Origin: Acidobacteriota bacterium | Lineage (GTDB): Bacteria > Acidobacteriota > Vicinamibacteria > Vicinamibacterales > UBA2999 | Reading direction: 5' to 3' | Length of the DNA stretch: 64,000 nucleotides | NCBI GenBank assembly: GCA_016871195.1 | Contig: VFZN01000010.1 | Span: 1 to 64,000, forward strand | Position numbers and translations under genes: made by a program | Shown: in pieces, positions 1-64,000 of the stretch | How positions within the stretch are numbered: the stretch's first letter is position 1 | Layout of the letters: each line of letters starts with the position of its first letter | The notes under the pieces: generated by a model | Seen by the model: the letters and a program-made list of their open reading frames with translations, nothing else | What the model was told of the DNA's origin: nothing | Databases searched by the model: none

Positions 1-2
1 TG

Positions 3-695
3 GACACCTCGCTCGTGAAGGTGGTTGAGGGCAAGTTTTGTGCGTCGTTCTTCTGCAGCACCGACCAGCACAACAGCCAGATTGCCTCGTTCTACACGGG
101 CGCCATGGCGGATGCCGCCGAGTTGTCGTTTCGCGGTGTGCTGCCCCCGGGGAGCGATGCCCTCGTGATCATTGCGCCGAATGACCCGGCGGCCATGGTG
201 CAGTACGCGCACGAGTGCAGCACGATGGGGCTGCGGTACATCTGGGATCCGGGGCAGCAGTGCGCACGCATGGATGCTGCGCAGCTGGCGGAAGGCCTGA
301 CCGGTGCCTTCATGGTCATCTGCAACGACTATGAGTTTGAGCTGATTCGGCAGAAGACCGGACTGAGTGAGGCAGACGTGCTGGCGCAGGTGCCGATACT
401 GGTGGTCACGAAGGGCGAGCAGGGCAGCACGATCATGTTCGGCGGGCAACGGGTCGATGTGCCTGCGGTATCGCCGGTGCACGTGGCGGACCCCACCGGC
501 GTCGGCGATGCCTATCGCGGGGGCTTCATGAAGGGACTCGCAGCCGGCGCCGATCCTGTGATGTGCGGGTGCATGGGCAGCGTCGCCGCCACATACGCGC
601 TCGAGTTTCTGGGGGGCACCTATCACTCCTACACGCCGGTCGAGTTTGCCGAGCGGTACGCGGCGCACTTTGGACCGCTGCCGGTAGCGCTGTAG
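3..695 (+). CDS. PfkB-family carbohydrate/nucleoside kinase, 5' end outside window
   Basis: The reading frame is open from base 3, so the N-terminal part lies before the window. The visible 230 residues are the C-terminal half of a ribokinase/adenosine-kinase fold enzyme, which phosphorylates a sugar or nucleoside with ATP. The PfkB signature near the end, DPTGVGDAYRGGF, holds the catalytic Asp (usual form GAGD, here GVGD), and the preceding VTKGEQGS strand-turn is typical. A GTG at base 15 is in frame, but coding similarity begins before it, so it is not the start. It converges on the efflux operon with a shared hairpin between them. The substrate cannot be read from this fragment; adenosine kinase is the commonest assignment for this subtype. 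Confidence 0.85.
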   Translation, partial: DTSLVKVVEGKFCASFFCSTDQHNSQIASFYTGAMADAAELSFRGVLPPGSDALVIIAPNDPAAMVQYAHECSTMGLRYIWDPGQQCARMDAAQLAEGLTGAFMVICNDYEFELIRQKTGLSEADVLAQVPILVVTKGEQGSTIMFGGQRVDVPAVSPVHVADPTGVGDAYRGGFMKGLAAGADPVMCGCMGSVAATYALEFLGGTYHSYTPVEFAERYAAHFGPLPVAL

Positions 696-705
696 CGCCG
701 GGCAG

Positions 706-730
706 GTCGGCGTCGTTAGTCGACGCCGGC
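706..730. terminator. Bidirectional hairpin between convergent genes
   Basis: Arms GTCGGCGTCG and CGACGCCGGC pair around a TTAGT loop, with one T-G wobble. The loop contains the stop codon of the minus-strand efflux gene, and the kinase stop lies 11 bases before the hairpin. There is no clear U-tract on either strand, so terminator function is inferred from position and stem stability. Confidence 0.55.
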
Positions 731-3700
731 CGCCACCCGTGCACGGGCAGTGGCCACGATCCGGGCGAATTTGGCCTGCTGCAGGTTCCAGTCGGTCTCG
801 AGCAGGCGCACCTGTGCGTCATTCAGTTCGGCCGACGTGATGACGCCGTTCTCGTACGACACCTGGGCGATCTGCACACTCTCTCGTGCCAGCTCAAGCG
901 CCTTTTGCTGCGTGGTGACCACCTCCGCAGCCGCCTGCAATGTGGTCCAGGCCGACTCGAGCTCGAGCCGCGCCTGATCGAGTGTAGCTGTGAGTCCGTA
1001 CTCGGCCTGCCGCTGTTGCGCCTGCGCGGCGGCCTTGCGTGCTGACGCCGCAGGGGTCACCGTCAGCGGCACCTGCAACGCCAGACCGAAGGTGTAGTTC
1101 TGCCGTTCACGATCGAACACCGAGCCCAGACGGTCGTCCTGATATTGCATGTTGCCGCGGAGCGCCAGCGAAGGTTTCCACTCGCCCATGGCCAGTCGTT
1201 CAGCGAAGGCGGCCTGAACGCGTCGGGCCTGAAAGGCCTTCAGGTCAGGCCGTGTCGGCAGCGCCTGATCCAACTGCTCGCGCGCCGAGAGCATCTGCCC
1301 CTCGTCGAGTGTGCCCACCAGCGTCAGCGGCTGGCCCTGGGGCAGCGACAGCACGGTGCGCACCGCCTGCAGGGCGGTGTCGAATTCGGCCTGCACCTGA
1401 ATGCGTCTGGCGCGGGCGTTGGCCAGCTGCACCTCCGCCTGCAGCACGTCGAGCCGCGCCACGGTGCCGGCGTCGTACCGCACCCGGGCCAGTCCCAGCT
1501 GCGTGTCCGCAAGGCGAATCTGTTCGTCCACGACGCTCAGGCCCTGCTGTCGAAGCACGGCGTTGTAGAAGATTTCGACCACCCGGTACTCGAGGTCCTG
1601 GCGCGCACGGGCGAGGTCTAGGCGAGACGCGTCGAGTCCGGCCTCGCGGAGCGCCTCGCCATTGGCAATGCGTCCGCCCGCGTAGAGGGGCTGGGCGATA
1701 TCAAAGGAGAAGACGTTCTCGCGGGTGAATCCCGCCTGAAAGGTTGTTTCGTTCGGACCGAACACTCCGGCAGGAATCCGGATGATGGGGAAGCGCTGCG
1801 CCGGCGTGTACAGGTATGTGGCACTGGCCGAGGGCAGGCGCGCCGTTCGCGCTTCACGCACCAGTGCCTGACTTTCGTCGACTCGGGCCCCCACCACTTT
1901 GAGCGCCTGATTGGCATCAAGGGCGCGGGACCGGGCCTGCTCGTACGTCAGCGACAGAGGCAACGGACGCAGTGTGCGGTCACCGGCGGATTGCGCGAAT
2001 GCGGAAGTGGACAACAGCAGCCAGCCCAGTAGGCCAATGATGATGACCAGGCCGGCCATGCGGGTCGCCGGCGACAGCGTGGCGACACCCTGGGCGCGCC
2101 GCGCCTTCACGCGTTCAGTGAATCGTCCGAGCAGCAGGTAGGACACCGGCACCACCAGCAGCGTCAGCGCCGTCGACGTGATGAGGCCACCGATGGTCGC
2201 GATGGAGATCGGTGCGCGGAACTCGCCGCCTTCACCGGTGCCCATCGCCGAGGGCAGCATCCCGAGAATCATCGCAAAGGTTGTCATCAGAATGGGTCGC
2301 AGGCGTGCCGGTCCCGCCTTGAGGATGGCCGCCTCGAGGCCCAGCCCTTCCCGCATGTGCTGATTAGTGAGATCGATCAGCAGGATGGCGTTTTTGGTGA
2401 CGAGTCCCATCAGCATGACCATGCCGATCATCGCGGGCATACCGATGTTGTTCTCGGTCATCAGCAGGGCCAGCAGCGCGCCGACTACCGCCAGCGGCAG
2501 CGAGAGCATGATCAGCAGGGGTTCGAGGAACGATTCAAACTGTGAAGCCAGCACGATGTAGATGAAGACCACCGCCAGAATCATGGCGAGGCCCATCGCC
2601 GCCGCTGACTCTTCCATCATCTCGACGTCACCTGCGAAGCCCCACTCGAAGTTGGGCGGCATCTGCACCGTCGCCATGACTGCAGCCACGTCGCTGGTCA
2701 CCTCGCCGAGGGCGCGTCCGCCACTGAGTTCCACGCCGATCTTGGCTTGGCGCCTCCGGGCTTCCCGCTGGATGTTGGTTGGGCCGATGCCCGGCTCCAT
2801 ACGCACGATGTCGTTGGTACGCACTACCGCGCCGGTGGGCGAGTAGAGCGGCGTCCGGCCGATGCTTGGGAAGTCGTTTCGGAACTCAGGCGCAAGCCTG
2901 ACGCGGATGTCGTACTCCTTCTCGCCCTCCCGCAGTCGCGTCGGGACGATGCCCTCAACCATGCCCCGCAGCTGCGTGGCGACCGTGGCAATGTCGTAGC
3001 CCATGTCGGCGGCCATTGCGCGATTCACCTGCGCGATCATCTCGGGTTGTCCGCTCTCCAGTGAGCTGTTGACGTCGACGGCGCCGGGGACGGCGCTGAC
3101 ACGGGTCACGATGTCGTCGCTCAGCCGCTGCAGGGCCACCATGTCGTCGCCACGGATGAAGATGTTGAGGGGGGCCTCCGACGGAGCGCCTTGCATGAAT
3201 TCCGGATCAGCCACTGTCATTTTCAGCAGCGGCACACCCGCCAGCCGCGTCCGCAGGTCGTCCTTGATGTCGGCCAGTCCACGTTCGCGCTCGAACTTCT
3301 TGCTGGTGCGCACGCGGAGGGTGGCACGCAGCGGGTCATTGTCGACACCCACCGTCGAAAAGATCTGCGTTACCTCGGCATCCTTCCGGACGATGGCCTC
3401 GACGCCTGCGACGTAGGTCACGGCCTGGTCGAAGGACGTCCCAGGGGGGGCTTCGACGTTCACCACCAGTTCGCCGCGGTCCTCGACCGGCACAAACTCG
3501 GTGCCGATGAACGCCATCGACCCGAGGCTGGCAAAGAAGATCAGGGCCGAGGCCGTCACGACCATCCAGGGACGCCGCAGGGCCCAGCCGAGCAGCCGGT
3601 GATAGCGTGCGTCGACGCGGTCGTAGAAGGCACCCCATCGCTCCAGCAGGCGACCGGTGCGGGTGCGAGTGCGTTCTTCGAGCGGAATGAACCGGACGAA

Positions 3701-5155
3701 GCGCGACGACAGCATCGGGTCGAGCGTGAAGGCGATGAGCAGCGACATTGCCACGGCAAAGGCAATCGTCAGGGCAAACGACTTGAAGAACTGCCCGACC
3801 ATACCGGTCATGAAGCCGACAGGCAGGAACACGGCCAGGATGGTGAAGGTGGTGGCCATGACGGCGAGGCCGATTTCCGACGTGCCCACGCGGGCCGCCG
3901 TCACCGGATCGGCGCCCTCTTCCATGTGGCGGTAGATGTTCTCGCGCACCACCACGGCATCATCGATGAGGATGCCGATGACGAGCGAGAGCGCCATGAG
4001 CGTCATCATGTTGATGGTGAAGCCCACCGTATACATAAAGAAAAACGTGGCAATCACCGAGGTCGGCAGCGCCAGTGCGGTGATGAGCGTCGAGCGCCAG
4101 TCACGCATGAAGATGAAGACAATCAGCACGGCCATGATGCCGCCGAAGATGATGTGTCCGCGAACCTCGCGGACATTTTCCCGGATGCCATCCGCGTCAC
4201 TGTGCACCTGTCGGATTGACAGTTGAGGGAACTGGGGAGACAGGCGCGCGAGGGCGGCCTCGACCTTAGTCGCGATGTCGACCGTGTTAGCGCCCGACTG
4301 TTTCCGAATCGAGAAGGACACCGCATCAGCACCGTCGAGGCGCGTCGTGGATGACTTCTCGGCGAAGCCGTCGATGACGGTGCCGACGTCGCGCACCCGC
4401 ACGGTCGAGCCACTGGTCGATCGCAGGATTACCTGTTCGATTTCCGACGCCGAAGCAAACTCGCCCTTTGTGCGGAGCGATACGGCGCGCCCGTCACGCT
4501 TGACCTGCCCCCCGGGGACGTCGAGATTTTCGGCCGTCAGCTTCGCGGCGACTTCGGTCAGGGGAAGGTTGAGGGCCTCGAGACGCCGAGGGTCGAGGTT
4601 GACCTGAATCTCGCGGATTTCTCCGCCGTTGACCTGCACGGCTGCCACGCCTTCAATCTGCTCGAGCAGAGGTTTCAGGTCGTCTTCAATCTGGCGGCGC
4701 GTCACATCGCTCGGCTGCGATGATCCCACTGCAAACACCATGATGGGCAGCGCGGCCACGTCGAATCGTTCGATGATCGGATCTTTGATGTCCTGCGGCA
4801 GGCGACCGCGGATGGCGGCCACCTTCTCGCGAACCTCGGCAGTCGCAGCCTGCGGATCAACTTCGAGCTGCAGCTCGACGCCGACACGGGCAAACCCTTC
4901 CGTGGAGGTGGACATGACCTTCTTCACACCGTTGATGCCGGCCACGGCATCCTCGATGGGCTTGGTGACGAGTGTTTCCACTTCCTCGGGTGCGGCGCCG
5001 GGGTAGATCACCGCGACGTTGACGAAGGGGAGATTGACCTCGGGAAACAGGTCGATGCCGAGGCGCGCGATCGAGACGAGGCCCAGCACCACGAAGCTGG
5101 CAATGACCATCGTCGCAAAGACGGGGCGCTTGATTGAGGTATCAGAGATCCACAT
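716..5155 (-). CDS. RND efflux permease fused to TolC-like outer-membrane channel
   Basis: A 1479-residue protein with two complete modules. Residues 1 to about 1015 are an AcrB/HAE-type RND permease: first membrane helix at 12-30, the TM4 proton-relay pair in GILIDDAVVV, and the TM10 lysine in TKNAILLIDL. Residues 1055-1479 are an outer-membrane efflux (TolC-like) protein, starting at LSLTYEQARSRALDANQAL and rich in Ala/Gln helices. Between them, residues 1033-1054 form a hydrophobic segment ending in AFA before Gln1055, which reads as a signal peptide with a signal peptidase I site. Basic residues before it (VKARR, then Arg1032) would act as its n-region. The frame is unbroken. It follows the adaptor gene by 24 bases. 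The drug-type annotation is by family; substrate unknown. Confidence 0.9.
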   Translation of the reverse strand: MWISDTSIKRPVFATMVIASFVVLGLVSIARLGIDLFPEVNLPFVNVAVIYPGAAPEEVETLVTKPIEDAVAGINGVKKVMSTSTEGFARVGVELQLEVDPQAATAEVREKVAAIRGRLPQDIKDPIIERFDVAALPIMVFAVGSSQPSDVTRRQIEDDLKPLLEQIEGVAAVQVNGGEIREIQVNLDPRRLEALNLPLTEVAAKLTAENLDVPGGQVKRDGRAVSLRTKGEFASASEIEQVILRSTSGSTVRVRDVGTVIDGFAEKSSTTRLDGADAVSFSIRKQSGANTVDIATKVEAALARLSPQFPQLSIRQVHSDADGIRENVREVRGHIIFGGIMAVLIVFIFMRDWRSTLITALALPTSVIATFFFMYTVGFTINMMTLMALSLVIGILIDDAVVVRENIYRHMEEGADPVTAARVGTSEIGLAVMATTFTILAVFLPVGFMTGMVGQFFKSFALTIAFAVAMSLLIAFTLDPMLSSRFVRFIPLEERTRTRTGRLLERWGAFYDRVDARYHRLLGWALRRPWMVVTASALIFFASLGSMAFIGTEFVPVEDRGELVVNVEAPPGTSFDQAVTYVAGVEAIVRKDAEVTQIFSTVGVDNDPLRATLRVRTSKKFERERGLADIKDDLRTRLAGVPLLKMTVADPEFMQGAPSEAPLNIFIRGDDMVALQRLSDDIVTRVSAVPGAVDVNSSLESGQPEMIAQVNRAMAADMGYDIATVATQLRGMVEGIVPTRLREGEKEYDIRVRLAPEFRNDFPSIGRTPLYSPTGAVVRTNDIVRMEPGIGPTNIQREARRRQAKIGVELSGGRALGEVTSDVAAVMATVQMPPNFEWGFAGDVEMMEESAAAMGLAMILAVVFIYIVLASQFESFLEPLLIMLSLPLAVVGALLALLMTENNIGMPAMIGMVMLMGLVTKNAILLIDLTNQHMREGLGLEAAILKAGPARLRPILMTTFAMILGMLPSAMGTGEGGEFRAPISIATIGGLITSTALTLLVVPVSYLLLGRFTERVKARRAQGVATLSPATRMAGLVIIIGLLGWLLLSTSAFAQSAGDRTLRPLPLSLTYEQARSRALDANQALKVVGARVDESQALVREARTARLPSASATYLYTPAQRFPIIRIPAGVFGPNETTFQAGFTRENVFSFDIAQPLYAGGRIANGEALREAGLDASRLDLARARQDLEYRVVEIFYNAVLRQQGLSVVDEQIRLADTQLGLARVRYDAGTVARLDVLQAEVQLANARARRIQVQAEFDTALQAVRTVLSLPQGQPLTLVGTLDEGQMLSAREQLDQALPTRPDLKAFQARRVQAAFAERLAMGEWKPSLALRGNMQYQDDRLGSVFDRERQNYTFGLALQVPLTVTPAASARKAAAQAQQRQAEYGLTATLDQARLELESAWTTLQAAAEVVTTQQKALELARESVQIAQVSYENGVITSAELNDAQVRLLETDWNLQQAKFARIVATARARVAAGVD

Positions 5156-5179
5156 GGCAGAGTCCGCGGAAATGAGAGC

Positions 5180-6313
5180 CTACTGAACAGGCACCGGGCG
5201 CACGCGGGTGCCCGGGGCAATGGGTCGCTTGGCATCGGCCAGCACCTGGTCGCCGGCCTTGAGCCCGGACAGGACCTGAATGCGGCGGCCGTCGCGCGCG
5301 CCTTCGGTGACGGGCACCGGTACGGCCTGATCGCCGTCGATGCGGATTGCCATCCGCACCCCATCGCGTGTGACGATGGCGTCGGTGGGCACGAGGAGGG
5401 CGTCGGCCTGGTCTGATTCGATGATGCGTGCGGCCGCGTACATCCCCGACAGCAGCAGGCGGTCGTCGTTGGGCACGCGCAGCTCAACGCGGAACTGCCG
5501 ATTGCGCTCGCTGACTTCAGGGGCGATGTTGGCGACCTCGGCCTCGAAGACCTGACCCGGTTTGGCCTGCACATCGACGCGTGCTTTCATGCCGGGACGC
5601 AGGCGACCGGCCTCGAGCTCGGAGACGCCCGCTTCGAGCTTCATCTGCCGGAGGTCAGCCACGACCACCACCGGACGGTCGGACGGCATGGCGCCCGGGT
5701 CGTAGTTGCGTTCCACGACATAGCCCGTGACTGGCGACGTCAGGGTCGTGTCGCGCTGAAACTCGCGGGCCCGGCGCTGGGCGGCCTCGGCCTGTGCAAG
5801 TGTTGCCGTGGCCAGGTCGCGTTGGGCCATCGCGGCGCGGTGTGCGGTCTGGGCGCCGTCGAGTCTCTGTCGGGGCAAGGCCCCCTTGTCGAAGAGCACC
5901 TTGGCGCGGTCGAACTCGAGCAGCGCGTTGGCCAGCGACGCCTCGGCGGTGTCGAGTCCTGCGCGTGCCACGGCCACGGCTGCGGTCGCGGCGTCGGCCT
6001 GCGCATCAATTTCGCGGCGGTCGAGCGTGGCCACAGGCTGTCCGGCCGTCACCGGATCACCAATGTCGACCAGCACCCGCTCGAGCGTTCCGGGCAGGCG
6101 GGGCTTCACGGCGACTCGGGCTCTGGGGGCCAGCGTGCCAGAGAGGTCGAGCGACTGCTCAATGGTGCCGCGGGCAGCGGTGACCACGGGAACGTCGATG
6201 GTCAGCGGGGTAGCCGCAGCCGCTGCCGGTTCCTGAGCCGGAGGAGTGCCTCCGGAGCAGGCCACAGCGACGGCGGCCAGGGCGGTAATGGCGAACGTGA
6301 GGAGTTTACGCAT
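5180..6313 (-). CDS. RND periplasmic adaptor (membrane fusion lipoprotein)
   Basis: Predicted HlyD/AcrA-type adaptor that links the RND pump to the channel in the periplasm. I chose the start at 6313 because MRKLLTF begins a lipoprotein signal ending in the lipobox AVAC (lipidated Cys19); upstream in-frame codons encode Arg/Pro-rich sequence that is out of place in a secretion signal. Then follow a biotinyl-lipoyl half (LPGTLERVLVDIGDPVTAGQ), an Ala-rich coiled-coil hairpin at about residues 95-160, the second lipoyl half (SPVTGYVVERNYDPG), a beta-barrel and a membrane-proximal domain. The start codon overlaps the end of the tetR-type gene by 8 bases, so regulator, adaptor and pump probably share one transcript. 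No channel gene is separate, because it is fused to the pump. Confidence 0.9.
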   Translation of the reverse strand: MRKLLTFAITALAAVAVACSGGTPPAQEPAAAAATPLTIDVPVVTAARGTIEQSLDLSGTLAPRARVAVKPRLPGTLERVLVDIGDPVTAGQPVATLDRREIDAQADAATAAVAVARAGLDTAEASLANALLEFDRAKVLFDKGALPRQRLDGAQTAHRAAMAQRDLATATLAQAEAAQRRAREFQRDTTLTSPVTGYVVERNYDPGAMPSDRPVVVVADLRQMKLEAGVSELEAGRLRPGMKARVDVQAKPGQVFEAEVANIAPEVSERNRQFRVELRVPNDDRLLLSGMYAAARIIESDQADALLVPTDAIVTRDGVRMAIRIDGDQAVPVPVTEGARDGRRIQVLSGLKAGDQVLADAKRPIAPGTRVRPVPVQ

Positions 6314-6998
6314 GAGCGGGAAGTGATGCCGAAGGCTCTCCGGGTGAAACCATGGAGACCGGAATCTCGCAGGGAATGAATGAGGACGGCGCGCCAGCTG
6401 CGAGACCGGCGAGCGTCGTGTCAAGAATGTCCCGGGCCAGCAGATCGCCGTCTTCCCCGGGTGAGAGACGCTGGCCGAGCTGGATCACGGCCGGGCCGAG
6501 CATGGCGCCCCACAGCAGTGACACGGCCGCGCGGGGGCGTACCGATGCGGGAAGCTCGCCGGCATCGATGGCTCGTTGGATTTCGTTGGTCGCGGTCTCC
6601 ATGAGGCTGGCGAGCAGTTCGAACCCGCTCCATCCCTGGCACAGCTGGGGCACGGAACGGTCTACGAACATCAGTTCGAAGTAAGACGGGTGCTCTCTGG
6701 AGAACTCGTAAAACGCCCACCACAGGTGTCTCAGTCGGGTGAGCGCTGAGGGGTGATCGGGTACCACCGAGGCTCGGGTATGGAGTCGACGGAAGCCGTC
6801 CTCGGCCAGCGCCAGATAGATGGCGTCTTTGCTGGGGAAATAGCTGTAGATGGCCGCAGGGCTGTATTCGATGCGCTCTGCAATCTTGCGCATCGTCACG
6901 TTACGATAGCCTTCGGCGGTGAACAGCTCGCGCGCGGCGTCCAGAATGGCCTGCGTGGTGGCGGTTCGTTCTCGGTCGTGACGTTCTCGGATGCCCAT
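6306..6998 (-). CDS. TetR-family transcriptional regulator of the efflux operon
   Basis: A 230-residue regulator. The N-terminal TetR helix-turn-helix is clear at about residues 12-58: AILDAARELFTAEGYRNVTM, then KIAERIEYSPAAIYSYFPSKD. The C-terminal ligand domain is of the kind with WWAFYEFSREHPSYFELMF, seen in multidrug-pump repressors. It is the first gene of the efflux operon and overlaps the adaptor start, so autoregulation is likely. A perfect 13-base palindrome lies two bases upstream of the start codon. No Shine-Dalgarno is visible before the ATG. The ligand is unknown. Confidence 0.9.
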   Translation of the reverse strand: MGIRERHDRERTATTQAILDAARELFTAEGYRNVTMRKIAERIEYSPAAIYSYFPSKDAIYLALAEDGFRRLHTRASVVPDHPSALTRLRHLWWAFYEFSREHPSYFELMFVDRSVPQLCQGWSGFELLASLMETATNEIQRAIDAGELPASVRPRAAVSLLWGAMLGPAVIQLGQRLSPGEDGDLLARDILDTTLAGLAAGAPSSFIPCEIPVSMVSPGEPSASLPAHA

Positions 6999-7515
6999 TA
7001 TGAACAGTGTTCAGCTTTCTAACACTAGTGACGCAAACGCCCCGGATCGAGTTCCCGGACGTCCTCTGAGACCGACGGGGGCTGTCGCGGGAGCGGCCGT
7101 CGCGTGGGCTCTGGCGATTCCGATCACGCCCCTGGCAGCGGCGCTGTGGCCCGTGGGGGCCGCGCTGCTGTACGCGGTGGGCGCCCTGGTGTGCCATCAG
7201 CAGCCCGAGCGATCGTTCCATGCGGACGGGCACCAGTGGCTGGTGTGTGCCCGGTGCTCAGGGCTGTACCTGGGCGCGGCCGCTGGCGCAGTGGCGGCCT
7301 GGGCCTTCCAGCGGCGACACCCGGACGCCACCTGGTCGCGGATGGCCGTCATCCAGTCCCTTCAACTGGTGGCAGTGCCGACCGCGCTGACGGTGGTGAC
7401 GGCGTGGATTGGCCTGGGTGACCCCTCGAACCTGTGGCGGGCCGCACTGGCCGCACCGCTCGGCCTCATCGCTGGCGCCGCGGCGATCGCGCTCGTGGCT
7501 GACCGGGTGAAGTAA
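6991..7515 (+). CDS. DUF2085 membrane protein
   Basis: A predicted membrane protein of up to 174 residues with the DUF2085 hallmark: CHQQPERSF followed by VCARCSGLYLG, two conserved motifs carrying Cys/His that look like a metal or redox site. About four hydrophobic segments follow the family pattern. The start is uncertain: ATG at 6991 overlaps the divergent regulator start by 8 bases, and ATG at 7000 lies inside the candidate operator; neither has a clear ribosome site. The family has no established function. If the palindrome controls both directions, this protein may belong to the efflux regulon, but that is speculation. Confidence 0.75.
   Translation: MPIMNSVQLSNTSDANAPDRVPGRPLRPTGAVAGAAVAWALAIPITPLAAALWPVGAALLYAVGALVCHQQPERSFHADGHQWLVCARCSGLYLGAAAGAVAAWAFQRRHPDATWSRMAVIQSLQLVAVPTALTVVTAWIGLGDPSNLWRAALAAPLGLIAGAAAIALVADRVK
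7001..7013. promoter_or_regulatory. Candidate TetR operator (perfect palindrome)
   Basis: TGAACA-G-TGTTCA is a perfect 6+1+6 inverted repeat, placed two bases upstream of the tetR-type start codon on the minus strand and inside the 5' end of the divergent DUF2085 gene. The position fits steric autorepression and possible co-control of the divergent gene. Binding is inferred. A second short palindrome, CACTAGTG, follows at 7023-7030. Confidence 0.5.
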
Positions 7516-7527
7516 ACTGCGGGTCGC

Positions 7528-7887
7528 GTGTCTCCCCTCATTCTTGTTCTGGTGGCCTGGCTTGTGCCCGGGGCTGGCCATTACCTCCAGGGCCGTCGCC
7601 AGAAAGCCCTTGTGTTCAGCGTCGCGATTGTCGCGATGTTTGCGTCGGGGCTGCTGCTGGACGGCAGCCTGCTGCCGTTCACCCCGTCGGACCCCCTGGT
7701 GCTGCTGTTCGCTGCCGCCATGAGCGGCGTGGGGCTGCCCTACGGTGTCGCCGTGATGTCTGGACTCGGGGTCGGAGAAGCCACCTCGGTGTGGTTTGAC
7801 TACGGCATCTCGTTCCTCGTGGTCGCCGGTCTGCTCAACGCGCTGGTCGTGCTTGACGCCTACGACATCTCGCAGGGAAGGAAGTAG
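7528..7887 (+). CDS. Small three- or four-helix membrane protein (DUF6677-like)
   Basis: A 119-residue very hydrophobic protein starting with GTG 12 bases after the DUF2085 stop. It opens with VAWLVPGAGHYLQGRRQKA, a pattern common to small TM2/DUF6677-type proteins (helix, PGxGHxxxG turn, basic residues), and has further helices near residues 28-47, 56-76 and 90-110. I do not know a function. Its placement with a second tiny membrane protein and a VanZ-like protein suggests an envelope role. Confidence 0.7.
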   Translation: MSPLILVLVAWLVPGAGHYLQGRRQKALVFSVAIVAMFASGLLLDGSLLPFTPSDPLVLLFAAAMSGVGLPYGVAVMSGLGVGEATSVWFDYGISFLVVAGLLNALVVLDAYDISQGRK

Positions 7888-7894
7888 GTCGACG

Positions 7895-8068
7895 ATGGCG
7901 AGTCACGTGCTGGTGATGTCTCTCTTCGCCGTGCTGACTTCGGCAGTGTTTGCGGCCATTGGCCACGATGCGCCCGGCGATCAGTTGCGGACAGGTGCCC
8001 GCTATACCGCGACGTTTGTCGGGGTCGGTCTCGTCGTCGGCTGGTTCATGTACGGCTTGCCGTTCTAG
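7895..8068 (+). CDS. 57-residue two-helix membrane protein, unknown
   Basis: ATG at 7895 is preceded by an acceptable ribosome site (GGAAGGAAGTAGG). The product has two hydrophobic helices, about residues 4-22 and 38-54, joined by a polar loop GHDAPGDQLRTGARYT. It lies 7 bases after the previous gene and 1 base before the VanZ-like gene, so it is almost certainly translated as part of the same transcript. No family recognised. Confidence 0.6.
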   Translation: MASHVLVMSLFAVLTSAVFAAIGHDAPGDQLRTGARYTATFVGVGLVVGWFMYGLPF

Positions 8069-8069
8069 C

Positions 8070-8474
8070 GTGCCACGCACGAACGGAATCGCCCGGTCGC
8101 CGTTCGGGCTCTGGGGGCCGCCCGCTGCGTACGCGGGTGTCATCTTCTGGCTGTCGGGCCGACAGCTTCTTGAAGAAGCGGCCCTCCTACCTCTGTGGCT
8201 GCAGATCGACAAGGTGCAGCACGGTATGGCCTATGCGGGCCTGACCGCCCTGTGTCTGAGGGCGCTGGCGCGAGGGCAGTGGGAAGGGATCACGATTCGG
8301 CGCGCCGCGGTCGCCGTGCTGGTGTGCGTGCTCTACGGTGTCTCAGACGAGTGGCGCCAGTCATTCGTACCTGAGCGGTCGGCCGATGTCGCCGATGTCT
8401 TCGCTGACGCAGGGGGGGCCGTGTTCAGCGGTGTCGCCCTCCGGGCGTGGGGTATCATCAAGGGGGCACGATGA
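8070..8474 (+). CDS. VanZ-like family membrane protein
   Basis: 134 residues from GTG at 8070, chosen because it directly follows the previous stop and because in-frame sequence before it is just that gene read in another frame. The VanZ-family core is present: DKVQHGMAYAGL near the first third and YGVSDEWRQSFVPERSADVADVFADAGG near the end, with hydrophobic helices between. VanZ is known from teicoplanin resistance, but most chromosomal relatives, including the PhoP-type ones with this DEWxQ...R..D..D motif, are uncharacterised. It ends in an ATGA overlap with the enoyl-CoA hydratase gene. Confidence 0.8.
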   Translation: MPRTNGIARSPFGLWGPPAAYAGVIFWLSGRQLLEEAALLPLWLQIDKVQHGMAYAGLTALCLRALARGQWEGITIRRAAVAVLVCVLYGVSDEWRQSFVPERSADVADVFADAGGAVFSGVALRAWGIIKGAR

Positions 8475-9253
8475 CGTTTGACAATCTGCTGCTGGAGCGC
8501 GATGGTCCGGTCGCTCTCGTGACGATCAATCGGCCGACAGTGCTCAACGCGCTGAACGTGGCCACCCTGACAGAACTCGGGCGCGCCATGGACCACCTCA
8601 AGACTGACGCCGGTGTCCGGGCCGTCGTCGTGACTGGCGCGGGACCCAAAGCGTTTGTCGCGGGGGCCGACATCAACGAACTCTCGCAACTGTCTCCGGC
8701 CGACGCCCGCGAATATGCGGTGCGCGGCCAGGCGGTGCTGCAGTCCATCGAACATCTTGGGAAGCCCGTGGTCGCCGCTATCAACGGGTTTGCGCTGGGC
8801 GGGGGATGCGAACTGGCGATGGCGTGTACCGTGCGAATTGCCGCCGAGTCGGCCCGCTTCGGACAGCCGGAGATCAATCTCGGCGTCATTCCAGGGTTCG
8901 CCGGTACCCAGCGGCTGACTCGGCTGGTGGGGCAGGGCCGCGCGCTCGAACTGCTGCTGACCGGCGACACGATTCCGGCAGCACGTGCGTATGAAATCGG
9001 CCTGGTCAATCGCGTGGTGCCTGCCGAACAGCTGCTGGCCGAGGCCAGGGCCCTGGCTGCATCGCTGGCGAGCAAGGCGCCGATGGCCGTCCGCTACATT
9101 CTCGATGCCGTACGCACCGGAGCCGACCTTCCACTGGAGCGGGCTGAGGCTCACGAGGCCGCGCTCTTCGGGGCGATTGCCGGCACTGCAGATGCGAAAG
9201 AGGGCACGCAGGCGTTCCTCGCCAAGCGCCCTGCAGTATGGACGGGGCGCTGA
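8471..9253 (+). CDS. Enoyl-CoA hydratase / crotonase family
   Basis: 260 residues with a crotonase fold. It likely hydrates enoyl-CoA in beta-oxidation or a degradative acyl-CoA pathway in the cytosol. Visible marks are the oxyanion-hole strand AFVAGADINEL, the GFALGGGCELAMACTVRIA helix that supplies the second backbone NH and the first catalytic Glu region, and QPEINLGVIPGFAGTQRL with the second catalytic Glu. The ATG at 8471 has AAGGGGG just upstream; a GTG-like upstream extension would overlap the VanZ gene. Substrate chain length is not readable. The ribH gene follows after one base. Confidence 0.9.
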   Translation: MTFDNLLLERDGPVALVTINRPTVLNALNVATLTELGRAMDHLKTDAGVRAVVVTGAGPKAFVAGADINELSQLSPADAREYAVRGQAVLQSIEHLGKPVVAAINGFALGGGCELAMACTVRIAAESARFGQPEINLGVIPGFAGTQRLTRLVGQGRALELLLTGDTIPAARAYEIGLVNRVVPAEQLLAEARALAASLASKAPMAVRYILDAVRTGADLPLERAEAHEAALFGAIAGTADAKEGTQAFLAKRPAVWTGR

Positions 9254-9254
9254 C

Positions 9255-9710
9255 ATGGCGATTCGTGTGGCCGTCGTCGTGGCCCGATTCAACGACTTTG
9301 TGACGGAACGTCTTCTGCAGGGTGCGGTGTCGGCGCTGCGCGCCGCGGGTGTGGCCGATGCTGACATCAGCGTGCATCGGGTGCCGGGTGCCTTCGAGGT
9401 GCCGCTCGCAGCGGAGTGGGCGGCGCAGACAGGTCGGGTGCACGGGGTGGTGGCGCTGGGATGCCTTATCCGCGGTGCCACGCCACACTTCGACTTTATC
9501 GCCTCGTCGTGTGCGCACGGTCTCATGGCGGCGCAATCGAAGACGGGCATTCCCATGGCGTTCGGTGTGCTGACCACCAATTCGGTGGAAGAAGCCCAGG
9601 AACGCGCCGTCGACGGCCCGGGCAACAAGGGAGCAGAGGCGGCCGAGGCGTGTCTCGAGATGGTGCGGCTGCGGGCGGGACTGCTGCCGGCAGGCGGAGG
9701 GCTCGCGTGA
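9255..9710 (+). CDS. ribH: 6,7-dimethyl-8-ribityllumazine synthase
   Basis: 151 residues. It condenses 5-amino-6-ribitylaminouracil with 3,4-dihydroxy-2-butanone 4-phosphate, the penultimate step of riboflavin synthesis. Family marks: VARFNDFVTERLLQGA at the start, the VPGAFEVPLA substrate loop, and ALGCLIRGATPHFDF with the active-site His. The usual GNKG motif (here DGPGNKGAEAAEACLEM) is near the C-terminus. It is followed by nusB with a GTGA overlap, a pairing that is very common in bacteria. Other rib genes are not in the window. Confidence 0.95.
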   Translation: MAIRVAVVVARFNDFVTERLLQGAVSALRAAGVADADISVHRVPGAFEVPLAAEWAAQTGRVHGVVALGCLIRGATPHFDFIASSCAHGLMAAQSKTGIPMAFGVLTTNSVEEAQERAVDGPGNKGAEAAEACLEMVRLRAGLLPAGGGLA

Positions 9711-10183
9711 ACGAGTCGGGAGGCTCCCACCACGACGGGAGGCGGCTGGCCCGGGCGGCGGCCCTGCAGGTACTCTACGAGTGCGAAATCGGTCGACTGA
9801 CCGTCGACGAAGCGTTGGGCGTGCTCGACCGCGTCGGGGAACCGGAGGCTCCGGTTCTGGCCCCCGAGGCGCGGGCGTTTGCCGAGGCGCTGGCCCGCGG
9901 GGTAGGGAACCACCGGGCTGCACTCGACGAGCACCTGGCCCAGGCGGCGCAGCACTGGCGCGTCGAGCGGATGGCCACGGTCGATCGGCTGGTGATGCGG
10001 CTGGCCGTCGAGGAATGGCTGCACCACGCCGCCACACCTCCGCGTGTGGTGCTGAGCGAAGCCATCGATCTGGCGCGCTCGTATAGTGGCGATGAGGCCG
10101 CACGGTTTGTGAATGGCGTGCTGGACGGCGTGCTGCGCCAGCTCAAGGAGAGTGGCGCGCTGGTCGAACAGTCGGCGCGCTGA
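9707..10183 (+). CDS. nusB: Transcription antitermination factor NusB
   Basis: 158 residues from GTG at 9707, overlapping the ribH stop. NusB binds boxA RNA with S10 (NusE) in rRNA antitermination complexes. The all-helical NusB fold shows in GRRLARAAALQVLYECE at the N-terminus and, near the end, RMATVDRLVMRLAVEEW and VVLSEAIDLARSYSGDEAARFVNGVLDGVLRQL, which match the family's conserved C-terminal half. The start is fixed by the overlap and by the arginine-rich first helix. Confidence 0.93.
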   Translation: MNESGGSHHDGRRLARAAALQVLYECEIGRLTVDEALGVLDRVGEPEAPVLAPEARAFAEALARGVGNHRAALDEHLAQAAQHWRVERMATVDRLVMRLAVEEWLHHAATPPRVVLSEAIDLARSYSGDEAARFVNGVLDGVLRQLKESGALVEQSAR

Positions 10184-10198
10184 AGGAGAACGACGGCA

Positions 10199-11701
10199 GT
10201 GTCCAGCAACGAAGAGGCCCAGGTCGCCCAGCGGCGCGCCAATCTCGACGCCATCATGGCGCTCGGCTGCGCGCCCTACCCCAATCAGTTTCCCCTGAGA
10301 GACACCGTGTCGGCGCTCGTCGACGCGCACGGCACCGTCGACGGCCCCGCGCTCGAGGCGAGCCGCATCGAGACCGTGACGGCCGGCCGCATCCTGAGCA
10401 TCAGGAACTTCGGCAAGGCGTCGTTCTTCGTGCTGTCGGATGGACGCTCGCGCATTCAGGTCTACATCAGGCAGGATGCCCTCAGCGAGCAGGCCTATGC
10501 GCTGTCGCGCCTGCTCGACTTTGGTGATCAGATCGGCGTCACCGGGCACCTGTTCCGCACGCGCACCAACGAGCTGTCGATCTGGGCCACCGACCTGACC
10601 TTTCTGGCCAAGTGCTTCATTCCACTGCCGGAGAAATGGCACGGGCTGCAGGATGTCGAAACCCGTTATCGCCAGCGCTATCTGGACCTCATCGTCAATC
10701 CCGATGTGCGACGGGTGTTCGAAATCCGCAGCCGGACCGTGTCGGCGATTCGGGAGGTGCTGACGGGCGAGGGGTTTCTGGAGGTCGAGACGCCAATGAT
10801 GCAGCCGATTGCCGGCGGTGCTCTGGCCCGGCCGTTCGTCACGCACCACAACGCGCTTGACATGACGCTCTACCTGCGGATTGCGCCTGAGCTGTACCTC
10901 AAGCGGTTGACCGTCGGGGGCATCGAGCGGGTGTTTGAAATCAACCGGAATTTCCGGAACGAAGGGATTTCGACGCAGCACAATCCCGAGTTCACGATGC
11001 TCGAGTTCTACTGGGCCTACGTCGACTGCGAGCGGCTCATGGCCTTCACCGAGACGATGCTGTCACGCGTGGCACAGCAGGTGGTCGGCAGTGACGAGGT
11101 GACCTTCGGCGAGCACCGAATCAGCCTGCGGGCGCCGTTCCGGCGGCTGTCGTTGCGGCACGCCGCAGCCGAGGAAGCCTCGCGCCGGCTCGGCGTCACC
11201 GTCACCGTGGATGAACTGCGGTCCCTCGACTCGGCCCTGGCACTGGCGGCACGCCTGGGCATTCCCGTCCCGCCGGGCATCGGCCCGGGCAAAGTGGCGA
11301 CAGAAATCTTTGAAGCCCTGTGGGAGGACCAGCTGATTCAGCCCACCTTCATCCACGACTTTCCGACCGAAGTGTCGCCCCTCTCGAAGCAGCGGCCTGA
11401 CGATCCCGATACCGTTGAGCGCTTCGAGCTGTACATCGGTGGCTTCGAGGTGGCGAACGCCTTCAGTGAGCTGAACGACCCGGTGGAACAGCGCCGGCGC
11501 TTCGAGGCGCAGCTGGCCGACCGTGCGCGTGGCGACGCCGAGGCACATGCCATGGACGAGGACTACATCCGCGCCCTCGAATACGGCATGCCGCCGGCAG
11601 GCGGGGAAGGCATCGGCATCGACCGGCTCGTGATGATTCTGTCGAATTCCTCGTCGATCCGCGACGTCATCCTGTTCCCGCTCATGCGGTCGCGTGACTG
11701 A
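10199..11701 (+). CDS. lysS: Lysyl-tRNA synthetase, class II
   Basis: 500 residues; charges tRNA-Lys. An N-terminal OB-fold anticodon domain (about 55-145, including GRILSIRNFGKASFFVLSDG) precedes the class II catalytic core. Motif 2 is FEINRNFRNEGIS, and motif 3 is GEGIGIDRLVMIL. GTG at 10199 has TGAAGGAGAA upstream. It follows nusB by 15 bases. Length and motif order are normal for LysRS. Confidence 0.96.
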   Translation: MSSNEEAQVAQRRANLDAIMALGCAPYPNQFPLRDTVSALVDAHGTVDGPALEASRIETVTAGRILSIRNFGKASFFVLSDGRSRIQVYIRQDALSEQAYALSRLLDFGDQIGVTGHLFRTRTNELSIWATDLTFLAKCFIPLPEKWHGLQDVETRYRQRYLDLIVNPDVRRVFEIRSRTVSAIREVLTGEGFLEVETPMMQPIAGGALARPFVTHHNALDMTLYLRIAPELYLKRLTVGGIERVFEINRNFRNEGISTQHNPEFTMLEFYWAYVDCERLMAFTETMLSRVAQQVVGSDEVTFGEHRISLRAPFRRLSLRHAAAEEASRRLGVTVTVDELRSLDSALALAARLGIPVPPGIGPGKVATEIFEALWEDQLIQPTFIHDFPTEVSPLSKQRPDDPDTVERFELYIGGFEVANAFSELNDPVEQRRRFEAQLADRARGDAEAHAMDEDYIRALEYGMPPAGGEGIGIDRLVMILSNSSSIRDVILFPLMRSRD

Positions 11702-11702
11702 C

Positions 11703-12926
11703 ATGCCGTTCGAACTGCAGGTGGCCCTGCGGTATCTGCTGGCCAAGCGCCGGCAGGTGTTCATTTCGGTCATTTCTCTCGTCTCGACCCTGGGTGTGAT
11801 GGTCGGGGTGATGGCGCTGGTGATTGCCCTCGCCCTGATGACCGGGCTGCAGTACGAACTGCGCGACCGCATCCTGGGCTCGGCTGCGCATGTGTATGTG
11901 TGGAAACCGGTCGGCCTCGATGACTATCGCGCCGAGATTGCCCGCATCGAATCGGTCGACGGGGTGGTGTCGGCGGCCCCGGCCCTGCTGGGCAAGGCAC
12001 TCATTACCGGCCCGGGCGGGGAAGGCTTCATCACCATTAAGGGCATCGACCCCGCACGCGAGGGCGCGGTGACCGATCTGGGCAGGTCGATGGTCGATGG
12101 CGACCTGGCCGATCTGGCACCCGCCTCGGACGAGCGCCGCGCCGGTGTGCTCATCGGCCGCGCACTGGCTGCGACACTCGGTGTGCAGCGAGGCGACACG
12201 GTCACACTCGTCACGCCTCAGGGGGCGCTGACCCCCATGGGCATGATGCCGCGGCAACGCCGGGTCGATGTGGCCGGCACCTTCACCCTGGGATTGTTCG
12301 AGTTCGATCAGGCGTACGGGTTCGTCGACCTCGAGACCGCCTATCGTCTGACCGGCCAGGTGCGGCCCGACCACATGGAAATCCGGGTGGCAGATATCTA
12401 TCAGGCGGCGGTCGTGGCGGACACCCTGCAGCGCACGCTGGGAGCCGAGTATGTCACCCAGCACTGGTCAGAGATGAATCAGTCGCTGTATTCGGCGCTC
12501 TGGCTCGAAAAAATGGCCATGGGGATCGGCATCGGCCTCATCGTGATGGTGGCGGCACTCAACATCGTGGCGTCGCTCGTACTGCTGGTCATGGAGAAGA
12601 CGCGGGACATCGCGATTCTGAAGACCATGGGCGCCTCGTCCCGCAGCATCATGCTGATCTTCCTGATGCAGGGGATGCTGATCGGCATCATCGGGACCCT
12701 GACCGGCGCCGCGTTGGGGGTCGGCATTGCCACGGTGCTCGATCGCTACCGCGTGATCACGATTCCGAGTGATGTGTATCAGGTCACCTATCTGCCCTTC
12801 CTGATTCTTCCAGGCGACGTTGGTGTGGTGGTGCTCGGGGCCGTGGTTATCTGTTTTCTGGCGACGCTCTATCCCTCGCGGCAGGCGGCGCGGCTCGACC
12901 CCGCGCAGGCGCTGCGCTACGAATAG
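11703..12926 (+). CDS. lolC: LolC/LolE-type lipoprotein-releasing permease
   Basis: 407 residues. It is the membrane part of the ABC exporter that extracts outer-membrane lipoproteins from the inner membrane and hands them to LolA. I start at ATG 11703 because MPFELQVALRYLLAKRRQ is the conserved beginning; a GTG at 11694 would add three residues. Topology is the FtsX/MacB type: TM1 near residues 22-46, a large periplasmic domain (about 50-270), then three helices near 277-300, 320-345 and 370-392. One permease gene only, so it probably forms a homodimer (LolF-like use). The partner ATPase follows after one base. Confidence 0.9.
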   Translation: MPFELQVALRYLLAKRRQVFISVISLVSTLGVMVGVMALVIALALMTGLQYELRDRILGSAAHVYVWKPVGLDDYRAEIARIESVDGVVSAAPALLGKALITGPGGEGFITIKGIDPAREGAVTDLGRSMVDGDLADLAPASDERRAGVLIGRALAATLGVQRGDTVTLVTPQGALTPMGMMPRQRRVDVAGTFTLGLFEFDQAYGFVDLETAYRLTGQVRPDHMEIRVADIYQAAVVADTLQRTLGAEYVTQHWSEMNQSLYSALWLEKMAMGIGIGLIVMVAALNIVASLVLLVMEKTRDIAILKTMGASSRSIMLIFLMQGMLIGIIGTLTGAALGVGIATVLDRYRVITIPSDVYQVTYLPFLILPGDVGVVVLGAVVICFLATLYPSRQAARLDPAQALRYE

Positions 12927-12927
12927 C

Positions 12928-13605
12928 ATGGCGTTTCTCTCTGTGGACGGCGTCACCAAGCGCTATCTCGGCACGACCCGCGAGGTCACGGTGCTGCAGG
13001 ATCTGGCGCTTGAGGTCGAGGCCGGGGAGATGGTGGCCATCATGGGCGCGTCGGGGGTCGGCAAGAGCACCCTGCTGCACCTGCTCGGGGGACTGGATCG
13101 GCCGCAGGCCGGGCGCATTGTCGTCGGTGGTCACGACGTGGGCACAATGCTTGATGCCGACCTGGTGGCGTTCCGCAATCATCAGGTGGGGTTTGTCTTC
13201 CAGTTTCACCATCTGCTGCCGGAATTTTCTGCGCTCGAAAATGCCGAGATGCCGCTGCGGATTGCGCGTCTGCCCGCCCACGAGGCGCGACCCAGGGCGC
13301 AGGCACTGCTCGAGCGTGTCGGGCTTGGGGATCGCCTGACGCATCGGCCTGGCATGCTGTCGGGCGGCGAGCAGCAGCGGGTGGCGGTGGCTCGGGCACT
13401 GGTGACACGGCCGGCACTGCTGCTGGCGGACGAACCCACCGGCGACCTGGACGAACCAACGGCGGATGCGTTGCACGACCTGCTTCGGCAGATGCACCGC
13501 GAGTACGGCCTGACGGCCGTGATGGCCACGCACAATCCGCGTCTGGCGGCCCAGTGCGATCGGGTGCTGCGCCTCGAGGGTGGCCGCCTTCACCCGCAAC
13601 CGTAA
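12928..13605 (+). CDS. lolD: LolD-type lipoprotein-releasing ABC ATPase
   Basis: 225 residues. Walker A is GASGVGKST (about 42-50), the Q-loop is in FVFQFHHLLPEF, the signature is LSGGEQQRVAVARAL, Walker B is LLLADEPTGDLD, and the switch His is in ATHNPRLA. The FHHLLPEF(S)ALENAEMP stretch is characteristic of LolD among MacB-type ATPases. Start ATG at 12928 is one base after the permease stop. Confidence 0.95.
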   Translation: MAFLSVDGVTKRYLGTTREVTVLQDLALEVEAGEMVAIMGASGVGKSTLLHLLGGLDRPQAGRIVVGGHDVGTMLDADLVAFRNHQVGFVFQFHHLLPEFSALENAEMPLRIARLPAHEARPRAQALLERVGLGDRLTHRPGMLSGGEQQRVAVARALVTRPALLLADEPTGDLDEPTADALHDLLRQMHREYGLTAVMATHNPRLAAQCDRVLRLEGGRLHPQP

Positions 13606-13610
13606 GGCGG
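13584..13610. terminator. Candidate hairpin at lolD end
   Basis: CCGCCTT and AAGGCGG form a perfect 7-bp stem with a 13-base loop that covers the lolD stop codon. It sits between convergent genes only 6 bases apart. No U-tract follows, so confidence is moderate to low. Confidence 0.35.
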
Positions 13611-13611
13611 G

Positions 13612-14502
13612 TTACTCGCCCCCGGCCTGCGCCAGTCGGAAGACCACTTCGGCCATCGCCGAGTAGTCGTCATCGCCACGCCCCTGCGCGACCTGTGCCA
13701 GCACGAGCTGAGCAACGACAGCTGATGCGAGGGCTGGGACGCCGGCCTCGTTCAACGATGACACGGCGATGCCCAGATCCTTCCGGAACAGTTTCCCCTT
13801 AAAGCCCGGCTTGTAGTTGCCGGTGATCATCCGCTCGCCGTGCACCTCGAGCACGCGACTCTGGGCGAACCCGCCCATGAGGGCGGCCCGCACCTTCATG
13901 GGGTCGACGCCGTTCTTCCGGGCCAGGGCAATGGCTTCGGCCACCACCGTCATGGTGCCGCCCAGGACAATCTGATTACAGGCCTTGCAGATCTGCCCGG
14001 CTCCTGAGGCGCCGACATGGACAATTTTCTCGGGCGCGCCCATCGCCGCCAGCACGGGCCGCACGCTGGCGAGCGTTCCGGCATCACCGCCCACCATGAA
14101 CGTGAGGGTGCCGGCAATCGCGCCGATCTCCCCGCCGCTGACTGGTGCGTCGAGGAACTGGCCTCCGCGAGACGCCGTGGCCTCGGCGAGCCGTCGTGCC
14201 ATGGCAGGGGCGATGGTGCTCGAATCGATAATCACGGTGCCAGGCTGCAGGGTCGTGAAGAGGCCCTGGGGGCCTTCGAGGACCAGCGCCACGTCGGGGC
14301 CATCTGGCAGCATCGTGATGATGATGCGGCATGCGGCGGCCACTTCAGCGGGAGATGACAGGGCGGTCGCGCCGGCCTCTGCCAGGGCGTCGACGGGACC
14401 GCGGCTACGACTGTGCACCGCGACCTGATGCCCGTGCTTGAGGAGATTGAGCGCCATCGGCCGCCCCATAAGACCCAGACCGATGAACCCGACGTGTGCC
14501 AT
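13612..14502 (-). CDS. NAD(P)-dependent beta-hydroxyacid dehydrogenase (GarR/HIBADH family)
   Basis: 296 residues. It should oxidise or reduce a beta-hydroxyacid such as tartronate semialdehyde/glycerate or 3-hydroxyisobutyrate. The start at 14502 is chosen because MAHVGFIGLGLMG puts the Rossmann GLGLMG loop at residues 8-13. Substrate-binding DAPVSGGEIGAIAGTL, the catalytic-lysine motif GAGQICKACNQI (about 167-178), and GFKGKLFRKDLGIA in the C-terminal helical domain are all intact. The overall pattern is closest to 2-hydroxy-3-oxopropionate reductase (GarR), but no glycerate or glyoxylate genes are near to confirm the substrate. It is divergent from the hydrolase gene at 14556. Confidence 0.85.
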   Translation of the reverse strand: MAHVGFIGLGLMGRPMALNLLKHGHQVAVHSRSRGPVDALAEAGATALSSPAEVAAACRIIITMLPDGPDVALVLEGPQGLFTTLQPGTVIIDSSTIAPAMARRLAEATASRGGQFLDAPVSGGEIGAIAGTLTFMVGGDAGTLASVRPVLAAMGAPEKIVHVGASGAGQICKACNQIVLGGTMTVVAEAIALARKNGVDPMKVRAALMGGFAQSRVLEVHGERMITGNYKPGFKGKLFRKDLGIAVSSLNEAGVPALASAVVAQLVLAQVAQGRGDDDYSAMAEVVFRLAQAGGE

Positions 14503-14543
14503 GGCGCACACACTATCGCGACAATGCAAACGACGCAACGTGC

Positions 14544-14549
14544 CACAAT
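14544..14549 (+). promoter_or_regulatory. Candidate -10 box for a leaderless transcript
   Basis: CACAAT (4 of 6 to consensus, with the key A2 and T6) ends 6 bases before the ATG at 14556, so transcription would begin at the start codon. No Shine-Dalgarno is present. A perfect 10-base palindrome ATGACGTCAT (14548-14557) overlaps the box and the start codon and could be a repressor site. Confidence 0.35.
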
Positions 14550-14555
14550 GACGTC

Positions 14556-15803
14556 ATGCAGTCACCGACGCAGGCAGGCCCCAGACTGATGGCCGTGATG
14601 GTGTCGGCCCTGATGGCGGTCACTCTGGTGCCCGGACACGAGTCGACGGTTGCAGCACAGACCGGGCGCGCCGACTTTGCACCGGTGACCGCGCTGCTGA
14701 GGCAGATGGTCAACGATGGGGCCGTGGCCGGTGCGGTGGCCGGCGTGCAGCGTGATGGTCGGACGGTCTACCTCGAGGCCGTGGGGCAACGCGATGTCGG
14801 GACGGGCGCGCCGATGTCACCAGACACGCTGTTTCGCATCTACTCGATGACCAAGCCGGTGACGGCGGTGCTCGTGATGCAGCTGATTGTTGAGGGACGT
14901 GCGACGCTCGATGCGCCGGTGTCCCGATTCCTCCCGGAGTTTGCCGACGTCAGGGTGGCGCCCGACGGTGGCACCGGGCGCGCTCCGGCCCGCCCGATCA
15001 CCGCGCGTGACCTGCTGCTGCATACCTCCGGCCTGAGTCACCGCACGTCGGAACTCTACCGGACGCTAGGGGTCCGCTCGCGAACCGATACTCTGCCGAC
15101 GTTCATCCGGAAGATTGCCGCTGCTCCGCTAATGGAAGATCCCGGCACCCGGTTCCGCTACAGCGAAGCGTCGACGGTGCTGGGGCGGCTCGTGGAAATC
15201 TGGACAGGCGTGGCGTTGGACGACGCCGTACAGCAGCGCGTGCTGACACCGCTCAAGATGGCCGACACGTCGTTCTGGGTGCGACCCTCAGACCGTGGCC
15301 GGCTGGCCACCGTGTACACCGCCCGGTCAGGCAGTGGGCTGGAGCCCATCGAACCGGAGCCCGTCCCGTTCACCGATCGTCCCGCGCTGCTGGAGGGTGC
15401 CGTCGGTCTGGTGTCGACCGTGCCGGACTATCTGCGGTTTGCCCAGATGCTGCTCAATGGCGGTCAGCTCGACGGTGTGCGTCTCCTGCCCGAGGCCGTG
15501 GTGGCCTCGATGGTGCGCGATGGCCTCTCACCGGAGGTGCGCGCCCTGCGGGGGGGCACTATGGGGTGGGGACTGGCGAATGTGAACGTGGCCGACACCG
15601 CGCTTGGACCGGGTCCCGGAACCGCGTCTGGTGAGTATGGCTGGGACGGCACGGCAGGCACGATCTTCTGGAATGACCCGTCCACGCGCACCGTGGTGGT
15701 GCTGATGACCCAGCACCAGCCGGCAAATCCGGGTGGCATCCGCGAACGCTTCAAGGCTGCCGTTGGGCAGGCCCTCACTGTGCCGGGACTGTGGCGAAAT
15801 TGA
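14556..15803 (+). CDS. Secreted beta-lactamase-fold serine hydrolase (class C/esterase type)
   Basis: 415 residues with a signal peptide (hydrophobic 12-27, probable cleavage after VAA near residue 34). The nucleophile motif is SMTK (Ser97, Lys100) in FRIYSMTKPVTA, the second motif is Tyr-Ser in FRYSEAS, and LLLHTSGLSH is the usual conserved strand. The C-terminal WDGTAGTIFW region replaces the KTG/HTG motif, which suggests an esterase or D-aminopeptidase-like enzyme rather than a true beta-lactamase. Periplasmic. The substrate is unknown. It stands alone, with its own promoter and with clpC following after 47 bases. Confidence 0.85.
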   Translation: MQSPTQAGPRLMAVMVSALMAVTLVPGHESTVAAQTGRADFAPVTALLRQMVNDGAVAGAVAGVQRDGRTVYLEAVGQRDVGTGAPMSPDTLFRIYSMTKPVTAVLVMQLIVEGRATLDAPVSRFLPEFADVRVAPDGGTGRAPARPITARDLLLHTSGLSHRTSELYRTLGVRSRTDTLPTFIRKIAAAPLMEDPGTRFRYSEASTVLGRLVEIWTGVALDDAVQQRVLTPLKMADTSFWVRPSDRGRLATVYTARSGSGLEPIEPEPVPFTDRPALLEGAVGLVSTVPDYLRFAQMLLNGGQLDGVRLLPEAVVASMVRDGLSPEVRALRGGTMGWGLANVNVADTALGPGPGTASGEYGWDGTAGTIFWNDPSTRTVVVLMTQHQPANPGGIRERFKAAVGQALTVPGLWRN

Positions 15804-15818
15804 CACGAGTAGCTGCCG

Positions 15819-15824
15819 TATAAT
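15819..15824 (+). promoter_or_regulatory. clpC -10 box
   Basis: A perfect TATAAT lies 26 bases before the clpC ATG, within a 47-base gap. A TTGACA at 15800-15805 is only 13 bases upstream, too close for a normal sigma-70 pair, so the true -35 is unclear. GGGGG at 15834-15838 is the only purine run that could serve as a ribosome site, about 12 bases from the start. Confidence 0.55.
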
Positions 15825-15850
15825 ACGACCACAGGGGGCAGCGACGTCGG

Positions 15851-18277
15851 ATGTTCGAGCGATATACCGAACGGGCACGCCGGGTGCTCTTTTTTGCGCG
15901 CTACGAGGCCAGCCAGCTCGGCAGCATCTCCATTGAAACGGAGCACCTCCTGCTCGGCCTCATCCGGGAAGGTAAGGGGCTGACCAGCCGCATCTTCTCG
16001 CGGTCGCATCTGTCCCTCGAGAGCATCCGCAAGGAAGTCGAGAGCCGCGCCATCTACCGCGAAAAAGTCTCGACGTCGGTCGAGATTCCGTTCAGCGCTG
16101 AGACCAAGCGCGTGCTGCAGTACGCCGCCGAAGAGGCCGACCGCCTGCTGCACAACTACATCGGCACCGAGCACCTCCTGCTCGGGATCCTCAGAGAAGA
16201 GCGGTCCGTGGCGGCCATCATCCTCATGGATAAGGGGATGCGTCTGCACCAGGTCCGCGAAGACATTGTGCAGCTGCTCAACGAGAAGGCGACTGTCACC
16301 AAGGGGAAAGACACACCGCTGCTGACCGAATTCAGCCGCGACCTGACCGAGGCGGCTGCCCGGCAGCAGCTCGACCCGCTGGTGGGACGGGCCTACGAAA
16401 TTGAGCGCGTCCAGCAGGTGCTGTGCCGCCGAACAAAGAACAACGCCGTTCTGATTGGGGAACCCGGGGTGGGCAAGACGGCCATTGTCGAGGGCCTGGC
16501 GCAGAAGATTGTCTCCGGGGACGTGCCGCATTTTCTCGCCGACAAGCGCCTGCTGGCGCTCGACCTCTCGCTGGTGGTGGCTGGCACCAAGTATCGGGGC
16601 CAGTTCGAGGAGCGCCTCAAGGCTCTCATGAAGGAGCTGGTCGAGAACCCCAACATCATCGTGTTCATCGACGAACTCCACACCCTGGTGGGCGCCGGTT
16701 CCGCCGAAGGGTCGCTGGATGCGGCCAACATTCTCAAGCCGGCCCTGTCGCGCGGTGACATCCGCTGCATCGGGGCCACGACGCCGGCCGAGTATCGCAA
16801 GTACATCGAGAAGGACCGGTCGCTCGAGCGCCGGTTCCAGGCCGTCAAGGTTGACGCGCCGTCCGAGAGCGAGACCATCCAGATTCTCTCGGGTGTCAAA
16901 GACCGGTACGAGGAGTTCCACCACGTCGAATACACCCAGGAAGCCATCGAAGCGGCGGTCTATCAGAGCAGTCGCTACATCACCGACCGGTTCCTGCCCG
17001 ACAAAGCCATTGACCTCATTGATGAGGCCGGCTCCCGTGCCAAACTCCGTGAGGCTCTCATCGGCGACGAGTCGAATCCCGTCAATCGCAGTCTCCGCGA
17101 GGCAGTCGAACGCGTGGCACACGAAGGGGCACTTGCCCCCCCTGAACCGCCGATGGTGCCTGCGGATGTCGCGATCCCTGCCCCTGGGGGCGAGTCGGTG
17201 CCCGGGCGAGTCTTGTCCGCACGCGCGATGGTGACGCGTGCCGACATCGACGAAGTGGTCTCGAAGTGGACGGGGGTGCCGCTGGCCTCGGTGAACCAGG
17301 CCGAAGGCGACAAGCTGCTGCGGATGGAGGCGGATCTGCACCGCCGTGTGGTCAGCCAGGAGCGTGCGATTTCCGCCGTGTCCCGGGCCATCCGGCGGTC
17401 ACGCGCGGGCCTCAAGAGTCCGGCGCGTCCGGTGGGCAGCTTCCTGTTCCTCGGCCCCACCGGCGTCGGCAAGACCGAACTGGCACGGGCCCTGGCGCAG
17501 ACCCTGTTCGGCAGCGAACAGGCTCTGATTCGCTTCGATATGTCGGAGTACATGGAGAAGCACTCGGTGTCGAAGCTCATCGGCTCGCCCCCGGGGTATG
17601 TCGGCCACGAAGAGGGCGGTCAGCTGACGGAGAAGGTGAAGCGGAATCCCTACTCGGTGGTGCTGCTCGACGAAATCGAGAAGGCGCATCCGGATGTCTT
17701 CAATCTGCTGTTGCAGGTGTTTGAGGACGGCCACCTGACCGACGGGCTTGGCAACCGCATCAATTTCAAGAACACCATCCTGATCATGACGTCGAACATC
17801 GGGGCCCGCTTCATCCAGAAGAAGGCCACGATGGGCTTCAAGGCCGAGGCTGCTGACCAGCATCGTGATGTGGAAGAGATGGTGCTCGGTGAAGTGAAGC
17901 GCACGTTCAACCCCGAGTTCATCAACCGCATCGACGAGCTGATCGTCTTCGAGGCCCTGACCGACGATGACCTGCGGAAGATTGTGGGTCTGCTGGTCGA
18001 CCAGCTCAACGCGAACCTGAGCGACCGTCGCATGCAGGTGCGGGTCACCGCAGACGTCGTGCACTGGATCATCGACGTGACCTGCAAAGACCGGTCGTAT
18101 GGGGCACGGCCCCTGCGCCGGGCGCTGCAGCGCTATATTGAAGACCCGCTGGCCGAGGAACTGATTCGTGGCCAGCTGACCGGAGGCGACATCGAGGTGT
18201 ATCTCGAGGAGGGGCAGTTGGCCTATCGTCCGGTCGACGAGAGTGCTGCAGGCCGAATGCTGGCCGCGCACGTCTGA
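15851..18277 (+). CDS. clpC: ClpC-type AAA+ unfoldase with atypical middle region
   Basis: 808 residues. Two Clp-N repeats (about 1-70 and 80-145), AAA-1 with Walker A GEPGVGKT (203-210) and Walker B FIDELH, and AAA-2 with Walker A GPTGVGKT (535-542) and LLDEIEKAH. The ClpP-docking tripeptide is MGF at 661-663, so it should feed a ClpP protease. The oddity lies between the two rings: residues about 397-463 lack the UVR-type coiled coil of ClpC middle domains and are instead Pro/Ala-rich ([17 protein letters not shown]). N-domain plus MGF loop distinguish it from ClpB and ClpA. It has its own -10 box. bamA follows. Confidence 0.93.
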
Positions 18278-18288
18278 CAACCTGGGAT

Positions 18289-20910
18289 GTGACTGCTGTG
18301 CGACTTTTCCTGATTACGGCCCTCGCGGCCCTGGTGCCGGTGTCTGCCGCAGCGCAGACGCCCGCTGCCGCCCCCATTCGCCAGCCTGTGGCCGGCTCCG
18401 CCCCGGTGGTGCGGTCGATTGAGCTGCGGTTTCATCCGGTCAATGAATCGCTGATCGAGCCGCAGACCTATCTGTATTACATCCAGGCGCAGGCCAGCCG
18501 CCCCTCCGATGGGGTCTGGGTGCCCTATACGGACGCCGCCGAAAAGGTGGTGCTGGACGACTTCAAGCGCCTGTGGGCCACCAACTTCCTCGACAACCTC
18601 TGGATCGAGGTCAACGACGATCCGTATCCGAACGGTGTGGTTGGCAAGCGGCTGGTCTACCACATGGAAGAGCGGCCGCGCGTGAAGATCGTTGACTACA
18701 CCGGGTCGACCAGGGTCGAACGCACCAAGGTCGACGAGAAGATGAAGGAGCTGGGCATTTCACTGCGACTCGACTCGTTTCTCGACGAGGGCGTGGTGCG
18801 GCGGGTCAAGGGGATCGTCTCCGATCTGATGGCCGAGAAAGGCTACGAGTTTGCGGAAGTCACCACGACTGTCGAGCCACTGCCAGCTGGCCCCAAGCTG
18901 GTCAAGGTGGTCTTCGACATCAAGGAAGGGCCGCAGGTCAAGATCCGCACCATCGACATCGTCGGGAATGACGCGGTCGGTGACCGGTCGGTAAAGCGGC
19001 AGATGAAGTCGACGAAGGAGCACTGGTTCATGTCGTGGATCACGGGCCGCGGCAAGTATCAGGAGGCCAAGTTCGAGGAGGATGCCGACCGCATCATCCA
19101 GTTCTACCGGAACCGGGGATTTGTGCAGGCCAGAGTCGGGCAACCTGAGCTGAAGGTGCTTGACGACAGCCCCGACGCGAAGACGCGGTGGGTGCAGCTT
19201 GAGGTGCCGGTTGACGAAGGCCCGCGTTACAAGGTGGGCGAGGTGTTGTTCGACGGGAACAAGGTCATCAAGTCCGAATTCCTCCGGCCCCTCTACAAGC
19301 TTCGGCCGGGCGCCTGGTACAGCGAGAAACGCGTGCGCGACGGCCTGGTCAAGTCGCGCGAAATCTACGGTGGCGGCGGGTACTTCGAGTTCACGGGCTA
19401 TCCCGACCTGGGCTTCCAGGATGCGGCCGAGGGCCCGATTGCCGGCCCTGCCGAACCGACCGTCAACGTGACGATGCGGATGCAGGAGGGTGAGCAGTAC
19501 TTCGTCAACCGACTGACCTTCACGGGCAATACGACCACCCGCGACAACGTGATTCGCCGCGAGATGCGCGTGATCGAGGGCGGGGTGTTCAACACCGAGG
19601 CGCTCAAGTTCAGCGTGCGGCGTCTCAACCAGCTGGGGTACTTCAAGCCGCTGGAAGAGCAGGGCGGTCAGGGGGCCGACGTCGCCAAGACGCCGAACTC
19701 GAAGAGTGAAGTCGACGTGACCCTCAAGCTCGAAGAGCAGAACCGCAATCAGCTGACGTTCGGCGCAGGTGTCTCCCAGTGGGAGGGCTTCTTCGGTCAG
19801 CTGTCATTCCAGACGGCCAACTTCATGGGGCGCGGCGAATCGCTGACGTTGTCGATGCAGGTGGGGTCTCGAGCCGAGAACTATCAGCTGGCATTCACGG
19901 AACCGTTTCTGTTTGATCGCGCGATCACGGGCGGATTCGACATTTACAAGCGCATGCTGCGGTTCATCGGCCAGTTCACGCAGGAGTCGGCCGGCGGCAA
20001 CCTGTCGGCCGGCCTTCCGCTGGCGGGCTTCTCGCGCATGTTCTTCACCTATAGCTATGAGCGGGTACGGGTGACGGAACTGAATCCGTTCTACAACAAC
20101 CCGCAGATTCTGGCGACCAACCCGTTTCTGGCTGACTCGCTGCTGCTCGGCGCGGGGGGCGCGCGCACCATCAGCAAGGTGACGCCCAGTTTTGTCCACA
20201 ACACGATTGACAATCCAATCTTCCCGAATGCGGGCCGCCGCATTACGGCGAGCTTCGACTACGCCGGTCCGGGAGGCGACACGTTCTTCATCAAGCCCCG
20301 GTTTGAAGCCGTGCAGCTGTTCCGGATCACGCCGCGCACCACACTCGCCCTTCGAGGGCAGGTCGAGTACATCCGGCCCTACGGTGACACCAAGGCCCCG
20401 CCGCTATTCGAGTCCCTGTTTCTGGGAGGCGAGTTCAGTGTGCGAGGGTTTGACATCCGCTCGATTGGACCGCGCGACCTGCGGACCGGACTGGTGCTGG
20501 GCGGCAACAAGAGCCTGCTGTTCAATGCCGAGTACATGATTTCGATTGCAGGCCCGGTGAGGCTTATCCTGTTCTACGACGCCGGCCAGATTCGGACCAC
20601 CGGACAAAGCTACGCGTGGAAGGAAGACATCGAAGAGGTCGTGCCCGCCCCAGGGCCGATTCTGACCGACGCTTTTGCGTCAGGCCTGCTGACCGACCCG
20701 AATGCGCCTGGGCCCTCCACCATCATTACGGGGCAGCGCAGCGCGTTCAAGACGTCAACCGGGGCGGAGATTCGCTTTTTCATGCCCGTGCTGAACGTGC
20801 CATTCCGGCTGATCTTTGCACTGAACCCGCAGCGCGGCGGCGTTTTCCGGAACACGTTGCAGCCGACGCAGCTTTTCCAGTTCAGGTTTGCAGTCGGCTC
20901 GACGTGGTAG
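18289..20910 (+). CDS. bamA: Outer-membrane protein assembly factor BamA
   Basis: 873 residues; inserts beta-barrel proteins into the outer membrane. A signal peptide ends AAA before Gln (about residue 23), followed by five POTRA domains (about 35-470; several VKIVDYTGS/ VKIRTIDIVGN-type strands), then the 16-strand barrel. The conserved L6-loop motif is VRGF (SVRGFDIRSIGPRD). The C-terminus ends FAVGSTW, the aromatic end typical of Omp85 barrels. The start is GTG 18289; a second GTG at 18298 would give VRLFLITALAAL and is also possible. The skp gene is downstream on the same strand, but a lipoprotein gene lies antisense between them. Confidence 0.95.
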   Translation: MTAVRLFLITALAALVPVSAAAQTPAAAPIRQPVAGSAPVVRSIELRFHPVNESLIEPQTYLYYIQAQASRPSDGVWVPYTDAAEKVVLDDFKRLWATNFLDNLWIEVNDDPYPNGVVGKRLVYHMEERPRVKIVDYTGSTRVERTKVDEKMKELGISLRLDSFLDEGVVRRVKGIVSDLMAEKGYEFAEVTTTVEPLPAGPKLVKVVFDIKEGPQVKIRTIDIVGNDAVGDRSVKRQMKSTKEHWFMSWITGRGKYQEAKFEEDADRIIQFYRNRGFVQARVGQPELKVLDDSPDAKTRWVQLEVPVDEGPRYKVGEVLFDGNKVIKSEFLRPLYKLRPGAWYSEKRVRDGLVKSREIYGGGGYFEFTGYPDLGFQDAAEGPIAGPAEPTVNVTMRMQEGEQYFVNRLTFTGNTTTRDNVIRREMRVIEGGVFNTEALKFSVRRLNQLGYFKPLEEQGGQGADVAKTPNSKSEVDVTLKLEEQNRNQLTFGAGVSQWEGFFGQLSFQTANFMGRGESLTLSMQVGSRAENYQLAFTEPFLFDRAITGGFDIYKRMLRFIGQFTQESAGGNLSAGLPLAGFSRMFFTYSYERVRVTELNPFYNNPQILATNPFLADSLLLGAGGARTISKVTPSFVHNTIDNPIFPNAGRRITASFDYAGPGGDTFFIKPRFEAVQLFRITPRTTLALRGQVEYIRPYGDTKAPPLFESLFLGGEFSVRGFDIRSIGPRDLRTGLVLGGNKSLLFNAEYMISIAGPVRLILFYDAGQIRTTGQSYAWKEDIEEVVPAPGPILTDAFASGLLTDPNAPGPSTIITGQRSAFKTSTGAEIRFFMPVLNVPFRLIFALNPQRGGVFRNTLQPTQLFQFRFAVGSTW

Positions 20911-20929
20911 GCCGTGGCGGGCTGCTTGA

Positions 20930-20963
20930 GGCGAGGCCGGTCACGCTGAGTGGCCTCGTCGCC
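20930..20963 (+). terminator. Candidate terminator hairpin after bamA
   Basis: GGCGAGGCC (20930-20938) pairs with GGCCTCG plus CGCC (20952-20963) with one bulged T, and TTT follows shortly after at about 20969. It lies 20 bases after the bamA stop. The rest of the gap to 21093 shows no gene; two copies of GGGACACT (21010, 21052) are the only repeat seen. Confidence 0.5.
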
Positions 20964-21093
20964 GATGATTTGTGGTCGATGACTGTCGGCAGAGCGACGA
21001 ACACCCGATGGGACACTACGTCCCGAGGGGGGAACCCGGGGCGTAGCACGAGGGACACTGGTCGCGCGTGACCCTCCGGCAGGGCCGTCAGAC

Positions 21094-21510
21094 TTACGGA
21101 TAGACGACAGTCACTTCGTAGTCGACGGGGTCGGTGAAGCGCCCGACATCCCGGACCCTGATACAAAGCGGGGCGGCGGCCGACACGTTGCCGGTGAGAA
21201 CCGTCGACTGCACAGCCGTGTCGTTGGCAATCCGCTCGACGCAGGCGATGCCGGTCCACTCTCCCATCGCGAAACCTGCAACGGCCGTCGCATCCGGGGT
21301 GAGGCTGGTCAGGGTGGCCACAACCCGGCCGGGCGCTGAGCTCGTAAACGTATGGGTGGAGGCGCCGTTCAGCGTGACACGCCCGGTGAACGTGGCGGTG
21401 ACCGGGTCGGTCGGCGCGGTGGGCGTGACCGCGAAAGGATTGTTGGTGTTGCAGCCGGCCGTCAGTGTAACGGCCACAAGCGACATAAGTCGCAACAGCG
21501 AACGGAACAT
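21094..21510 (-). CDS. Small secreted lipoprotein, unknown
   Basis: 138 residues. The start at 21510 gives MFRSLLRLMSLVAVTLTAGC, a clean lipoprotein signal with lipidated Cys20. The mature part has a Pro/Thr-rich tether, then a beta-rich domain (ATFTGRVTLNGASTHTFTSS onward) resembling PPC-type (pre-peptidase C-terminal) beta sandwiches, and two further cysteines (in GIACVER and PLCIRV) that could form a disulfide. It lies antisense between bamA and skp and has its own promoter with no 5' leader. Function unknown. Confidence 0.7.
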   Translation of the reverse strand: MFRSLLRLMSLVAVTLTAGCNTNNPFAVTPTAPTDPVTATFTGRVTLNGASTHTFTSSAPGRVVATLTSLTPDATAVAGFAMGEWTGIACVERIANDTAVQSTVLTGNVSAAAPLCIRVRDVGRFTDPVDYEVTVVYP

Positions 21511-21516
21511 GGAAGT

Positions 21517-21522
21517 AGTATA
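21517..21522 (-). promoter_or_regulatory. -10 box for a probable leaderless lipoprotein mRNA
   Basis: On the minus strand TATACT (5 of 6) is followed by exactly six bases (ACTTCC) and the ATG at 21510. This places the expected transcription start on the A of the start codon. No ribosome site is visible. Confidence 0.55.
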
Positions 21523-21563
21523 GAGTGCCCGGTTCGTCAGTGTATACGAAAGGATTGAGTGGA

Positions 21564-22178
21564 ATGAGAGTCTCAGCCGCGATCGGCCTTCTGATTCTGA
21601 CCCTGTCGACGTCTGCGTATGCGCAGGCCCCCGCCCCCGCCGCAGGTACGGCCAAGCCGCCGGCGCCGCAGGCTGCCCCGGCCGCGCCGGTCGCCCGCGC
21701 GTTCCCCGACGGCGCCAAAGTGGCATTCGTCGTGCTGCAGCGGATTGCCAACGAGTCGGCAGACGGCAAGGTGGCGACGGCCCGCATTCAGGCCCTCCAG
21801 CAGAAGCGGGCCACCGAACTCAACGAGAAGAACAAGCAGCTGCAGACGCTGCAGCAGCGTCTCGAGAAGGAAGCCAGCATTCTGAGCGCGACGGCCGCGG
21901 GCGAGTTGCAGCGGCAGGCTCAGGGGCTGCAGCGCGATATCGAGCGCGCGACCCAGGACGCCCAGCAGGAAGTGCAGGAACTGCAGCAGCAGTTGCAGCA
22001 GGAATTTCAGGTGCGTCTCGAACCGGTCCTCCAGGAACTCGGCCGCGAGAAGAACCTGCACTTCATTTTCAATGGTCCCGATGCGGGTCTCGTGTGGGCC
22101 GACATCGCGCTCGACATCTCGGACGATGTCATCAAGCGTCTTGACACGAAGGCGGGAGCCAAGCCGCCGGTCAAGTAA
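21564..22178 (+). CDS. skp: Skp/OmpH-family periplasmic chaperone
   Basis: 204 residues. The start at 21564 gives a signal peptide MRVSAAIGLLILTLSTSAYA with cleavage before QAPAPAA. A Pro/Ala-rich linker follows, then the Skp core: VAFVVLQRIANESADGKVATARIQ (strand and first helix), a long coiled coil at about 85-160 rich in Gln/Glu/Lys (QTLQQRLEKEA, QEVQELQQQLQQEF), and the closing strand LHFIFNGPDAGLVWADIALDIS. It should hold unfolded outer-membrane proteins for BamA. AAGGA about 13 bases upstream is the best ribosome site. The fabZ-lpxA gene follows after two bases. Confidence 0.85.
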   Translation: MRVSAAIGLLILTLSTSAYAQAPAPAAGTAKPPAPQAAPAAPVARAFPDGAKVAFVVLQRIANESADGKVATARIQALQQKRATELNEKNKQLQTLQQRLEKEASILSATAAGELQRQAQGLQRDIERATQDAQQEVQELQQQLQQEFQVRLEPVLQELGREKNLHFIFNGPDAGLVWADIALDISDDVIKRLDTKAGAKPPVK

Positions 22179-22180
22179 GC

Positions 22181-23425
22181 GTGACCCTCGGCGCCACGCT
22201 TGACCGGCTGTACGACCGGTATCCCTCGCTGCTCGTCGATCGGGTCGACGAGCACGTACCGGGACACCGTCTGGTCGCGGTCAAGAACGTCACGGTCAAC
22301 GAAGAGTGCTTTCAGGGGCACTACCCCGGAGAGCCCCTGCTGCCGGCGGTCCTGACGGTTGAGGCGCTCGCACAGGCGGCGACGGTGATGCTGTCGCCGC
22401 ACGTGCCGGATGGCCTGAGCCCCCGCGTGTCTCTGCGGGGCGTGGACGGGGCCAAGTTCCGTCGGCGTGTCGTGCCCGGCGACCAGTTGCGCCTCGAGGT
22501 CGTCCTCGAGAACCGAAAGGGGCCGCTCGCGTGGGTCCGTGCCACCGCCTCGGTCGACGACACGGTTGTCGCGCAGGCGTCGCTGGTCATGCACGTGCGG
22601 CTGCCCAGGGTTGAGGTGGCAGCGTCGGCCCTTGTGCATCCATCCGCCCGCCTGGGGCCCGGATGCATCGTCGGACCGGGGGCGCAGATTGGTCCCCACG
22701 TGGTGGTGGGCGCCCGGTGCCGCATCGGGGCCTCGGCCATGCTCGATGGTCACACGACGCTTGGCGACGACAACGTGGTGTTTCCCTTCGCGTCCATCGG
22801 CCTGCCACCCCAGGACCTCAAATACGCTGGCGAGCCGACCCGGCTCATCGTGGGCGACGGCAACACCTTCCGGGAATTCGTCACGATTCACCGGGGCACT
22901 GCCGGCGGGGGCGGCGTCACGCAGATTGGTGACCGGAACCTGTTCATGGCCTACGCCCATGTGGCCCACGACTGCCATGTGGGGCACGGCACGATCTTTG
23001 GCAATGCCGCCACGTTGGGCGGGCATGTCGAGGTCGGCGACTGCGCCACGGTCAGTGCCTACTCAGGCGTGCACCAGTTCTGCCGCATCGGCAGCCATGC
23101 CTTCATCGGCGGATACTCGGTGGTGACCAAGGACGCGCTGCCCTTTGCCAGGTCGGTTGGCAATCGGGCGAGCGTCTACGGACTGAATTCCATCGGCCTC
23201 AAGCGCAAGGGATTCAGCGGCGACCGCATCTCCCAGTTACGCCGGGCCTTCCGGTATCTGTTGCAGTCGAAACTCAACCGCACGCAGGCGCTGGAACAGA
23301 TGGCCGCGGATTCTTCCCTGACCAGCGAGGACGTCGCCTATCTCGTGCGGTTCATCCAGACCGCGACACGCGGTGTGACCCTGCGCCGTGGCGGCTCTCG
23401 CGCCAGCGACGCGGGCGACGACTGA
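22181..23425 (+). CDS. FabZ-LpxA fusion (hydroxyacyl-ACP dehydratase / UDP-GlcNAc acyltransferase)
   Basis: 414 residues, two enzymes in one chain. Residues 1 to about 143 are a FabZ hot-dog domain with the catalytic pair His47 (FQGHYPGEP) and Glu61 (VEALAQAA) at the same spacing as in E. coli FabZ. Residues about 148-414 are LpxA: left-handed beta-helix hexapeptides ([16 protein letters not shown] and later), catalytic His263 in [10 protein letters not shown], and the C-terminal helical part with [19 protein letters not shown]. FabZ dehydrates 3-hydroxyacyl-ACP, whereas LpxA uses 3-hydroxyacyl-ACP for the first acylation of lipid A, so the two compete for one substrate. GTG start two bases after skp. 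No lpxD is present here. Confidence 0.92.
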
Positions 23426-24282
23426 TGGACGGGACGCTCGGACTCATCGCCGGCAACGGGCGGTTTCCCTTTCTGGTACTTGAGGCAGCGCGCTCGGTGG
23501 GCTATCGGGTGGCGATTGCCGCCATCAAAGGCGAGGCCGACCCGTCGATTGAGGCCGCGGCAGCTGCTGGCTCTTCTCCGGCGCCGGTGCACTGGCTGGC
23601 ACTGGGACAGCTCGGCGCCCTGCTGAAGATGTTCGAGGCGGAGGGGGTGACCCGCGCCGTTATGGCGGGGCAGGTCAAGCATGCGAGCATCTTCAGCGGC
23701 CTGCTGCCCGATCTGACCGCGATGGCCGTCCTGACCCGGCTGCGGTCGCGGAATACCGATGCACTAATCGCCGCCGTGGCGGAGGTGATGCGCGAGCATG
23801 GCGTCGAGCTGATCGATTCCACGTCGCTGCTGACACCACTCCTGCCGACGGCCGGCGTCATGACACGGCGGTCCCCTCGGCCTGGCGAACGGCAGGACCT
23901 CGAATTCGGATACCGGATGGCCGATGCGATTGCAGGTCTGGACATCGGCCAGACCGTGGTGGTCAAAGCCCAGGCTGTGGTCGCTGTGGAGGCCATGGAA
24001 GGCACTGATGCCACCATTGCCCGCGCTGGCCACCTCGCCGGTGCTGGCTGTGCGGTGGTGAAGGTGGCCAAGCCGGGACAGGACATGCGCTTCGATGTCC
24101 CGGTGGTCGGTGTGCCTACCATCGAGGCCATGCACCACGCTGGGGCGACGGTCCTGTCTGTTGATGAAGGCCAGGCGCTCATGTTCGACCGAGAGCACCT
24201 GCTGGCCCGTGCCGATGCCCTGGGCATTGCTGTGGTGGGGCGGGCACGACCGGCGAAGAAGACGGAGCAGGCGACGTCGTGA
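23425..24282 (+). CDS. lpxI: UDP-2,3-diacylglucosamine pyrophosphatase LpxI
   Basis: 285 residues of the DUF1009/LpxI family, which hydrolyses UDP-2,3-diacylglucosamine to lipid X and UMP, replacing LpxH in many bacteria. Family marks are [19 protein letters not shown] at the N-terminus, [13 protein letters not shown], a central [18 protein letters not shown], and in the C-terminal half [25 protein letters not shown] and [19 protein letters not shown]. The start ATG shares one base with the previous stop. It is the expected gene after lpxA. lpxB is not in the window. Confidence 0.93.
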
Positions 24283-25229
24283 CACAACCGACCGTGCGTG
24301 TGGCAGTCGTGGGCGTGGGGCATCTGGGTCGGCATCATGCCCGGGTGCTGGCCGCGATGCCTGAGGCCACCCTCGTGGGCGTGGTGGATGCGGACGTCGA
24401 GCGGGCCGCGGCCATCGCTGAGGCCAGCGGATGCCGGGTGTTTCCCGACGTGTCGGCTCTGATCGGTGAGGTTGATGCGGTGAGCATTGCGTCACCAACC
24501 GAGGCGCATGCGGCCCTGGCGCTGCCCCTGCTGGCCGCGGGCGTCGGTGTGCTGGTGGAAAAACCGATGACGCGGTCGCTGGAGGAGGCTGACGCACTGC
24601 TGGCTGCGGCCCGTGCCTCGGGCGCCCTGCTGGCCGTCGGCCACATCGAGCACTTCAATCCCGCCGTCGACGCGGCACGGCCGCACGTGCACGATCCCCG
24701 GTTCATCGAGGTGCACCGGCTGGGGACGTTCCCCGAGCGCAGTCTCGATATCGATGTCGTGTTTGACTTGATGATCCATGACCTCGGCATCGTCCTCGAC
24801 TGGGTGAGGAGTCCGGTGGTCCAGGTCGAGGCCGTTGGCGTGCCTGTACTGACGCCGAGGGTTGATATTGCGAACGCCCGACTGCGATTTGCCAACGGCT
24901 GCATCGCGAATTTGACGGCCAGCCGGATCTCCCGTGAACCGACCCGGAAGATCAGGTTCTTCCAGCCGTCTACCTACGTGTCGATTGACTACAAGGCACA
25001 GGAGGTTGAGGTCTGGGGACTGCAGCCGCAGGCCGAGGGACTTCCGCGAATCGGCGGGGGCAAGCTCGACGTCCTACGGGATGAGCCGCTTCGCCGGGAA
25101 CTGGCCGACTTTGTCGCCGCCGTACGCGACCGGCGGCCGGCCGGTGTGCCGGGCGAGCGGGGGCGTGAGGCCCTGGCTCTGGCAACCCAGATCGTGGCTT
25201 ACATGGAATTGCAGCATGACGCGAACTGA
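24279..25229 (+). CDS. Gfo/Idh/MocA-family dehydrogenase in the lipid A block (GnnA-like?)
   Basis: 316 residues. An N-terminal Rossmann fold with [17 protein letters not shown] (about 10-26), the family EKP motif in [24 protein letters not shown], and the catalytic-type [14 protein letters not shown] helix. Relatives next to lpxA/lpxI in other bacteria include GnnA, which oxidises the 3-OH of UDP-GlcNAc on the way to UDP-GlcNAc3N and amide-linked lipid A. The context supports that reading, but no GnnB-type aminotransferase is present here, so it stays inference. GTG start overlaps lpxI by 4 bases; the stop overlaps the next gene by 14. Confidence 0.85.
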
Positions 25230-26094
25230 CCTGGATGGAGAGCTTCTGAGCCGTGCCCGACAGGGTCACGGGCTGTCTGCGGATGACCTGCACCGCATCG
25301 ACCAGCACAATGTGCTGTCGCTCGGCATGCTGGCCGACGAGGTGCGCCGGAGCGTGCGCGGCCCCTCGGTGACGGTTCGCCGCGTGGCGACTGTACCGTC
25401 GGCAGGCATTGGTGCCGAGTGGGCCCGGATGACCGAAGGCGCTGACGAAGTACGGATCAGCCACATCCCCGACTCGCGCGAGGCCACGCTGACGCTGGTG
25501 ACGACGGTGCGGGCGGCGACGCCAGAGACCCTGCCGGTGTGGGGCTTCTCGCTCGAACAGCTGACAAGGGCGAGCTGGTTCTGTGGACGTGGTGACCTTG
25601 AGGCACTGGCGGCCTCAGGGTTGACCGGGGTGGTCGATGCCGCAGTTGATGTTGTGTCACCCACCCAGGTCGCCGAGGTGTTCGAGGCGGGTCTGGCGGT
25701 GGGACTGCTGAGCGTCGAGCAGCCGGTCATGGGCGACCGCGTCTTGTTTGTGGAGGGGCTGCTTCGGTTTCTCGCCGCCGAGTCTCGGGTCCGGCGCGTA
25801 GCCCCGCTGCCGAAGCAGGTGCCCGTGGCTACTCCGACCACCGGCTACCAGGACGTCCGCCTGGTAGCGATGACCACCATCGGCCTGCCGATGCTGGAAC
25901 ACGTGGTGGTCGATTGGCTGCAATATGGCCCGAAGCTGGCGCAGGTCGCGCTGACGTTCGGGGCGACGTATCTCGACAATGTCTCGACCGTCGATGATCC
26001 GGCCCTCGGGCGGCGGCGAACGCATCTCGAAGACGTGCGCCGCAACATCACGGCTGCCGGGCTCACGCCCGCCGAGCGCACTGACGCCGCATGA
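25216..26094 (+). CDS. MqnE-like protein lacking the radical-SAM cysteines
   Basis: 292 residues. The two ends match aminofutalosine synthase (MqnE): near the start LSLGMLADEVRRSVRGPSVTV corresponds to the family's LxLGxLADxVRRxxxGxxVTY, and the C-terminus YGPKLAQVALTFGATYLDN, then GRRRTHLEDVRRNITAAGL, is the family's last helix and tail. The middle aligns loosely (PVWGFSLEQL; TPTTGYQDVRLVAM). Yet the CxxxCxxC motif is absent, the GGGAE motif is absent, and the whole protein has a single cysteine (Cys123). True MqnE is about 370-390 residues. It is therefore probably a non-catalytic or repurposed paralogue. It is translationally coupled to mqnA by ATGA. A genuine mqnE is not in this window. 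Confidence 0.7.
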   Translation: MTRTDLDGELLSRARQGHGLSADDLHRIDQHNVLSLGMLADEVRRSVRGPSVTVRRVATVPSAGIGAEWARMTEGADEVRISHIPDSREATLTLVTTVRAATPETLPVWGFSLEQLTRASWFCGRGDLEALAASGLTGVVDAAVDVVSPTQVAEVFEAGLAVGLLSVEQPVMGDRVLFVEGLLRFLAAESRVRRVAPLPKQVPVATPTTGYQDVRLVAMTTIGLPMLEHVVVDWLQYGPKLAQVALTFGATYLDNVSTVDDPALGRRRTHLEDVRRNITAAGLTPAERTDAA

Positions 26095-26882
26095 GGCCCG
26101 CCCGCGTCGGGGCGGTCTCGTACCTCAACGCACGACCGCTGGTGTGGGGGCTTGATGCGCGCCCCGACCTGTTTTCGTTGCGCGTCGACCTGCCGTCACG
26201 ATGTGCACGCCTGCTGCACGACGGCGACACTGACCTCGGGCTGATTCCGGCCATCGAGTATCAGATGGGAGAGTATCTGGTCGTCCCCGACGTGGCCATC
26301 GGTGCCGATGGCCCCGTGCAGTCGGTGGCCGTGTTCTCTTCGCGACCCATCGGAGAGGTGCGGTCGGTGGCACTCGACACCAGCTCACGGTCGTCGGTCG
26401 CACTGACGCGGGTGCTCGCCCATCATCACTGGAAGATCACGCCGACGTACGTGTCGGCCGAACCGGACCTCGACCAGATGCTGGGCGCGAGCGATGCGGC
26501 GTTGCTGATTGGCGACCCGGCGCTTGATGTGGATGCGCCGGCCCGAGGGCTGCGGAAATATGACCTGTCAGAGGCCTGGAAGGCAATGACGGGGTTGCCG
26601 TTTGTCTTCGCCGTGTGGGCAGGCAGGGCAGACGCCATTGACGCCGAGCAGGTCGACCTCCTGCAGCGCGCCCGCGACGCGGGTCTGGTTGCCGCCGAGC
26701 GCATCGCGGCCGAGCACGTCGGGGCAGATGCCCTGCGGCAGCAGGCCGCCGTCTCGTATCTGCGTGATACTCTCAACTACAGGTTCGGTGCCCGCGAGCG
26801 TCAGGGACTGGCGCTGTTTCATCAGCTGGCGGCCGAGCAGGCACTGGTGCCTGCGTGGCGCCCCTTGCGGTTGTTCTCATGA
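26091..26882 (+). CDS. mqnA: Chorismate dehydratase MqnA
   Basis: 263 residues of the periplasmic-binding-protein-like MqnA fold. It dehydrates chorismate to 3-[(1-carboxyvinyl)oxy]benzoate, the first step of the futalosine route. Visible marks: VGAVSYLNARPLVWGL at the N-terminus, DTDLGLIPAIEYQ, a Ser/Thr-rich DTSSRSSVAL loop, ALLIGDPAL and LPFVFAVWAGR. These match MqnA rather than its relative MqnD. ATGA overlaps at both ends tie it to the neighbouring genes. Confidence 0.95.
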   Translation: MRPARVGAVSYLNARPLVWGLDARPDLFSLRVDLPSRCARLLHDGDTDLGLIPAIEYQMGEYLVVPDVAIGADGPVQSVAVFSSRPIGEVRSVALDTSSRSSVALTRVLAHHHWKITPTYVSAEPDLDQMLGASDAALLIGDPALDVDAPARGLRKYDLSEAWKAMTGLPFVFAVWAGRADAIDAEQVDLLQRARDAGLVAAERIAAEHVGADALRQQAAVSYLRDTLNYRFGARERQGLALFHQLAAEQALVPAWRPLRLFS

Positions 26883-28105
26883 GCCACTCACTCGACACGC
26901 TGCAGGCCCGCCTTGACGCCGGCGGACGACTCGACGCCGACGAAGCCCTCTATCTCTATCGGTCCGCGCCCACCTGGTGGCTTGGCCAGATGGCCGATCG
27001 GATGCGCCAGCGTCGGCATCCGGACGGCGTAGTCACCTACATCATCGACCGCAACGTCAACTACACAAACGTGTGCGTCGCGCGCTGTAACTTCTGTGCG
27101 TTCTATCGCACCGTGGGCCATCACGAAGGCTACGTGCTGAGCTTCGATGAGATCTTCCGGAAAATCGACGAGACGCTGGCCCTCGGAGGGGTTCAACTGC
27201 TCCTGCAGGGCGGGCACAATCCTGACCTTCCGCTGCAGTGGTATGAAGACCTGTTCCGCGCCATCAAGTCGCGCTATCCGTCCTTCAAGCTGCACGCGCT
27301 GTCGCCGCCCGAGGTGCTGCACCTGTCGCGGATGAGCCGACTGTCGGTGCCCGAGGTGCTGCGCCGGCTCATCGATGCGGGCCTCGACTCGGTGCCTGGC
27401 GGGGGCGCCGAAATCCTTGTCGACCGGGTGCGGAAGCAACTCAACTGCTACAGCAAGGCCTCGGCCGACGAGTGGCTCGAGGTGATGCGGCAGGCGCACC
27501 TGGCGGGCCTGCGCACCACGGCGACCATGATGTACGGCACCGTCGAGACCGACGAAGAGCGGCTCGAGCACATGCTGCGGCTGCGGGCGCTGCAGGATGA
27601 GACCGGCGGATTCACGGCCTTCATCACCTGGAGCTACCAGCCCGAGCACACCGAACGCGGCGGCACCGAAGCCACTGGCATCGAGTATCTGCGCACCCTG
27701 GCCATTGCCCGGCTCGTGCTCGACAATTTTGACAACCTGCAGGCGTCGTGGGTGACCCAGGGCGGGAAGGTCGGACAACTGAGCCTGGCCTTCGGGGCCA
27801 ATGACATGGGCAGCGTCATGATCGAAGAGAACGTGGTGCGTGCCGCTGGGGCGTCGTATTGCATGGACGAAGTGGAAATCGTCCGTAACGTCGAGGATGC
27901 CGGCTTCCGGGCCGAGCGCCGGACGATGCATTACGAGCGGCTGGGGCCCCCGATGTTCCGGCTGCAGGAGATGCCGCGGCAGCTGTCGCTCGCGACGGCG
28001 CGTGCCGAGGGTGACACCTCGGTGCCCGAGGAACTGCGGCAGTACGAGGCTCGCACCCCCGAGGGCAAGCGGCAGCGGCACCAGATTTCGTCGCCGGTGG
28101 CATGA
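26879..28105 (+). CDS. mqnC: Cyclic dehypoxanthinyl futalosine synthase MqnC (radical SAM)
   Basis: 408 residues. A radical SAM enzyme that cyclises dehypoxanthinyl futalosine. The cluster motif is CVARCNFC (CxxxCxxC) preceded by RNVNYTNV, the GGGAE motif (DSVPGGGAEIL) is intact, and LLLQGGHNPDLPL, MMYGTVETDEER and GGFTAFITWSYQPEHTE are diagnostic of MqnC. The start at 26879 (MSHSLDTL) overlaps the mqnA stop. A longer in-frame start exists at 26855 but reads mqnA sequence in another frame. It serves as the intact reference against which the neighbouring cysteine-less protein stands out. Confidence 0.96.
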   Translation: MSHSLDTLQARLDAGGRLDADEALYLYRSAPTWWLGQMADRMRQRRHPDGVVTYIIDRNVNYTNVCVARCNFCAFYRTVGHHEGYVLSFDEIFRKIDETLALGGVQLLLQGGHNPDLPLQWYEDLFRAIKSRYPSFKLHALSPPEVLHLSRMSRLSVPEVLRRLIDAGLDSVPGGGAEILVDRVRKQLNCYSKASADEWLEVMRQAHLAGLRTTATMMYGTVETDEERLEHMLRLRALQDETGGFTAFITWSYQPEHTERGGTEATGIEYLRTLAIARLVLDNFDNLQASWVTQGGKVGQLSLAFGANDMGSVMIEENVVRAAGASYCMDEVEIVRNVEDAGFRAERRTMHYERLGPPMFRLQEMPRQLSLATARAEGDTSVPEELRQYEARTPEGKRQRHQISSPVA

Positions 28106-29343
28106 CCTGCCTCCGTGCGGCCTGGGTGGTTCCCATCGACCAGCCGCCGATGGCGGGGGGATGGGTTGCCATCGATGAGGGTCGGATTATTGGCATCGGC
28201 CCTGCCGAGGCGCCTGTGGCATCGGTGTATGGTCCCATCACGGACCTCGGCGACGTGGCCTTGCTGCCGGGCCTCGTCAATGCCCATACACATCTGGAAC
28301 TGTCGTGGCTGCGCGGCGCGGTTCCGCGGGCCGAACAGTTCACCGATTGGGTGCAGGCCCTGTTTGCTGTGCGCGGGCGTCCAACGGACGTCGGCGATCT
28401 CGCCCGGATTCGGGAGGCGGCTCTCGAGACCGTCCTGGCCATGCGCGCGCATGGCACCAGCCTCGTGGGCGACATCAGCAATTCACTCGCCGTGGCCGAC
28501 ATTCCGGCCGTCGCCGGCCTGCGCGGGTGGACCTTTCACGAACTGCTCGGTTTCGGTGAACGGGATGACGCCCAGGTCACGCGGTCACGCGAACGGAGGG
28601 AGGCGATGGGCCCGAGCACGCTGGGCGTCAGCGTCGCGGCGCACGCGCCCTATTCGGTGTCACGCGAGCTGCTGGACGCCGTGGCCGCTGAAGCGCGGCG
28701 GCTGTCGCCAGCGCCGGTGAGTGTGCACGTCGCCGAATCGCCCGAAGAAGACGCGCTGATCCGCAACGGCACCGGACCGTGGCGTGGTCTCCTCGAGCGG
28801 ATGGGCGTCTGGCGGAATGACTGGCGCGTGCCTGGGGTGTCTCCGGTCGCGTACCTGCATGGCGTCGGCCTGTTGCAGCCGCACACGCTGGCCGTGCACT
28901 GCGCACAGGCCAGTGACGAGGACCTCGAGCTCCTCCGGATGGCCGGTGCGACTGTGGTGACCTGTCCGCGCAGCAATCGCTGGGTTGGCGTCGGTGCCCC
29001 GCCTATCGGAAGGTTCTACGCATCCGGCGTGCGCGTGGGCTTCGGTACCGACAGCCTGGCGAGCGTCGAGGATGTCAATCTGTTCAGCGAGGTGGCAGCC
29101 GCCCATGCCGTCGCACCGCAGGTGCCGGCCGCGCGTCTGTTGGCCAGTGCCACGCTCGACGGGGCGCGTGCCCTTGGCCTCGCGGCCGACTATGGGTCGC
29201 TGACGGTGGGGAAGTGCGCCGATATTGTCGCCGTGTCGCTGCCCTCGACGGTGGACGACATCGAAGGCCATCTGGTGGCGGGTGTGGCGGCCGAGCACGT
29301 GTCATGGGCGAGCACCCGCGGGGCATTGGGCGCACGAGGCTGA
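28102..29343 (+). CDS. Amidohydrolase, probable aminodeoxyfutalosine deaminase (MqnX)
   Basis: 413 residues of the metal-dependent amidohydrolase (TIM-barrel) superfamily, ATZ/TRZ/adenosine-deaminase-like branch. Metal-binding motifs in order: NAHTHLE, AHAPYSVS, HVAESPEE, HCAQ and GTDSLAS. Members of this branch next to mqnA/mqnC deaminate 6-amino-6-deoxyfutalosine to futalosine, and the ATGA coupling to mqnC supports that role. Without the neighbours it could only be called a cytosine/S-adenosylhomocysteine deaminase-like protein. If MqnX acts here, a futalosine hydrolase (MqnB) should be elsewhere in the genome. Confidence 0.82.
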   Translation: MTCLRAAWVVPIDQPPMAGGWVAIDEGRIIGIGPAEAPVASVYGPITDLGDVALLPGLVNAHTHLELSWLRGAVPRAEQFTDWVQALFAVRGRPTDVGDLARIREAALETVLAMRAHGTSLVGDISNSLAVADIPAVAGLRGWTFHELLGFGERDDAQVTRSRERREAMGPSTLGVSVAAHAPYSVSRELLDAVAAEARRLSPAPVSVHVAESPEEDALIRNGTGPWRGLLERMGVWRNDWRVPGVSPVAYLHGVGLLQPHTLAVHCAQASDEDLELLRMAGATVVTCPRSNRWVGVGAPPIGRFYASGVRVGFGTDSLASVEDVNLFSEVAAAHAVAPQVPAARLLASATLDGARALGLAADYGSLTVGKCADIVAVSLPSTVDDIEGHLVAGVAAEHVSWASTRGALGARG

Positions 29344-29354
29344 GACATCGCATC

Positions 29355-30209
29355 ATGCTGCGTCAGATCACCACATATCTTTCGTTTGTGCGGTTCAGCC
29401 ACTCGGTCTTCGCGTTGCCATTTGCGCTGACTGGCGCGATGCTGGCCACCCGGCACCAGCCGGTGACCGGCGTCACAGTCGCCTGGATTGTGGCGGCCAT
29501 GGTCACGGCCCGCAGCGCGGCGATGGGGTTCAATCGCCTGGTGGATGCCCGATTCGATGCGACGAATCCACGGACGGCGATGCGGGAACTGCCACGCGGC
29601 GCCATGCAGACACGCGAAGCCATCGGCTTTGTGGTGGTGATGTCTGCGGCATTTGTTGCCGTCTCGTTTCAGATCAGCTGGCTGTGCGGGGCGCTGTCAC
29701 CTGTGGCGCTGGCCATCGTGTTCTGGTACTCGCTGGCCAAGCGCTTCACTGCCTTTACGCAGCTGTACCTGGGGCTCGCCATGGCGGTGGCGCCGGTCGG
29801 GGGGTGGCTGGCTGCCGGAGGGCGGGGCGGTTGGGAGCCATGGGTGCTGGGGCTGGCGATCGGGTTGTGGGTCGGAGGTTTCGACGTGCTGTACGCCTGT
29901 CAGGATCTGGCACATGACCGTGCGGAGGGGCTCCGGTCGATTCCCATCCGGTTCGGCGTCGTGCGTTCGCTGCTGATTTCACGACTCATGCATGTGGCCA
30001 CGATTGCCTGCATGCTGGCGCTGGCGCCGCTGGCCGATCTCGGGCCGGTCTACCTCGCGGGCGTGGCGGTGGTGGCGCTGTTGCTGATCTACGAGCAGTC
30101 GCTGGTCAGTGCCACGGACCTGTCACAAGTCAAGCGTGCCTTCGACCTGAACGGCTATGTCGGCATCATCTATTTCTTCGTGACGGCGGTAGACCTGTAT
30201 GTCGGTTGA
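29355..30209 (+). CDS. mqnP: UbiA-family prenyltransferase, probable MqnP
   Basis: 284 residues, about eight or nine membrane helices. The two Asp-rich prenyl-diphosphate motifs are present: NRLVDARFDATNPRT (about 57-71) and DLAHDRAEGLRSIP (about 187-200). It should attach the polyprenyl tail to the 1,4-dihydroxy-6-naphthoate ring in the futalosine pathway. The start at 29355 gives MLRQITTYLSFVRFSHSVFALPFA, the usual UbiA beginning. It follows the deaminase by 11 bases and overlaps ubiE/menG by 11. It could also act on 4-hydroxybenzoate; the context favours menaquinone. Confidence 0.88.
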   Translation: MLRQITTYLSFVRFSHSVFALPFALTGAMLATRHQPVTGVTVAWIVAAMVTARSAAMGFNRLVDARFDATNPRTAMRELPRGAMQTREAIGFVVVMSAAFVAVSFQISWLCGALSPVALAIVFWYSLAKRFTAFTQLYLGLAMAVAPVGGWLAAGGRGGWEPWVLGLAIGLWVGGFDVLYACQDLAHDRAEGLRSIPIRFGVVRSLLISRLMHVATIACMLALAPLADLGPVYLAGVAVVALLLIYEQSLVSATDLSQVKRAFDLNGYVGIIYFFVTAVDLYVG

Positions 30210-30927
30210 CAAGACTCCGGCCCGCATTGCGGGCATGTTCGATGCCATTGCGGGTCGCTACGACCTGCTCAATACCGTGCTCTCGGCCGGGCTCGACCGT
30301 TACTGGCGGCGACGGGCCATCAGGTCGCTGGGGCTGACGGGGCGCGAGCGGGTGCTGGACGTCTGCACCGGCACGGCGGATGTCGCCATGGCCGCCGGCC
30401 GCGCCACGCCGGGGGCGGCGCGAGTGGTGGGCGTCGACTTCGCAGGGGCGATGCTGCAGCGGGGTCTGACCAAGGTCAACGATGCCACGCTGGCGGCACG
30501 AGTGACGCTGGTGCGGGGTGATGCCATGCAACTGCCAGTCGCTACCGAGTCTGTCGACGCAGCCACCATCGCGTTTGGTATCAGGAATGTGCACGAGCCG
30601 ACGGTGGCCTGCCGCGAAGTGCTCCGCACACTGCGTCCGGGGGGGCGGTTGGCGATCCTCGAGTTCGGTCTGCCGGTCATTCCAGCCGTGCGTCCGCTGT
30701 ATCTCTGGTACTTCAATCACGTGCTGCCGCGCATCGGTCGGGCCGTGTCGCAGCATACGGCTGCGTACGACTATCTGCCCCAGTCGGTCGAAGCGTTTCC
30801 CTGGGGCGAGCAGTTTGCCGACGTGCTGCGGCAGGCTGGCTTTGTGCACGTGCAGGCCAACCCGCTGGCCTTCGGGATCGTCTATCTCTATGCGGGCCAG
30901 CGTCCGGGCGCCACGACTGGCGTGTGA
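30199..30927 (+). CDS. ubiE: Demethylmenaquinone methyltransferase UbiE/MenG
   Basis: 242 residues. A SAM-dependent C-methyltransferase that finishes menaquinone. Family marks: MFDAIAGRYDLLNTVLSAGLD (about 13-33), RVLDVCTGTADVA with the SAM loop, VVGVDFAGAML, and AFGIRNV followed by LAILEFGLP. The C-terminal AYDYLPQSVEAFPWGEQFADVLRQAGF is typical. The start overlaps mqnP by 11 bases. It closes the menaquinone block; the next gene starts after 18 bases. Confidence 0.95.
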   Translation: MSVDKTPARIAGMFDAIAGRYDLLNTVLSAGLDRYWRRRAIRSLGLTGRERVLDVCTGTADVAMAAGRATPGAARVVGVDFAGAMLQRGLTKVNDATLAARVTLVRGDAMQLPVATESVDAATIAFGIRNVHEPTVACREVLRTLRPGGRLAILEFGLPVIPAVRPLYLWYFNHVLPRIGRAVSQHTAAYDYLPQSVEAFPWGEQFADVLRQAGFVHVQANPLAFGIVYLYAGQRPGATTGV

Positions 30928-30945
30928 TAGTCTCCGGATTCACCG

Positions 30946-31902
30946 ATGTTCTTCGATTTCGACGATCGATATTCCGACGTCGAGCCCGTCGGTCGTGCCA
31001 TTTCCCTGCGCGACGGCATAGGCCTCGCGGCGCTGGTGCACGTGCTCATGGGCCTGCTGTTGCTGTATGGGCCACAGTGGCTGCGGATGAACGTCCTGTC
31101 ATCGCCGGAACAGCAGGTGGCCGAGGTCACGCCCCCGCGCCCGCCTGACGACTCCCGGTTTGTGTTTGTCGAACCGCGTGTCGACACGCCGGCGCCCCGG
31201 GCGCCAAATCGCGCGGAACTCTCGGACGTGGACCGCGAATCCCGGACCATGGAACGTGCCCCCGTCCCTGACAACCCCCTGCCGTTTGCACGGGGCAACA
31301 CCACGGAACGCGTCGAGGCCAGTCCCGAGGAACGGATGCGCGGCAAAGGACCTGCCGAGCAGCCGGCGCCAGAGGCCCCCCCCGCCGTGGAAACACCGCC
31401 CCGCGAAGCCGACACGCTCGCCGATGGGCGTCTGTCGGCCCCCCGGCCTCCGCAGACGGCCGCACCGCCGCCCGGCGGCCAACTGGGCGATGCGCTCCGA
31501 AATCTGCAGCGGTATGTCGACCGCGAGTCGTTCGACAACCAGAAGGGCGGCATGCAGGAATTCGGGCCGGCCATTCAGTTCGACACCAAGGGCGTCGAGT
31601 TCGGGCCGTGGGTGCGGCGCTTCATCGCGCAGGTCAAGCGCAACTGGTTTGTGCCCTATGCGGCGATGTCCCTCCGCGGTCGGGTGGTGATCACCTTCAA
31701 CGTGCATCGGAACGGGGCCGTGACCGATGTCACGGTGGTGCAGCCGTCGCCGGTAGAGTCATTCAATCTGGCGGCGCGAAACGCGCTGTTGTCCTCGAAT
31801 CCGACGGCACCTCTGCCCCCGGAGTATCCCGATGACAAGGCGTTCTTCACGGTGACGTTCTACTACAACGAGTCGCCTGACGGGCGCCCACCGCAGGAGT
31901 AG
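30946..31902 (+). CDS. TonB-family energy-transducing protein
   Basis: 318 residues. A single N-terminal membrane helix (about 24-42), a long Pro/Glu/Arg-rich periplasmic spacer (about 55-185; APEAPPAVETPP), and a TonB C-terminal domain (about 210-312) with WVRRFIAQVKRNWFVPYAA, GRVVITFNVHRNGAVTDV and SPVESFNLAARNALLSS. It would carry proton-motive force from an ExbB/ExbD pair to outer-membrane receptors. No exbB, exbD or receptor gene is adjacent, so its partner is unknown. miaA follows after 8 bases. Confidence 0.85.
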   Translation: MFFDFDDRYSDVEPVGRAISLRDGIGLAALVHVLMGLLLLYGPQWLRMNVLSSPEQQVAEVTPPRPPDDSRFVFVEPRVDTPAPRAPNRAELSDVDRESRTMERAPVPDNPLPFARGNTTERVEASPEERMRGKGPAEQPAPEAPPAVETPPREADTLADGRLSAPRPPQTAAPPPGGQLGDALRNLQRYVDRESFDNQKGGMQEFGPAIQFDTKGVEFGPWVRRFIAQVKRNWFVPYAAMSLRGRVVITFNVHRNGAVTDVTVVQPSPVESFNLAARNALLSSNPTAPLPPEYPDDKAFFTVTFYYNESPDGRPPQE

Positions 31903-31910
31903 ATGCACCG

Positions 31911-32846
31911 ATGTCCGTGCTGCTGGCGGTGCTCGGGCCGACGGCCACCGGCAAGAGTGCCTTGGCGCTGGCGCTGGCCGAACGTCTCGGGGGCGAAATT
32001 CTCAACTGTGATTCGACGGCCGTGTTTCGCGGATTCGACATCGGCACCGACAAGGTGCCTGCCTCCGCGCAGCGCGGCATTCCGCACCACTTGATCGACA
32101 TCGCCGATCCCACCGACGGCTACAGCGCGGCCGACTATGCCCGCGATGCGGCGGCGGCCGTCTCCGACGTGATCGCGCGGGGCCGCGTGCCCCTCCTGGT
32201 CGGGGGCACCGGGTTCTACTTCCGTGCACTCACACGGGGACTGTTCCCGGGAGTGCCGCGTGATGCCGAGCTGCGGGCGCGCCTCGAACGCCTGGGCTGG
32301 CGCTTCGGCGGCCGGCGTCTGCACCGGCTCCTGCACCGGGTCGACCCCCGCTCAGCGGTGCGCATCCAGCCCGCCGACCAGAAGCGCGTGGTACGGGCCC
32401 TCGAGGTGTACTTCAAGACCGGACGTCCCCTGACGCAGCACTTCGCCGACACGGTGTCACCCCTGCCGGCTTCGATGCGCGTAGTGAGCGTGGCGCTGCA
32501 CCTGCCGTATGAGGTGCTGTTGCCGCGTCTGCAGCGTCGCGTCGATCAGCAGTTTGCGTCGGGACTGCTCGACGAGATGCGCAAGAACCTGGTGCGCGGC
32601 GTGCCTGCGACGGCACGGCCGTTTACGGGACTGGTTTATCGTCAGGCCCTCGAGCATTTGCGGGGGCTGCGTGACGAGGCAACCACCCGGGCGCTCATCG
32701 TGCAGGAAAACCGTCGCTACGCGCGACGTCAGCTGACCTGGTTCCGGCAGGAACCTCAGCTACAATGGTTTGAGGGTCCGGGAGAATCCGGCGAAGTGCA
32801 GGCCCGCGTCGTCGACTGGCTGAGGGCTCAGGGTGTTACCGCGTAA
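31911..32846 (+). CDS. miaA: tRNA dimethylallyltransferase MiaA
   Basis: 311 residues. Transfers a dimethylallyl group to A37 of tRNAs that read UNN codons. Walker A is GPTATGKSALA (about 9-19). The conserved catalytic and binding stretches are LNCDSTAVFRGFDIGTDK, HHLIDI, PLLVGGTGFYFRAL and QKRVVRALEVY. Near the C-terminus ENRRYARRQLTWFRQ is the usual MiaA signature. hfq follows after 18 bases, the common miaA-hfq pairing. Confidence 0.95.
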   Translation: MSVLLAVLGPTATGKSALALALAERLGGEILNCDSTAVFRGFDIGTDKVPASAQRGIPHHLIDIADPTDGYSAADYARDAAAAVSDVIARGRVPLLVGGTGFYFRALTRGLFPGVPRDAELRARLERLGWRFGGRRLHRLLHRVDPRSAVRIQPADQKRVVRALEVYFKTGRPLTQHFADTVSPLPASMRVVSVALHLPYEVLLPRLQRRVDQQFASGLLDEMRKNLVRGVPATARPFTGLVYRQALEHLRGLRDEATTRALIVQENRRYARRQLTWFRQEPQLQWFEGPGESGEVQARVVDWLRAQGVTA

Positions 32847-32864
32847 CCGGGGAGTCGTAGACCG

Positions 32865-33113
32865 ATGACCGAGTCCAAGGCTGGCACGCCGAACATCCAG
32901 GATGTTTTCCTGAACTACGCCCGTCGCGAGCGCCTCTCGGTGGTCGTGCATCTTCTGGATGGCCGCGAACTTGAGGCGCGCATCAAGAACTTTGATCGAT
33001 TCGCCGTGATTATCGAGCACAACGGCGTCGACCACCTGGTCTTCAAGCACGCGATTGCCACGATTCGCACCCCCCGCAGCGTGCCCAATTACTTCCCGTC
33101 CCACCATCCCTGA
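32865..33113 (+). CDS. hfq: RNA chaperone Hfq
   Basis: 82 residues. Sm1 motif: NIQDVFLNYARRE then VVVHLLDGRELEARIKNFDRFAVII. Sm2 motif: HLVFKHAIATI, where the usual YKHA is FKHA. The C-terminal tail is very short and ends in SHHP, unlike the long disordered tail of enterobacterial Hfq. The hexamer should bind small RNAs and poly(A). The position right after miaA is the classical one. The stop shares one base with the deoB start. Confidence 0.93.
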   Translation: MTESKAGTPNIQDVFLNYARRERLSVVVHLLDGRELEARIKNFDRFAVIIEHNGVDHLVFKHAIATIRTPRSVPNYFPSHHP

Positions 33114-34285
33114 TGCCCCGGTTTCGTCGTGCGATTGTCATTGTCCTCGATAGTGTCGGGGCCGGTGAACTGCCTGATGCGGCTGAATACGGAGACGAAG
33201 GCAGCCACACGCTCGGGCACATCTGTGAGCAGGAGGCGGTAAACCTTCCCACGCTGATGCGCCTCGGATTGGGTTGTGCGGTGCCGCTTCGCGGTGTGTC
33301 CTGTGCGGGGACCCCAGAGGCGGCGTATGGACTCATGGCCGAGCGGTCACCGGGCAAAGACTCGGTGACGGGCCACTGGGAGCTGATGGGGCTGGTGCTG
33401 GCCCGGCCGTTTCCAACCTTTCCCAGCGGATTCCCCGATGCGCTCATCCGGGCCTTCGAGACGCGCATTGGGCGTCCGGTGCTGGGGAATGTCGTGGCGT
33501 CAGGGACGGAAATCATCGACAGACTCGGCGCCGCCCATTTGGCGAGCGGACATCCGATTGTCTACACATCCGCTGATAGCGTCTTTCAGATTGCGGCTCA
33601 CGAACACCTGGTGCCCGTGACGCAACTCTATGACTGGTGTGCCGTGGCCTACGCCCTGGTGGTTGAGGGCATGGGCATCGGACGCGTCATTGCGCGACCG
33701 TTTGTGGGCGAGCCCGGGCGGTTTGTGCGCACGGCCCACCGTCATGACTATGCCATGCCACCCACCGGGCCGACCCTGCTCGACCGGCTGACCGAGGCGG
33801 GATGCGACATCACGACCATCGGGAAGGTGAGTGACCTGTTTGCCGGGCGCGGCACCGGGCGGAGCATTCCGACGGAGTCTGATGCCCACGGAATGGATGC
33901 GCTGGCCGAGGTGATGATGACGCAGCGTGAGGGGCTGGTCCTGGCCAATCTGGTCGATTTCGATACGAAGTACGGCCATCGGAATGACGTGGCCGGCTAT
34001 GCCCGCAACCTCGAGCAATTCGACCGCCGGCTGGCGGAGGTGCTACCGAGGCTGGCCAACGACGACCTGCTAGTGGTGACCGCAGACCACGGTAATGATC
34101 CGGCGACTCCCAGCATGGACCATTCTCGAGAATACGTGCCACTGCTGTGCACGGGACCTCGGGTGCGTGTCGGGCACTCGCTGGGAACGCGGTCGACATT
34201 TGCCGACCTCGGACAGACGCTGGCCGAGGTCTTCGGCGTCCGGCCGCTTGATGCGGGTGAGAGTTTTCTGGGAGGGCTCACGTGA
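33113..34285 (+). CDS. deoB: Phosphopentomutase DeoB
   Basis: 390 residues of the alkaline-phosphatase superfamily. Interconverts (deoxy)ribose 1- and 5-phosphate. Metal site pieces: VLDSVGAGELPDA at the N-terminus and, near the C-terminus, VTADHGNDP with SMDHSREYVPLL. The phospho-acceptor threonine region is GKDSVTGHWELMGL. The cap domain lies between. It overlaps dgt by 4 bases. The nucleoside-salvage role fits the following dNTP hydrolase. Confidence 0.95.
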   Translation: MPRFRRAIVIVLDSVGAGELPDAAEYGDEGSHTLGHICEQEAVNLPTLMRLGLGCAVPLRGVSCAGTPEAAYGLMAERSPGKDSVTGHWELMGLVLARPFPTFPSGFPDALIRAFETRIGRPVLGNVVASGTEIIDRLGAAHLASGHPIVYTSADSVFQIAAHEHLVPVTQLYDWCAVAYALVVEGMGIGRVIARPFVGEPGRFVRTAHRHDYAMPPTGPTLLDRLTEAGCDITTIGKVSDLFAGRGTGRSIPTESDAHGMDALAEVMMTQREGLVLANLVDFDTKYGHRNDVAGYARNLEQFDRRLAEVLPRLANDDLLVVTADHGNDPATPSMDHSREYVPLLCTGPRVRVGHSLGTRSTFADLGQTLAEVFGVRPLDAGESFLGGLT

Positions 34286-35352
34286 CCATTCGTGAACAGC
34301 TTGAGGCCCGTGAGCGTGCCACGCTGGCCCCTGAGGCAGCGAAAAGCGGAGACACCCGGGGACGGGTGCGGCCCGAGGGTGAGGATGCGGTGCGGCCGGC
34401 CTTCCACCGCGACCGCGACCGGATCATCCACACCAAGGCATTCCGGCGGCTGAAGCACAAGACGCAGGTGTTCTTCTCGCCACAGGGGGATCACTATCGG
34501 ACGCGGCTCACCCATAGCCTGGAGGTGTCGCAGATCGCCCGGACCATGGCCAAAGTCCTGCGGCTCAATGAAGACCTGACAGAGGCCATCGCGCTGGGGC
34601 ACGACCTGGGCCACACGCCGTTCGGCCACGCGGGCGAGCGGGTGCTGAGCCGTCTGGTCCCGGGCGGATTCGAGCACTATGAGCAAAGCCTCCGCATCGT
34701 GGACGTGCTAGAGCGCGACCGGACCGGACTGAACCTGACCTGGGAGGTACGCGACGGCATCGCCCGACACTCGAAGGGAAAAAGCGGGCTGCCGGTTGGG
34801 TCACCGCCGGACCAGCGGGCCTCGACAGTCGAAGGGCAGTTGGCGCGGGTGGCCGACATCGTGGCGTATGTGAACCACGACATCGACGATGCCGTGCGGG
34901 CCGGCATCATCCGGGAGGAGGCGCTGCCGCGGCACGCGGTGGCGCGGTTGGGTCGGACACCGTCCGAGCGCATCGGCACCCTGGTGACCGATGTGGTCAC
35001 GCAGACGCTGGCGGGGGGGCTGGGGGAGGTGCGGATGACTCCAGACGTGCTGCAGGCCATGCTCGACCTCAGGACGTTCATGTTCGAGGCGGTCTACGAG
35101 AACCAGACGGCCACGGCCGAGTTTGCGAAGGCCGACGGCATTCTTGGCGGACTGTGGGAGCGTGTGCGGCAGGCCCCCGAGCGCTTCCTGGATATGAGAA
35201 CCGTTGAGGCGGAGGGGCTGGACCGGGGCGCGCAGGACTTTCTGGCGGGGATGACGGACCGGTATGCGGTCAACCTGTTTGAACAGTTGTTCATTCCCAA
35301 GCCGTGGGTGCGGCTGGCGGATGGCGACCGCGTGCTATCATCGGATGTTTGA
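34282..35352 (+). CDS. dgt: Deoxyguanosinetriphosphate triphosphohydrolase-like protein
   Basis: 356 residues. An HD-domain phosphohydrolase of the dGTPase-like protein family. Metal ligands: RLTHSLEVSQIAR (His) and the HD pair in GHDLGHTPFGHAGERVL. DIVAYVNHDIDDAVRAG carries the later Asp. This short group (about 350 residues) differs from the 500-residue E. coli Dgt; the hydrolysed dNTP is not certain. GTG start at 34282 overlaps deoB. It shares one base with the next gene. Confidence 0.9.
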   Translation: MTIREQLEARERATLAPEAAKSGDTRGRVRPEGEDAVRPAFHRDRDRIIHTKAFRRLKHKTQVFFSPQGDHYRTRLTHSLEVSQIARTMAKVLRLNEDLTEAIALGHDLGHTPFGHAGERVLSRLVPGGFEHYEQSLRIVDVLERDRTGLNLTWEVRDGIARHSKGKSGLPVGSPPDQRASTVEGQLARVADIVAYVNHDIDDAVRAGIIREEALPRHAVARLGRTPSERIGTLVTDVVTQTLAGGLGEVRMTPDVLQAMLDLRTFMFEAVYENQTATAEFAKADGILGGLWERVRQAPERFLDMRTVEAEGLDRGAQDFLAGMTDRYAVNLFEQLFIPKPWVRLADGDRVLSSDV

Positions 35353-35903
35353 TGCGGCTGGATCTTACGCCCCTCCGGCAGGCGGAAACTCCGGTCGACC
35401 GCCAGTACGCGCCTGAGGCGTTTGCGCACGACCACGAGGATTTCCGCGTGGTGGCGCCCGTGCTCCTGTCGCTGGTGGTGCACAAGGACCACGAACGCTA
35501 CCGGCTGGTCGGGCAGGTGCAGACCACGCTCGAACTGACATGCAGTCGGTGTCTCGAGCCGTTTGCATATCCCGTGGCGGTGCCGTTCGATCTCCGCTAC
35601 TTTCCTGAGGGGGCTGACTTGGCGCCATCGGGAGGGGAGGAAGGCGAGTCGCGCGTGGAAGACAGCGATACGTCGGTCTCGGTCTACCGGGACGACGAGA
35701 TTGACCTCGGGGCCCTGATGCACGAGCAGTTCTATCTGGCGCTGCCGATGAAGCCGCTGTGTCGCGAGGCCTGCAAGGGGCTGTGTGCCCAGTGCGGGGC
35801 CAACCTGAATGAAGCCCCCTGCCAGTGCGTGCCGGAGTGGTCCGACCCGCGGTTGGCAGGATTAAAGTCGGTACTGACTGAACGAAAGCACGACGATGCC
35901 TAA
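35352..35903 (+). CDS. YceD/DUF177 family protein
   Basis: 183 residues from ATG 35352, which overlaps the previous stop by one base. The DUF177 hallmarks are LELTCSRCLEPFAYPV and the zinc-ribbon-like C-terminus LCREACKGLCAQCGANLN followed by C-x-C (PCQCV) and DPRLAGLKSV. The family sits before rpmF in most bacteria. In plants and E. coli it has been linked to 23S rRNA maturation. Here it precedes rpmF and the fatty-acid genes, the conserved order. Confidence 0.9.
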   Translation: MRLDLTPLRQAETPVDRQYAPEAFAHDHEDFRVVAPVLLSLVVHKDHERYRLVGQVQTTLELTCSRCLEPFAYPVAVPFDLRYFPEGADLAPSGGEEGESRVEDSDTSVSVYRDDEIDLGALMHEQFYLALPMKPLCREACKGLCAQCGANLNEAPCQCVPEWSDPRLAGLKSVLTERKHDDA

Positions 35904-36078
35904 TCCAAAACGACGTCACTCAAAGACCCGGGGCCGGAAGCGCCGGACGCACGACGCTCTGACGGCCACCACCGCGGGCCGCTGCCCCCAGTGCAGCGAG
36001 CCCAAGGCGGCCCATCAGGTCTGCAAGTACTGCGGCTACTACCGCGCACGCCAGGTGCGGGCGGTCGACGAAGAATAG
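35896..36078 (+). CDS. rpmF: 50S ribosomal protein L32
   Basis: 60 residues: MPNPKRRHSKTRGRKRRTHD start, then a four-cysteine zinc ribbon CPQC / CKYCG (CxxC pair repeated). The C+ form of L32 is present, not the zinc-free paralogue. The start overlaps the DUF177 stop by 8 bases; plsX follows after 15. Confidence 0.97.
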   Translation: MPNPKRRHSKTRGRKRRTHDALTATTAGRCPQCSEPKAAHQVCKYCGYYRARQVRAVDEE

Positions 36079-36093
36079 TCGACCGGCGAACCG

Positions 36094-37101
36094 ATGCGCA
36101 TCGCGGTTGACGCCATGGGGGGCGACTTCGCTCCTCGTCGTCCCGTGGATGGGGCGTTGGCGGCCGCTCGGCATCTTGGCGTCGGCATTGACCTGGTCGG
36201 TCGTGAATCAGCGATTCGCGACGAGTTGATCAGGCATCCGGACGCGGACCGTCTCGGGGTGCGGATTGTTGACGCGCCGGACGTCGTGGCCATGGATGAC
36301 TCTGCCGCCCAGGCCCTGCGGCGCAAGCCCCGGTCGTCGATCATGGTGGCCACGGATCGCCTCGCGTCGGGCGACGCCAATGCGGTGGTGTCTGCCGGGC
36401 ACACCGGCGGCAGTGTCGTGGCGGCGCATACCCTGCTGGGAATGCTGGACGGCATCGACCGACCCGCCCTGGCACCCATGGTGCCGACCGGTGACGGTTC
36501 AGCCGTGCTGCTGGACGCCGGGGCCACGGTCGAATGTCGCCCACAGCACCTCGCCCAGTTCGCCCTACTCGGTGCCAGCTACGCCCGCTCGGTCCTGGGG
36601 CTGGCGAGCCCTCGCGTCGGGCTGCTGTCGATCGGGGAAGAGCCCACAAAGGGCAATGACCTCACGCGCGAAGCGTTTCGCCTGATCCAGCAGCTGCCGG
36701 TCGCCTTTGTGGGCAATGTCGAGCCTCGCGGCGTTTTTCAGGGGGCGGTCGATGTCGCCGTCGCCGACGGTTTCACCGGCAACCTTGTCCTCAAGATGAG
36801 TGAGGGGGTCGTCGAAATGGTCGAGGAACTGCTCAAGCGCGAATTGGAGAGCACGTTCTCGAGCCAGATGGGCTACCTGCTGTCGCAGCGCGCGTTCCGC
36901 CGGTTTCGGCGCCGGATTGACTATTCCGAATATGGCGGCGCTCCGCTGCTCGGCGTCCGGGGCCTGATGGTGGTGGCTCATGGGCGCTCGTCGGTGAAGG
37001 CCCTGCGCAACGCCGTGGCCCAGGCGGCGCGCCTGGTCCAGCAGGGCGGATGGCAGCGATGGCAGCAGGAGATCGCGCTGTCTGGAAAGGAGCTGTCCTG
37101 A
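36094..37101 (+). CDS. plsX: Phosphate acyltransferase PlsX
   Basis: 335 residues. Makes acyl-phosphate from acyl-ACP for phospholipid synthesis. Marks: MRIAVDAMGGDFAPRRPVDG at the start, AVVSAGHTGGSVVAAH, and GLLSIGEEPTKGNDLTRE, with LPVAFVGNVEPRGVFQGAVD later. The order rpmF-plsX is the usual one. The stop shares one base with fabD. Confidence 0.96.
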   Translation: MRIAVDAMGGDFAPRRPVDGALAAARHLGVGIDLVGRESAIRDELIRHPDADRLGVRIVDAPDVVAMDDSAAQALRRKPRSSIMVATDRLASGDANAVVSAGHTGGSVVAAHTLLGMLDGIDRPALAPMVPTGDGSAVLLDAGATVECRPQHLAQFALLGASYARSVLGLASPRVGLLSIGEEPTKGNDLTREAFRLIQQLPVAFVGNVEPRGVFQGAVDVAVADGFTGNLVLKMSEGVVEMVEELLKRELESTFSSQMGYLLSQRAFRRFRRRIDYSEYGGAPLLGVRGLMVVAHGRSSVKALRNAVAQAARLVQQGGWQRWQQEIALSGKELS

Positions 37102-38030
37102 TGATTGCGTGTGTCTTTCCGGGCCAGGGTTCGCAGGCCGTGGGCATGGGGAAGCCGCTGGTGGCGGCGTCCGCCGACGCGGCCGAGGTGTTTGCGCAGG
37201 CCGATGCGGCCCTGGGCTTCGCCCTATCGAGCGTGATATTCGAAGGCCCGGCCGAGATGCTCACCCTCACAGAACACACCCAGCCTGCCATCCTCACGAT
37301 GAGCACGGCCGTGTGGAGCGTCCTCGAGCGCCGTGGTCTCAGGCCCGACTATGTGGCGGGGCACAGTCTGGGCGAGTACTCGGCGCATGTCGCGGCGGGG
37401 ACGTTGGCTTTTGCCGATGCCGTGCGCCTGGTGCGGAACCGGGGCCGTTACATGCAGGAGGCCGTGCCTGTGGGCACGGGCGCCATGGCAGCGGTCCTGG
37501 GGCTCGAGGAGGCCGACGTGGTAGCAGCCTGCCTCGATGCGGCGCAGGGTGAGATTGTCAGTCCGGCGAATCTCAACGGCGCCGGGCAGATTGTCATTGC
37601 CGGGCATACCGGGGCGGTCGTCCGGGCCGGTGACACCTGCAGGGGCCGCGGCGCGCGTCGGGTGATTCCGCTGAAGGTGAGCGCCCCGTTCCACTGCGCC
37701 CTGATGAATCCGGCTCGCGACCGGCTCCAGCCTGAACTCGAGCGGGTGCCGGCCAGCGAACCCCGGATTCCAGTGATTGCCAATGTGGACGCGGAGCCGA
37801 GAACGAGCGCCACGACGGCGATTGACGCGCTGGTTCGCCAGGTTGCGCAGCCGGTGCGGTGGGAGGCCACGGTGCAGTGGCTGGCGGCTCGGGGCGTCGA
37901 GACGTTTGTCGAGGTGGGACCCGGCGCTGTGCTGAGTGGTCTTATCAGAAAGGTAGTACGCGAGGCGCGCGTGCTGTCGGTAGAAACGCCAGAGGACGTG
38001 GAGGCGGCCGTGGCCGCGCTGAATCTATGA
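37101..38030 (+). CDS. fabD: Malonyl-CoA:ACP transacylase FabD
   Basis: 309 residues. Active-site Ser is in the GHSLGEYSA nucleophile elbow (about residue 92), with GQGSQAVGMG at the N-terminus and the His of VSAPFHCALM. EVGPGAVLSGL is near the C-terminus. ATG at 37101 is the start because VFPGQGSQ then falls at residues 5-12. fabG is coupled by ATGA. The usual fabH between plsX and fabD is missing. Confidence 0.96.
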   Translation: MIACVFPGQGSQAVGMGKPLVAASADAAEVFAQADAALGFALSSVIFEGPAEMLTLTEHTQPAILTMSTAVWSVLERRGLRPDYVAGHSLGEYSAHVAAGTLAFADAVRLVRNRGRYMQEAVPVGTGAMAAVLGLEEADVVAACLDAAQGEIVSPANLNGAGQIVIAGHTGAVVRAGDTCRGRGARRVIPLKVSAPFHCALMNPARDRLQPELERVPASEPRIPVIANVDAEPRTSATTAIDALVRQVAQPVRWEATVQWLAARGVETFVEVGPGAVLSGLIRKVVREARVLSVETPEDVEAAVAALNL

Positions 38031-38767
38031 CCGCATCGACTGAACGAGTGGCGATTGTGACCGGGGCCTCGCGCGGCATCGGCCGGGCCATCGCGCTGCG
38101 GCTGGCGGCGGCGGGCCTGCGCGTTGTCTGCGTGGCCCGAGGTACGAATGCGGCCGAGACGGTCGACGTGATCCGGGGGCGGGGGCACCAGGCCGAATCC
38201 CACGGCGTCGACGTCACCGATGCCGAGGCGGTCGAGCACCTGGTGGCCGATGTGCTGGCGCGCCATGGTCGGATCGATGTGCTGGTCAGCAATGCGGGCA
38301 TCACGCGCGACCAGTTGATGCTGCGTATGAAACGCGCCGACTGGGATGCGGTGCTGGCTACCAACCTGACGGCATCGTTCACCTGGTGCCAGGCGGTCCT
38401 GAAGCCGATGATTCGTCAGAGGGCCGGTCGGATCATTGCGATCAGTTCGGTGGTCGGGCAGATGGGCAACGCCGGGCAGGCCAACTACGCCGCCTCGAAG
38501 GCGGGCCTGATCGGGTTCTGCAAGTCGCTGGCGCGCGAAGTGGCGTCGCGGCAGGTCACGGTGAACGTGGTTGCCCCCGGGCTCGTCGAGAGCGACATGA
38601 CGCGGGCCATCGCCGAGGCGGCGAAGGCTGACTGGGCCAGCCAGATCCCGCTGGGCCGGATGGGCACGCCCGAGGACATCGCGGCGGCCGTCGGGTTTCT
38701 CGCTTCCGACGATGCGTCGTATATTACTGGACAGGTTCTCGCCGTGAATGGCGGGATGTACATGTAG
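38027..38767 (+). CDS. fabG: 3-oxoacyl-ACP reductase FabG
   Basis: 246 residues. An SDR with the NADP loop [12 protein letters not shown] (about 12-23), NAGITRD, catalytic Ser in [13 protein letters not shown], and YAASKAG with Tyr and Lys. The VNGGMYM end is typical of FabG. Start ATG 38027 overlaps the fabD stop by 4 bases. Confidence 0.95.
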
Positions 38768-38802
38768 GCAGGCACCGATTCGGTGCCGTCAGGAGGATTG
38801 CT

Positions 38803-39042
38803 GTGGCCGTTGCCGACAAGGTGAAGAGCATCATCGTTGAACAGCTGGGTGTCGATGAAGACGAGGTGACTCCGGACGCATCGTTTCTGGAGGATCTGGG
38901 CGCCGACTCACTCGACACGGTCGAGCTGGTGATGGCGTTCGAAGAGGAGTTTGGCATCGAGATTCCCGATGACGAAGCGGAGAAGATCACGCGCGTCAAG
39001 GATGCCGTCTCGTATATCGAGGCACACAGCAAGAAGAAGTAG
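38803..39042 (+). CDS. acpP: Acyl carrier protein
   Basis: 79 residues, acidic, with the phosphopantetheine serine in [19 protein letters not shown] (Ser in DSL, about residue 39). GTG start with AGGAGG at 9 bases upstream, the strongest ribosome site in the neighbourhood, in keeping with high expression. A 35-base gap separates it from fabG. Confidence 0.97.
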
Positions 39043-39073
39043 GGCCGGCGGGACGTCCGGCGACGGAGGCCAT

Positions 39074-40312
39074 GTGAGCAGACGAGTGGTAGTCACAGGA
39101 GTCGGTCTGGTGTCCGCTCTGGGCATCGGCACAGACGCCAACTGGCACGGTCTGCTGGCAGGGCAGAGCGGGGCCGGCCCCATCACCCGGTTCGACGCAT
39201 CCGCGTTTTCCACGCGGTTTGCCGCCGAAGTGAAGGGGTTCGACCCGCTGGCGTTTCTTGACAAGAAAGACGTCAAGAAAATGGACCCGTTCATTCACTA
39301 CGCCATTGCGGCGTCACAGTTTGCCGTGGACGATGCCGGCCTTGCGGTGACTCCGTCGAATGCCGATCGCGTGGGCGTGTTCATCGCATCGGGCATCGGC
39401 GGCTTTTCCTCCATCGAGCGCGAGCATCGCGCGTTCCTTGAGGGAGGCCCCCGCAAGATTTCGCCGTTTTTCATTCCCGGCGCCATCATCAACCTGGCCT
39501 CCGGTCAGGTGTCGATTCGCTTCGGAGCTAGGGGGCCCAACTCGGCAACAGCGACGGCCTGCGCCGCCTCGGCCCATGCGGTCGGTGATGCCTTCGAGAT
39601 CATCCGCCGTGGTGCGGCCGACGTCATGATTGCCGGCGGATCCGAGGCCGGGGTGTGTGCCATGGGCGTGGGCGGATTTGCCGCGCTGCGTGCGCTGTCG
39701 ACGCGCAACGATGATCCGGCCCGAGCCAGTCGTCCGTTCGACAAGGACCGCGATGGCTTCGTGCTCGGGGAAGGGTCGGGTGTCATCATTCTCGAGGCGC
39801 TCGAGACGGCCCAGGCACGAGGTGTGCGCATCTACGCCGAAATGGTGGGCTACGGCATGTCGGGCGACGCCTTCCACATGACGGCGCAGCCCGAGGATGC
39901 GGACGGCGCCTATCGGTCGATGATGGCGGCGCTGGCATCTGCGGACGTCGCTCCGACCCAGGTCGACTACATCAACGCGCACGGCACGTCGACGCCGATC
40001 AACGATCCGACGGAAACCCTGGCCGTCAAGCGGGTCTTTGGCGACCATGCCTACCGGTTGGCCATGTCGTCGACCAAGTCAATGACCGGTCATCTACTAG
40101 GGGCCGCCGGTGGACTCGAGGCCGGCATTTCGGCACTGGTCCTGCGGCACCAGATGCTGCCGCCGACCATCAATTTCGATCAGCCAGGCGAGGGATGCGA
40201 CCTCGACTATGTGCCGAACACGGCACGGGCTGCCACCGTTCAATACGTGCTCTCGAATTCGTTCGGCTTCGGTGGCACCAACGCCTCGCTGCTGTTCAAA
40301 CGCTACGAGTAG
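39074..40312 (+). CDS. fabF: 3-oxoacyl-ACP synthase II FabF
   Basis: 412 residues. Condensing enzyme; nucleophile Cys in TATACAASAHAVGDA, the two His in NAHGTSTPIND and KSMTGHLLGAAG, and the C-terminal FGFGGTNASLLF. GTG 39074 gives SRRVVVTGVGLVSALG and is preceded by GGAGG; the ATG two bases earlier is followed by a stop in its own frame. Last gene of the fatty-acid block. Confidence 0.95.
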   Translation: MSRRVVVTGVGLVSALGIGTDANWHGLLAGQSGAGPITRFDASAFSTRFAAEVKGFDPLAFLDKKDVKKMDPFIHYAIAASQFAVDDAGLAVTPSNADRVGVFIASGIGGFSSIEREHRAFLEGGPRKISPFFIPGAIINLASGQVSIRFGARGPNSATATACAASAHAVGDAFEIIRRGAADVMIAGGSEAGVCAMGVGGFAALRALSTRNDDPARASRPFDKDRDGFVLGEGSGVIILEALETAQARGVRIYAEMVGYGMSGDAFHMTAQPEDADGAYRSMMAALASADVAPTQVDYINAHGTSTPINDPTETLAVKRVFGDHAYRLAMSSTKSMTGHLLGAAGGLEAGISALVLRHQMLPPTINFDQPGEGCDLDYVPNTARAATVQYVLSNSFGFGGTNASLLFKRYE

Positions 40313-40372
40313 CCCGGTCAGGCGAATTCCGCCAGGACGGGTGACGCCAGACCGCCCCGCAGAAGGACTGTG

Positions 40373-41134
40373 ATGAAGATTGCTGTCTGTATCAAGCAAG
40401 TGCCTACGCGCGAGTGGCAGCCGCGGCTCAACGAATCGCGCACGTGGGTGCGTGAGCAGGATGCCAGTTACGAAATGAACGAACCCGATGCGTACGCGCT
40501 TGAAGAGGCCCTGCGGCTGCGCGAGAAGCATGGGGGAGAAGTGGTGGTCTGCTCAGTGGGGCCGGCCCGGGTGCAGCAGGTGATTCGCGAAGCCCTGGCC
40601 CGCGGCGCCGACCGGGCCGTGCACGTGGAAGACGAGGCCCTGGGCTCGGTCGACGCCGCCACGGCGGCGGCGGCTCTGGCCCCCGCACTCCGCGAGGAGG
40701 GCTGTGACCTCATCCTCACCGGGCTGCAGTCGGACGACCAGGGGCACGCGCAGTTCGGCCCGGTGCTGGCCGCATCGCTCGATGTGCCCCACTCGACCAT
40801 CATCATGGAAGTGCAGGCCCAGGATGGTGGCATCAGGGTAAAGCGCGAGCTTGAAGGCGGCTGGTTCCAGTATGTCTCGATGCCGACGCCAGCGCTGCTG
40901 ACGATTCAGAGCGGCATCAACCAGCTGCGCTACGCCACGCTCAAGGGCATTATGGCCGCGAAGAAGAAAGAGATTCGCAAGGTGGCGGCGCCGGCCGGTC
41001 TGGCTGCCCGCCTGCAGGTCGTGGCCATGTATGCGCCACAGAAGTCGAAGCAGACGGTGATGATTGGCGGGACACCGGCAGACGCAGCTCGTGAACTGGT
41101 GCGCCGTCTGCGAGAGGAGGCGAGGGTTCTGTGA
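40373..41134 (+). CDS. etfB: Electron transfer flavoprotein beta subunit
   Basis: 253 residues. ETF-beta fold: KIAVCIKQVP start, EMNEPDAYALEEALRL, the GxxSDDQGHAQFGP AMP-site loop (LTGLQSDDQGHAQ), and PALLTIQSGINQLRYATLKG near the end. ATG 40373 follows GAAGGA; a GTG one codon earlier is also in frame. It takes electrons from acyl-CoA dehydrogenases with EtfA. A 60-base gap without a clear promoter precedes it. Confidence 0.94.
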   Translation: MKIAVCIKQVPTREWQPRLNESRTWVREQDASYEMNEPDAYALEEALRLREKHGGEVVVCSVGPARVQQVIREALARGADRAVHVEDEALGSVDAATAAAALAPALREEGCDLILTGLQSDDQGHAQFGPVLAASLDVPHSTIIMEVQAQDGGIRVKRELEGGWFQYVSMPTPALLTIQSGINQLRYATLKGIMAAKKKEIRKVAAPAGLAARLQVVAMYAPQKSKQTVMIGGTPADAARELVRRLREEARVL

Positions 41135-42099
41135 TTCTGGTCATTGCCGAGCAGAAGGAGAGCGTGCTCAATCGCGCCTCATGGGAGGCCCTGGTCGCGG
41201 CGCAGCAGCTCAGCGCCGGCACGGTGCCGGTCCACGTGGCGGTCCTCGGGCATCAGATCGCCGCTGCTGCGACGGAACTGTCCCACGCGGCGGTGGCTGG
41301 TGTGATCAGCATCGACCATCCGTCGCTCGAGCACTACACCGCCGACGGGTATGTCCAGGCGGCACGCGCGCTGGTCGACCACCTCGCGCCCGCGCACGTG
41401 CTCGTCGCGCACACCTATCAGACGCGCGATTTCGTCCCCGTCCTGGCGGCCCGGCTCGACCGGGCCCTCGTCACCGATGTCATTGCGATTCATCAGCACA
41501 ATGGCGCTCCGGCGTTTGCACGCCCGATGTTTCAGGGCAAGTTGGTGGCCGATGTAGTGCTGAGCGGTCCCTCACCGCACCTGGTGACCATGCAAATTGG
41601 TGCGGTGCGCGCCGATGCGCTGGCGAAGGGGCCAAGTCTGGCTCCGGTGACCACGATGGCCATTTCCGTGGATGCGACGGCAATCCGTCAGCGGGCAGAA
41701 GCTCCCTTCCAGGAAGCCAAGCAGGCCGTCGACCTGTCGCAGGCCGAACGCATATTGGCGGTGGGGCGCGGCATCAAGTCGCAGGACAACATCGCGGTGG
41801 CGCAGCAGTTGGCCGACGCCCTGGGCGCCGAGCTGGCGGCCTCGAGGCCGATCTGCGACAACGGCTGGTTGCCGATGGAACGCCAGATCGGCAGCTCGGG
41901 TCAGACGGTGGCGCCCAAGCTGTATGTGGCCGTAGGCATCTCAGGAGCCATTCAGCATCTCGTGGGTATGAAGGGTGCGCGCACCATCGTGGCCATCAAC
42001 AAGGATGCCGAGGCGCCCATTTTCGAGATTGCCGACTACGGAGTGGCTGGTGACCTGTTCGAGGTAGCGCCCGCTCTGGTCGCGGCCCTGAAGGCCTGA
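41131..42099 (+). CDS. etfA: Electron transfer flavoprotein alpha subunit
   Basis: 322 residues. The C-terminal FAD domain is diagnostic: AVGRGIKSQDNIAVAQQLAD, DNGWLPMERQIGSSGQTV, LYVAVGISGAIQHLVGM and INKDAEAPIFEIADYGV. GTG start overlaps etfB by 4 bases. Together with EtfB and the ETF quinone oxidoreductase next door it forms a full acyl-CoA-to-quinone electron route. Confidence 0.95.
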   Translation: MILVIAEQKESVLNRASWEALVAAQQLSAGTVPVHVAVLGHQIAAAATELSHAAVAGVISIDHPSLEHYTADGYVQAARALVDHLAPAHVLVAHTYQTRDFVPVLAARLDRALVTDVIAIHQHNGAPAFARPMFQGKLVADVVLSGPSPHLVTMQIGAVRADALAKGPSLAPVTTMAISVDATAIRQRAEAPFQEAKQAVDLSQAERILAVGRGIKSQDNIAVAQQLADALGAELAASRPICDNGWLPMERQIGSSGQTVAPKLYVAVGISGAIQHLVGMKGARTIVAINKDAEAPIFEIADYGVAGDLFEVAPALVAALKA

Positions 42100-42103
42100 T
42101 GCC

Positions 42104-43762
42104 ATGACGCGCGAAGTACTCGACGTCGACATTCTCATCGTCGGGGGCGGTCCCGCGGGGTTGTCGGCCGCGCTGCGCCTGGCGCAGCTGCAGAAGGCAC
42201 AGGGAGGTGACCCCCTGTCGATCGCTGTGGTCGAGAAGGCCCGCGAGGCGGGGGCGCACCAGCTGTCTGGAGCCCTGCTCGACCCTTCGACGCTGGCCGA
42301 TCTGATTCCGGACTATGCCGCCAAGGGCGCGCCGCTGGCCTGCGAGGTGACCTCGGATCAGATCTATTTCCTGACCCCGCAGAAACACTGGCGCCTGCCC
42401 CTGACACCCCCGCCGTTCCGGAATCACGGCAACTACGTCATTTCGCTGAATCAGTTCACGCGGTGGCTGGCGTCTCAGGTCGAGGCCGAGGGCGTCGATC
42501 TGTTCTGGGGGTTTGCCGCGCAGTCGGTGCTGTTTGACGGTGCGCGCGTGATCGGCCTGCGCACGGGCGACCGCGGCGTGGGCAAGGACGGCCAACCGCG
42601 GGGCATGTTCGAGCCCGGGGCCGACATTCACGCGAGGGTCACGATCTTTGCCGATGGGGTGCGCGGGCACCTGACCAAGCAGCTGCTGCGGCTGCGCGGG
42701 CTGGCACGCGACAGTCAGCCGGCCCAGTTTGCGGTGGGCATGAAGGAGTTATGGGACGTGCCGGCCGACCGTCTCGCGCCCGGCACCGTGATCCATACCC
42801 TCGGCTATCCACTGCGCGAGGAAGAGTTCGGAGGCAGCTGGCTCTATGCAATGCCGGCCGGACGTCTCTCGCTGGGGTTCGTGGTCGGACTCGATTACAA
42901 GGACCCGCTGCTTGACCCGTATTCAGACTTCCAGCGCTTCAAGCAGCATCCCTTCCTGGCCCGCCTGCTCGACGGCGGCACGCGCCTGAAGTACGGCGCA
43001 AAGGCCCTGCCGGAAGGGGGCTGGAACACGTGTCCGCAGCTCTATCTCGATGGTGGCCTCATCGTGGGGGATGCGGCGAACTTCGTCAATTCCCTGAGAC
43101 TGAAGGGGATTCATCTCGCGATGCGCAGCGGGATGCTCGCTGCAGAGACCGCGTTCGAGGCCGTGCGGGCAGACGACACCTCGTCTGCCCGCCTGTCGGC
43201 CTACAAGGCGCGTGTCGACGCCAGCCCGATTCGGGCTGAACTGTACCCCGTGCGGAACGTGCATCAGGCCTTCGGCGCGGGGCTGCTGGCTGGCAGTGCG
43301 TTCGCCGGACTGGCGATGGCGACCGGTGGGCGCTGGCCCGACGATCTCGAGGGACACCCCGGTCACACGCAGATGCAGACCCTCGAGCACTACTACGGGC
43401 TGCGGAAGGCCGATGTGCTCACGCCGTCGAATGCGGTGGTGCCCGACCGCGCGCTGACCTTCGACAAACTGACCAGCGTGCATTTTTCGGGCACGCATCA
43501 CGAGGAAGACCAGCCCTCGCATCTGCAGGTGCACACCGAGGTCTGTCACTCGATCTGCGGCCCCGAGTACGGCCATCCGTGCACGCGCTTCTGTCCGGCC
43601 AACGTGTATGAGATGGTCGACCACGGCGAGGGCGGACGCCGCCTGCAGATTCACGCCTCGAACTGCGTGCACTGCAAGACATGCGACATCATGGATCCGT
43701 ACGGCGTCATCACCTGGGTGGCTCCCGAGGGTGGTGAGGGTCCGCAGTACGACGGCATGTAG
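42104..43762 (+). CDS. ETF:quinone oxidoreductase
   Basis: 552 residues. N-terminal FAD motif GGGPAGLSAALRLAQL (about 14-30), central membrane-dipping region around GGSWLYAMPAGRLSLGFVVG, second FAD motif GLIVGDAANFVNSLRLKG, and the C-terminal 4Fe-4S ferredoxin domain CVHCKTCDIMDPYGVITWV. It passes electrons from reduced ETF to the quinone pool, here presumably menaquinone. ATG 42104 is 4 bases after etfA. Confidence 0.95.
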   Translation: MTREVLDVDILIVGGGPAGLSAALRLAQLQKAQGGDPLSIAVVEKAREAGAHQLSGALLDPSTLADLIPDYAAKGAPLACEVTSDQIYFLTPQKHWRLPLTPPPFRNHGNYVISLNQFTRWLASQVEAEGVDLFWGFAAQSVLFDGARVIGLRTGDRGVGKDGQPRGMFEPGADIHARVTIFADGVRGHLTKQLLRLRGLARDSQPAQFAVGMKELWDVPADRLAPGTVIHTLGYPLREEEFGGSWLYAMPAGRLSLGFVVGLDYKDPLLDPYSDFQRFKQHPFLARLLDGGTRLKYGAKALPEGGWNTCPQLYLDGGLIVGDAANFVNSLRLKGIHLAMRSGMLAAETAFEAVRADDTSSARLSAYKARVDASPIRAELYPVRNVHQAFGAGLLAGSAFAGLAMATGGRWPDDLEGHPGHTQMQTLEHYYGLRKADVLTPSNAVVPDRALTFDKLTSVHFSGTHHEEDQPSHLQVHTEVCHSICGPEYGHPCTRFCPANVYEMVDHGEGGRRLQIHASNCVHCKTCDIMDPYGVITWVAPEGGEGPQYDGM

Positions 43763-43773
43763 AGCCGACCGGC

Positions 43774-44469
43774 GTGACGGATCACAGCAGCGGGCCGGCG
43801 TGGCGGCAGTCACGGATGAAGCGGCTGCAGGTCTGGATGATCGCAGCGGTGGCCACGCCGCTGCTACGCCTGCTCATCGCCACGTGGCGAATCAGGGTAG
43901 AGGGTGACGAGGCCCTGGCGGCCCTTGCGGCTGCGCGCCAGCACGGCATCTTCGCTTTCTGGCACGGACGGATTCTTCAGGGCATAGCCTGCTTCCGCGA
44001 CCGCGGCATCGTTGTCATCACCAGCGAAAATTTCGACGGCGAATGGATCGCGCGCATCATCACGCGCTTTGGCTTCGGCACGGCGCGCGGTTCATCGTCG
44101 CGAGGCGGCAGGAAGGCCTTGCTGCAACTGGTGCGCGACGCGCGGATGCATTCCACGGCCTTCACCGTCGACGGTCCTCGCGGACCGGCACGGCAGGCGC
44201 AGCCAGGGGCTGTCTGGCTGTCGAAGGCGACCGGGCACCCGGTGGTGCCATTCCATGCGGAGGCCTCATCGGTGTGGACGCTGTCGAGCTGGGACCGGAC
44301 GCAGATCCCCAAGCCATTTGCGACAGTCGTGCTGGTGATTGGCCCTCCGTTCCAGGTACCAGGCGATGTGGATGAGGAAGGGCTTGAGCGCGCGCGTCAG
44401 CGTCTCGAGACTTCCCTGGCGGACTGTGAAGCCCGCTGCCGAGCCCTGTTGCCGTCGACGCCCGTGTGA
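43774..44469 (+). CDS. DUF374 lysophospholipid/Kdo-lipid acyltransferase-like protein
   Basis: 231 residues of the DUF374 branch of the PlsC/LpxL-like acyltransferases. Marks: an N-terminal hydrophobic helix, FAFWHGRILQGI (HxxxxD-like site region), then ITSENFDGEWIARIITRFGFGTARGSSSRGG and FTVDGPRGPARQAQPG, the family signature. It probably acylates an envelope lipid, perhaps Kdo-lipid A. GTG start at 43774; a Met at residue 15 is an alternative. The HDAC-like gene follows. Confidence 0.82.
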   Translation: MTDHSSGPAWRQSRMKRLQVWMIAAVATPLLRLLIATWRIRVEGDEALAALAAARQHGIFAFWHGRILQGIACFRDRGIVVITSENFDGEWIARIITRFGFGTARGSSSRGGRKALLQLVRDARMHSTAFTVDGPRGPARQAQPGAVWLSKATGHPVVPFHAEASSVWTLSSWDRTQIPKPFATVVLVIGPPFQVPGDVDEEGLERARQRLETSLADCEARCRALLPSTPV

Positions 44470-44480
44470 GGAATGTTCAG

Positions 44481-45413
44481 ATGCTGACTGTGGTGACCTC
44501 TGCGCGATTTGCCGACCACCTGACACCGCCGGGCCATCCCGAGAGTCCCGAACGAGCGGCCGTCATGTCGACCGTGGCCGGGCGGTTTGCGGCGGCCGGC
44601 GGACGCGTCGCCGAGCCCCGCCAGGCTGAGGACGTCGACCTGCTGCGCGTGCACACGCCGGCGCACGTGGCGGCGATGGTGGCCACGCGCGGGCGGCCAG
44701 TGATGCTCGATGACGACACCTTCACGTCGCCGTTGTCTGAGGAAGTTGCTCGTCTGGCCGCCGGAGCAGTGCTGACGGGGGTCGACCTCGTGCTGGATGG
44801 AGTCCCGGGTTCACGGGCTCTGGCGCTGGTGCGGCCTCCGGGCCACCATGCCGAAGCTGAGAAGCCGATGGGCTTCTGCCTGTACAACAGCATCGCGGTG
44901 GGCGCGGCATATGCCCGTGCGCGCGGGCTGTCTCGGGTGGCGATTGTCGACTATGACGTGCACCACGGAAACGGCACACAGCAAATTTTCTACGCGGATC
45001 CATCGGTGCTGTTCGTATCGTCGCATCAGTATCCGTTCTGGCCGGGGTCGGGAGCTGCCGACGAGCGCGGCAGTGGTGCGGGGGTGGGGGCCACCGTCAA
45101 TCTGCCCCTGCCGATTGGCGCGACGGACGAGGAGGTGCTGACGCGCTATGTGCGCGAGGCCTTTCCCGTGCTCGACCGCTTCCGACCAGACCTGCTGCTG
45201 ATTTCCGCCGGCTTCGACGCGCATGAGCGTGATCCCCTGGCCGGATGCCGGATGACCACCGGCGGTCTGGCGACGCTGACGGCGCAGTTGCTCGACGGAG
45301 CGACGCGCTGGTGTGAAGGGCGAGCCGTGATCCTGACCGAGGGCGGGTATGACCTGATGGCCCTTGAGGCGTGCCTGACGGCGGTCGTGGAAGTCGCCGG
45401 CGCATCCCGGTGA
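44481..45413 (+). CDS. Histone-deacetylase-family zinc hydrolase (AcuC/APAH-like)
   Basis: 310 residues. Zinc-dependent deacetylase fold. Catalytic His pair region RPPGHHAEAEKPMGFCLYN; zinc ligands in DYDVHHGNGTQ and in GFDAHERDPLA; substrate-side GGYDLMAL near the end. ATG 44481 is preferred over an in-frame GTG at 44466, because GAGGAA sits 8 bases before it. Bacterial members deacetylate acetyl-CoA synthetase (AcuC) or acetylpolyamines. Neighbours do not reveal the substrate. Confidence 0.9.
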   Translation: MLTVVTSARFADHLTPPGHPESPERAAVMSTVAGRFAAAGGRVAEPRQAEDVDLLRVHTPAHVAAMVATRGRPVMLDDDTFTSPLSEEVARLAAGAVLTGVDLVLDGVPGSRALALVRPPGHHAEAEKPMGFCLYNSIAVGAAYARARGLSRVAIVDYDVHHGNGTQQIFYADPSVLFVSSHQYPFWPGSGAADERGSGAGVGATVNLPLPIGATDEEVLTRYVREAFPVLDRFRPDLLLISAGFDAHERDPLAGCRMTTGGLATLTAQLLDGATRWCEGRAVILTEGGYDLMALEACLTAVVEVAGASR

Positions 45414-45464
45414 GGCTCCGGCATACGGTATCCTAGTTTGGGGTCTATCCCTACGAGAGCCGCC

Positions 45465-47947
<2,483 letters not shown>

Positions 47948-47948
<1 letters not shown>

Positions 47949-48496
47949 TGACTGCACTGTCACTGACCCGCCGCCGGTGCCTCGCCCTGCTGCCCTCACT
48001 GGTGGCGGGCGGCTGCGGCTATACGCTGGCCGGGCGCGGGCAGTATCTGCCGTCGTATATCACCGCCATCAGCGTGCCTCCGTTTGCGAACACGACCCCC
48101 ATTCCACTGATTGACCAGATTTTCACCAACAAGGTGCGGACGGAGTTCCAGAACCGTGGGCAGTATCGGGTCGTCACGGGCGAGACCGGTGCCGACGGGC
48201 TTGTCAAGGGCACCATCACCGGGCTGAGCACAGCCCCAGTGGCGTTTACCGCCTCACAGCTTGCCCGGCGGCTTCGCATCAGCGTGATTCTGGCGGTCTC
48301 TTTTGAAGACCTTCGGCAAAAGAAGGTCCTCTGGGAAAATCCGGCGCTCTCGTTTGCCGATGAGTACGAACTGGCGAGCCCCGGCAGCCTCGGCGGTGAC
48401 GCCGGCGCATTCATCGGCCAGGAGACCGCCGTGCTCGACCGCCTCGGCGACGACTTCGCCCGGAACGTCGTGACGGCGATTCTCGAGGCCTTCTGA
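47948..48496 (+). CDS. lptE: LptE-family LPS-assembly lipoprotein
   Basis: 182 residues. Twin-Arg-rich start MTALSLTRRRCLALL, then lipobox VAGGC (Cys at about 23) followed by GYTLAGRGQYLPSYI, the LptE opening. The core matches the family: ISVPPFANTTPIPLIDQIFTNKVR, GTITGLSTAPVAF and the closing AVLDRLGDDFARNVVTAILEAF. It would plug the LptD barrel. leuS-lptE-holA is the standard order. Confidence 0.9.
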
Positions 48497-48499
48497 CCC

Positions 48500-49504
48500 A
48501 TGACGCCGGCGCAGCTCAAGGCCGCTGTGTCGAAGGGCGAGGCCAGTCCGCTCTACCTGCTGGAAGGCGCCGACGCTCAGGCGCGCCATGACCTGTCCCA
48601 GGTCTTCCTGACGCTGGTCGACGAAGGGCTCCACGCGTTCAATGTGGAATCGGTGCACGCGGCCGATGCGACCTCGGCGTCCGTGCGCGATCAGATGCTG
48701 TCGTCGCTTATCGCCTCGGCGCGCACGCTGCCGATGATGGCCCCGCGGCGGGTGGTTCTGGTGTACGACGCTGATCGACTGCTCTCGCCGAAGCGTGGCC
48801 GCGAGGACGACACCGAGGTGCTGCCGCTGGCTGACGGCCCCGTTGCGGGTCGCGGTCGGAAACGGGCCCCGGCTCCGCTGACGCCCGCCGAGGCGTTTGA
48901 GGAGTATCTGCAGAAGCCGGAGCCCATGACCACGCTGGTGCTGGTGGCGGGCCCGCTCGATGCGTCGCGCCGGCTCGTCAAGCAGGTCAGATCGCATGCC
49001 ATAGCCGTCGACTGCGGCACGATTGACAACGTGGACGATGCTGCCGTCTGGATTCGAAACCGGCTGGCGGCCGACGAACTGACCCTTGAGCCGAGGGCAC
49101 TGCAGCGCCTGCTGCATGCGACCGGGCTGAACCTGGCCCGCATTCGCGCGGAAATCGAAAAGCTGGTCCTGTATGCGGCAGGTGAGTCTGCCATCACCGA
49201 GCGGCACGTGCGGGATCTCGTGCTGCCTGAGGCCGAGCCTGGTGAGGGGTTCGCGATGGGAACGGCCATCTGGAACCACGATGTGCGCGGCGCGCTGAGT
49301 GAAATCGCCGCGCAGTTGGAGGCCGGTGCGCAGCCCCCGATGGTGCTGGGACAGATTCGGGCGGCGGCCGTCAGAATGCGTCCGGAGACCCGCATACGCC
49401 GGGCGATGGATCTCGTCCTGCAGACGGACCTGGCCCTGAAGACGTCCGGGGGAACGCCTCGCCACCTGCTGGAGCGGCTCGTGGCCGAATTGTGCGGGAA
49501 ATAG
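48500..49504 (+). CDS. holA: DNA polymerase III delta subunit HolA
   Basis: 334 residues. Clamp-loader subunit that opens the sliding clamp. N-terminal PLYLLEGADAQARHD (degenerate P-loop region), APRRVVLVYDADRLL, a Pro/Arg/Lys insert at about 95-130, then TLEPRALQRLLHATGLNLARIRAEIEKLVLYA and the C-terminal collar helices ending LLERLVAELCGK. It follows lptE by 3 bases. Confidence 0.88.
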   Translation: MTPAQLKAAVSKGEASPLYLLEGADAQARHDLSQVFLTLVDEGLHAFNVESVHAADATSASVRDQMLSSLIASARTLPMMAPRRVVLVYDADRLLSPKRGREDDTEVLPLADGPVAGRGRKRAPAPLTPAEAFEEYLQKPEPMTTLVLVAGPLDASRRLVKQVRSHAIAVDCGTIDNVDDAAVWIRNRLAADELTLEPRALQRLLHATGLNLARIRAEIEKLVLYAAGESAITERHVRDLVLPEAEPGEGFAMGTAIWNHDVRGALSEIAAQLEAGAQPPMVLGQIRAAAVRMRPETRIRRAMDLVLQTDLALKTSGGTPRHLLERLVAELCGK

Positions 49505-49508
49505 ACAA

Positions 49509-49536
49509 ACGCCGGGGACGTGAGGACCCATCGGCG
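49509..49536 (+). terminator. Candidate hairpin after holA
   Basis: ACGCCG and CGGCGT pair around a GGG...CCC-containing loop, 4 bases after the holA stop. On the other strand CGGGG/CCCCG (49554-49567) is a second short hairpin downstream of rpsT. Neither has a good U-tract. Confidence 0.35.
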
Positions 49537-49571
49537 TGTTGACGAATGGTTGGCGGGGACGCCCCCGACGA

Positions 49572-49841
49572 TCAGGCGGCGGCTGACGACAGCCGGGCCA
49601 CGAGGCGCGACTTGTAGCGGGCAGCGGTATTGCGGTGAATGATGCCCTTGGTGGCCATCTTGTCGACCAGTGACTGCACGCCTTTCATCTGACCGCGGGC
49701 GCCGTCGACGTCGTTGGTGTCGAGGGCCTTGCGGATGGCCTTGAGCCCAGTACGCAGGCGCGACCGCAGGGCACGGTTCGCTTCATTCCGCTTGATGTTC
49801 TGCCGGTTGGCCTTGAGGGCCGACTTGGTTCGCTTTGCCAC
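49572..49841 (-). CDS. rpsT: 30S ribosomal protein S20
   Basis: 89 residues: basic MAKRTKSALKANRQNIKRNE, then the helical S20 core with ALRSRLRTGLKAIRKAL, VDKMATKGIIHRNTAARYKSRL. GTG start with GAGGA 10 bases upstream. It has its own -10 box overlapping the alaS stop codon. Confidence 0.96.
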   Translation of the reverse strand: MAKRTKSALKANRQNIKRNEANRALRSRLRTGLKAIRKALDTNDVDGARGQMKGVQSLVDKMATKGIIHRNTAARYKSRLVARLSSAAA

Positions 49842-49880
49842 GTGTCTTTATCCTCTGAATCGGGTCATCTGTAACACCGA

Positions 49881-49886
49881 ATTATA
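49881..49886 (-). promoter_or_regulatory. rpsT -10 box overlapping alaS stop
   Basis: A perfect TATAAT on the minus strand lies 39 bases before the rpsT start; its last bases include the alaS TAA stop (49884-49882). No good -35 is visible upstream inside alaS. Confidence 0.5.
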
Positions 49887-52575
49887 CCACGACGAGCGGC
49901 CGCACGATACCTTCAACCGCTGCCAGCATCGCCTCGATCTGGGCCTGGTCCTTGCCTCCGGCCTCGGCGAAGTCGGGACGACCACCGCCGCCGCCGCCCA
50001 CCAGCGGTGCCAGTGTCTTGACCAGTTGCCCGGCCTTGACCCGGTTGGTCAGATTCGGAGTGACGCTGGCCACCATGGCGACCTTGCCGTCAGCCGTGGG
50101 GCCGGCAAGGAAGATCACACCGCACGCCAGGGTCGACTTGATCTGGTCAGCCACTGAGCGTAGCAGGTCCTTCGAGGCCTCGTCCACTCGCTGCACGACG
50201 AGGGTCACCTCGCCCATCTGCACGCGGCTGCCATCGGCCACCGACTGGCCGGCCGCCGCCCTCGCCAGTTTCCGGTCGCGATCTTTCACGGTTTTCTCGA
50301 GCTGTTCGATGCGAGCCTCGAGGCGTGCCAGCACATCGTCGGTTCCCGCGTTCAGGTATCCGCGGATCCGGTCAAACTCAGTCAGCCGTGGCCGCGCAAA
50401 CTGCAGAGCGCCGGTACCCGTCTGGGCCTCAATGCGCCGCACCCCGGCGGCTACGCCCGATTCCTCAGTGACCAGCAGCATACCGATCTCCCCGGTCGCC
50501 CCGACGTGCGTGCCGCCACAAAGTTCCGTCGAAAAGTCACCGTCGCCCACCTGCACCACACGCACGCGGTCGCCGTACTTTTCGCCGAAGAGGGCAGTCG
50601 CTCCCGCTGCGATCGCGTCCCGGGTGTTCTTCACGCTGGTCTGTACGGATTCGTTTCGCATGATCGACGCGTTGACGAGGGTTTCGACGCGCGTCACTTC
50701 TTCTGGCGTGAGAGGGGCAAAGTGCACGAAGTCAAAGCGCAACCGGTCGGGGGCCACAAGCGAGCCGGCCTGTTTCACGTGCGGCCCGAGCACCGTGCGC
50801 AGCGACGCGTGCAGCAGGTGGGTCGCGGTGTGGTTGCGGCGCGTGGCCTGTCGTGTGTCGACATCGACCACGGCCGTCACTGTGGTGCCGGTATGCAACG
50901 GGTCCGTGCCTGCGGACACCCGATGAAGCCGGGGCAGGCCCGGAGCAAGCCGCAGCACGCCTGACACCGTGCGCACGCGAGTGCCGTCAGTCGTGGTGAG
51001 TGCGCCATGGTCGGAGACCTGGCCGCCCGCCTCCAGATAGAAGGGCGTCGCCGCCAGGCACACATACCCTTCGGCGTCTGCCGCGAGCGTCGACACCTGC
51101 CGACGGTCGATATCAAACACCGCCAGTACCTCAACATCTGTCAGTCGGGTGTGTGCATAGCCATCGAACTGGTCGCCGACGCGCACGAGGGCCTCGCGGT
51201 CGTCGTCCGATCGAAACACCACATCGTCGACCTTGCGTGTCTCGAAGCCGCTGCGTGCGCGGGCCTTGTCACGCTGTGCGGACATTTCGCGCTCGAAACC
51301 GTCGGTATCGAACCGGACCCGCTGGTGCGCGGCAAGGTCTTCGATGAAGTCGCGGGGTAACCCGAAGGTGTCATACAGCTTGAAGGCGTCCTCGCCTCCA
51401 AGCACGCCGGAACCTGCCGCTGCCCGCTCGATCGCGTCCTCGAGGCGCGGCAGCCCACCGGTCAGCACGGCGTCAAAGCGCTCTTCTTCGCCCCTGACGA
51501 CCTGGCGCACGGCGTCACAACCGGCCTTCAGTTCCGGATAGGCATCGCCCATCTCGTGCACGACAATATCGACGAGTCGGTGCAGGAACGGCTCCTGCAG
51601 GCCCAGCTTGCGCCCGTGCCGCATTGCGCGCCGCATGATCTTGCGCAGCACATAGCCGCGCCACTCGTTCGAGGGCACGACGCCGTCGGCAATCAGGAAG
51701 GTCATGGCCCGCAGGTGATCGGCCACGACACGCATCGAGATGTCGTTGGGTGCCATCGTCCCCTGGTAGGTGAGGCCCGCGAGGGTGGCTGTGGCGGAGA
51801 GAAGGGGGGTGAAGAGCGGCGACTCGTAGTTCGACACCGCGCCATTCATGAAGGCCGACACGCGTTCGAGGCCCATGCCGGTATCGATGGAGGGCGCGGG
51901 CAGCGGCGTCAGCAGCCCGGACTGGTCGCGATCGAATTCCATGAACACGTTGTTCCAGATTTCCACGAACCTTACGCCTTCGCCTTCGACCTCGTCCGTC
52001 CAGCAGGTCAGCGGTCCGATTTCGGGAGCGCGGTCGAAGTAGATCTCGGAACAGCGACCGCAGGGCCCGGTATCGCCCATGGCCCAAAAATTGTCCGCCA
52101 TGCCCAACTCGCCGATGTGATCGGTTGGCAGGAAGTCTCGCCAGCGGCGGTAGGCCTCATCATCGCGGGGAATGCCCGGGGCGCCTTTGAAGACCGTGGC
52201 ATACAGGCGCGCGGGATCGATGCCCCACTCGCGCGTCAGCAGGTTCCACGCCAGTTCGATGGCCTCCTGCTTGAAGTAGTCGCCGAACGAAAAATTCCCG
52301 AGCATCTCAAAGAACGTGTGGTGGCGTGGCGAGGGGCCGACGTTGTCGAGATCGTTGTGTTTGCCGCTGACGCGCATGCATTTCTGTGCCGTGGTGGCCC
52401 GCGCATAGTCGCGCCGCTCGCGTCCGAGAAACAGGTCCTTGAACTGGTTCATCCCCGCATTGGTGAACAGCAGGGTTGGATCGTCGCCGGGCACCAGCGG
52501 GGCGCTGGGCACCACAAGGTGACCCTGACGCTCGAAATACTTCAGAAAGGAGGCGCGAATCGCGTTCGGATGCAC
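49882..52575 (-). CDS. alaS: Alanyl-tRNA synthetase
   Basis: 897 residues. Class II core with RASFLKYFERQGHLVVPSAPLVP and FTNAGMNQFKDLFLG at the N-terminus; editing domain zinc motif HTATHLLHASL and the C-terminal half CGGTHVGATGEIG; C-Ala region with the Gly-rich VGGGGGGRPDFAEAGGKD near the end. All parts are present and the length is normal. Gap of 31 bases to recX downstream on the same strand order (recX lies upstream in transcription). Confidence 0.97.
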   Translation of the reverse strand: MHPNAIRASFLKYFERQGHLVVPSAPLVPGDDPTLLFTNAGMNQFKDLFLGRERRDYARATTAQKCMRVSGKHNDLDNVGPSPRHHTFFEMLGNFSFGDYFKQEAIELAWNLLTREWGIDPARLYATVFKGAPGIPRDDEAYRRWRDFLPTDHIGELGMADNFWAMGDTGPCGRCSEIYFDRAPEIGPLTCWTDEVEGEGVRFVEIWNNVFMEFDRDQSGLLTPLPAPSIDTGMGLERVSAFMNGAVSNYESPLFTPLLSATATLAGLTYQGTMAPNDISMRVVADHLRAMTFLIADGVVPSNEWRGYVLRKIMRRAMRHGRKLGLQEPFLHRLVDIVVHEMGDAYPELKAGCDAVRQVVRGEEERFDAVLTGGLPRLEDAIERAAAGSGVLGGEDAFKLYDTFGLPRDFIEDLAAHQRVRFDTDGFEREMSAQRDKARARSGFETRKVDDVVFRSDDDREALVRVGDQFDGYAHTRLTDVEVLAVFDIDRRQVSTLAADAEGYVCLAATPFYLEAGGQVSDHGALTTTDGTRVRTVSGVLRLAPGLPRLHRVSAGTDPLHTGTTVTAVVDVDTRQATRRNHTATHLLHASLRTVLGPHVKQAGSLVAPDRLRFDFVHFAPLTPEEVTRVETLVNASIMRNESVQTSVKNTRDAIAAGATALFGEKYGDRVRVVQVGDGDFSTELCGGTHVGATGEIGMLLVTEESGVAAGVRRIEAQTGTGALQFARPRLTEFDRIRGYLNAGTDDVLARLEARIEQLEKTVKDRDRKLARAAAGQSVADGSRVQMGEVTLVVQRVDEASKDLLRSVADQIKSTLACGVIFLAGPTADGKVAMVASVTPNLTNRVKAGQLVKTLAPLVGGGGGGRPDFAEAGGKDQAQIEAMLAAVEGIVRPLVVV

Positions 52576-52606
52576 ACCGGTATTTTACCGGGATTCCTCG
52601 GTCACC

Positions 52607-53107
52607 TCATCGGCCGAGACGCTTGAGTACGCCGTCGAGCGGAAACCCCTGCTGGACAAGTGCCCGGATCAGCCGGTGCCGTGTGCGGTCATCAAGGGTC
52701 GCCGGTGCCTGTCCGCGCAGGCGACGGGTGAGGGCCTCGTCGAGTCTCGCATTGACATCCACCTCACGGAACGCCTCGGATATGGCACCGTCAATCAGGT
52801 CGTCCGCCAGCCCCATGGACCGCAGCCGTTGCCTGACACGCGCAGGGCCCCTGCGCCTGATGGAGGTTTCGAGGTGGGCGGCGGCGCGAGCGACACGGGC
52901 ATCATCGAGGCTGCGCTGTTCCCGCAGGCGGGCGAGGGCGTCGTCGATCTGTTCCTCGGGGCATCCCCTGTGTCGGAGGCGGTCACGCAGCTGCGCCGTC
53001 GACCACTCGCGGCGTGACAGCATCACGAGCGCGGTCAGATACGCATCAGGCGGCGGGGAGGGGGCGTCCCCGTCCGGACCAGGAGTGCGGCGTCGCCGGA
53101 AGGCCAT
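52607..53107 (-). CDS. recX: RecX-family regulatory protein
   Basis: 166 residues from ATG 53107, chosen because it forms an ATGA overlap with the kinase stop. Three-helix RecX repeats are visible: AYLTALVMLSRREWSTAQLRDRL, then IDDALARLREQRSLDDARVA, RRRGPARVRQRLRSMGL and TRHRLIRALVQQGFPLDGVLKRL. RecX caps and inhibits RecA filaments. recA is not adjacent, unlike in many genomes. Confidence 0.85.
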   Translation of the reverse strand: MAFRRRRTPGPDGDAPSPPPDAYLTALVMLSRREWSTAQLRDRLRHRGCPEEQIDDALARLREQRSLDDARVARAAAHLETSIRRRGPARVRQRLRSMGLADDLIDGAISEAFREVDVNARLDEALTRRLRGQAPATLDDRTRHRLIRALVQQGFPLDGVLKRLGR

Positions 53108-54099
53108 CAGCGGAGGGGCGGCTGCGCCTCGCGGCAGAACGGACACATATCCGCGCGCGCTGGCAAGGCCTTGTCACAGTGCCAGCAGAAGCGTGACTGC
53201 GGGGTTTCACGGGCCTTCAGACGGGTCTGGACATCCTGCATCGCACCGCGAGCAGGGGGGGGCACGCTGCCCGCGGCCCGCCAGGGACGCCGGGGGGCGA
53301 GGGCGGCGCGCGCGGCGAGCACCGCCTCGAGCAATTCTCCGGCCCGTTGATACCGGTCGGTCACTGCGGGTTCGAGGGCCCGCATGACGATGTCGGCAAT
53401 CGACTTGGGTAGGCGAGGATTCCGGACGCGCGGCGGCGTGGTGAGTTCGCCCCGCATCAGGCGGTCGAGGTCGCGTGGGGCCGGTGGCTGATACGGCATG
53501 CTGCCGGTCAGCATCTGGTACATCGTGACCCCCATCGAGTAGACATCTGATGCAAAGACAGCCTTGCCGTGGAACTGTTCGGGGGCCATGTAGGGCGGAC
53601 TGCCGATGACCGTCGTACCGTGCGCGGCGATCTCAAGGAACCGTGAGGTGCCGAAGTCGGCCACCTTGCAGAGTCCCTGGTCGGTGATCAGCACGTTGCC
53701 GGGACGCAGATCGCGGTGGATGACGCCCTGTTGCTGCGCGTGGTCGAGGGCATTGCAGATCTGGCAGGTGAAGTCGAGTGCCTGGGTGAGTTCCAGAGCG
53801 CCTTCGCGGTCGAGCAGGGTCTCGAGCGTCTCCCCGGGTACATACTCCATGACGATGAAGAAGACCTCATCCTGGCGTTCGGCGGTGAGGACAGTGACGA
53901 TGTTCGGATGGGCGAGCGAGGCCAGCAGGCGGGGTTCGCGCAGCAGTTCGCTGAAATCGGCGCTCTGCCGATGCGGCACCTTGAGGGCGACCTTCTTGTC
54001 AATCCAGGTGTCTTCCGCGAGGTAGACCGCGCCGAACCCACCGCTGCCCAGGGTCGATACGATGCGGTACTTGCCCACCGTCTGGCCGCGGAAGAACAT
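53107..54099 (-). CDS. Hanks-type Ser/Thr protein kinase with C-terminal zinc ribbon
   Basis: 330 residues from ATG 54099 (a GTG at 54138 would add 13). Kinase core: Gly-rich LGSGGFGAVYLAED, Lys in KKVALKVP, catalytic loop HRDLRPGN, DFG in VADFGTSRF, and APEQF. The loop carries Arg where most bacterial kinases have Lys (HRDLKPxN). Instead of a membrane helix and sensor, the C-terminus has a four-Cys ribbon, FCWHCDKALPARADMCPFC. It is therefore a soluble kinase. The gene is divergent from rsmE and coupled to recX by ATGA. Targets unknown. Confidence 0.9.
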   Translation of the reverse strand: MFFRGQTVGKYRIVSTLGSGGFGAVYLAEDTWIDKKVALKVPHRQSADFSELLREPRLLASLAHPNIVTVLTAERQDEVFFIVMEYVPGETLETLLDREGALELTQALDFTCQICNALDHAQQQGVIHRDLRPGNVLITDQGLCKVADFGTSRFLEIAAHGTTVIGSPPYMAPEQFHGKAVFASDVYSMGVTMYQMLTGSMPYQPPAPRDLDRLMRGELTTPPRVRNPRLPKSIADIVMRALEPAVTDRYQRAGELLEAVLAARAALAPRRPWRAAGSVPPPARGAMQDVQTRLKARETPQSRFCWHCDKALPARADMCPFCREAQPPLR

Positions 54100-54106
54100 T
54101 TCGGGC

Positions 54107-54112
54107 AGTATA
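54107..54112 (-). promoter_or_regulatory. -10 box for a probable leaderless kinase mRNA
   Basis: TATACT on the minus strand ends 7 bases before the ATG at 54099, with no Shine-Dalgarno between. The expected transcript start falls at or one base from the start codon. This also argues for 54099 over the upstream GTG at 54138, which would lie before the promoter. Confidence 0.5.
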
Positions 54113-54153
54113 CCGGCAGCGACGGGCGTTACAGACACATGCCGGGCCGCGCA

Positions 54154-54159
54154 TACAAT
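54154..54159 (+). promoter_or_regulatory. -10 box for a probable leaderless rsmE mRNA
   Basis: TACAAT (5 of 6) is followed by six bases and GTG 54166. It faces the kinase promoter across 41 bases, so the two divergent promoters share the same short region. Confidence 0.5.
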
Positions 54160-54165
54160 CGTCAG

Positions 54166-54894
54166 GTGCTTCCGCGGTTTTACCTTCCCGCCATGGATGC
54201 CTCAGGACGGGGTCTGCTCCCTGAGGATGAGGCGACGCACCTGACTCGGGTGCTGCGGTTGGGCGTCGGTGCGGCGATCGAGGTCTTCGATGGCCGGGGC
54301 GGCGTGTGGACGGCGACCGTGGCTGAGGTGTCGCGCCACGAGGTGGCGGTGCAGTCCGGTGTCCCGGTAACCGCGCCTGTTGAACCCCGGGTGCGGCTGC
54401 GACTGGTGGCGTCCGCGCTCAAGGGCGACAAGCTCGATGACGTTGTGCGGGATGCGGCGATGGTGGGCGTTCATGACATTCAAGTGGTGGTCACGCAGCG
54501 CAGCGAACTCTCGATGGCCGCATTGCTCCGATCGGGCCGCGCCGAGCGCTGGCGACGCATTGCCGTGTCCTCGCTGAAACAGTGTGGCCGCTCGGTGCTG
54601 CCGACCGTGCCTGATCCGGTGACGCTGACGCAGTGGGCATCTACGGAACCCACGGGCCTGCTGCTCGTGATGTGTGAACCAGCGGCCGGACAGGGCCGCC
54701 GCATCAGCGACGTACCGAGAGCGGCCGAGGTCACTCTGGTCGTGGGCCCTGAAGGTGGGTGGACCCCCGAGGAACTGGCACTGTTGACGGAGCTGGGGGC
54801 GGTCGCCGTGAAGTGCGGCGGCCTCACGCTTAGGGCAGACGCTGCCGCGCTGGTCGGGGTCGCGGCACTCTGTGAGGGCTGGCAGGTGTGGTAG
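54166..54894 (+). CDS. rsmE: 16S rRNA m3U1498 methyltransferase RsmE
   Basis: 242 residues from GTG 54166 (VLPRFYLP, the family beginning); an ATG at 54139 would add nine residues. PUA-like N-domain with EATHLTRVLRLGVGAAIEVFDG, then the SPOUT knot: SALKGDKLDDVVRDAAMVGV, RIAVSSLKQCGRSVLP and VVGPEGGWTPEELALL, with LTLRADAAA near the end. It methylates U1498 of 16S rRNA. Confidence 0.95.
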   Translation: MLPRFYLPAMDASGRGLLPEDEATHLTRVLRLGVGAAIEVFDGRGGVWTATVAEVSRHEVAVQSGVPVTAPVEPRVRLRLVASALKGDKLDDVVRDAAMVGVHDIQVVVTQRSELSMAALLRSGRAERWRRIAVSSLKQCGRSVLPTVPDPVTLTQWASTEPTGLLLVMCEPAAGQGRRISDVPRAAEVTLVVGPEGGWTPEELALLTELGAVAVKCGGLTLRADAAALVGVAALCEGWQVW

Positions 54895-54905
54895 GAGGAG
54901 GGATG

Positions 54906-55670
54906 ATGAGACGCGTACGGATGGCGGGTTGTGTGTTGGCCCTGGTGGTGGCGTCGATGCCGTCGATGTCGGCACAGGATCCGGTAGCGACATTCTCGAT
55001 TCTTGGCTACGACCCGGCCACGGGAGAAGTGGGGGGCGCGGTACAGTCGCGCGTCTTCAGCGTCGGGAACGGCGTCCTGTGGGCCGAGGCCGGCGTGGGT
55101 GCCGCTGCGACGCAGGCCATTGTCGATGTGAGCTACGGACCCAGGGCGATCGAGCTGCTGCGCGCCGGCCTGCGACCCGAGGCGATTATCCGCGCCATCT
55201 GGGACAGTGATCCTGACCCGTCACCTCAGCAGTGGACCAAGGAGGGGCGGCAGTTCGCCGTGATCAACCAGCGAGGCGAGACTGCGGTCTATACAGGCCC
55301 GAAGGCCAGCACCTGGGCAGGCCATGCGCAGGGAAAGTACGCGACGGCGCAAGGGAACATTCTTGCGGGCAAGGCGGTGGTCGACGGGATGATTGCCGCC
55401 TTCGAGTCGACCTCCGGTCACCTGTCCCAGCGGTTGGTGGCCGCGCTCGAAGCCGGTCAGCAGGCGGGCGGTGACACGCGTGGAATGCAGTCGGCGGCCA
55501 TCCTCATCGTCGGCAAGGGCCAGGGAGTGTGGCTGAACAACGATGTCGTCATGCGCTTGCAGGTGGATGACAGCGGACAGCCGATTGCCGAGCTGCGGCG
55601 TCTGGTGACGTCGTGGAACGCGCGCAGGGCCAAGGGGCAGCAGCGCGCCGTCACGACGCCGCGTCCATAA
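54906..55670 (+). CDS. Secreted DUF1028 protein
   Basis: 254 residues. ATG 54906 lies 7 bases after AGGAGG; the ATG at 54903 is too close. Signal peptide about residues 1-22 (ends MSA before Gln). The mature part is DUF1028, an Ntn-hydrolase-like fold: ATFSILGYDPATGEVGGAVQS at the start, GVGAAATQAIVDVSYGP, QFAVINQRGETAVYTG and QGNILAGKAVVDGM. Family members often lie near peptidases; function is not established. Its stop is followed by a strong hairpin. Confidence 0.85.
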   Translation: MRRVRMAGCVLALVVASMPSMSAQDPVATFSILGYDPATGEVGGAVQSRVFSVGNGVLWAEAGVGAAATQAIVDVSYGPRAIELLRAGLRPEAIIRAIWDSDPDPSPQQWTKEGRQFAVINQRGETAVYTGPKASTWAGHAQGKYATAQGNILAGKAVVDGMIAAFESTSGHLSQRLVAALEAGQQAGGDTRGMQSAAILIVGKGQGVWLNNDVVMRLQVDDSGQPIAELRRLVTSWNARRAKGQQRAVTTPRP

Positions 55671-55675
55671 GCAAC

Positions 55676-55697
55676 AGCCCCACCCAGCGGTGGGGCT
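55676..55697. terminator. Bidirectional terminator hairpin
   Basis: AGCCCCACC and GGTGGGGCT form a perfect 9-bp stem with a CAGC loop between the convergent DUF1028 and prmA genes. It is the best hairpin in the window; U-rich tails are weak on both sides. Confidence 0.65.
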
Positions 55698-56602
55698 CAG
55701 GTGAGTTGCAGCGCCACCCAGGTGGCTTCTTCGAGCCGGGCCCGCGGCTGCAGGGGCAGGAAGGCCCGGGCCACCTCGGGCTCTTCCTCGCGATCAAATC
55801 CGCTGATGACGAGCGTGCCACCCGGCCTGACGAGTCGCCTGAGCTCGGCCGCGGTGGTGCGCAGCATGCCTCCCGTCAGATTGGCACACACAATGTCTGC
55901 GGGTGCATAGGGTGTCTGCCTGAAGTCGGCCCTGACGAACTGCACGACCGGCGGCAGGGGATTGAGCCGTGCACTGGTCAGGGCCGAGTCAATCGCATCC
56001 TGATCGACGTCAACACCGATGACCTCGCTGGCGCCCGAGAGCGCGGCGGCTATGGCCAGCACACCTGACCCCGTCCCCATGTCGAGCACTCGGCGTCCGT
56101 CACAGGGCAACGACGACAGCAGCGCCAGGCACATGCGCGTCGTGGGGTGATGGCCTGTACCGAATCCCATCGACGGCTCGATGACGATGACGGTGGTGTC
56201 GGGGGCCGGAGACTCCGGAACCTGCCAGGGGGGCGCGATCATGAAGCGCCCGGCGGTGACGGCCGTCAATGATGCCTGCGACCGTGCGGCCCAGTCATCA
56301 TCGGGCACGTAGACCGGCGTGAGTGTCAGCTCGGGCATCGCTGCTGTGATGTCGGCTGCCGCCTCGCGCCGCGCCGCGTCGTCCGCGAAGAAGACCCGCC
56401 ACCGAAGCGGCGTGGGAGGCGGTTCCGGGATCGGTGGAAATGTCGGATCCCAGAGTCCGCCAGGGGGCAGCGGCCGTTCGGCTAGGTCTTCGATGGCCAG
56501 GGGCGAGTGGTCGTCGAGCACCACCGGGAGCAGAACGTCGACGCCGGCAGGTACGTCGACGGCGGGCGCTTCGATTTGCAGCGCGTACCACAGCCGGCTC
56601 AT
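55697..56602 (-). CDS. prmA: Ribosomal protein L11 methyltransferase PrmA
   Basis: 301 residues. N-terminal L11-binding part, then the SAM domain: [51 protein letters not shown] and [11 protein letters not shown] (an NLxxxxL variant of the usual NIL motif). The N-terminal domain contains a proline-rich loop ([13 protein letters not shown]). prmA after dnaJ is a common arrangement; the two overlap by 4 bases. Confidence 0.92.
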
Positions 56603-57744
56603 CGGAACAGCTTCGAGAAGATGCTTTCCGATTCACTCTCGTCTGAGGTGCGCACCGGACTGTGATTTTCGGGGGCCAGGGTCGCCGCCAGCTGCTCGAG
56701 CAGCGCCCGCTGTTCCTTCGAGAGCTTCTTCGGTACGGTGCCCCGCACGGTGACCAGCAGATCGCCGCGTACACGATTCCCCCCGATGTCGGGCATACCC
56801 TTCCCCTTGATCTTCAGGGTTGAGCCCGGCTGCGTCCCCTCGGGGATGCGCAGCAATTCGCCGGCGTCGATGCCTGCCACATCAAGCTCACCACCCAGGG
56901 CGAGCGTGGTCATTGCGACGGGAATCTCACAGATCAAGTCGTTGCCGTTACGCCGCAGGAACTCGTGTTCGCGCACGTGAATGACCACGTACAGATCTCC
57001 CGACGGCCCTCCCTGCGACCCGGCCTCGCCCTCGCCCGTGAGGCGCATACGCTGCCCGGTGGCGATGCCAGCCGGCACCTTCACGGTGAGCTTGCGCTGC
57101 TGGGTGACCGTGCCCTGTCCCGCGCAGGCCTTGCAGGGCTTTTGAATCACCTTGCCGGCACCGCGGCACTGCCCGCAGGTGCGTGCCATAGTGAAGAATC
57201 CCTGCTGATACCGGAGCTGCCCCGCGCCGCGGCACTGCGGACAGGTCGTGGCGGTGGTTCCAGGGGCCGCGCCCGAGCCCATGCAGGGATCGCACGTTTC
57301 CTGTCGGGGAATCTGAATGGCGATGTCGGCGCCTCGGGCCGATTGCAGAAAGTCGATCTCCATGTCGTAGCGGAGGTCGCTGCCGCGCTGCGGACCGGAG
57401 CGCCGGCGACCGCCGCCGAGGGCGTCGCCAAAGCCAAAGATGTCGCCGAGTCCGCCGAAGATGTCCTGGAAGTCGGCGAAGATGGTCGGATCGACGCCGC
57501 CTGGCCCGCCGGCGGCGCCACCCACGCCTGCATGACCGAAGCGATCGTAGCGCGCGCGCTTGTCTGCATCGGCAAGCACGGCGTAGGCCTCGGCCGCTTC
57601 CTTGAACTTTTCCTCCGCGTCCTTGTCGCCGGGGTTGCGGTCGGGATGGTACTTGAGCGCCAGCTTGCGATACGCGGCCTTGAGGTCCGACTCGGCCGCG
57701 CCTCGTGCGACCCCGAGCACGTCGTAGAAGTCGCGCTTGCTCAC
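56599..57744 (-). CDS. dnaJ: Chaperone DnaJ (type I)
   Basis: 381 residues. J domain with HPD in [13 protein letters not shown], a Gly-rich linker ([12 protein letters not shown]), four zinc-binding repeats [24 protein letters not shown] and CKACAGQG, and the two beta-barrel C-terminal domains. GTG start overlaps grpE. It stimulates DnaK ATPase, but dnaK is not in this operon. Confidence 0.97.
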
Positions 57745-58268
57745 GACGAAACCTTGGCGACCCGCACCATGGCCGGACGCAGCAGACGATCGCCCAGCAG
57801 ATAGCCCTGCTGCAGCACCTGCACGACTTCACCGTCGCGGGCTCCGGCTACCTCGTCGTAGGACACCGCCTGATGGTGATGCGGATTGAAATCCTTGCCG
57901 AGGGCGTCCACCTCGGTCACGCCGCGTTTGCGGACCAGGTCGTGCAGGGCCTTGTGAATCATCTCGACGCCGGTCTTGTAGGGACGGGCGGCCTCTGGCG
58001 TCTCAATCCTAAGGGCCCGGTCGAAATCGTCCATGACGGCGAGCAGGTCGCCCAGCACGTCGGCGGCGGCCCACTCGGTGAACTCCTTCCGTTCACGCTC
58101 GATGCGCTTGCGGAAGTTGTCGAACTCTGCGGTCTTGCGCAGCAGCCGATCGTAAAGGTCGTCGCGCTCCTGCTGCAGCGCATCGGCCGGGGGCTGCGGA
58201 GCCGGCGAGCCATGGCCGTCGGGAGCAGGAGCAGTGGAGGGGTCGTGGAGTGCGTCGTGGGTGTTCAT
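57741..58268 (-). CDS. grpE: Nucleotide exchange factor GrpE
   Basis: 175 residues. An acidic/proline-rich N-terminus, a coiled-coil dimer region ([30 protein letters not shown]), and the beta domain with [13 protein letters not shown] and [27 protein letters not shown], the family signature. It lies 9 bases after hrcA and overlaps dnaJ by 4. Confidence 0.95.
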
Positions 58269-58277
58269 GACAATCCG

Positions 58278-59333
58278 TTACTGCACGTCGCGCAACACAC
58301 GGGCGACAGCCAGCGCGGCGATGTCGACCGCGGCAATCGCGCGGGAATACTTCATGCGGGTGGGGCCGATGACGCCGACCGTGCCTGTGCCGCGCCCATC
58401 GAAGTAGGTGGAGGCGATGAGGCTGAACGGTCGCATCTCTGGGTCGTTGTGTTCGGTGCCGATGACCACGGTGAGACCGGGGCCATCGATGTATTCGTTC
58501 AGCAGGCGCACGAGCCGCTGTTTCTCCTCGACCATGCGCAGCAGCGCGCGCAGCGTCGCCGGGGCGATGCCGCTGACCGATACGACCTGCTCGAGCAGCG
58601 TCGAGGCGCCGTCGATGTACACGGTCGTGGGCCCCTGCAGGGTGTCGAGGGACTGGTTCGCCAGACGGAAGGCTAGGCCCAGCAGCTGGTCGTAGAGCGT
58701 GCGCTCCTCGCGCAGGCGGGCGCGCACCCCGGCCCTGACGTCCTCAAGCGGCCGACCTGAGAACTGCTCGTTCAGATACTGTGCGGCATGACGCAACTCG
58801 TCGAGGCTGACCCCTTCGCCGATGTCGACGGTCTTCTGGGAGACCTGGTTGCCGCGGGAGACCATCACCACCAGGATGCGCGTGCCGCTCAGCGGCACAA
58901 ATTCGATGCGGTAGAAGACCGCGTGCTCGTTGGCCGGGGCGATGGCGAACCCCACGTGCCTCGACGATGCAGACAGGGCGTGCGACGTGGACGAGAGCAG
59001 ATCGTCGATGAGGGGTTGCGCGCCGGCTTCCTGTCGGATGCGGGCTTCAATGCCAGTGGCGTCGCGCGCGGTGCGCCGGCTGTCGAGCAGCTGGTCGACG
59101 TAGAAGCGGTAGCCCAGGTCGGTCGGCACCCGGCCGGCCGAGGTATGGGGCTGCCAGACGTAGCCCATGTCTTCCAACTGCGCGAGGATGTTCCTCACCG
59201 TCGCCGACGACACGGTGATGCCGAGTCGGGGCAACAGGGTCGCTGAGGCCACCGGTTCGCCGGTTTCGATGTACTCGCGCACAAGCGCGGCCAGCACGCG
59301 GCGCGTACGGTCAGAGAGGGCGGGCGCGATCAT
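58278..59333 (-). CDS. hrcA: Heat-inducible transcription repressor HrcA
   Basis: 351 residues. N-terminal winged helix: LSDRTRRVLAALVREYIETGEPV and GITVSSATVRNILAQLEDMGYV, then LPTDLGYRFYVDQLL-like region (here VPTDLGYRFYVDQLLD). GAF-like middle domain and C-terminal IGPTRMKYSRAIAAVDIAA are normal. It represses its own operon through CIRCE; a diverged copy of that operator overlaps its start codon. Confidence 0.95.
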   Translation of the reverse strand: MIAPALSDRTRRVLAALVREYIETGEPVASATLLPRLGITVSSATVRNILAQLEDMGYVWQPHTSAGRVPTDLGYRFYVDQLLDSRRTARDATGIEARIRQEAGAQPLIDDLLSSTSHALSASSRHVGFAIAPANEHAVFYRIEFVPLSGTRILVVMVSRGNQVSQKTVDIGEGVSLDELRHAAQYLNEQFSGRPLEDVRAGVRARLREERTLYDQLLGLAFRLANQSLDTLQGPTTVYIDGASTLLEQVVSVSGIAPATLRALLRMVEEKQRLVRLLNEYIDGPGLTVVIGTEHNDPEMRPFSLIASTYFDGRGTGTVGVIGPTRMKYSRAIAAVDIAALAVARVLRDVQ

Positions 59334-59359
59334 TGGCAGTCGCTACGGGAGACTGCCAA
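59333..59359. promoter_or_regulatory. CIRCE-type operator, diverged arms
   Basis: TTGGCAGTC-N9-GACTGCCAA, a perfect 9-bp inverted repeat with the exact 9-base CIRCE spacer. The known consensus arm is TTAGCACTC, so each arm differs at two symmetric positions. It begins one base after the hrcA -10 box and ends on the first base of the start codon, an ideal position for repression. Confidence 0.75.
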
Positions 59360-59360
59360 C

Positions 59361-59366
59361 AGTATA
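59361..59366 (-). promoter_or_regulatory. hrcA operon -10 box
   Basis: TATACT on the minus strand, 27 bases before the hrcA ATG, directly next to the CIRCE-like repeat. No clear -35; it would fall within the end of the xdhC-like gene. Confidence 0.55.
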
Positions 59367-59381
59367 GCAGGCCGCGGCCGG

Positions 59382-60212
59382 CTATCGGCTCATGCGCGGC
59401 ATCCAGCGCAATGAGGCATCGGCCAGGGCCGTGGCCCGACCCCGGCGGACCGCGACCAGCTCGGCCACGATGCTGACGGCGATTTCCTGGGGGGTGACTG
59501 CCCCGATGTCGAGGCCGATGGGGGCGTGCACGTGCGAGAGGTCTTCCAGCGTGGTCTGACCGTGGGCGAGCAGCTGTTCGTAGATGCGCGCCACCTTGGC
59601 CCGGCTGCCGATGAGCCCGAGATACCGCAGCGGCCGGCTGGCCAGGGCCTGCAGGGCGTCAAGGTCATGCCGGTGTCCGCGCGTGACAATGACCGCGTAG
59701 GCCGAGCTGGGCAGGGTGGTCGACGCCAGCCAGGTCGGAATGTCGTCGACGACCACCTCGGCGGCCTCGGGGAAGCGCTCGCGGTTGGCGAATGCCGCAC
59801 GGTCATCGACGACGTGCACCTCGAAGCCGGCATCGGAGGCGAGGCGGCCGAGGTAGAAGCCCACGTGACCTGCACCGAAGACGTAGAGGGCCGGTGGCGC
59901 TTCGAGCGGCTCGATGAACACTTCCATCTGCCCGCCGCAGACCAGGCCAGTGTCTTCCGCGAAATCGTCGTTCAGGTCGTACGTGGCGCAGATGGCCTTT
60001 CTGGTGCGCAGAGCGTCTCGGGCCTTGAGCAGGGCGTCATTCTCGTAGCAACCACCTCCGATGGTGCCCACGGTGCGGCCATCGGCAAAGACGAGCATCT
60101 TCGCGCCGACGCGCTGCGGGGTGGAACCGTTTGACGAGACGATGGTGATAAGGGCCACGTCGTCGCCCCGTGTGAGCGCCTCGCCAATCGCGGCAAAGAT
60201 TTCGTGGTTCAC
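59382..60212 (-). CDS. XdhC/CoxI-family protein
   Basis: 276 residues. N-terminal XdhC domain with SSNGSTPQRVGAKMLVFADG, GTIGGGCYEND and TGLVCGGQMEVFIEPL; C-terminal Rossmann-like domain with YVFGAGHVGFYLGRLASDAG, VVDDR and IVTRGHRHDLDAL, then YLGLIGSRAKVARI. XdhC inserts sulfurated molybdenum cofactor into xanthine-dehydrogenase-type enzymes. No such enzyme is in the window. GTG start with a consensus -10 at leaderless spacing. Confidence 0.9.
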   Translation of the reverse strand: MNHEIFAAIGEALTRGDDVALITIVSSNGSTPQRVGAKMLVFADGRTVGTIGGGCYENDALLKARDALRTRKAICATYDLNDDFAEDTGLVCGGQMEVFIEPLEAPPALYVFGAGHVGFYLGRLASDAGFEVHVVDDRAAFANRERFPEAAEVVVDDIPTWLASTTLPSSAYAVIVTRGHRHDLDALQALASRPLRYLGLIGSRAKVARIYEQLLAHGQTTLEDLSHVHAPIGLDIGAVTPQEIAVSIVAELVAVRRGRATALADASLRWMPRMSR

Positions 60213-60218
60213 AGCGCG

Positions 60219-60224
60219 ATTATA
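60219..60224 (-). promoter_or_regulatory. -10 box for a probable leaderless xdhC mRNA
   Basis: A perfect TATAAT is followed by six bases (CGCGCT) and GTG 60212 on the minus strand. No ribosome site exists. This is the clearest example in the window of the leaderless arrangement. Confidence 0.6.
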
Positions 60225-60233
60225 CGTGCCGGC

Positions 60234-62591
60234 CTACCACTGGTGCAGGCGGCACAGTTCCCAGGGTTCGGTGCCAGACAGGAAGACCTCGGTCATGGTG
60301 CGCGGGCAGTTGGGAGTGGTGAGGAGGCCTGTGTCGCGATCGATATCGGCGATGGAAATGCCCTCGGGGGCTTCGAAGGGCAGATTGGGACGTCCGGCGA
60401 GGGCCTGCTTCATGAAGTCGGTCCAGATGGGCGTCGCGGCCTGCGAGCCGCTGAGACCGAGCGGCTGGTTGTCGTCGAAGCCGACCCAGACGACCGCGAG
60501 CACCTCAGGGGTGAAGCCGACAAACCACGCATCACGCAGATCGTTGGTCGTGCCCGATTTGCCGGCAGCATCCAGCGTGAAGCCTGCGCTGCGCGCGCTG
60601 GCCCCGGTGCCTTCGTTGATGACGCTGCGCATCATGTGGGTCACCAGATACGTGGTGTCTGGGCGGGCGACGACCGGCCCGGTGCGCGCTGGCGGTCGCA
60701 GGTCGTCAGTGCCGCTGCGCACGCGCGTGATGCCCGACAGCGGGGCAATGGTGCCGCCGTTGCCGAAGAGCGTGTAGGCGGTGGCCACTTCGAGCGGCGT
60801 CAGTTCGGACACCCCGAGCGCGATCGATGGGTACCCTGTCACTTTGTCAGGCCCCACTCCGGTGCGGTTCCACAGGTCGGCCACGCGGTCGAAGCCGATG
60901 GCCTCGGCGACCTTGATGGCTACCATGTTCTTGGACAGCGCCAGCGCGCGGCGCAGTGTGATAAGCCCCTCGTATTCGTTCTCGAAATTCCCCGGCGCCC
61001 ACTCTTCGTTTCCGTAGGTCCAGACGGTAGGCTCGTCATTCATGAGGGTCGCCGGAGTCAAATCGGTGCGTCCCTCGGACGCGGCGTGCTCGAAGGCGGC
61101 GAGATAGACAAACGGCTTGAAGGTCGAACCGGGCTGGCGTCGTGCCGACACGGCGCGATTGAACTGCGACTGGTTGTACGACCGTCCGCCCACCATCGCA
61201 AGAATGTCACCGGTGCGGGAATCGACGGCGACCAGAGCCGCCTGGGGCCCCCGTTTCTTGCGGCCACGGCGCGTGAGGGTCTCGTCGACGCGGGTCAGGC
61301 CAACCCGGATTGCCTCCTGGGCTGCGCGCTGCATGTTGAGGTCGAGGGTTGTGTACACCTCGAGGGCAGCCGTGCGGTCGGTGACGCCCGGAAACCACTC
61401 ATCAAGCACCGGGCCAATGTAGTCGACGAAGTAGGGGGCCTCGTTGTCGATGGCCCGCGGCACGACCGTCACCGGTTCGGCGGCCGCGGCGCTGGCCGCA
61501 GCCTCGGTGATGTATCCGGCATCGACCATGGCCCGCAGCACCACGTTGCGCCGGTCACGCGCACGGTCGGGGTTGCTGAAGGGCGAGTGGTTGGAGGGCG
61601 ACTGAATCACGCCGGCGAGCAGGGCGGCTTCCGCCAGCGAGAGATTGGTCACATCCTTGCCGAAGAAGGTGCGCGAGGCCTCGGCCATGCCGTGGATGGC
61701 AAACGACCCCCGATGTCCGAGGTAGACCTCGTTGAGGTAGAGCTCGAGAATGTCGTCCTTGCTGGCCTTGGTTTCGAGGATGAGGGCCACGAACTGCTCG
61801 ACGACCTTGCGCTTCAGGGAGCGCTGGCCCGATTCGATTTCCTCAGCCATTTCCTCCGTGAGAAAAAAGTTGCGGGCCAGCTGCTGCGTGATCGTACTGG
61901 CCCCGACCAGGTAGCCGCGGGTGCCGCGCAGGTTGGTGACCAGAGCCCCGACCATGCGAATCGGGTCGACACCGGGGTGGTAGTAGAACCGTCGGTCTTC
62001 AATGGCCAGCACGGCGCGCTGCACCTGCGCGGGGATGGCATCGAGGGCGACGCGGCGTCGGCGCTCGCGCGGGCCCGTGATCAGCGAGGTGAGGGCCGGG
62101 GGATCGAGCGAGACCTCCGGAGCGGCGGCGTCCTCGATCATGATCGTCGCGATGCGAGCGGGCGGCGGCGGTTGGGCAGGCGGGGCCTTGGGCCTCTGGG
62201 GGGGCGGTGGCAGGGTAAAGTCGACGGACACGGCTTTACCTGCGAAGTCACCGGAACGCGGCCTGAACCGGAGTCGCCGGCCTTCGACGGAGAATTCACC
62301 CGGGCCATCGGCCGACGGTCGCTCGGCATAGCCGACATCGTTGAGCCGCGTAACCGCGTCGCTCGGGCTCAGCACCTGGCCCGTGCGGAAACGCAGGGGG
62401 CGGGCGAAGACGCGGGGAATGACCCGGTCACGTTCACCGGCCAGTCGCTCGTCGATGACGTGCGAGAACTGGACGAAAAAATAGGCGAACGCTGCCAGAA
62501 AGACGACCAGCCCGACCAGCGAGAGTCCGCCGAGCACTCTCACCGTCCGGTAGCGGACGACCGCGAGGGGACCCGAGGCGGGGTATGTCAC
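60234..62591 (-). CDS. Class A penicillin-binding protein (PBP1b-like)
   Basis: 785 residues. One N-terminal membrane helix (about 20-42), a UB2H-like domain (about 60-115; VFARPLRFRTGQVLSPSDAV), a Pro-rich linker, the GT51 glycosyltransferase (AVLAIEDRRFYYHPGVDP with catalytic Glu; GASTITQQLARNFFL; KRKVVEQFVALILE), then the transpeptidase with STFK (QPGSTFKPFVY), SKNM and KSGT motifs. It polymerises and cross-links peptidoglycan. GTG start 16 bases after bshC. The UB2H domain suggests an LpoB-type partner. Confidence 0.93.
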   Translation of the reverse strand: MTYPASGPLAVVRYRTVRVLGGLSLVGLVVFLAAFAYFFVQFSHVIDERLAGERDRVIPRVFARPLRFRTGQVLSPSDAVTRLNDVGYAERPSADGPGEFSVEGRRLRFRPRSGDFAGKAVSVDFTLPPPPQRPKAPPAQPPPPARIATIMIEDAAAPEVSLDPPALTSLITGPRERRRRVALDAIPAQVQRAVLAIEDRRFYYHPGVDPIRMVGALVTNLRGTRGYLVGASTITQQLARNFFLTEEMAEEIESGQRSLKRKVVEQFVALILETKASKDDILELYLNEVYLGHRGSFAIHGMAEASRTFFGKDVTNLSLAEAALLAGVIQSPSNHSPFSNPDRARDRRNVVLRAMVDAGYITEAAASAAAAEPVTVVPRAIDNEAPYFVDYIGPVLDEWFPGVTDRTAALEVYTTLDLNMQRAAQEAIRVGLTRVDETLTRRGRKKRGPQAALVAVDSRTGDILAMVGGRSYNQSQFNRAVSARRQPGSTFKPFVYLAAFEHAASEGRTDLTPATLMNDEPTVWTYGNEEWAPGNFENEYEGLITLRRALALSKNMVAIKVAEAIGFDRVADLWNRTGVGPDKVTGYPSIALGVSELTPLEVATAYTLFGNGGTIAPLSGITRVRSGTDDLRPPARTGPVVARPDTTYLVTHMMRSVINEGTGASARSAGFTLDAAGKSGTTNDLRDAWFVGFTPEVLAVVWVGFDDNQPLGLSGSQAATPIWTDFMKQALAGRPNLPFEAPEGISIADIDRDTGLLTTPNCPRTMTEVFLSGTEPWELCRLHQW

Positions 62592-62607
62592 AGCGGGCGC
62601 CGGCGGC

Positions 62608-64000
62608 TCAGATGCTCAGCACGTGATGCTGGCCCATCGCGAGTGGCAGCGACTCGAGCAAGCGGGGAACCAGGGCATCGCCGTAACGGTTAACGAACCA
62701 GACGAGGCCCACCTCGCGTTCCTGGGAGTGCCCAAGAGGAAAGGTGAGGGCGCGGGTACGCTGGAACTGGCGTCGCAGGGTTTCGTCTTTGCGCTTGGCG
62801 GCGTGGATGACCTTGGTGTGCAGCGTGTGCATCTCGTGCTGCAGGCGACCCTGTGTGGTCCGCACCGTGCCTTCCAGCGTGACGTCGACCTGTGGGACGA
62901 CGCGTATTAGCTGTTCGAGCTCGTCGCTGATGCGGGCGGCGGCCGAGGTCAGGGCGGCCTCGACCGTGGGCGGCAGTTGGGCTTCGAGCAGGTCGTTCAG
63001 CGAGCGTTCGTCCTGCGCCTGGAAGGCGGTGATTGGCAGCGCGTGCTTGCGGATGAACCGCAGCGAGGCCGAGTCGACCAATGTCGCCGTCGCCCGCTGA
63101 TACATAAGCGGCATGGCAATGCCGAAGTGCTCGTAGATGCCGCGCAGCTGGCCGAGGTAGGCGAGTTCGTTGGGGCCGGCCACGTAACAAATGGTCGGAA
63201 ACAGCGTGTCCTGCACAATCGGTCGCAGCAGCACATTGGGGCTGAAGTGCTGGGGGTGCGTCTGGCACTCGTCGAGCAGCTGTTGCTGGGTGAGGGTCCG
63301 GTCGCCGATCGTCACCGTGCCGCCCTGCATGCGGATGGCCTGACGGCCCTGGCCGAGGTGGAAGAGCGCCACGGCCCCGTCCTGCGGCGTGACCTGTGCG
63401 TGGTATCCCGCTGCCTTGAGTGCCTCGCCGGCCTGTGTGGCCAGCGCGGCGGTCGTCCCCGGCGCGCGGCACTCGCGAGTGAACACCTGCGACGCCAGCG
63501 GCTTGGTGGCCGGATCGGACGAGTCGTAGACCACAAGGCCATGCGGGCCGAGCACGGTGTCGAGCCACCGGCCGAAGGCATCGGCCACCCCGTGCCCTGG
63601 CGCGTAGGCGCGGCGGAGGGCCTCGAGCGTGGTGGCGGTGAATTCGGTCACCGGCAGGGCAGCGGCCAGGTGGTCGAGCGTGGCCGCCAGCGACTCGTTG
63701 AACCGGAGGCGTGCAATCGGCTCGTGCCCTGCGCCGTCGACGTCGGCGGCTCTGACACTGACGGCTGCCACATCAGCGTCAAGGACCGTCGTGCCCGAGA
63801 CCTCAGGCCAGTCGTGGTCTTCGGCGTCGATCCAGAACACGGGCACGACCGGCACACCGTGGGCGGCTTCGACCCCGGACGCCAGCTTCATCGCGGTGAG
63901 TGCCTTGAGCAGTGTGAACAGGGGGCCGCCGAATAGGCCGGCCTGCTGGCCGGTGATGATCACACGCGTGTCGGGTTGCGACAGCCGTTGGGCCGCCGCC
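62608..64000 (-). CDS. bshC: Bacillithiol biosynthesis cysteine ligase BshC, 5' end outside window
   Basis: At least 463 residues; the frame is open to the window edge and sequence before the GTG at 63963 still looks coding, so the true start is outside. BshC is the putative enzyme that adds cysteine to GlcN-malate, the last step of bacillithiol synthesis. Marks: ITGQQAGLFGGPLFTLLKALTAM, PVFWIDAEDHDWPEV, ICYVAGPNELAYLGQLRGIYEHFG, and the end VNRYGDALVPRLLESLPL. A coiled-coil segment (about 350-420 of the visible part) is usual. bshA and bshB are not in the window. Confidence 0.93.
   Translation of the reverse strand, partial: AAAQRLSQPDTRVIITGQQAGLFGGPLFTLLKALTAMKLASGVEAAHGVPVVPVFWIDAEDHDWPEVSGTTVLDADVAAVSVRAADVDGAGHEPIARLRFNESLAATLDHLAAALPVTEFTATTLEALRRAYAPGHGVADAFGRWLDTVLGPHGLVVYDSSDPATKPLASQVFTRECRAPGTTAALATQAGEALKAAGYHAQVTPQDGAVALFHLGQGRQAIRMQGGTVTIGDRTLTQQQLLDECQTHPQHFSPNVLLRPIVQDTLFPTICYVAGPNELAYLGQLRGIYEHFGIAMPLMYQRATATLVDSASLRFIRKHALPITAFQAQDERSLNDLLEAQLPPTVEAALTSAAARISDELEQLIRVVPQVDVTLEGTVRTTQGRLQHEMHTLHTKVIHAAKRKDETLRRQFQRTRALTFPLGHSQEREVGLVWFVNRYGDALVPRLLESLPLAMGQHHVLSI

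Follow-up and report, generated by a model that had tools for sequence, protein, structure and literature searches.

A variant CIRCE-type operator at hrcA in an Acidobacteriota genome and its candidate protein counterpart at the start of HrcA helix 2

The locus studied here raises the question of what kind of operator precedes the hrcA gene of this Acidobacteriota bacterium, and whether its departures from the consensus go together with a change in the HrcA repressor itself. CIRCE is defined as TTAGCACTC-N9-GAGTGCTAA (the Bacillus subtilis type). A sequence-only reading of the locus had taken the palindrome at hrcA for a diverged operator of this kind and had attributed its changes to co-evolution with an altered recognition helix in HrcA. 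The operator and the operon that follows it are laid out as follows:

59333..59359, minus strand: variant CIRCE-type operator, with arms TTGGCAGTC-TCCCGTAGC-GACTGCCAA on the hrcA coding strand (from the sequence)
59361..59369, minus strand: putative extended -10 element of the promoter, TGCTATACT, on the upstream side of the operator with one base between them (from the sequence and conservation in the family)
58278..59333, minus strand: hrcA, heat-inducible transcription repressor, 351 aa (TIGR00331 above cutoff; PF01628; relative of PDB 1stz)
57741..58268, minus strand: grpE, second gene of the operon (NCBIfam GrpE; 9-base gap to hrcA)
56599..57744, minus strand: dnaJ, third gene of the operon (TIGR02349 above cutoff; 4-base overlap with grpE)
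55697..56602, minus strand: methyltransferase ORF, putatively PrmA-like by inspection, the probable last gene of the operon (open reading frame)

The arms of TTGGCAGTC-N9-GACTGCCAA at 59333-59359 are perfectly complementary and follow the 9-9-9 spacing of CIRCE, which bears out the geometry and symmetry first described for the site; the same two departures from the consensus, A3 to G and C7 to G, are indeed present in both arms. The exact consensus arms TTAGCACTC and GAGTGCTAA are absent from this operator; 14 of its 18 arm bases are identical to those of the canonical CIRCE, and it is the top-scoring site in the window (the whole 64-kb stretch of DNA that was analysed). Perfect 9-N9-9 inverted repeats number two in the window, namely the hrcA operator and one at 39254, and dinucleotide shuffles of the window yield an expectation of 0.01 matches at three or fewer mismatches to the operator pattern. 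The second repeat (39254-39280; TTTCTTGAC-N9-GTCAAGAAA) lies within a ketoacyl-synthase-like ORF and is probably a chance occurrence. Published tables of CIRCE include the change of A3 to G, with accepted changes at positions 1 and 3 (PMC545781): the delta-proteobacterial variants cTgGCACTC and TTgGCACTC share A3 to G with the present site but, unlike it, have C at position 7, as do all the sites tabulated there. We found no published TTAGCAGTC or GCAGTC CIRCE, or any link of it to HrcA residues, in the open literature, which is weak evidence given that the HrcA literature is only partly open. Judged by its sequence, the hrcA site is best described as a CIRCE-type variant and not a canonical CIRCE, with a position 7 that falls outside the published variant lists.

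The coding strand reads TGcTATACT-g-TTGGCAGTC...GACTGCCAATG, with the -10-like hexamer ending one base before the operator and the A of the hrcA ATG serving as the last operator base; the proposed overlap with the start codon thus holds and amounts to a single base. An extended -10 of the form TGnTAyAmT adjoins the hrcA operator in all nine of the nine family members that have such an operator, and a -35 element was looked for at the hrcA promoter and not found. As a separate observation, five genomes of the family (that of the window and those of L195, L203, L205 and L209) have the hrcA ATG starting on the final operator base, and no Shine-Dalgarno sequence is visible before hrcA in these same five, suggesting an unusual translation start.

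We then extended the search for the operator pattern to the entire genome (3.08 Mb, 98% complete). The sole other close site, TTGGCAGTC-N9-GACTGCTAG, is found directly upstream of groES-groEL, and each of the genome's two operators has GCAGTC in its two arms. A standard CIRCE at groESL had been named in advance as the finding that would speak against the diverged operator; groESL instead bears the same GCAGTC variant, and the canonical CIRCE is absent from the genome in a strict-consensus search allowing up to three mismatches. Two further matches to the operator pattern at three mismatches, one within a 437-aa ORF and the other with no recognisable chaperone ORF nearby (by inspection), were treated as chance. 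At groES the last T of a -10-like TATCAT is the first base of the operator; in the groES leaders of relatives (e.g., L287, L283 and L289), the final T of the TATCAT -10 likewise doubles as the operator's first T. The groES leader of this genome (L002, 1501-1550) also contains a second, decayed operator, CTAGCCGCA-N9-GAGTGCTAG, which starts 23 bases after the first, has four bases in common with it and retains a right half, GAGTGCTAG, identical to that of the canonical CIRCE.

For a wider view we sampled the hrcA and groES upstream regions of about 100 genomes from the order to which this one belongs, together with hrcA from about 90 other genomes of the phylum. Within the order, 181 operators above threshold (60 at hrcA and 121 at groES) were recovered in 88 genomes, and the operator is kept at the same place in the relatives; thus, as is typical of CIRCE, it occurs at both hrcA and chaperone promoters and persists across related genomes. 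This conservation, along with the symmetry of the site and its groESL twin, upholds the earlier view that the changes are not decay. Across the order, half-site positions 2, 4, 5 and 6 are nearly invariant, positions 8 and 9 nearly so, and position 3 is A or G. Position 7 varies: in the primary half-sites it is G in 69, C in 47 and A in 4 at hrcA, and G in 110, C in 45 and A in 5 at groES. When the left and right arms are taken together, the hrcA operators comprise 22 C/G, 16 G/G, 12 G/C and 6 C/C forms, and the groES operators 38 G/C, 32 G/G, 4 C/G and 1 C/C, such that the commonest form in the order is a hybrid with GCAGTC in one arm and GCACTC in the other. Such G/C hybrids are also found within the family of the studied genome (G191 and G360). 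Only G is found at position 7 in 9 of the 50 order genomes for which both operators are known, and in five order genomes a C/C site coexists with a G/G site, with a single hrcA match per genome. Since canonical, hybrid and both-changed sites occur together with a single hrcA, position 7 appears to be relaxed rather than switched. The groES leaders of the order (L277-L366) also display tandem operators spaced by 23 bases in 22 cases, 41 in 10, 43 in 7 and 51-54 in 9; the two sites of the 23-base type have four bases in common, and in the 41/43 type examined the right arm of the upstream operator overlaps the -35 (TTGACA or TTGACT).

Beyond the phylum, at least 117 stretches with GCAGTC in both arms matched TTRGCAGTC-N9-GACTGCYAA exactly when genome contigs were scanned; they come from Clostridia, Chloroflexota, Lysobacteraceae, Patescibacteria and others, and among the 117 matches listed, 75 are situated no more than 500 bases upstream of groES, groEL or hrcA. 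Hence, as far as these motif matches indicate, the variant with both arms changed is a recurrent natural form seen in many phyla and not particular to this lineage. In one Lachnospiraceae MAG (L157, 7320-7425), the start of a canonical CIRCE is 79 bases from that of a CIRCE with GCAGTC in both arms. In a set of Clostridia with G in both arms at groES (L464-L478), the hrcA operators vary at the inner positions 7 to 9 (TTAGCAATC, TTAGCAGTT and TTAGCAGAC).

Turning to the protein, the ORF scores 280.1 bits against the TIGR00331 equivalog model (cutoff 197.2) and possesses the expected N-terminal winged-helix DNA-binding domain (model pLDDT 86; best match 1stz, E 7e-23). The two elements of its helix-turn-helix (HTH) that bear on the operator are:

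59241..59249, minus strand: codons for A29-S30-A31 of HrcA, where HTH helix 2 begins (from alignment and association; Gly-Ser-Arg/Lys in most HrcAs with canonical operators)
59166..59207, minus strand: HrcA recognition helix, residues 43-56, with an unchanged core (from the predicted helix and a column comparison)

The core of the recognition helix (S42, A44 and R47) is identical whether the operators of a genome are G-only, mixed or C-only, and no fixed differences in this helix separate the variant from the canonical group. Hence, the changed recognition helix that had been postulated to co-evolve with the operator is not borne out, its core columns also ranking low in the association scan described below. 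The distinguishing segment is instead residues 27-31, which read PVASA in this HrcA versus mostly PVGSR or PVGSK in canonical HrcAs. With helix 2 at residues 30-37 and the recognition helix at 43-56 in the predicted model, the first HTH helix begins with residues 29-31, in a region that can reach DNA in winged-helix proteins. We found no HrcA-DNA structure in the Protein Data Bank copy searched, the sole solved HrcA found being 1stz of Thermotoga maritima, which has the same winged HTH fold and, like the variant group, a helix 2 start of this kind (PVSSQ); by its entry title it contains no operator DNA and the likeness concerns the protein only. The nearest DNA-bound fold relative in the structure search was TtgV of the IclR family.

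To relate protein and operator, 82 columns of the DNA-binding domain were scanned for association with operator class in 249 HrcAs under four sequence weightings. Residues 31 and 29 rank between 1 and 3 of the 82 columns under all four, and columns 49 and 52, farther along the recognition helix, also score. For the operators beside hrcA, Arg or Lys at residue 31 goes with 56 C/C versus 2 other forms, and the remaining HrcAs with 28 C/C versus 67 other. Genomes with G in both operator arms contributed 48 HrcA loci (chosen by operator, with at least one genome counted twice), of which none has Arg31 and three have Lys31. Conversely, among random Bacillota_A HrcAs, 40 of 42 have Arg31 and two Lys31, and all 84 of their hrcA half-sites have C at position 7, while in Chloroflexota C/C accompanies Arg/Lys31 in 7 of 7 cases and its absence in 16 of 29; both samples cover the hrcA-proximal operators only. 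In phylogenetically separate contrast pairs drawn from a tree of the C-terminal domain (n=19), typically 8-10 are for the association and 0-1 against it, with a median sign-test p of 0.008 over 200 rootings and pairings (range 0.001 to 0.11 by pairing). On these pairs the scores of residues 37 and 83 come close to those of 29 and 31, and the association of position 7 with residue 31 is partly phylogenetic. There are also exceptions: Arg31 occurs with hybrid operators in G073, G121, G051 and G063 (two at hrcA and two by the groES site), as it does in five order members with PVSSR or PVASR. Thus, on these comparisons the Arg31 rule is one-directional and not absolute, with C still allowed where Arg31 is lacking, and the protein change that tracks with the operator lies in helix 2 (residues 29 and 31), outside the recognition helix.

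Several other interpretations can be set against these data. The least probable, to which we assign hardly any weight, is that the repeat is a chance palindrome or merely an RNA structure in the hrcA leader: it does lie in the expected 5' leader and adjoins the start codon, but the existence of a twin at groES, like the conservation, excludes chance. As for RNA structure, if transcription starts 6-8 bases after the -10, most of the left arm would be missing from the transcript. It is also rather unlikely that a changed recognition helix acquired a new, fixed specificity for TTGGCAGTC which the operators then followed. GCAGTC in both arms of both operators of this genome, and the 9 of 50 order genomes with only G at position 7, would fit such a switch; against it, the recognition helix core is unchanged, same-family relatives (G191 and G360) carry G/C hybrids, canonical and changed sites coexist beside one hrcA, and the canonical right half GAGTGCTAG persists in the genome's own groES leader.

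A further interpretation, which we regard as improbable though deserving of some weight, holds that position 7 is of little matter to any HrcA, C being merely a common default, so that the operators drifted neutrally and shared ancestry accounts for the association with residues 29 and 31. The spread of the variant over many phyla and the pair tests that sometimes reach only p of about 0.1 agree with this, as does the ChIP-derived motif of Waddlia chondrophila HrcA, TAGCA-N15-TGCTAA, which leaves the inner positions free and was accompanied by binding in EMSA (PMC4989314). That motif keeps the same outer core as the operators studied here; Waddlia, however, belongs to another phylum, and the likeness is one of operator motif. 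Drift would also not be expected to leave C at position 7 in 84 of 84 half-sites of Bacillota_A with Arg/Lys31, and the contrast pairs lean one way.

What the sequences themselves show is the site and its groESL twin, the conservation of the site, the presence of mixed sites among relatives, and the statistical association of HrcA residues 29 and 31 with the operator. The explanation that we favor, and consider probable, is that the site serves HrcA as operator of the hrcA-grpE-dnaJ operon and that the HrcA of this lineage has become relaxed at half-site position 7 through loss of Gly29/Arg31. An HrcA dimer on the operator would cover the stretch from the edge of the -10 through the likely transcription start to the start codon; HrcA footprints that span the transcription start are known from Campylobacter (PMC7464140). 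The bound repressor would block RNA polymerase and thereby repress its own operon, the twin at groESL would work in the same way, and heat shock would release HrcA. In losing the Gly29/Arg31 pair from the beginning of helix 2, the lineage would also have lost the demand for C at position 7, where C, G or A could then be tolerated while the core GCA, T2, T8 and C9 stay nearly fixed; residue 31 may be the contact responsible for the preference. The arrangement parallels the Bacillus subtilis-type system in being a 9-9-9 palindrome at the hrcA and groESL promoters, over the likely transcription start and with HrcA encoded directly downstream, and differs from it in the A3 to G and C7 to G changes of both arms and in a position 7 that is variable across the lineage. 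On sequence grounds, this variant CIRCE looks like a known system in relaxed form rather than a new code.

More tentatively, and with somewhat less than even confidence, we suggest that Arg/Lys31 (with Gly29) reads the C7-G pair, that a second, relaxed CIRCE class arose through its repeated loss across several phyla, and that specificity may be predictable from the start of helix 2. If true, this class would be one in which position 7 is free, with hybrid and GCAGTC operators. CIRCE is usually held to be among the most conserved of bacterial operators and is searched for with a strict consensus; in this genome such a search comes up empty. The overall picture is of an apparent variant of a known operator with a candidate protein counterpart, in which residue 31 offers a concrete and testable candidate for HrcA specificity, and once the relaxed class is recognised, HrcA regulons would be recovered in Acidobacteriota, Chloroflexota, some Clostridia and Xanthomonadales.
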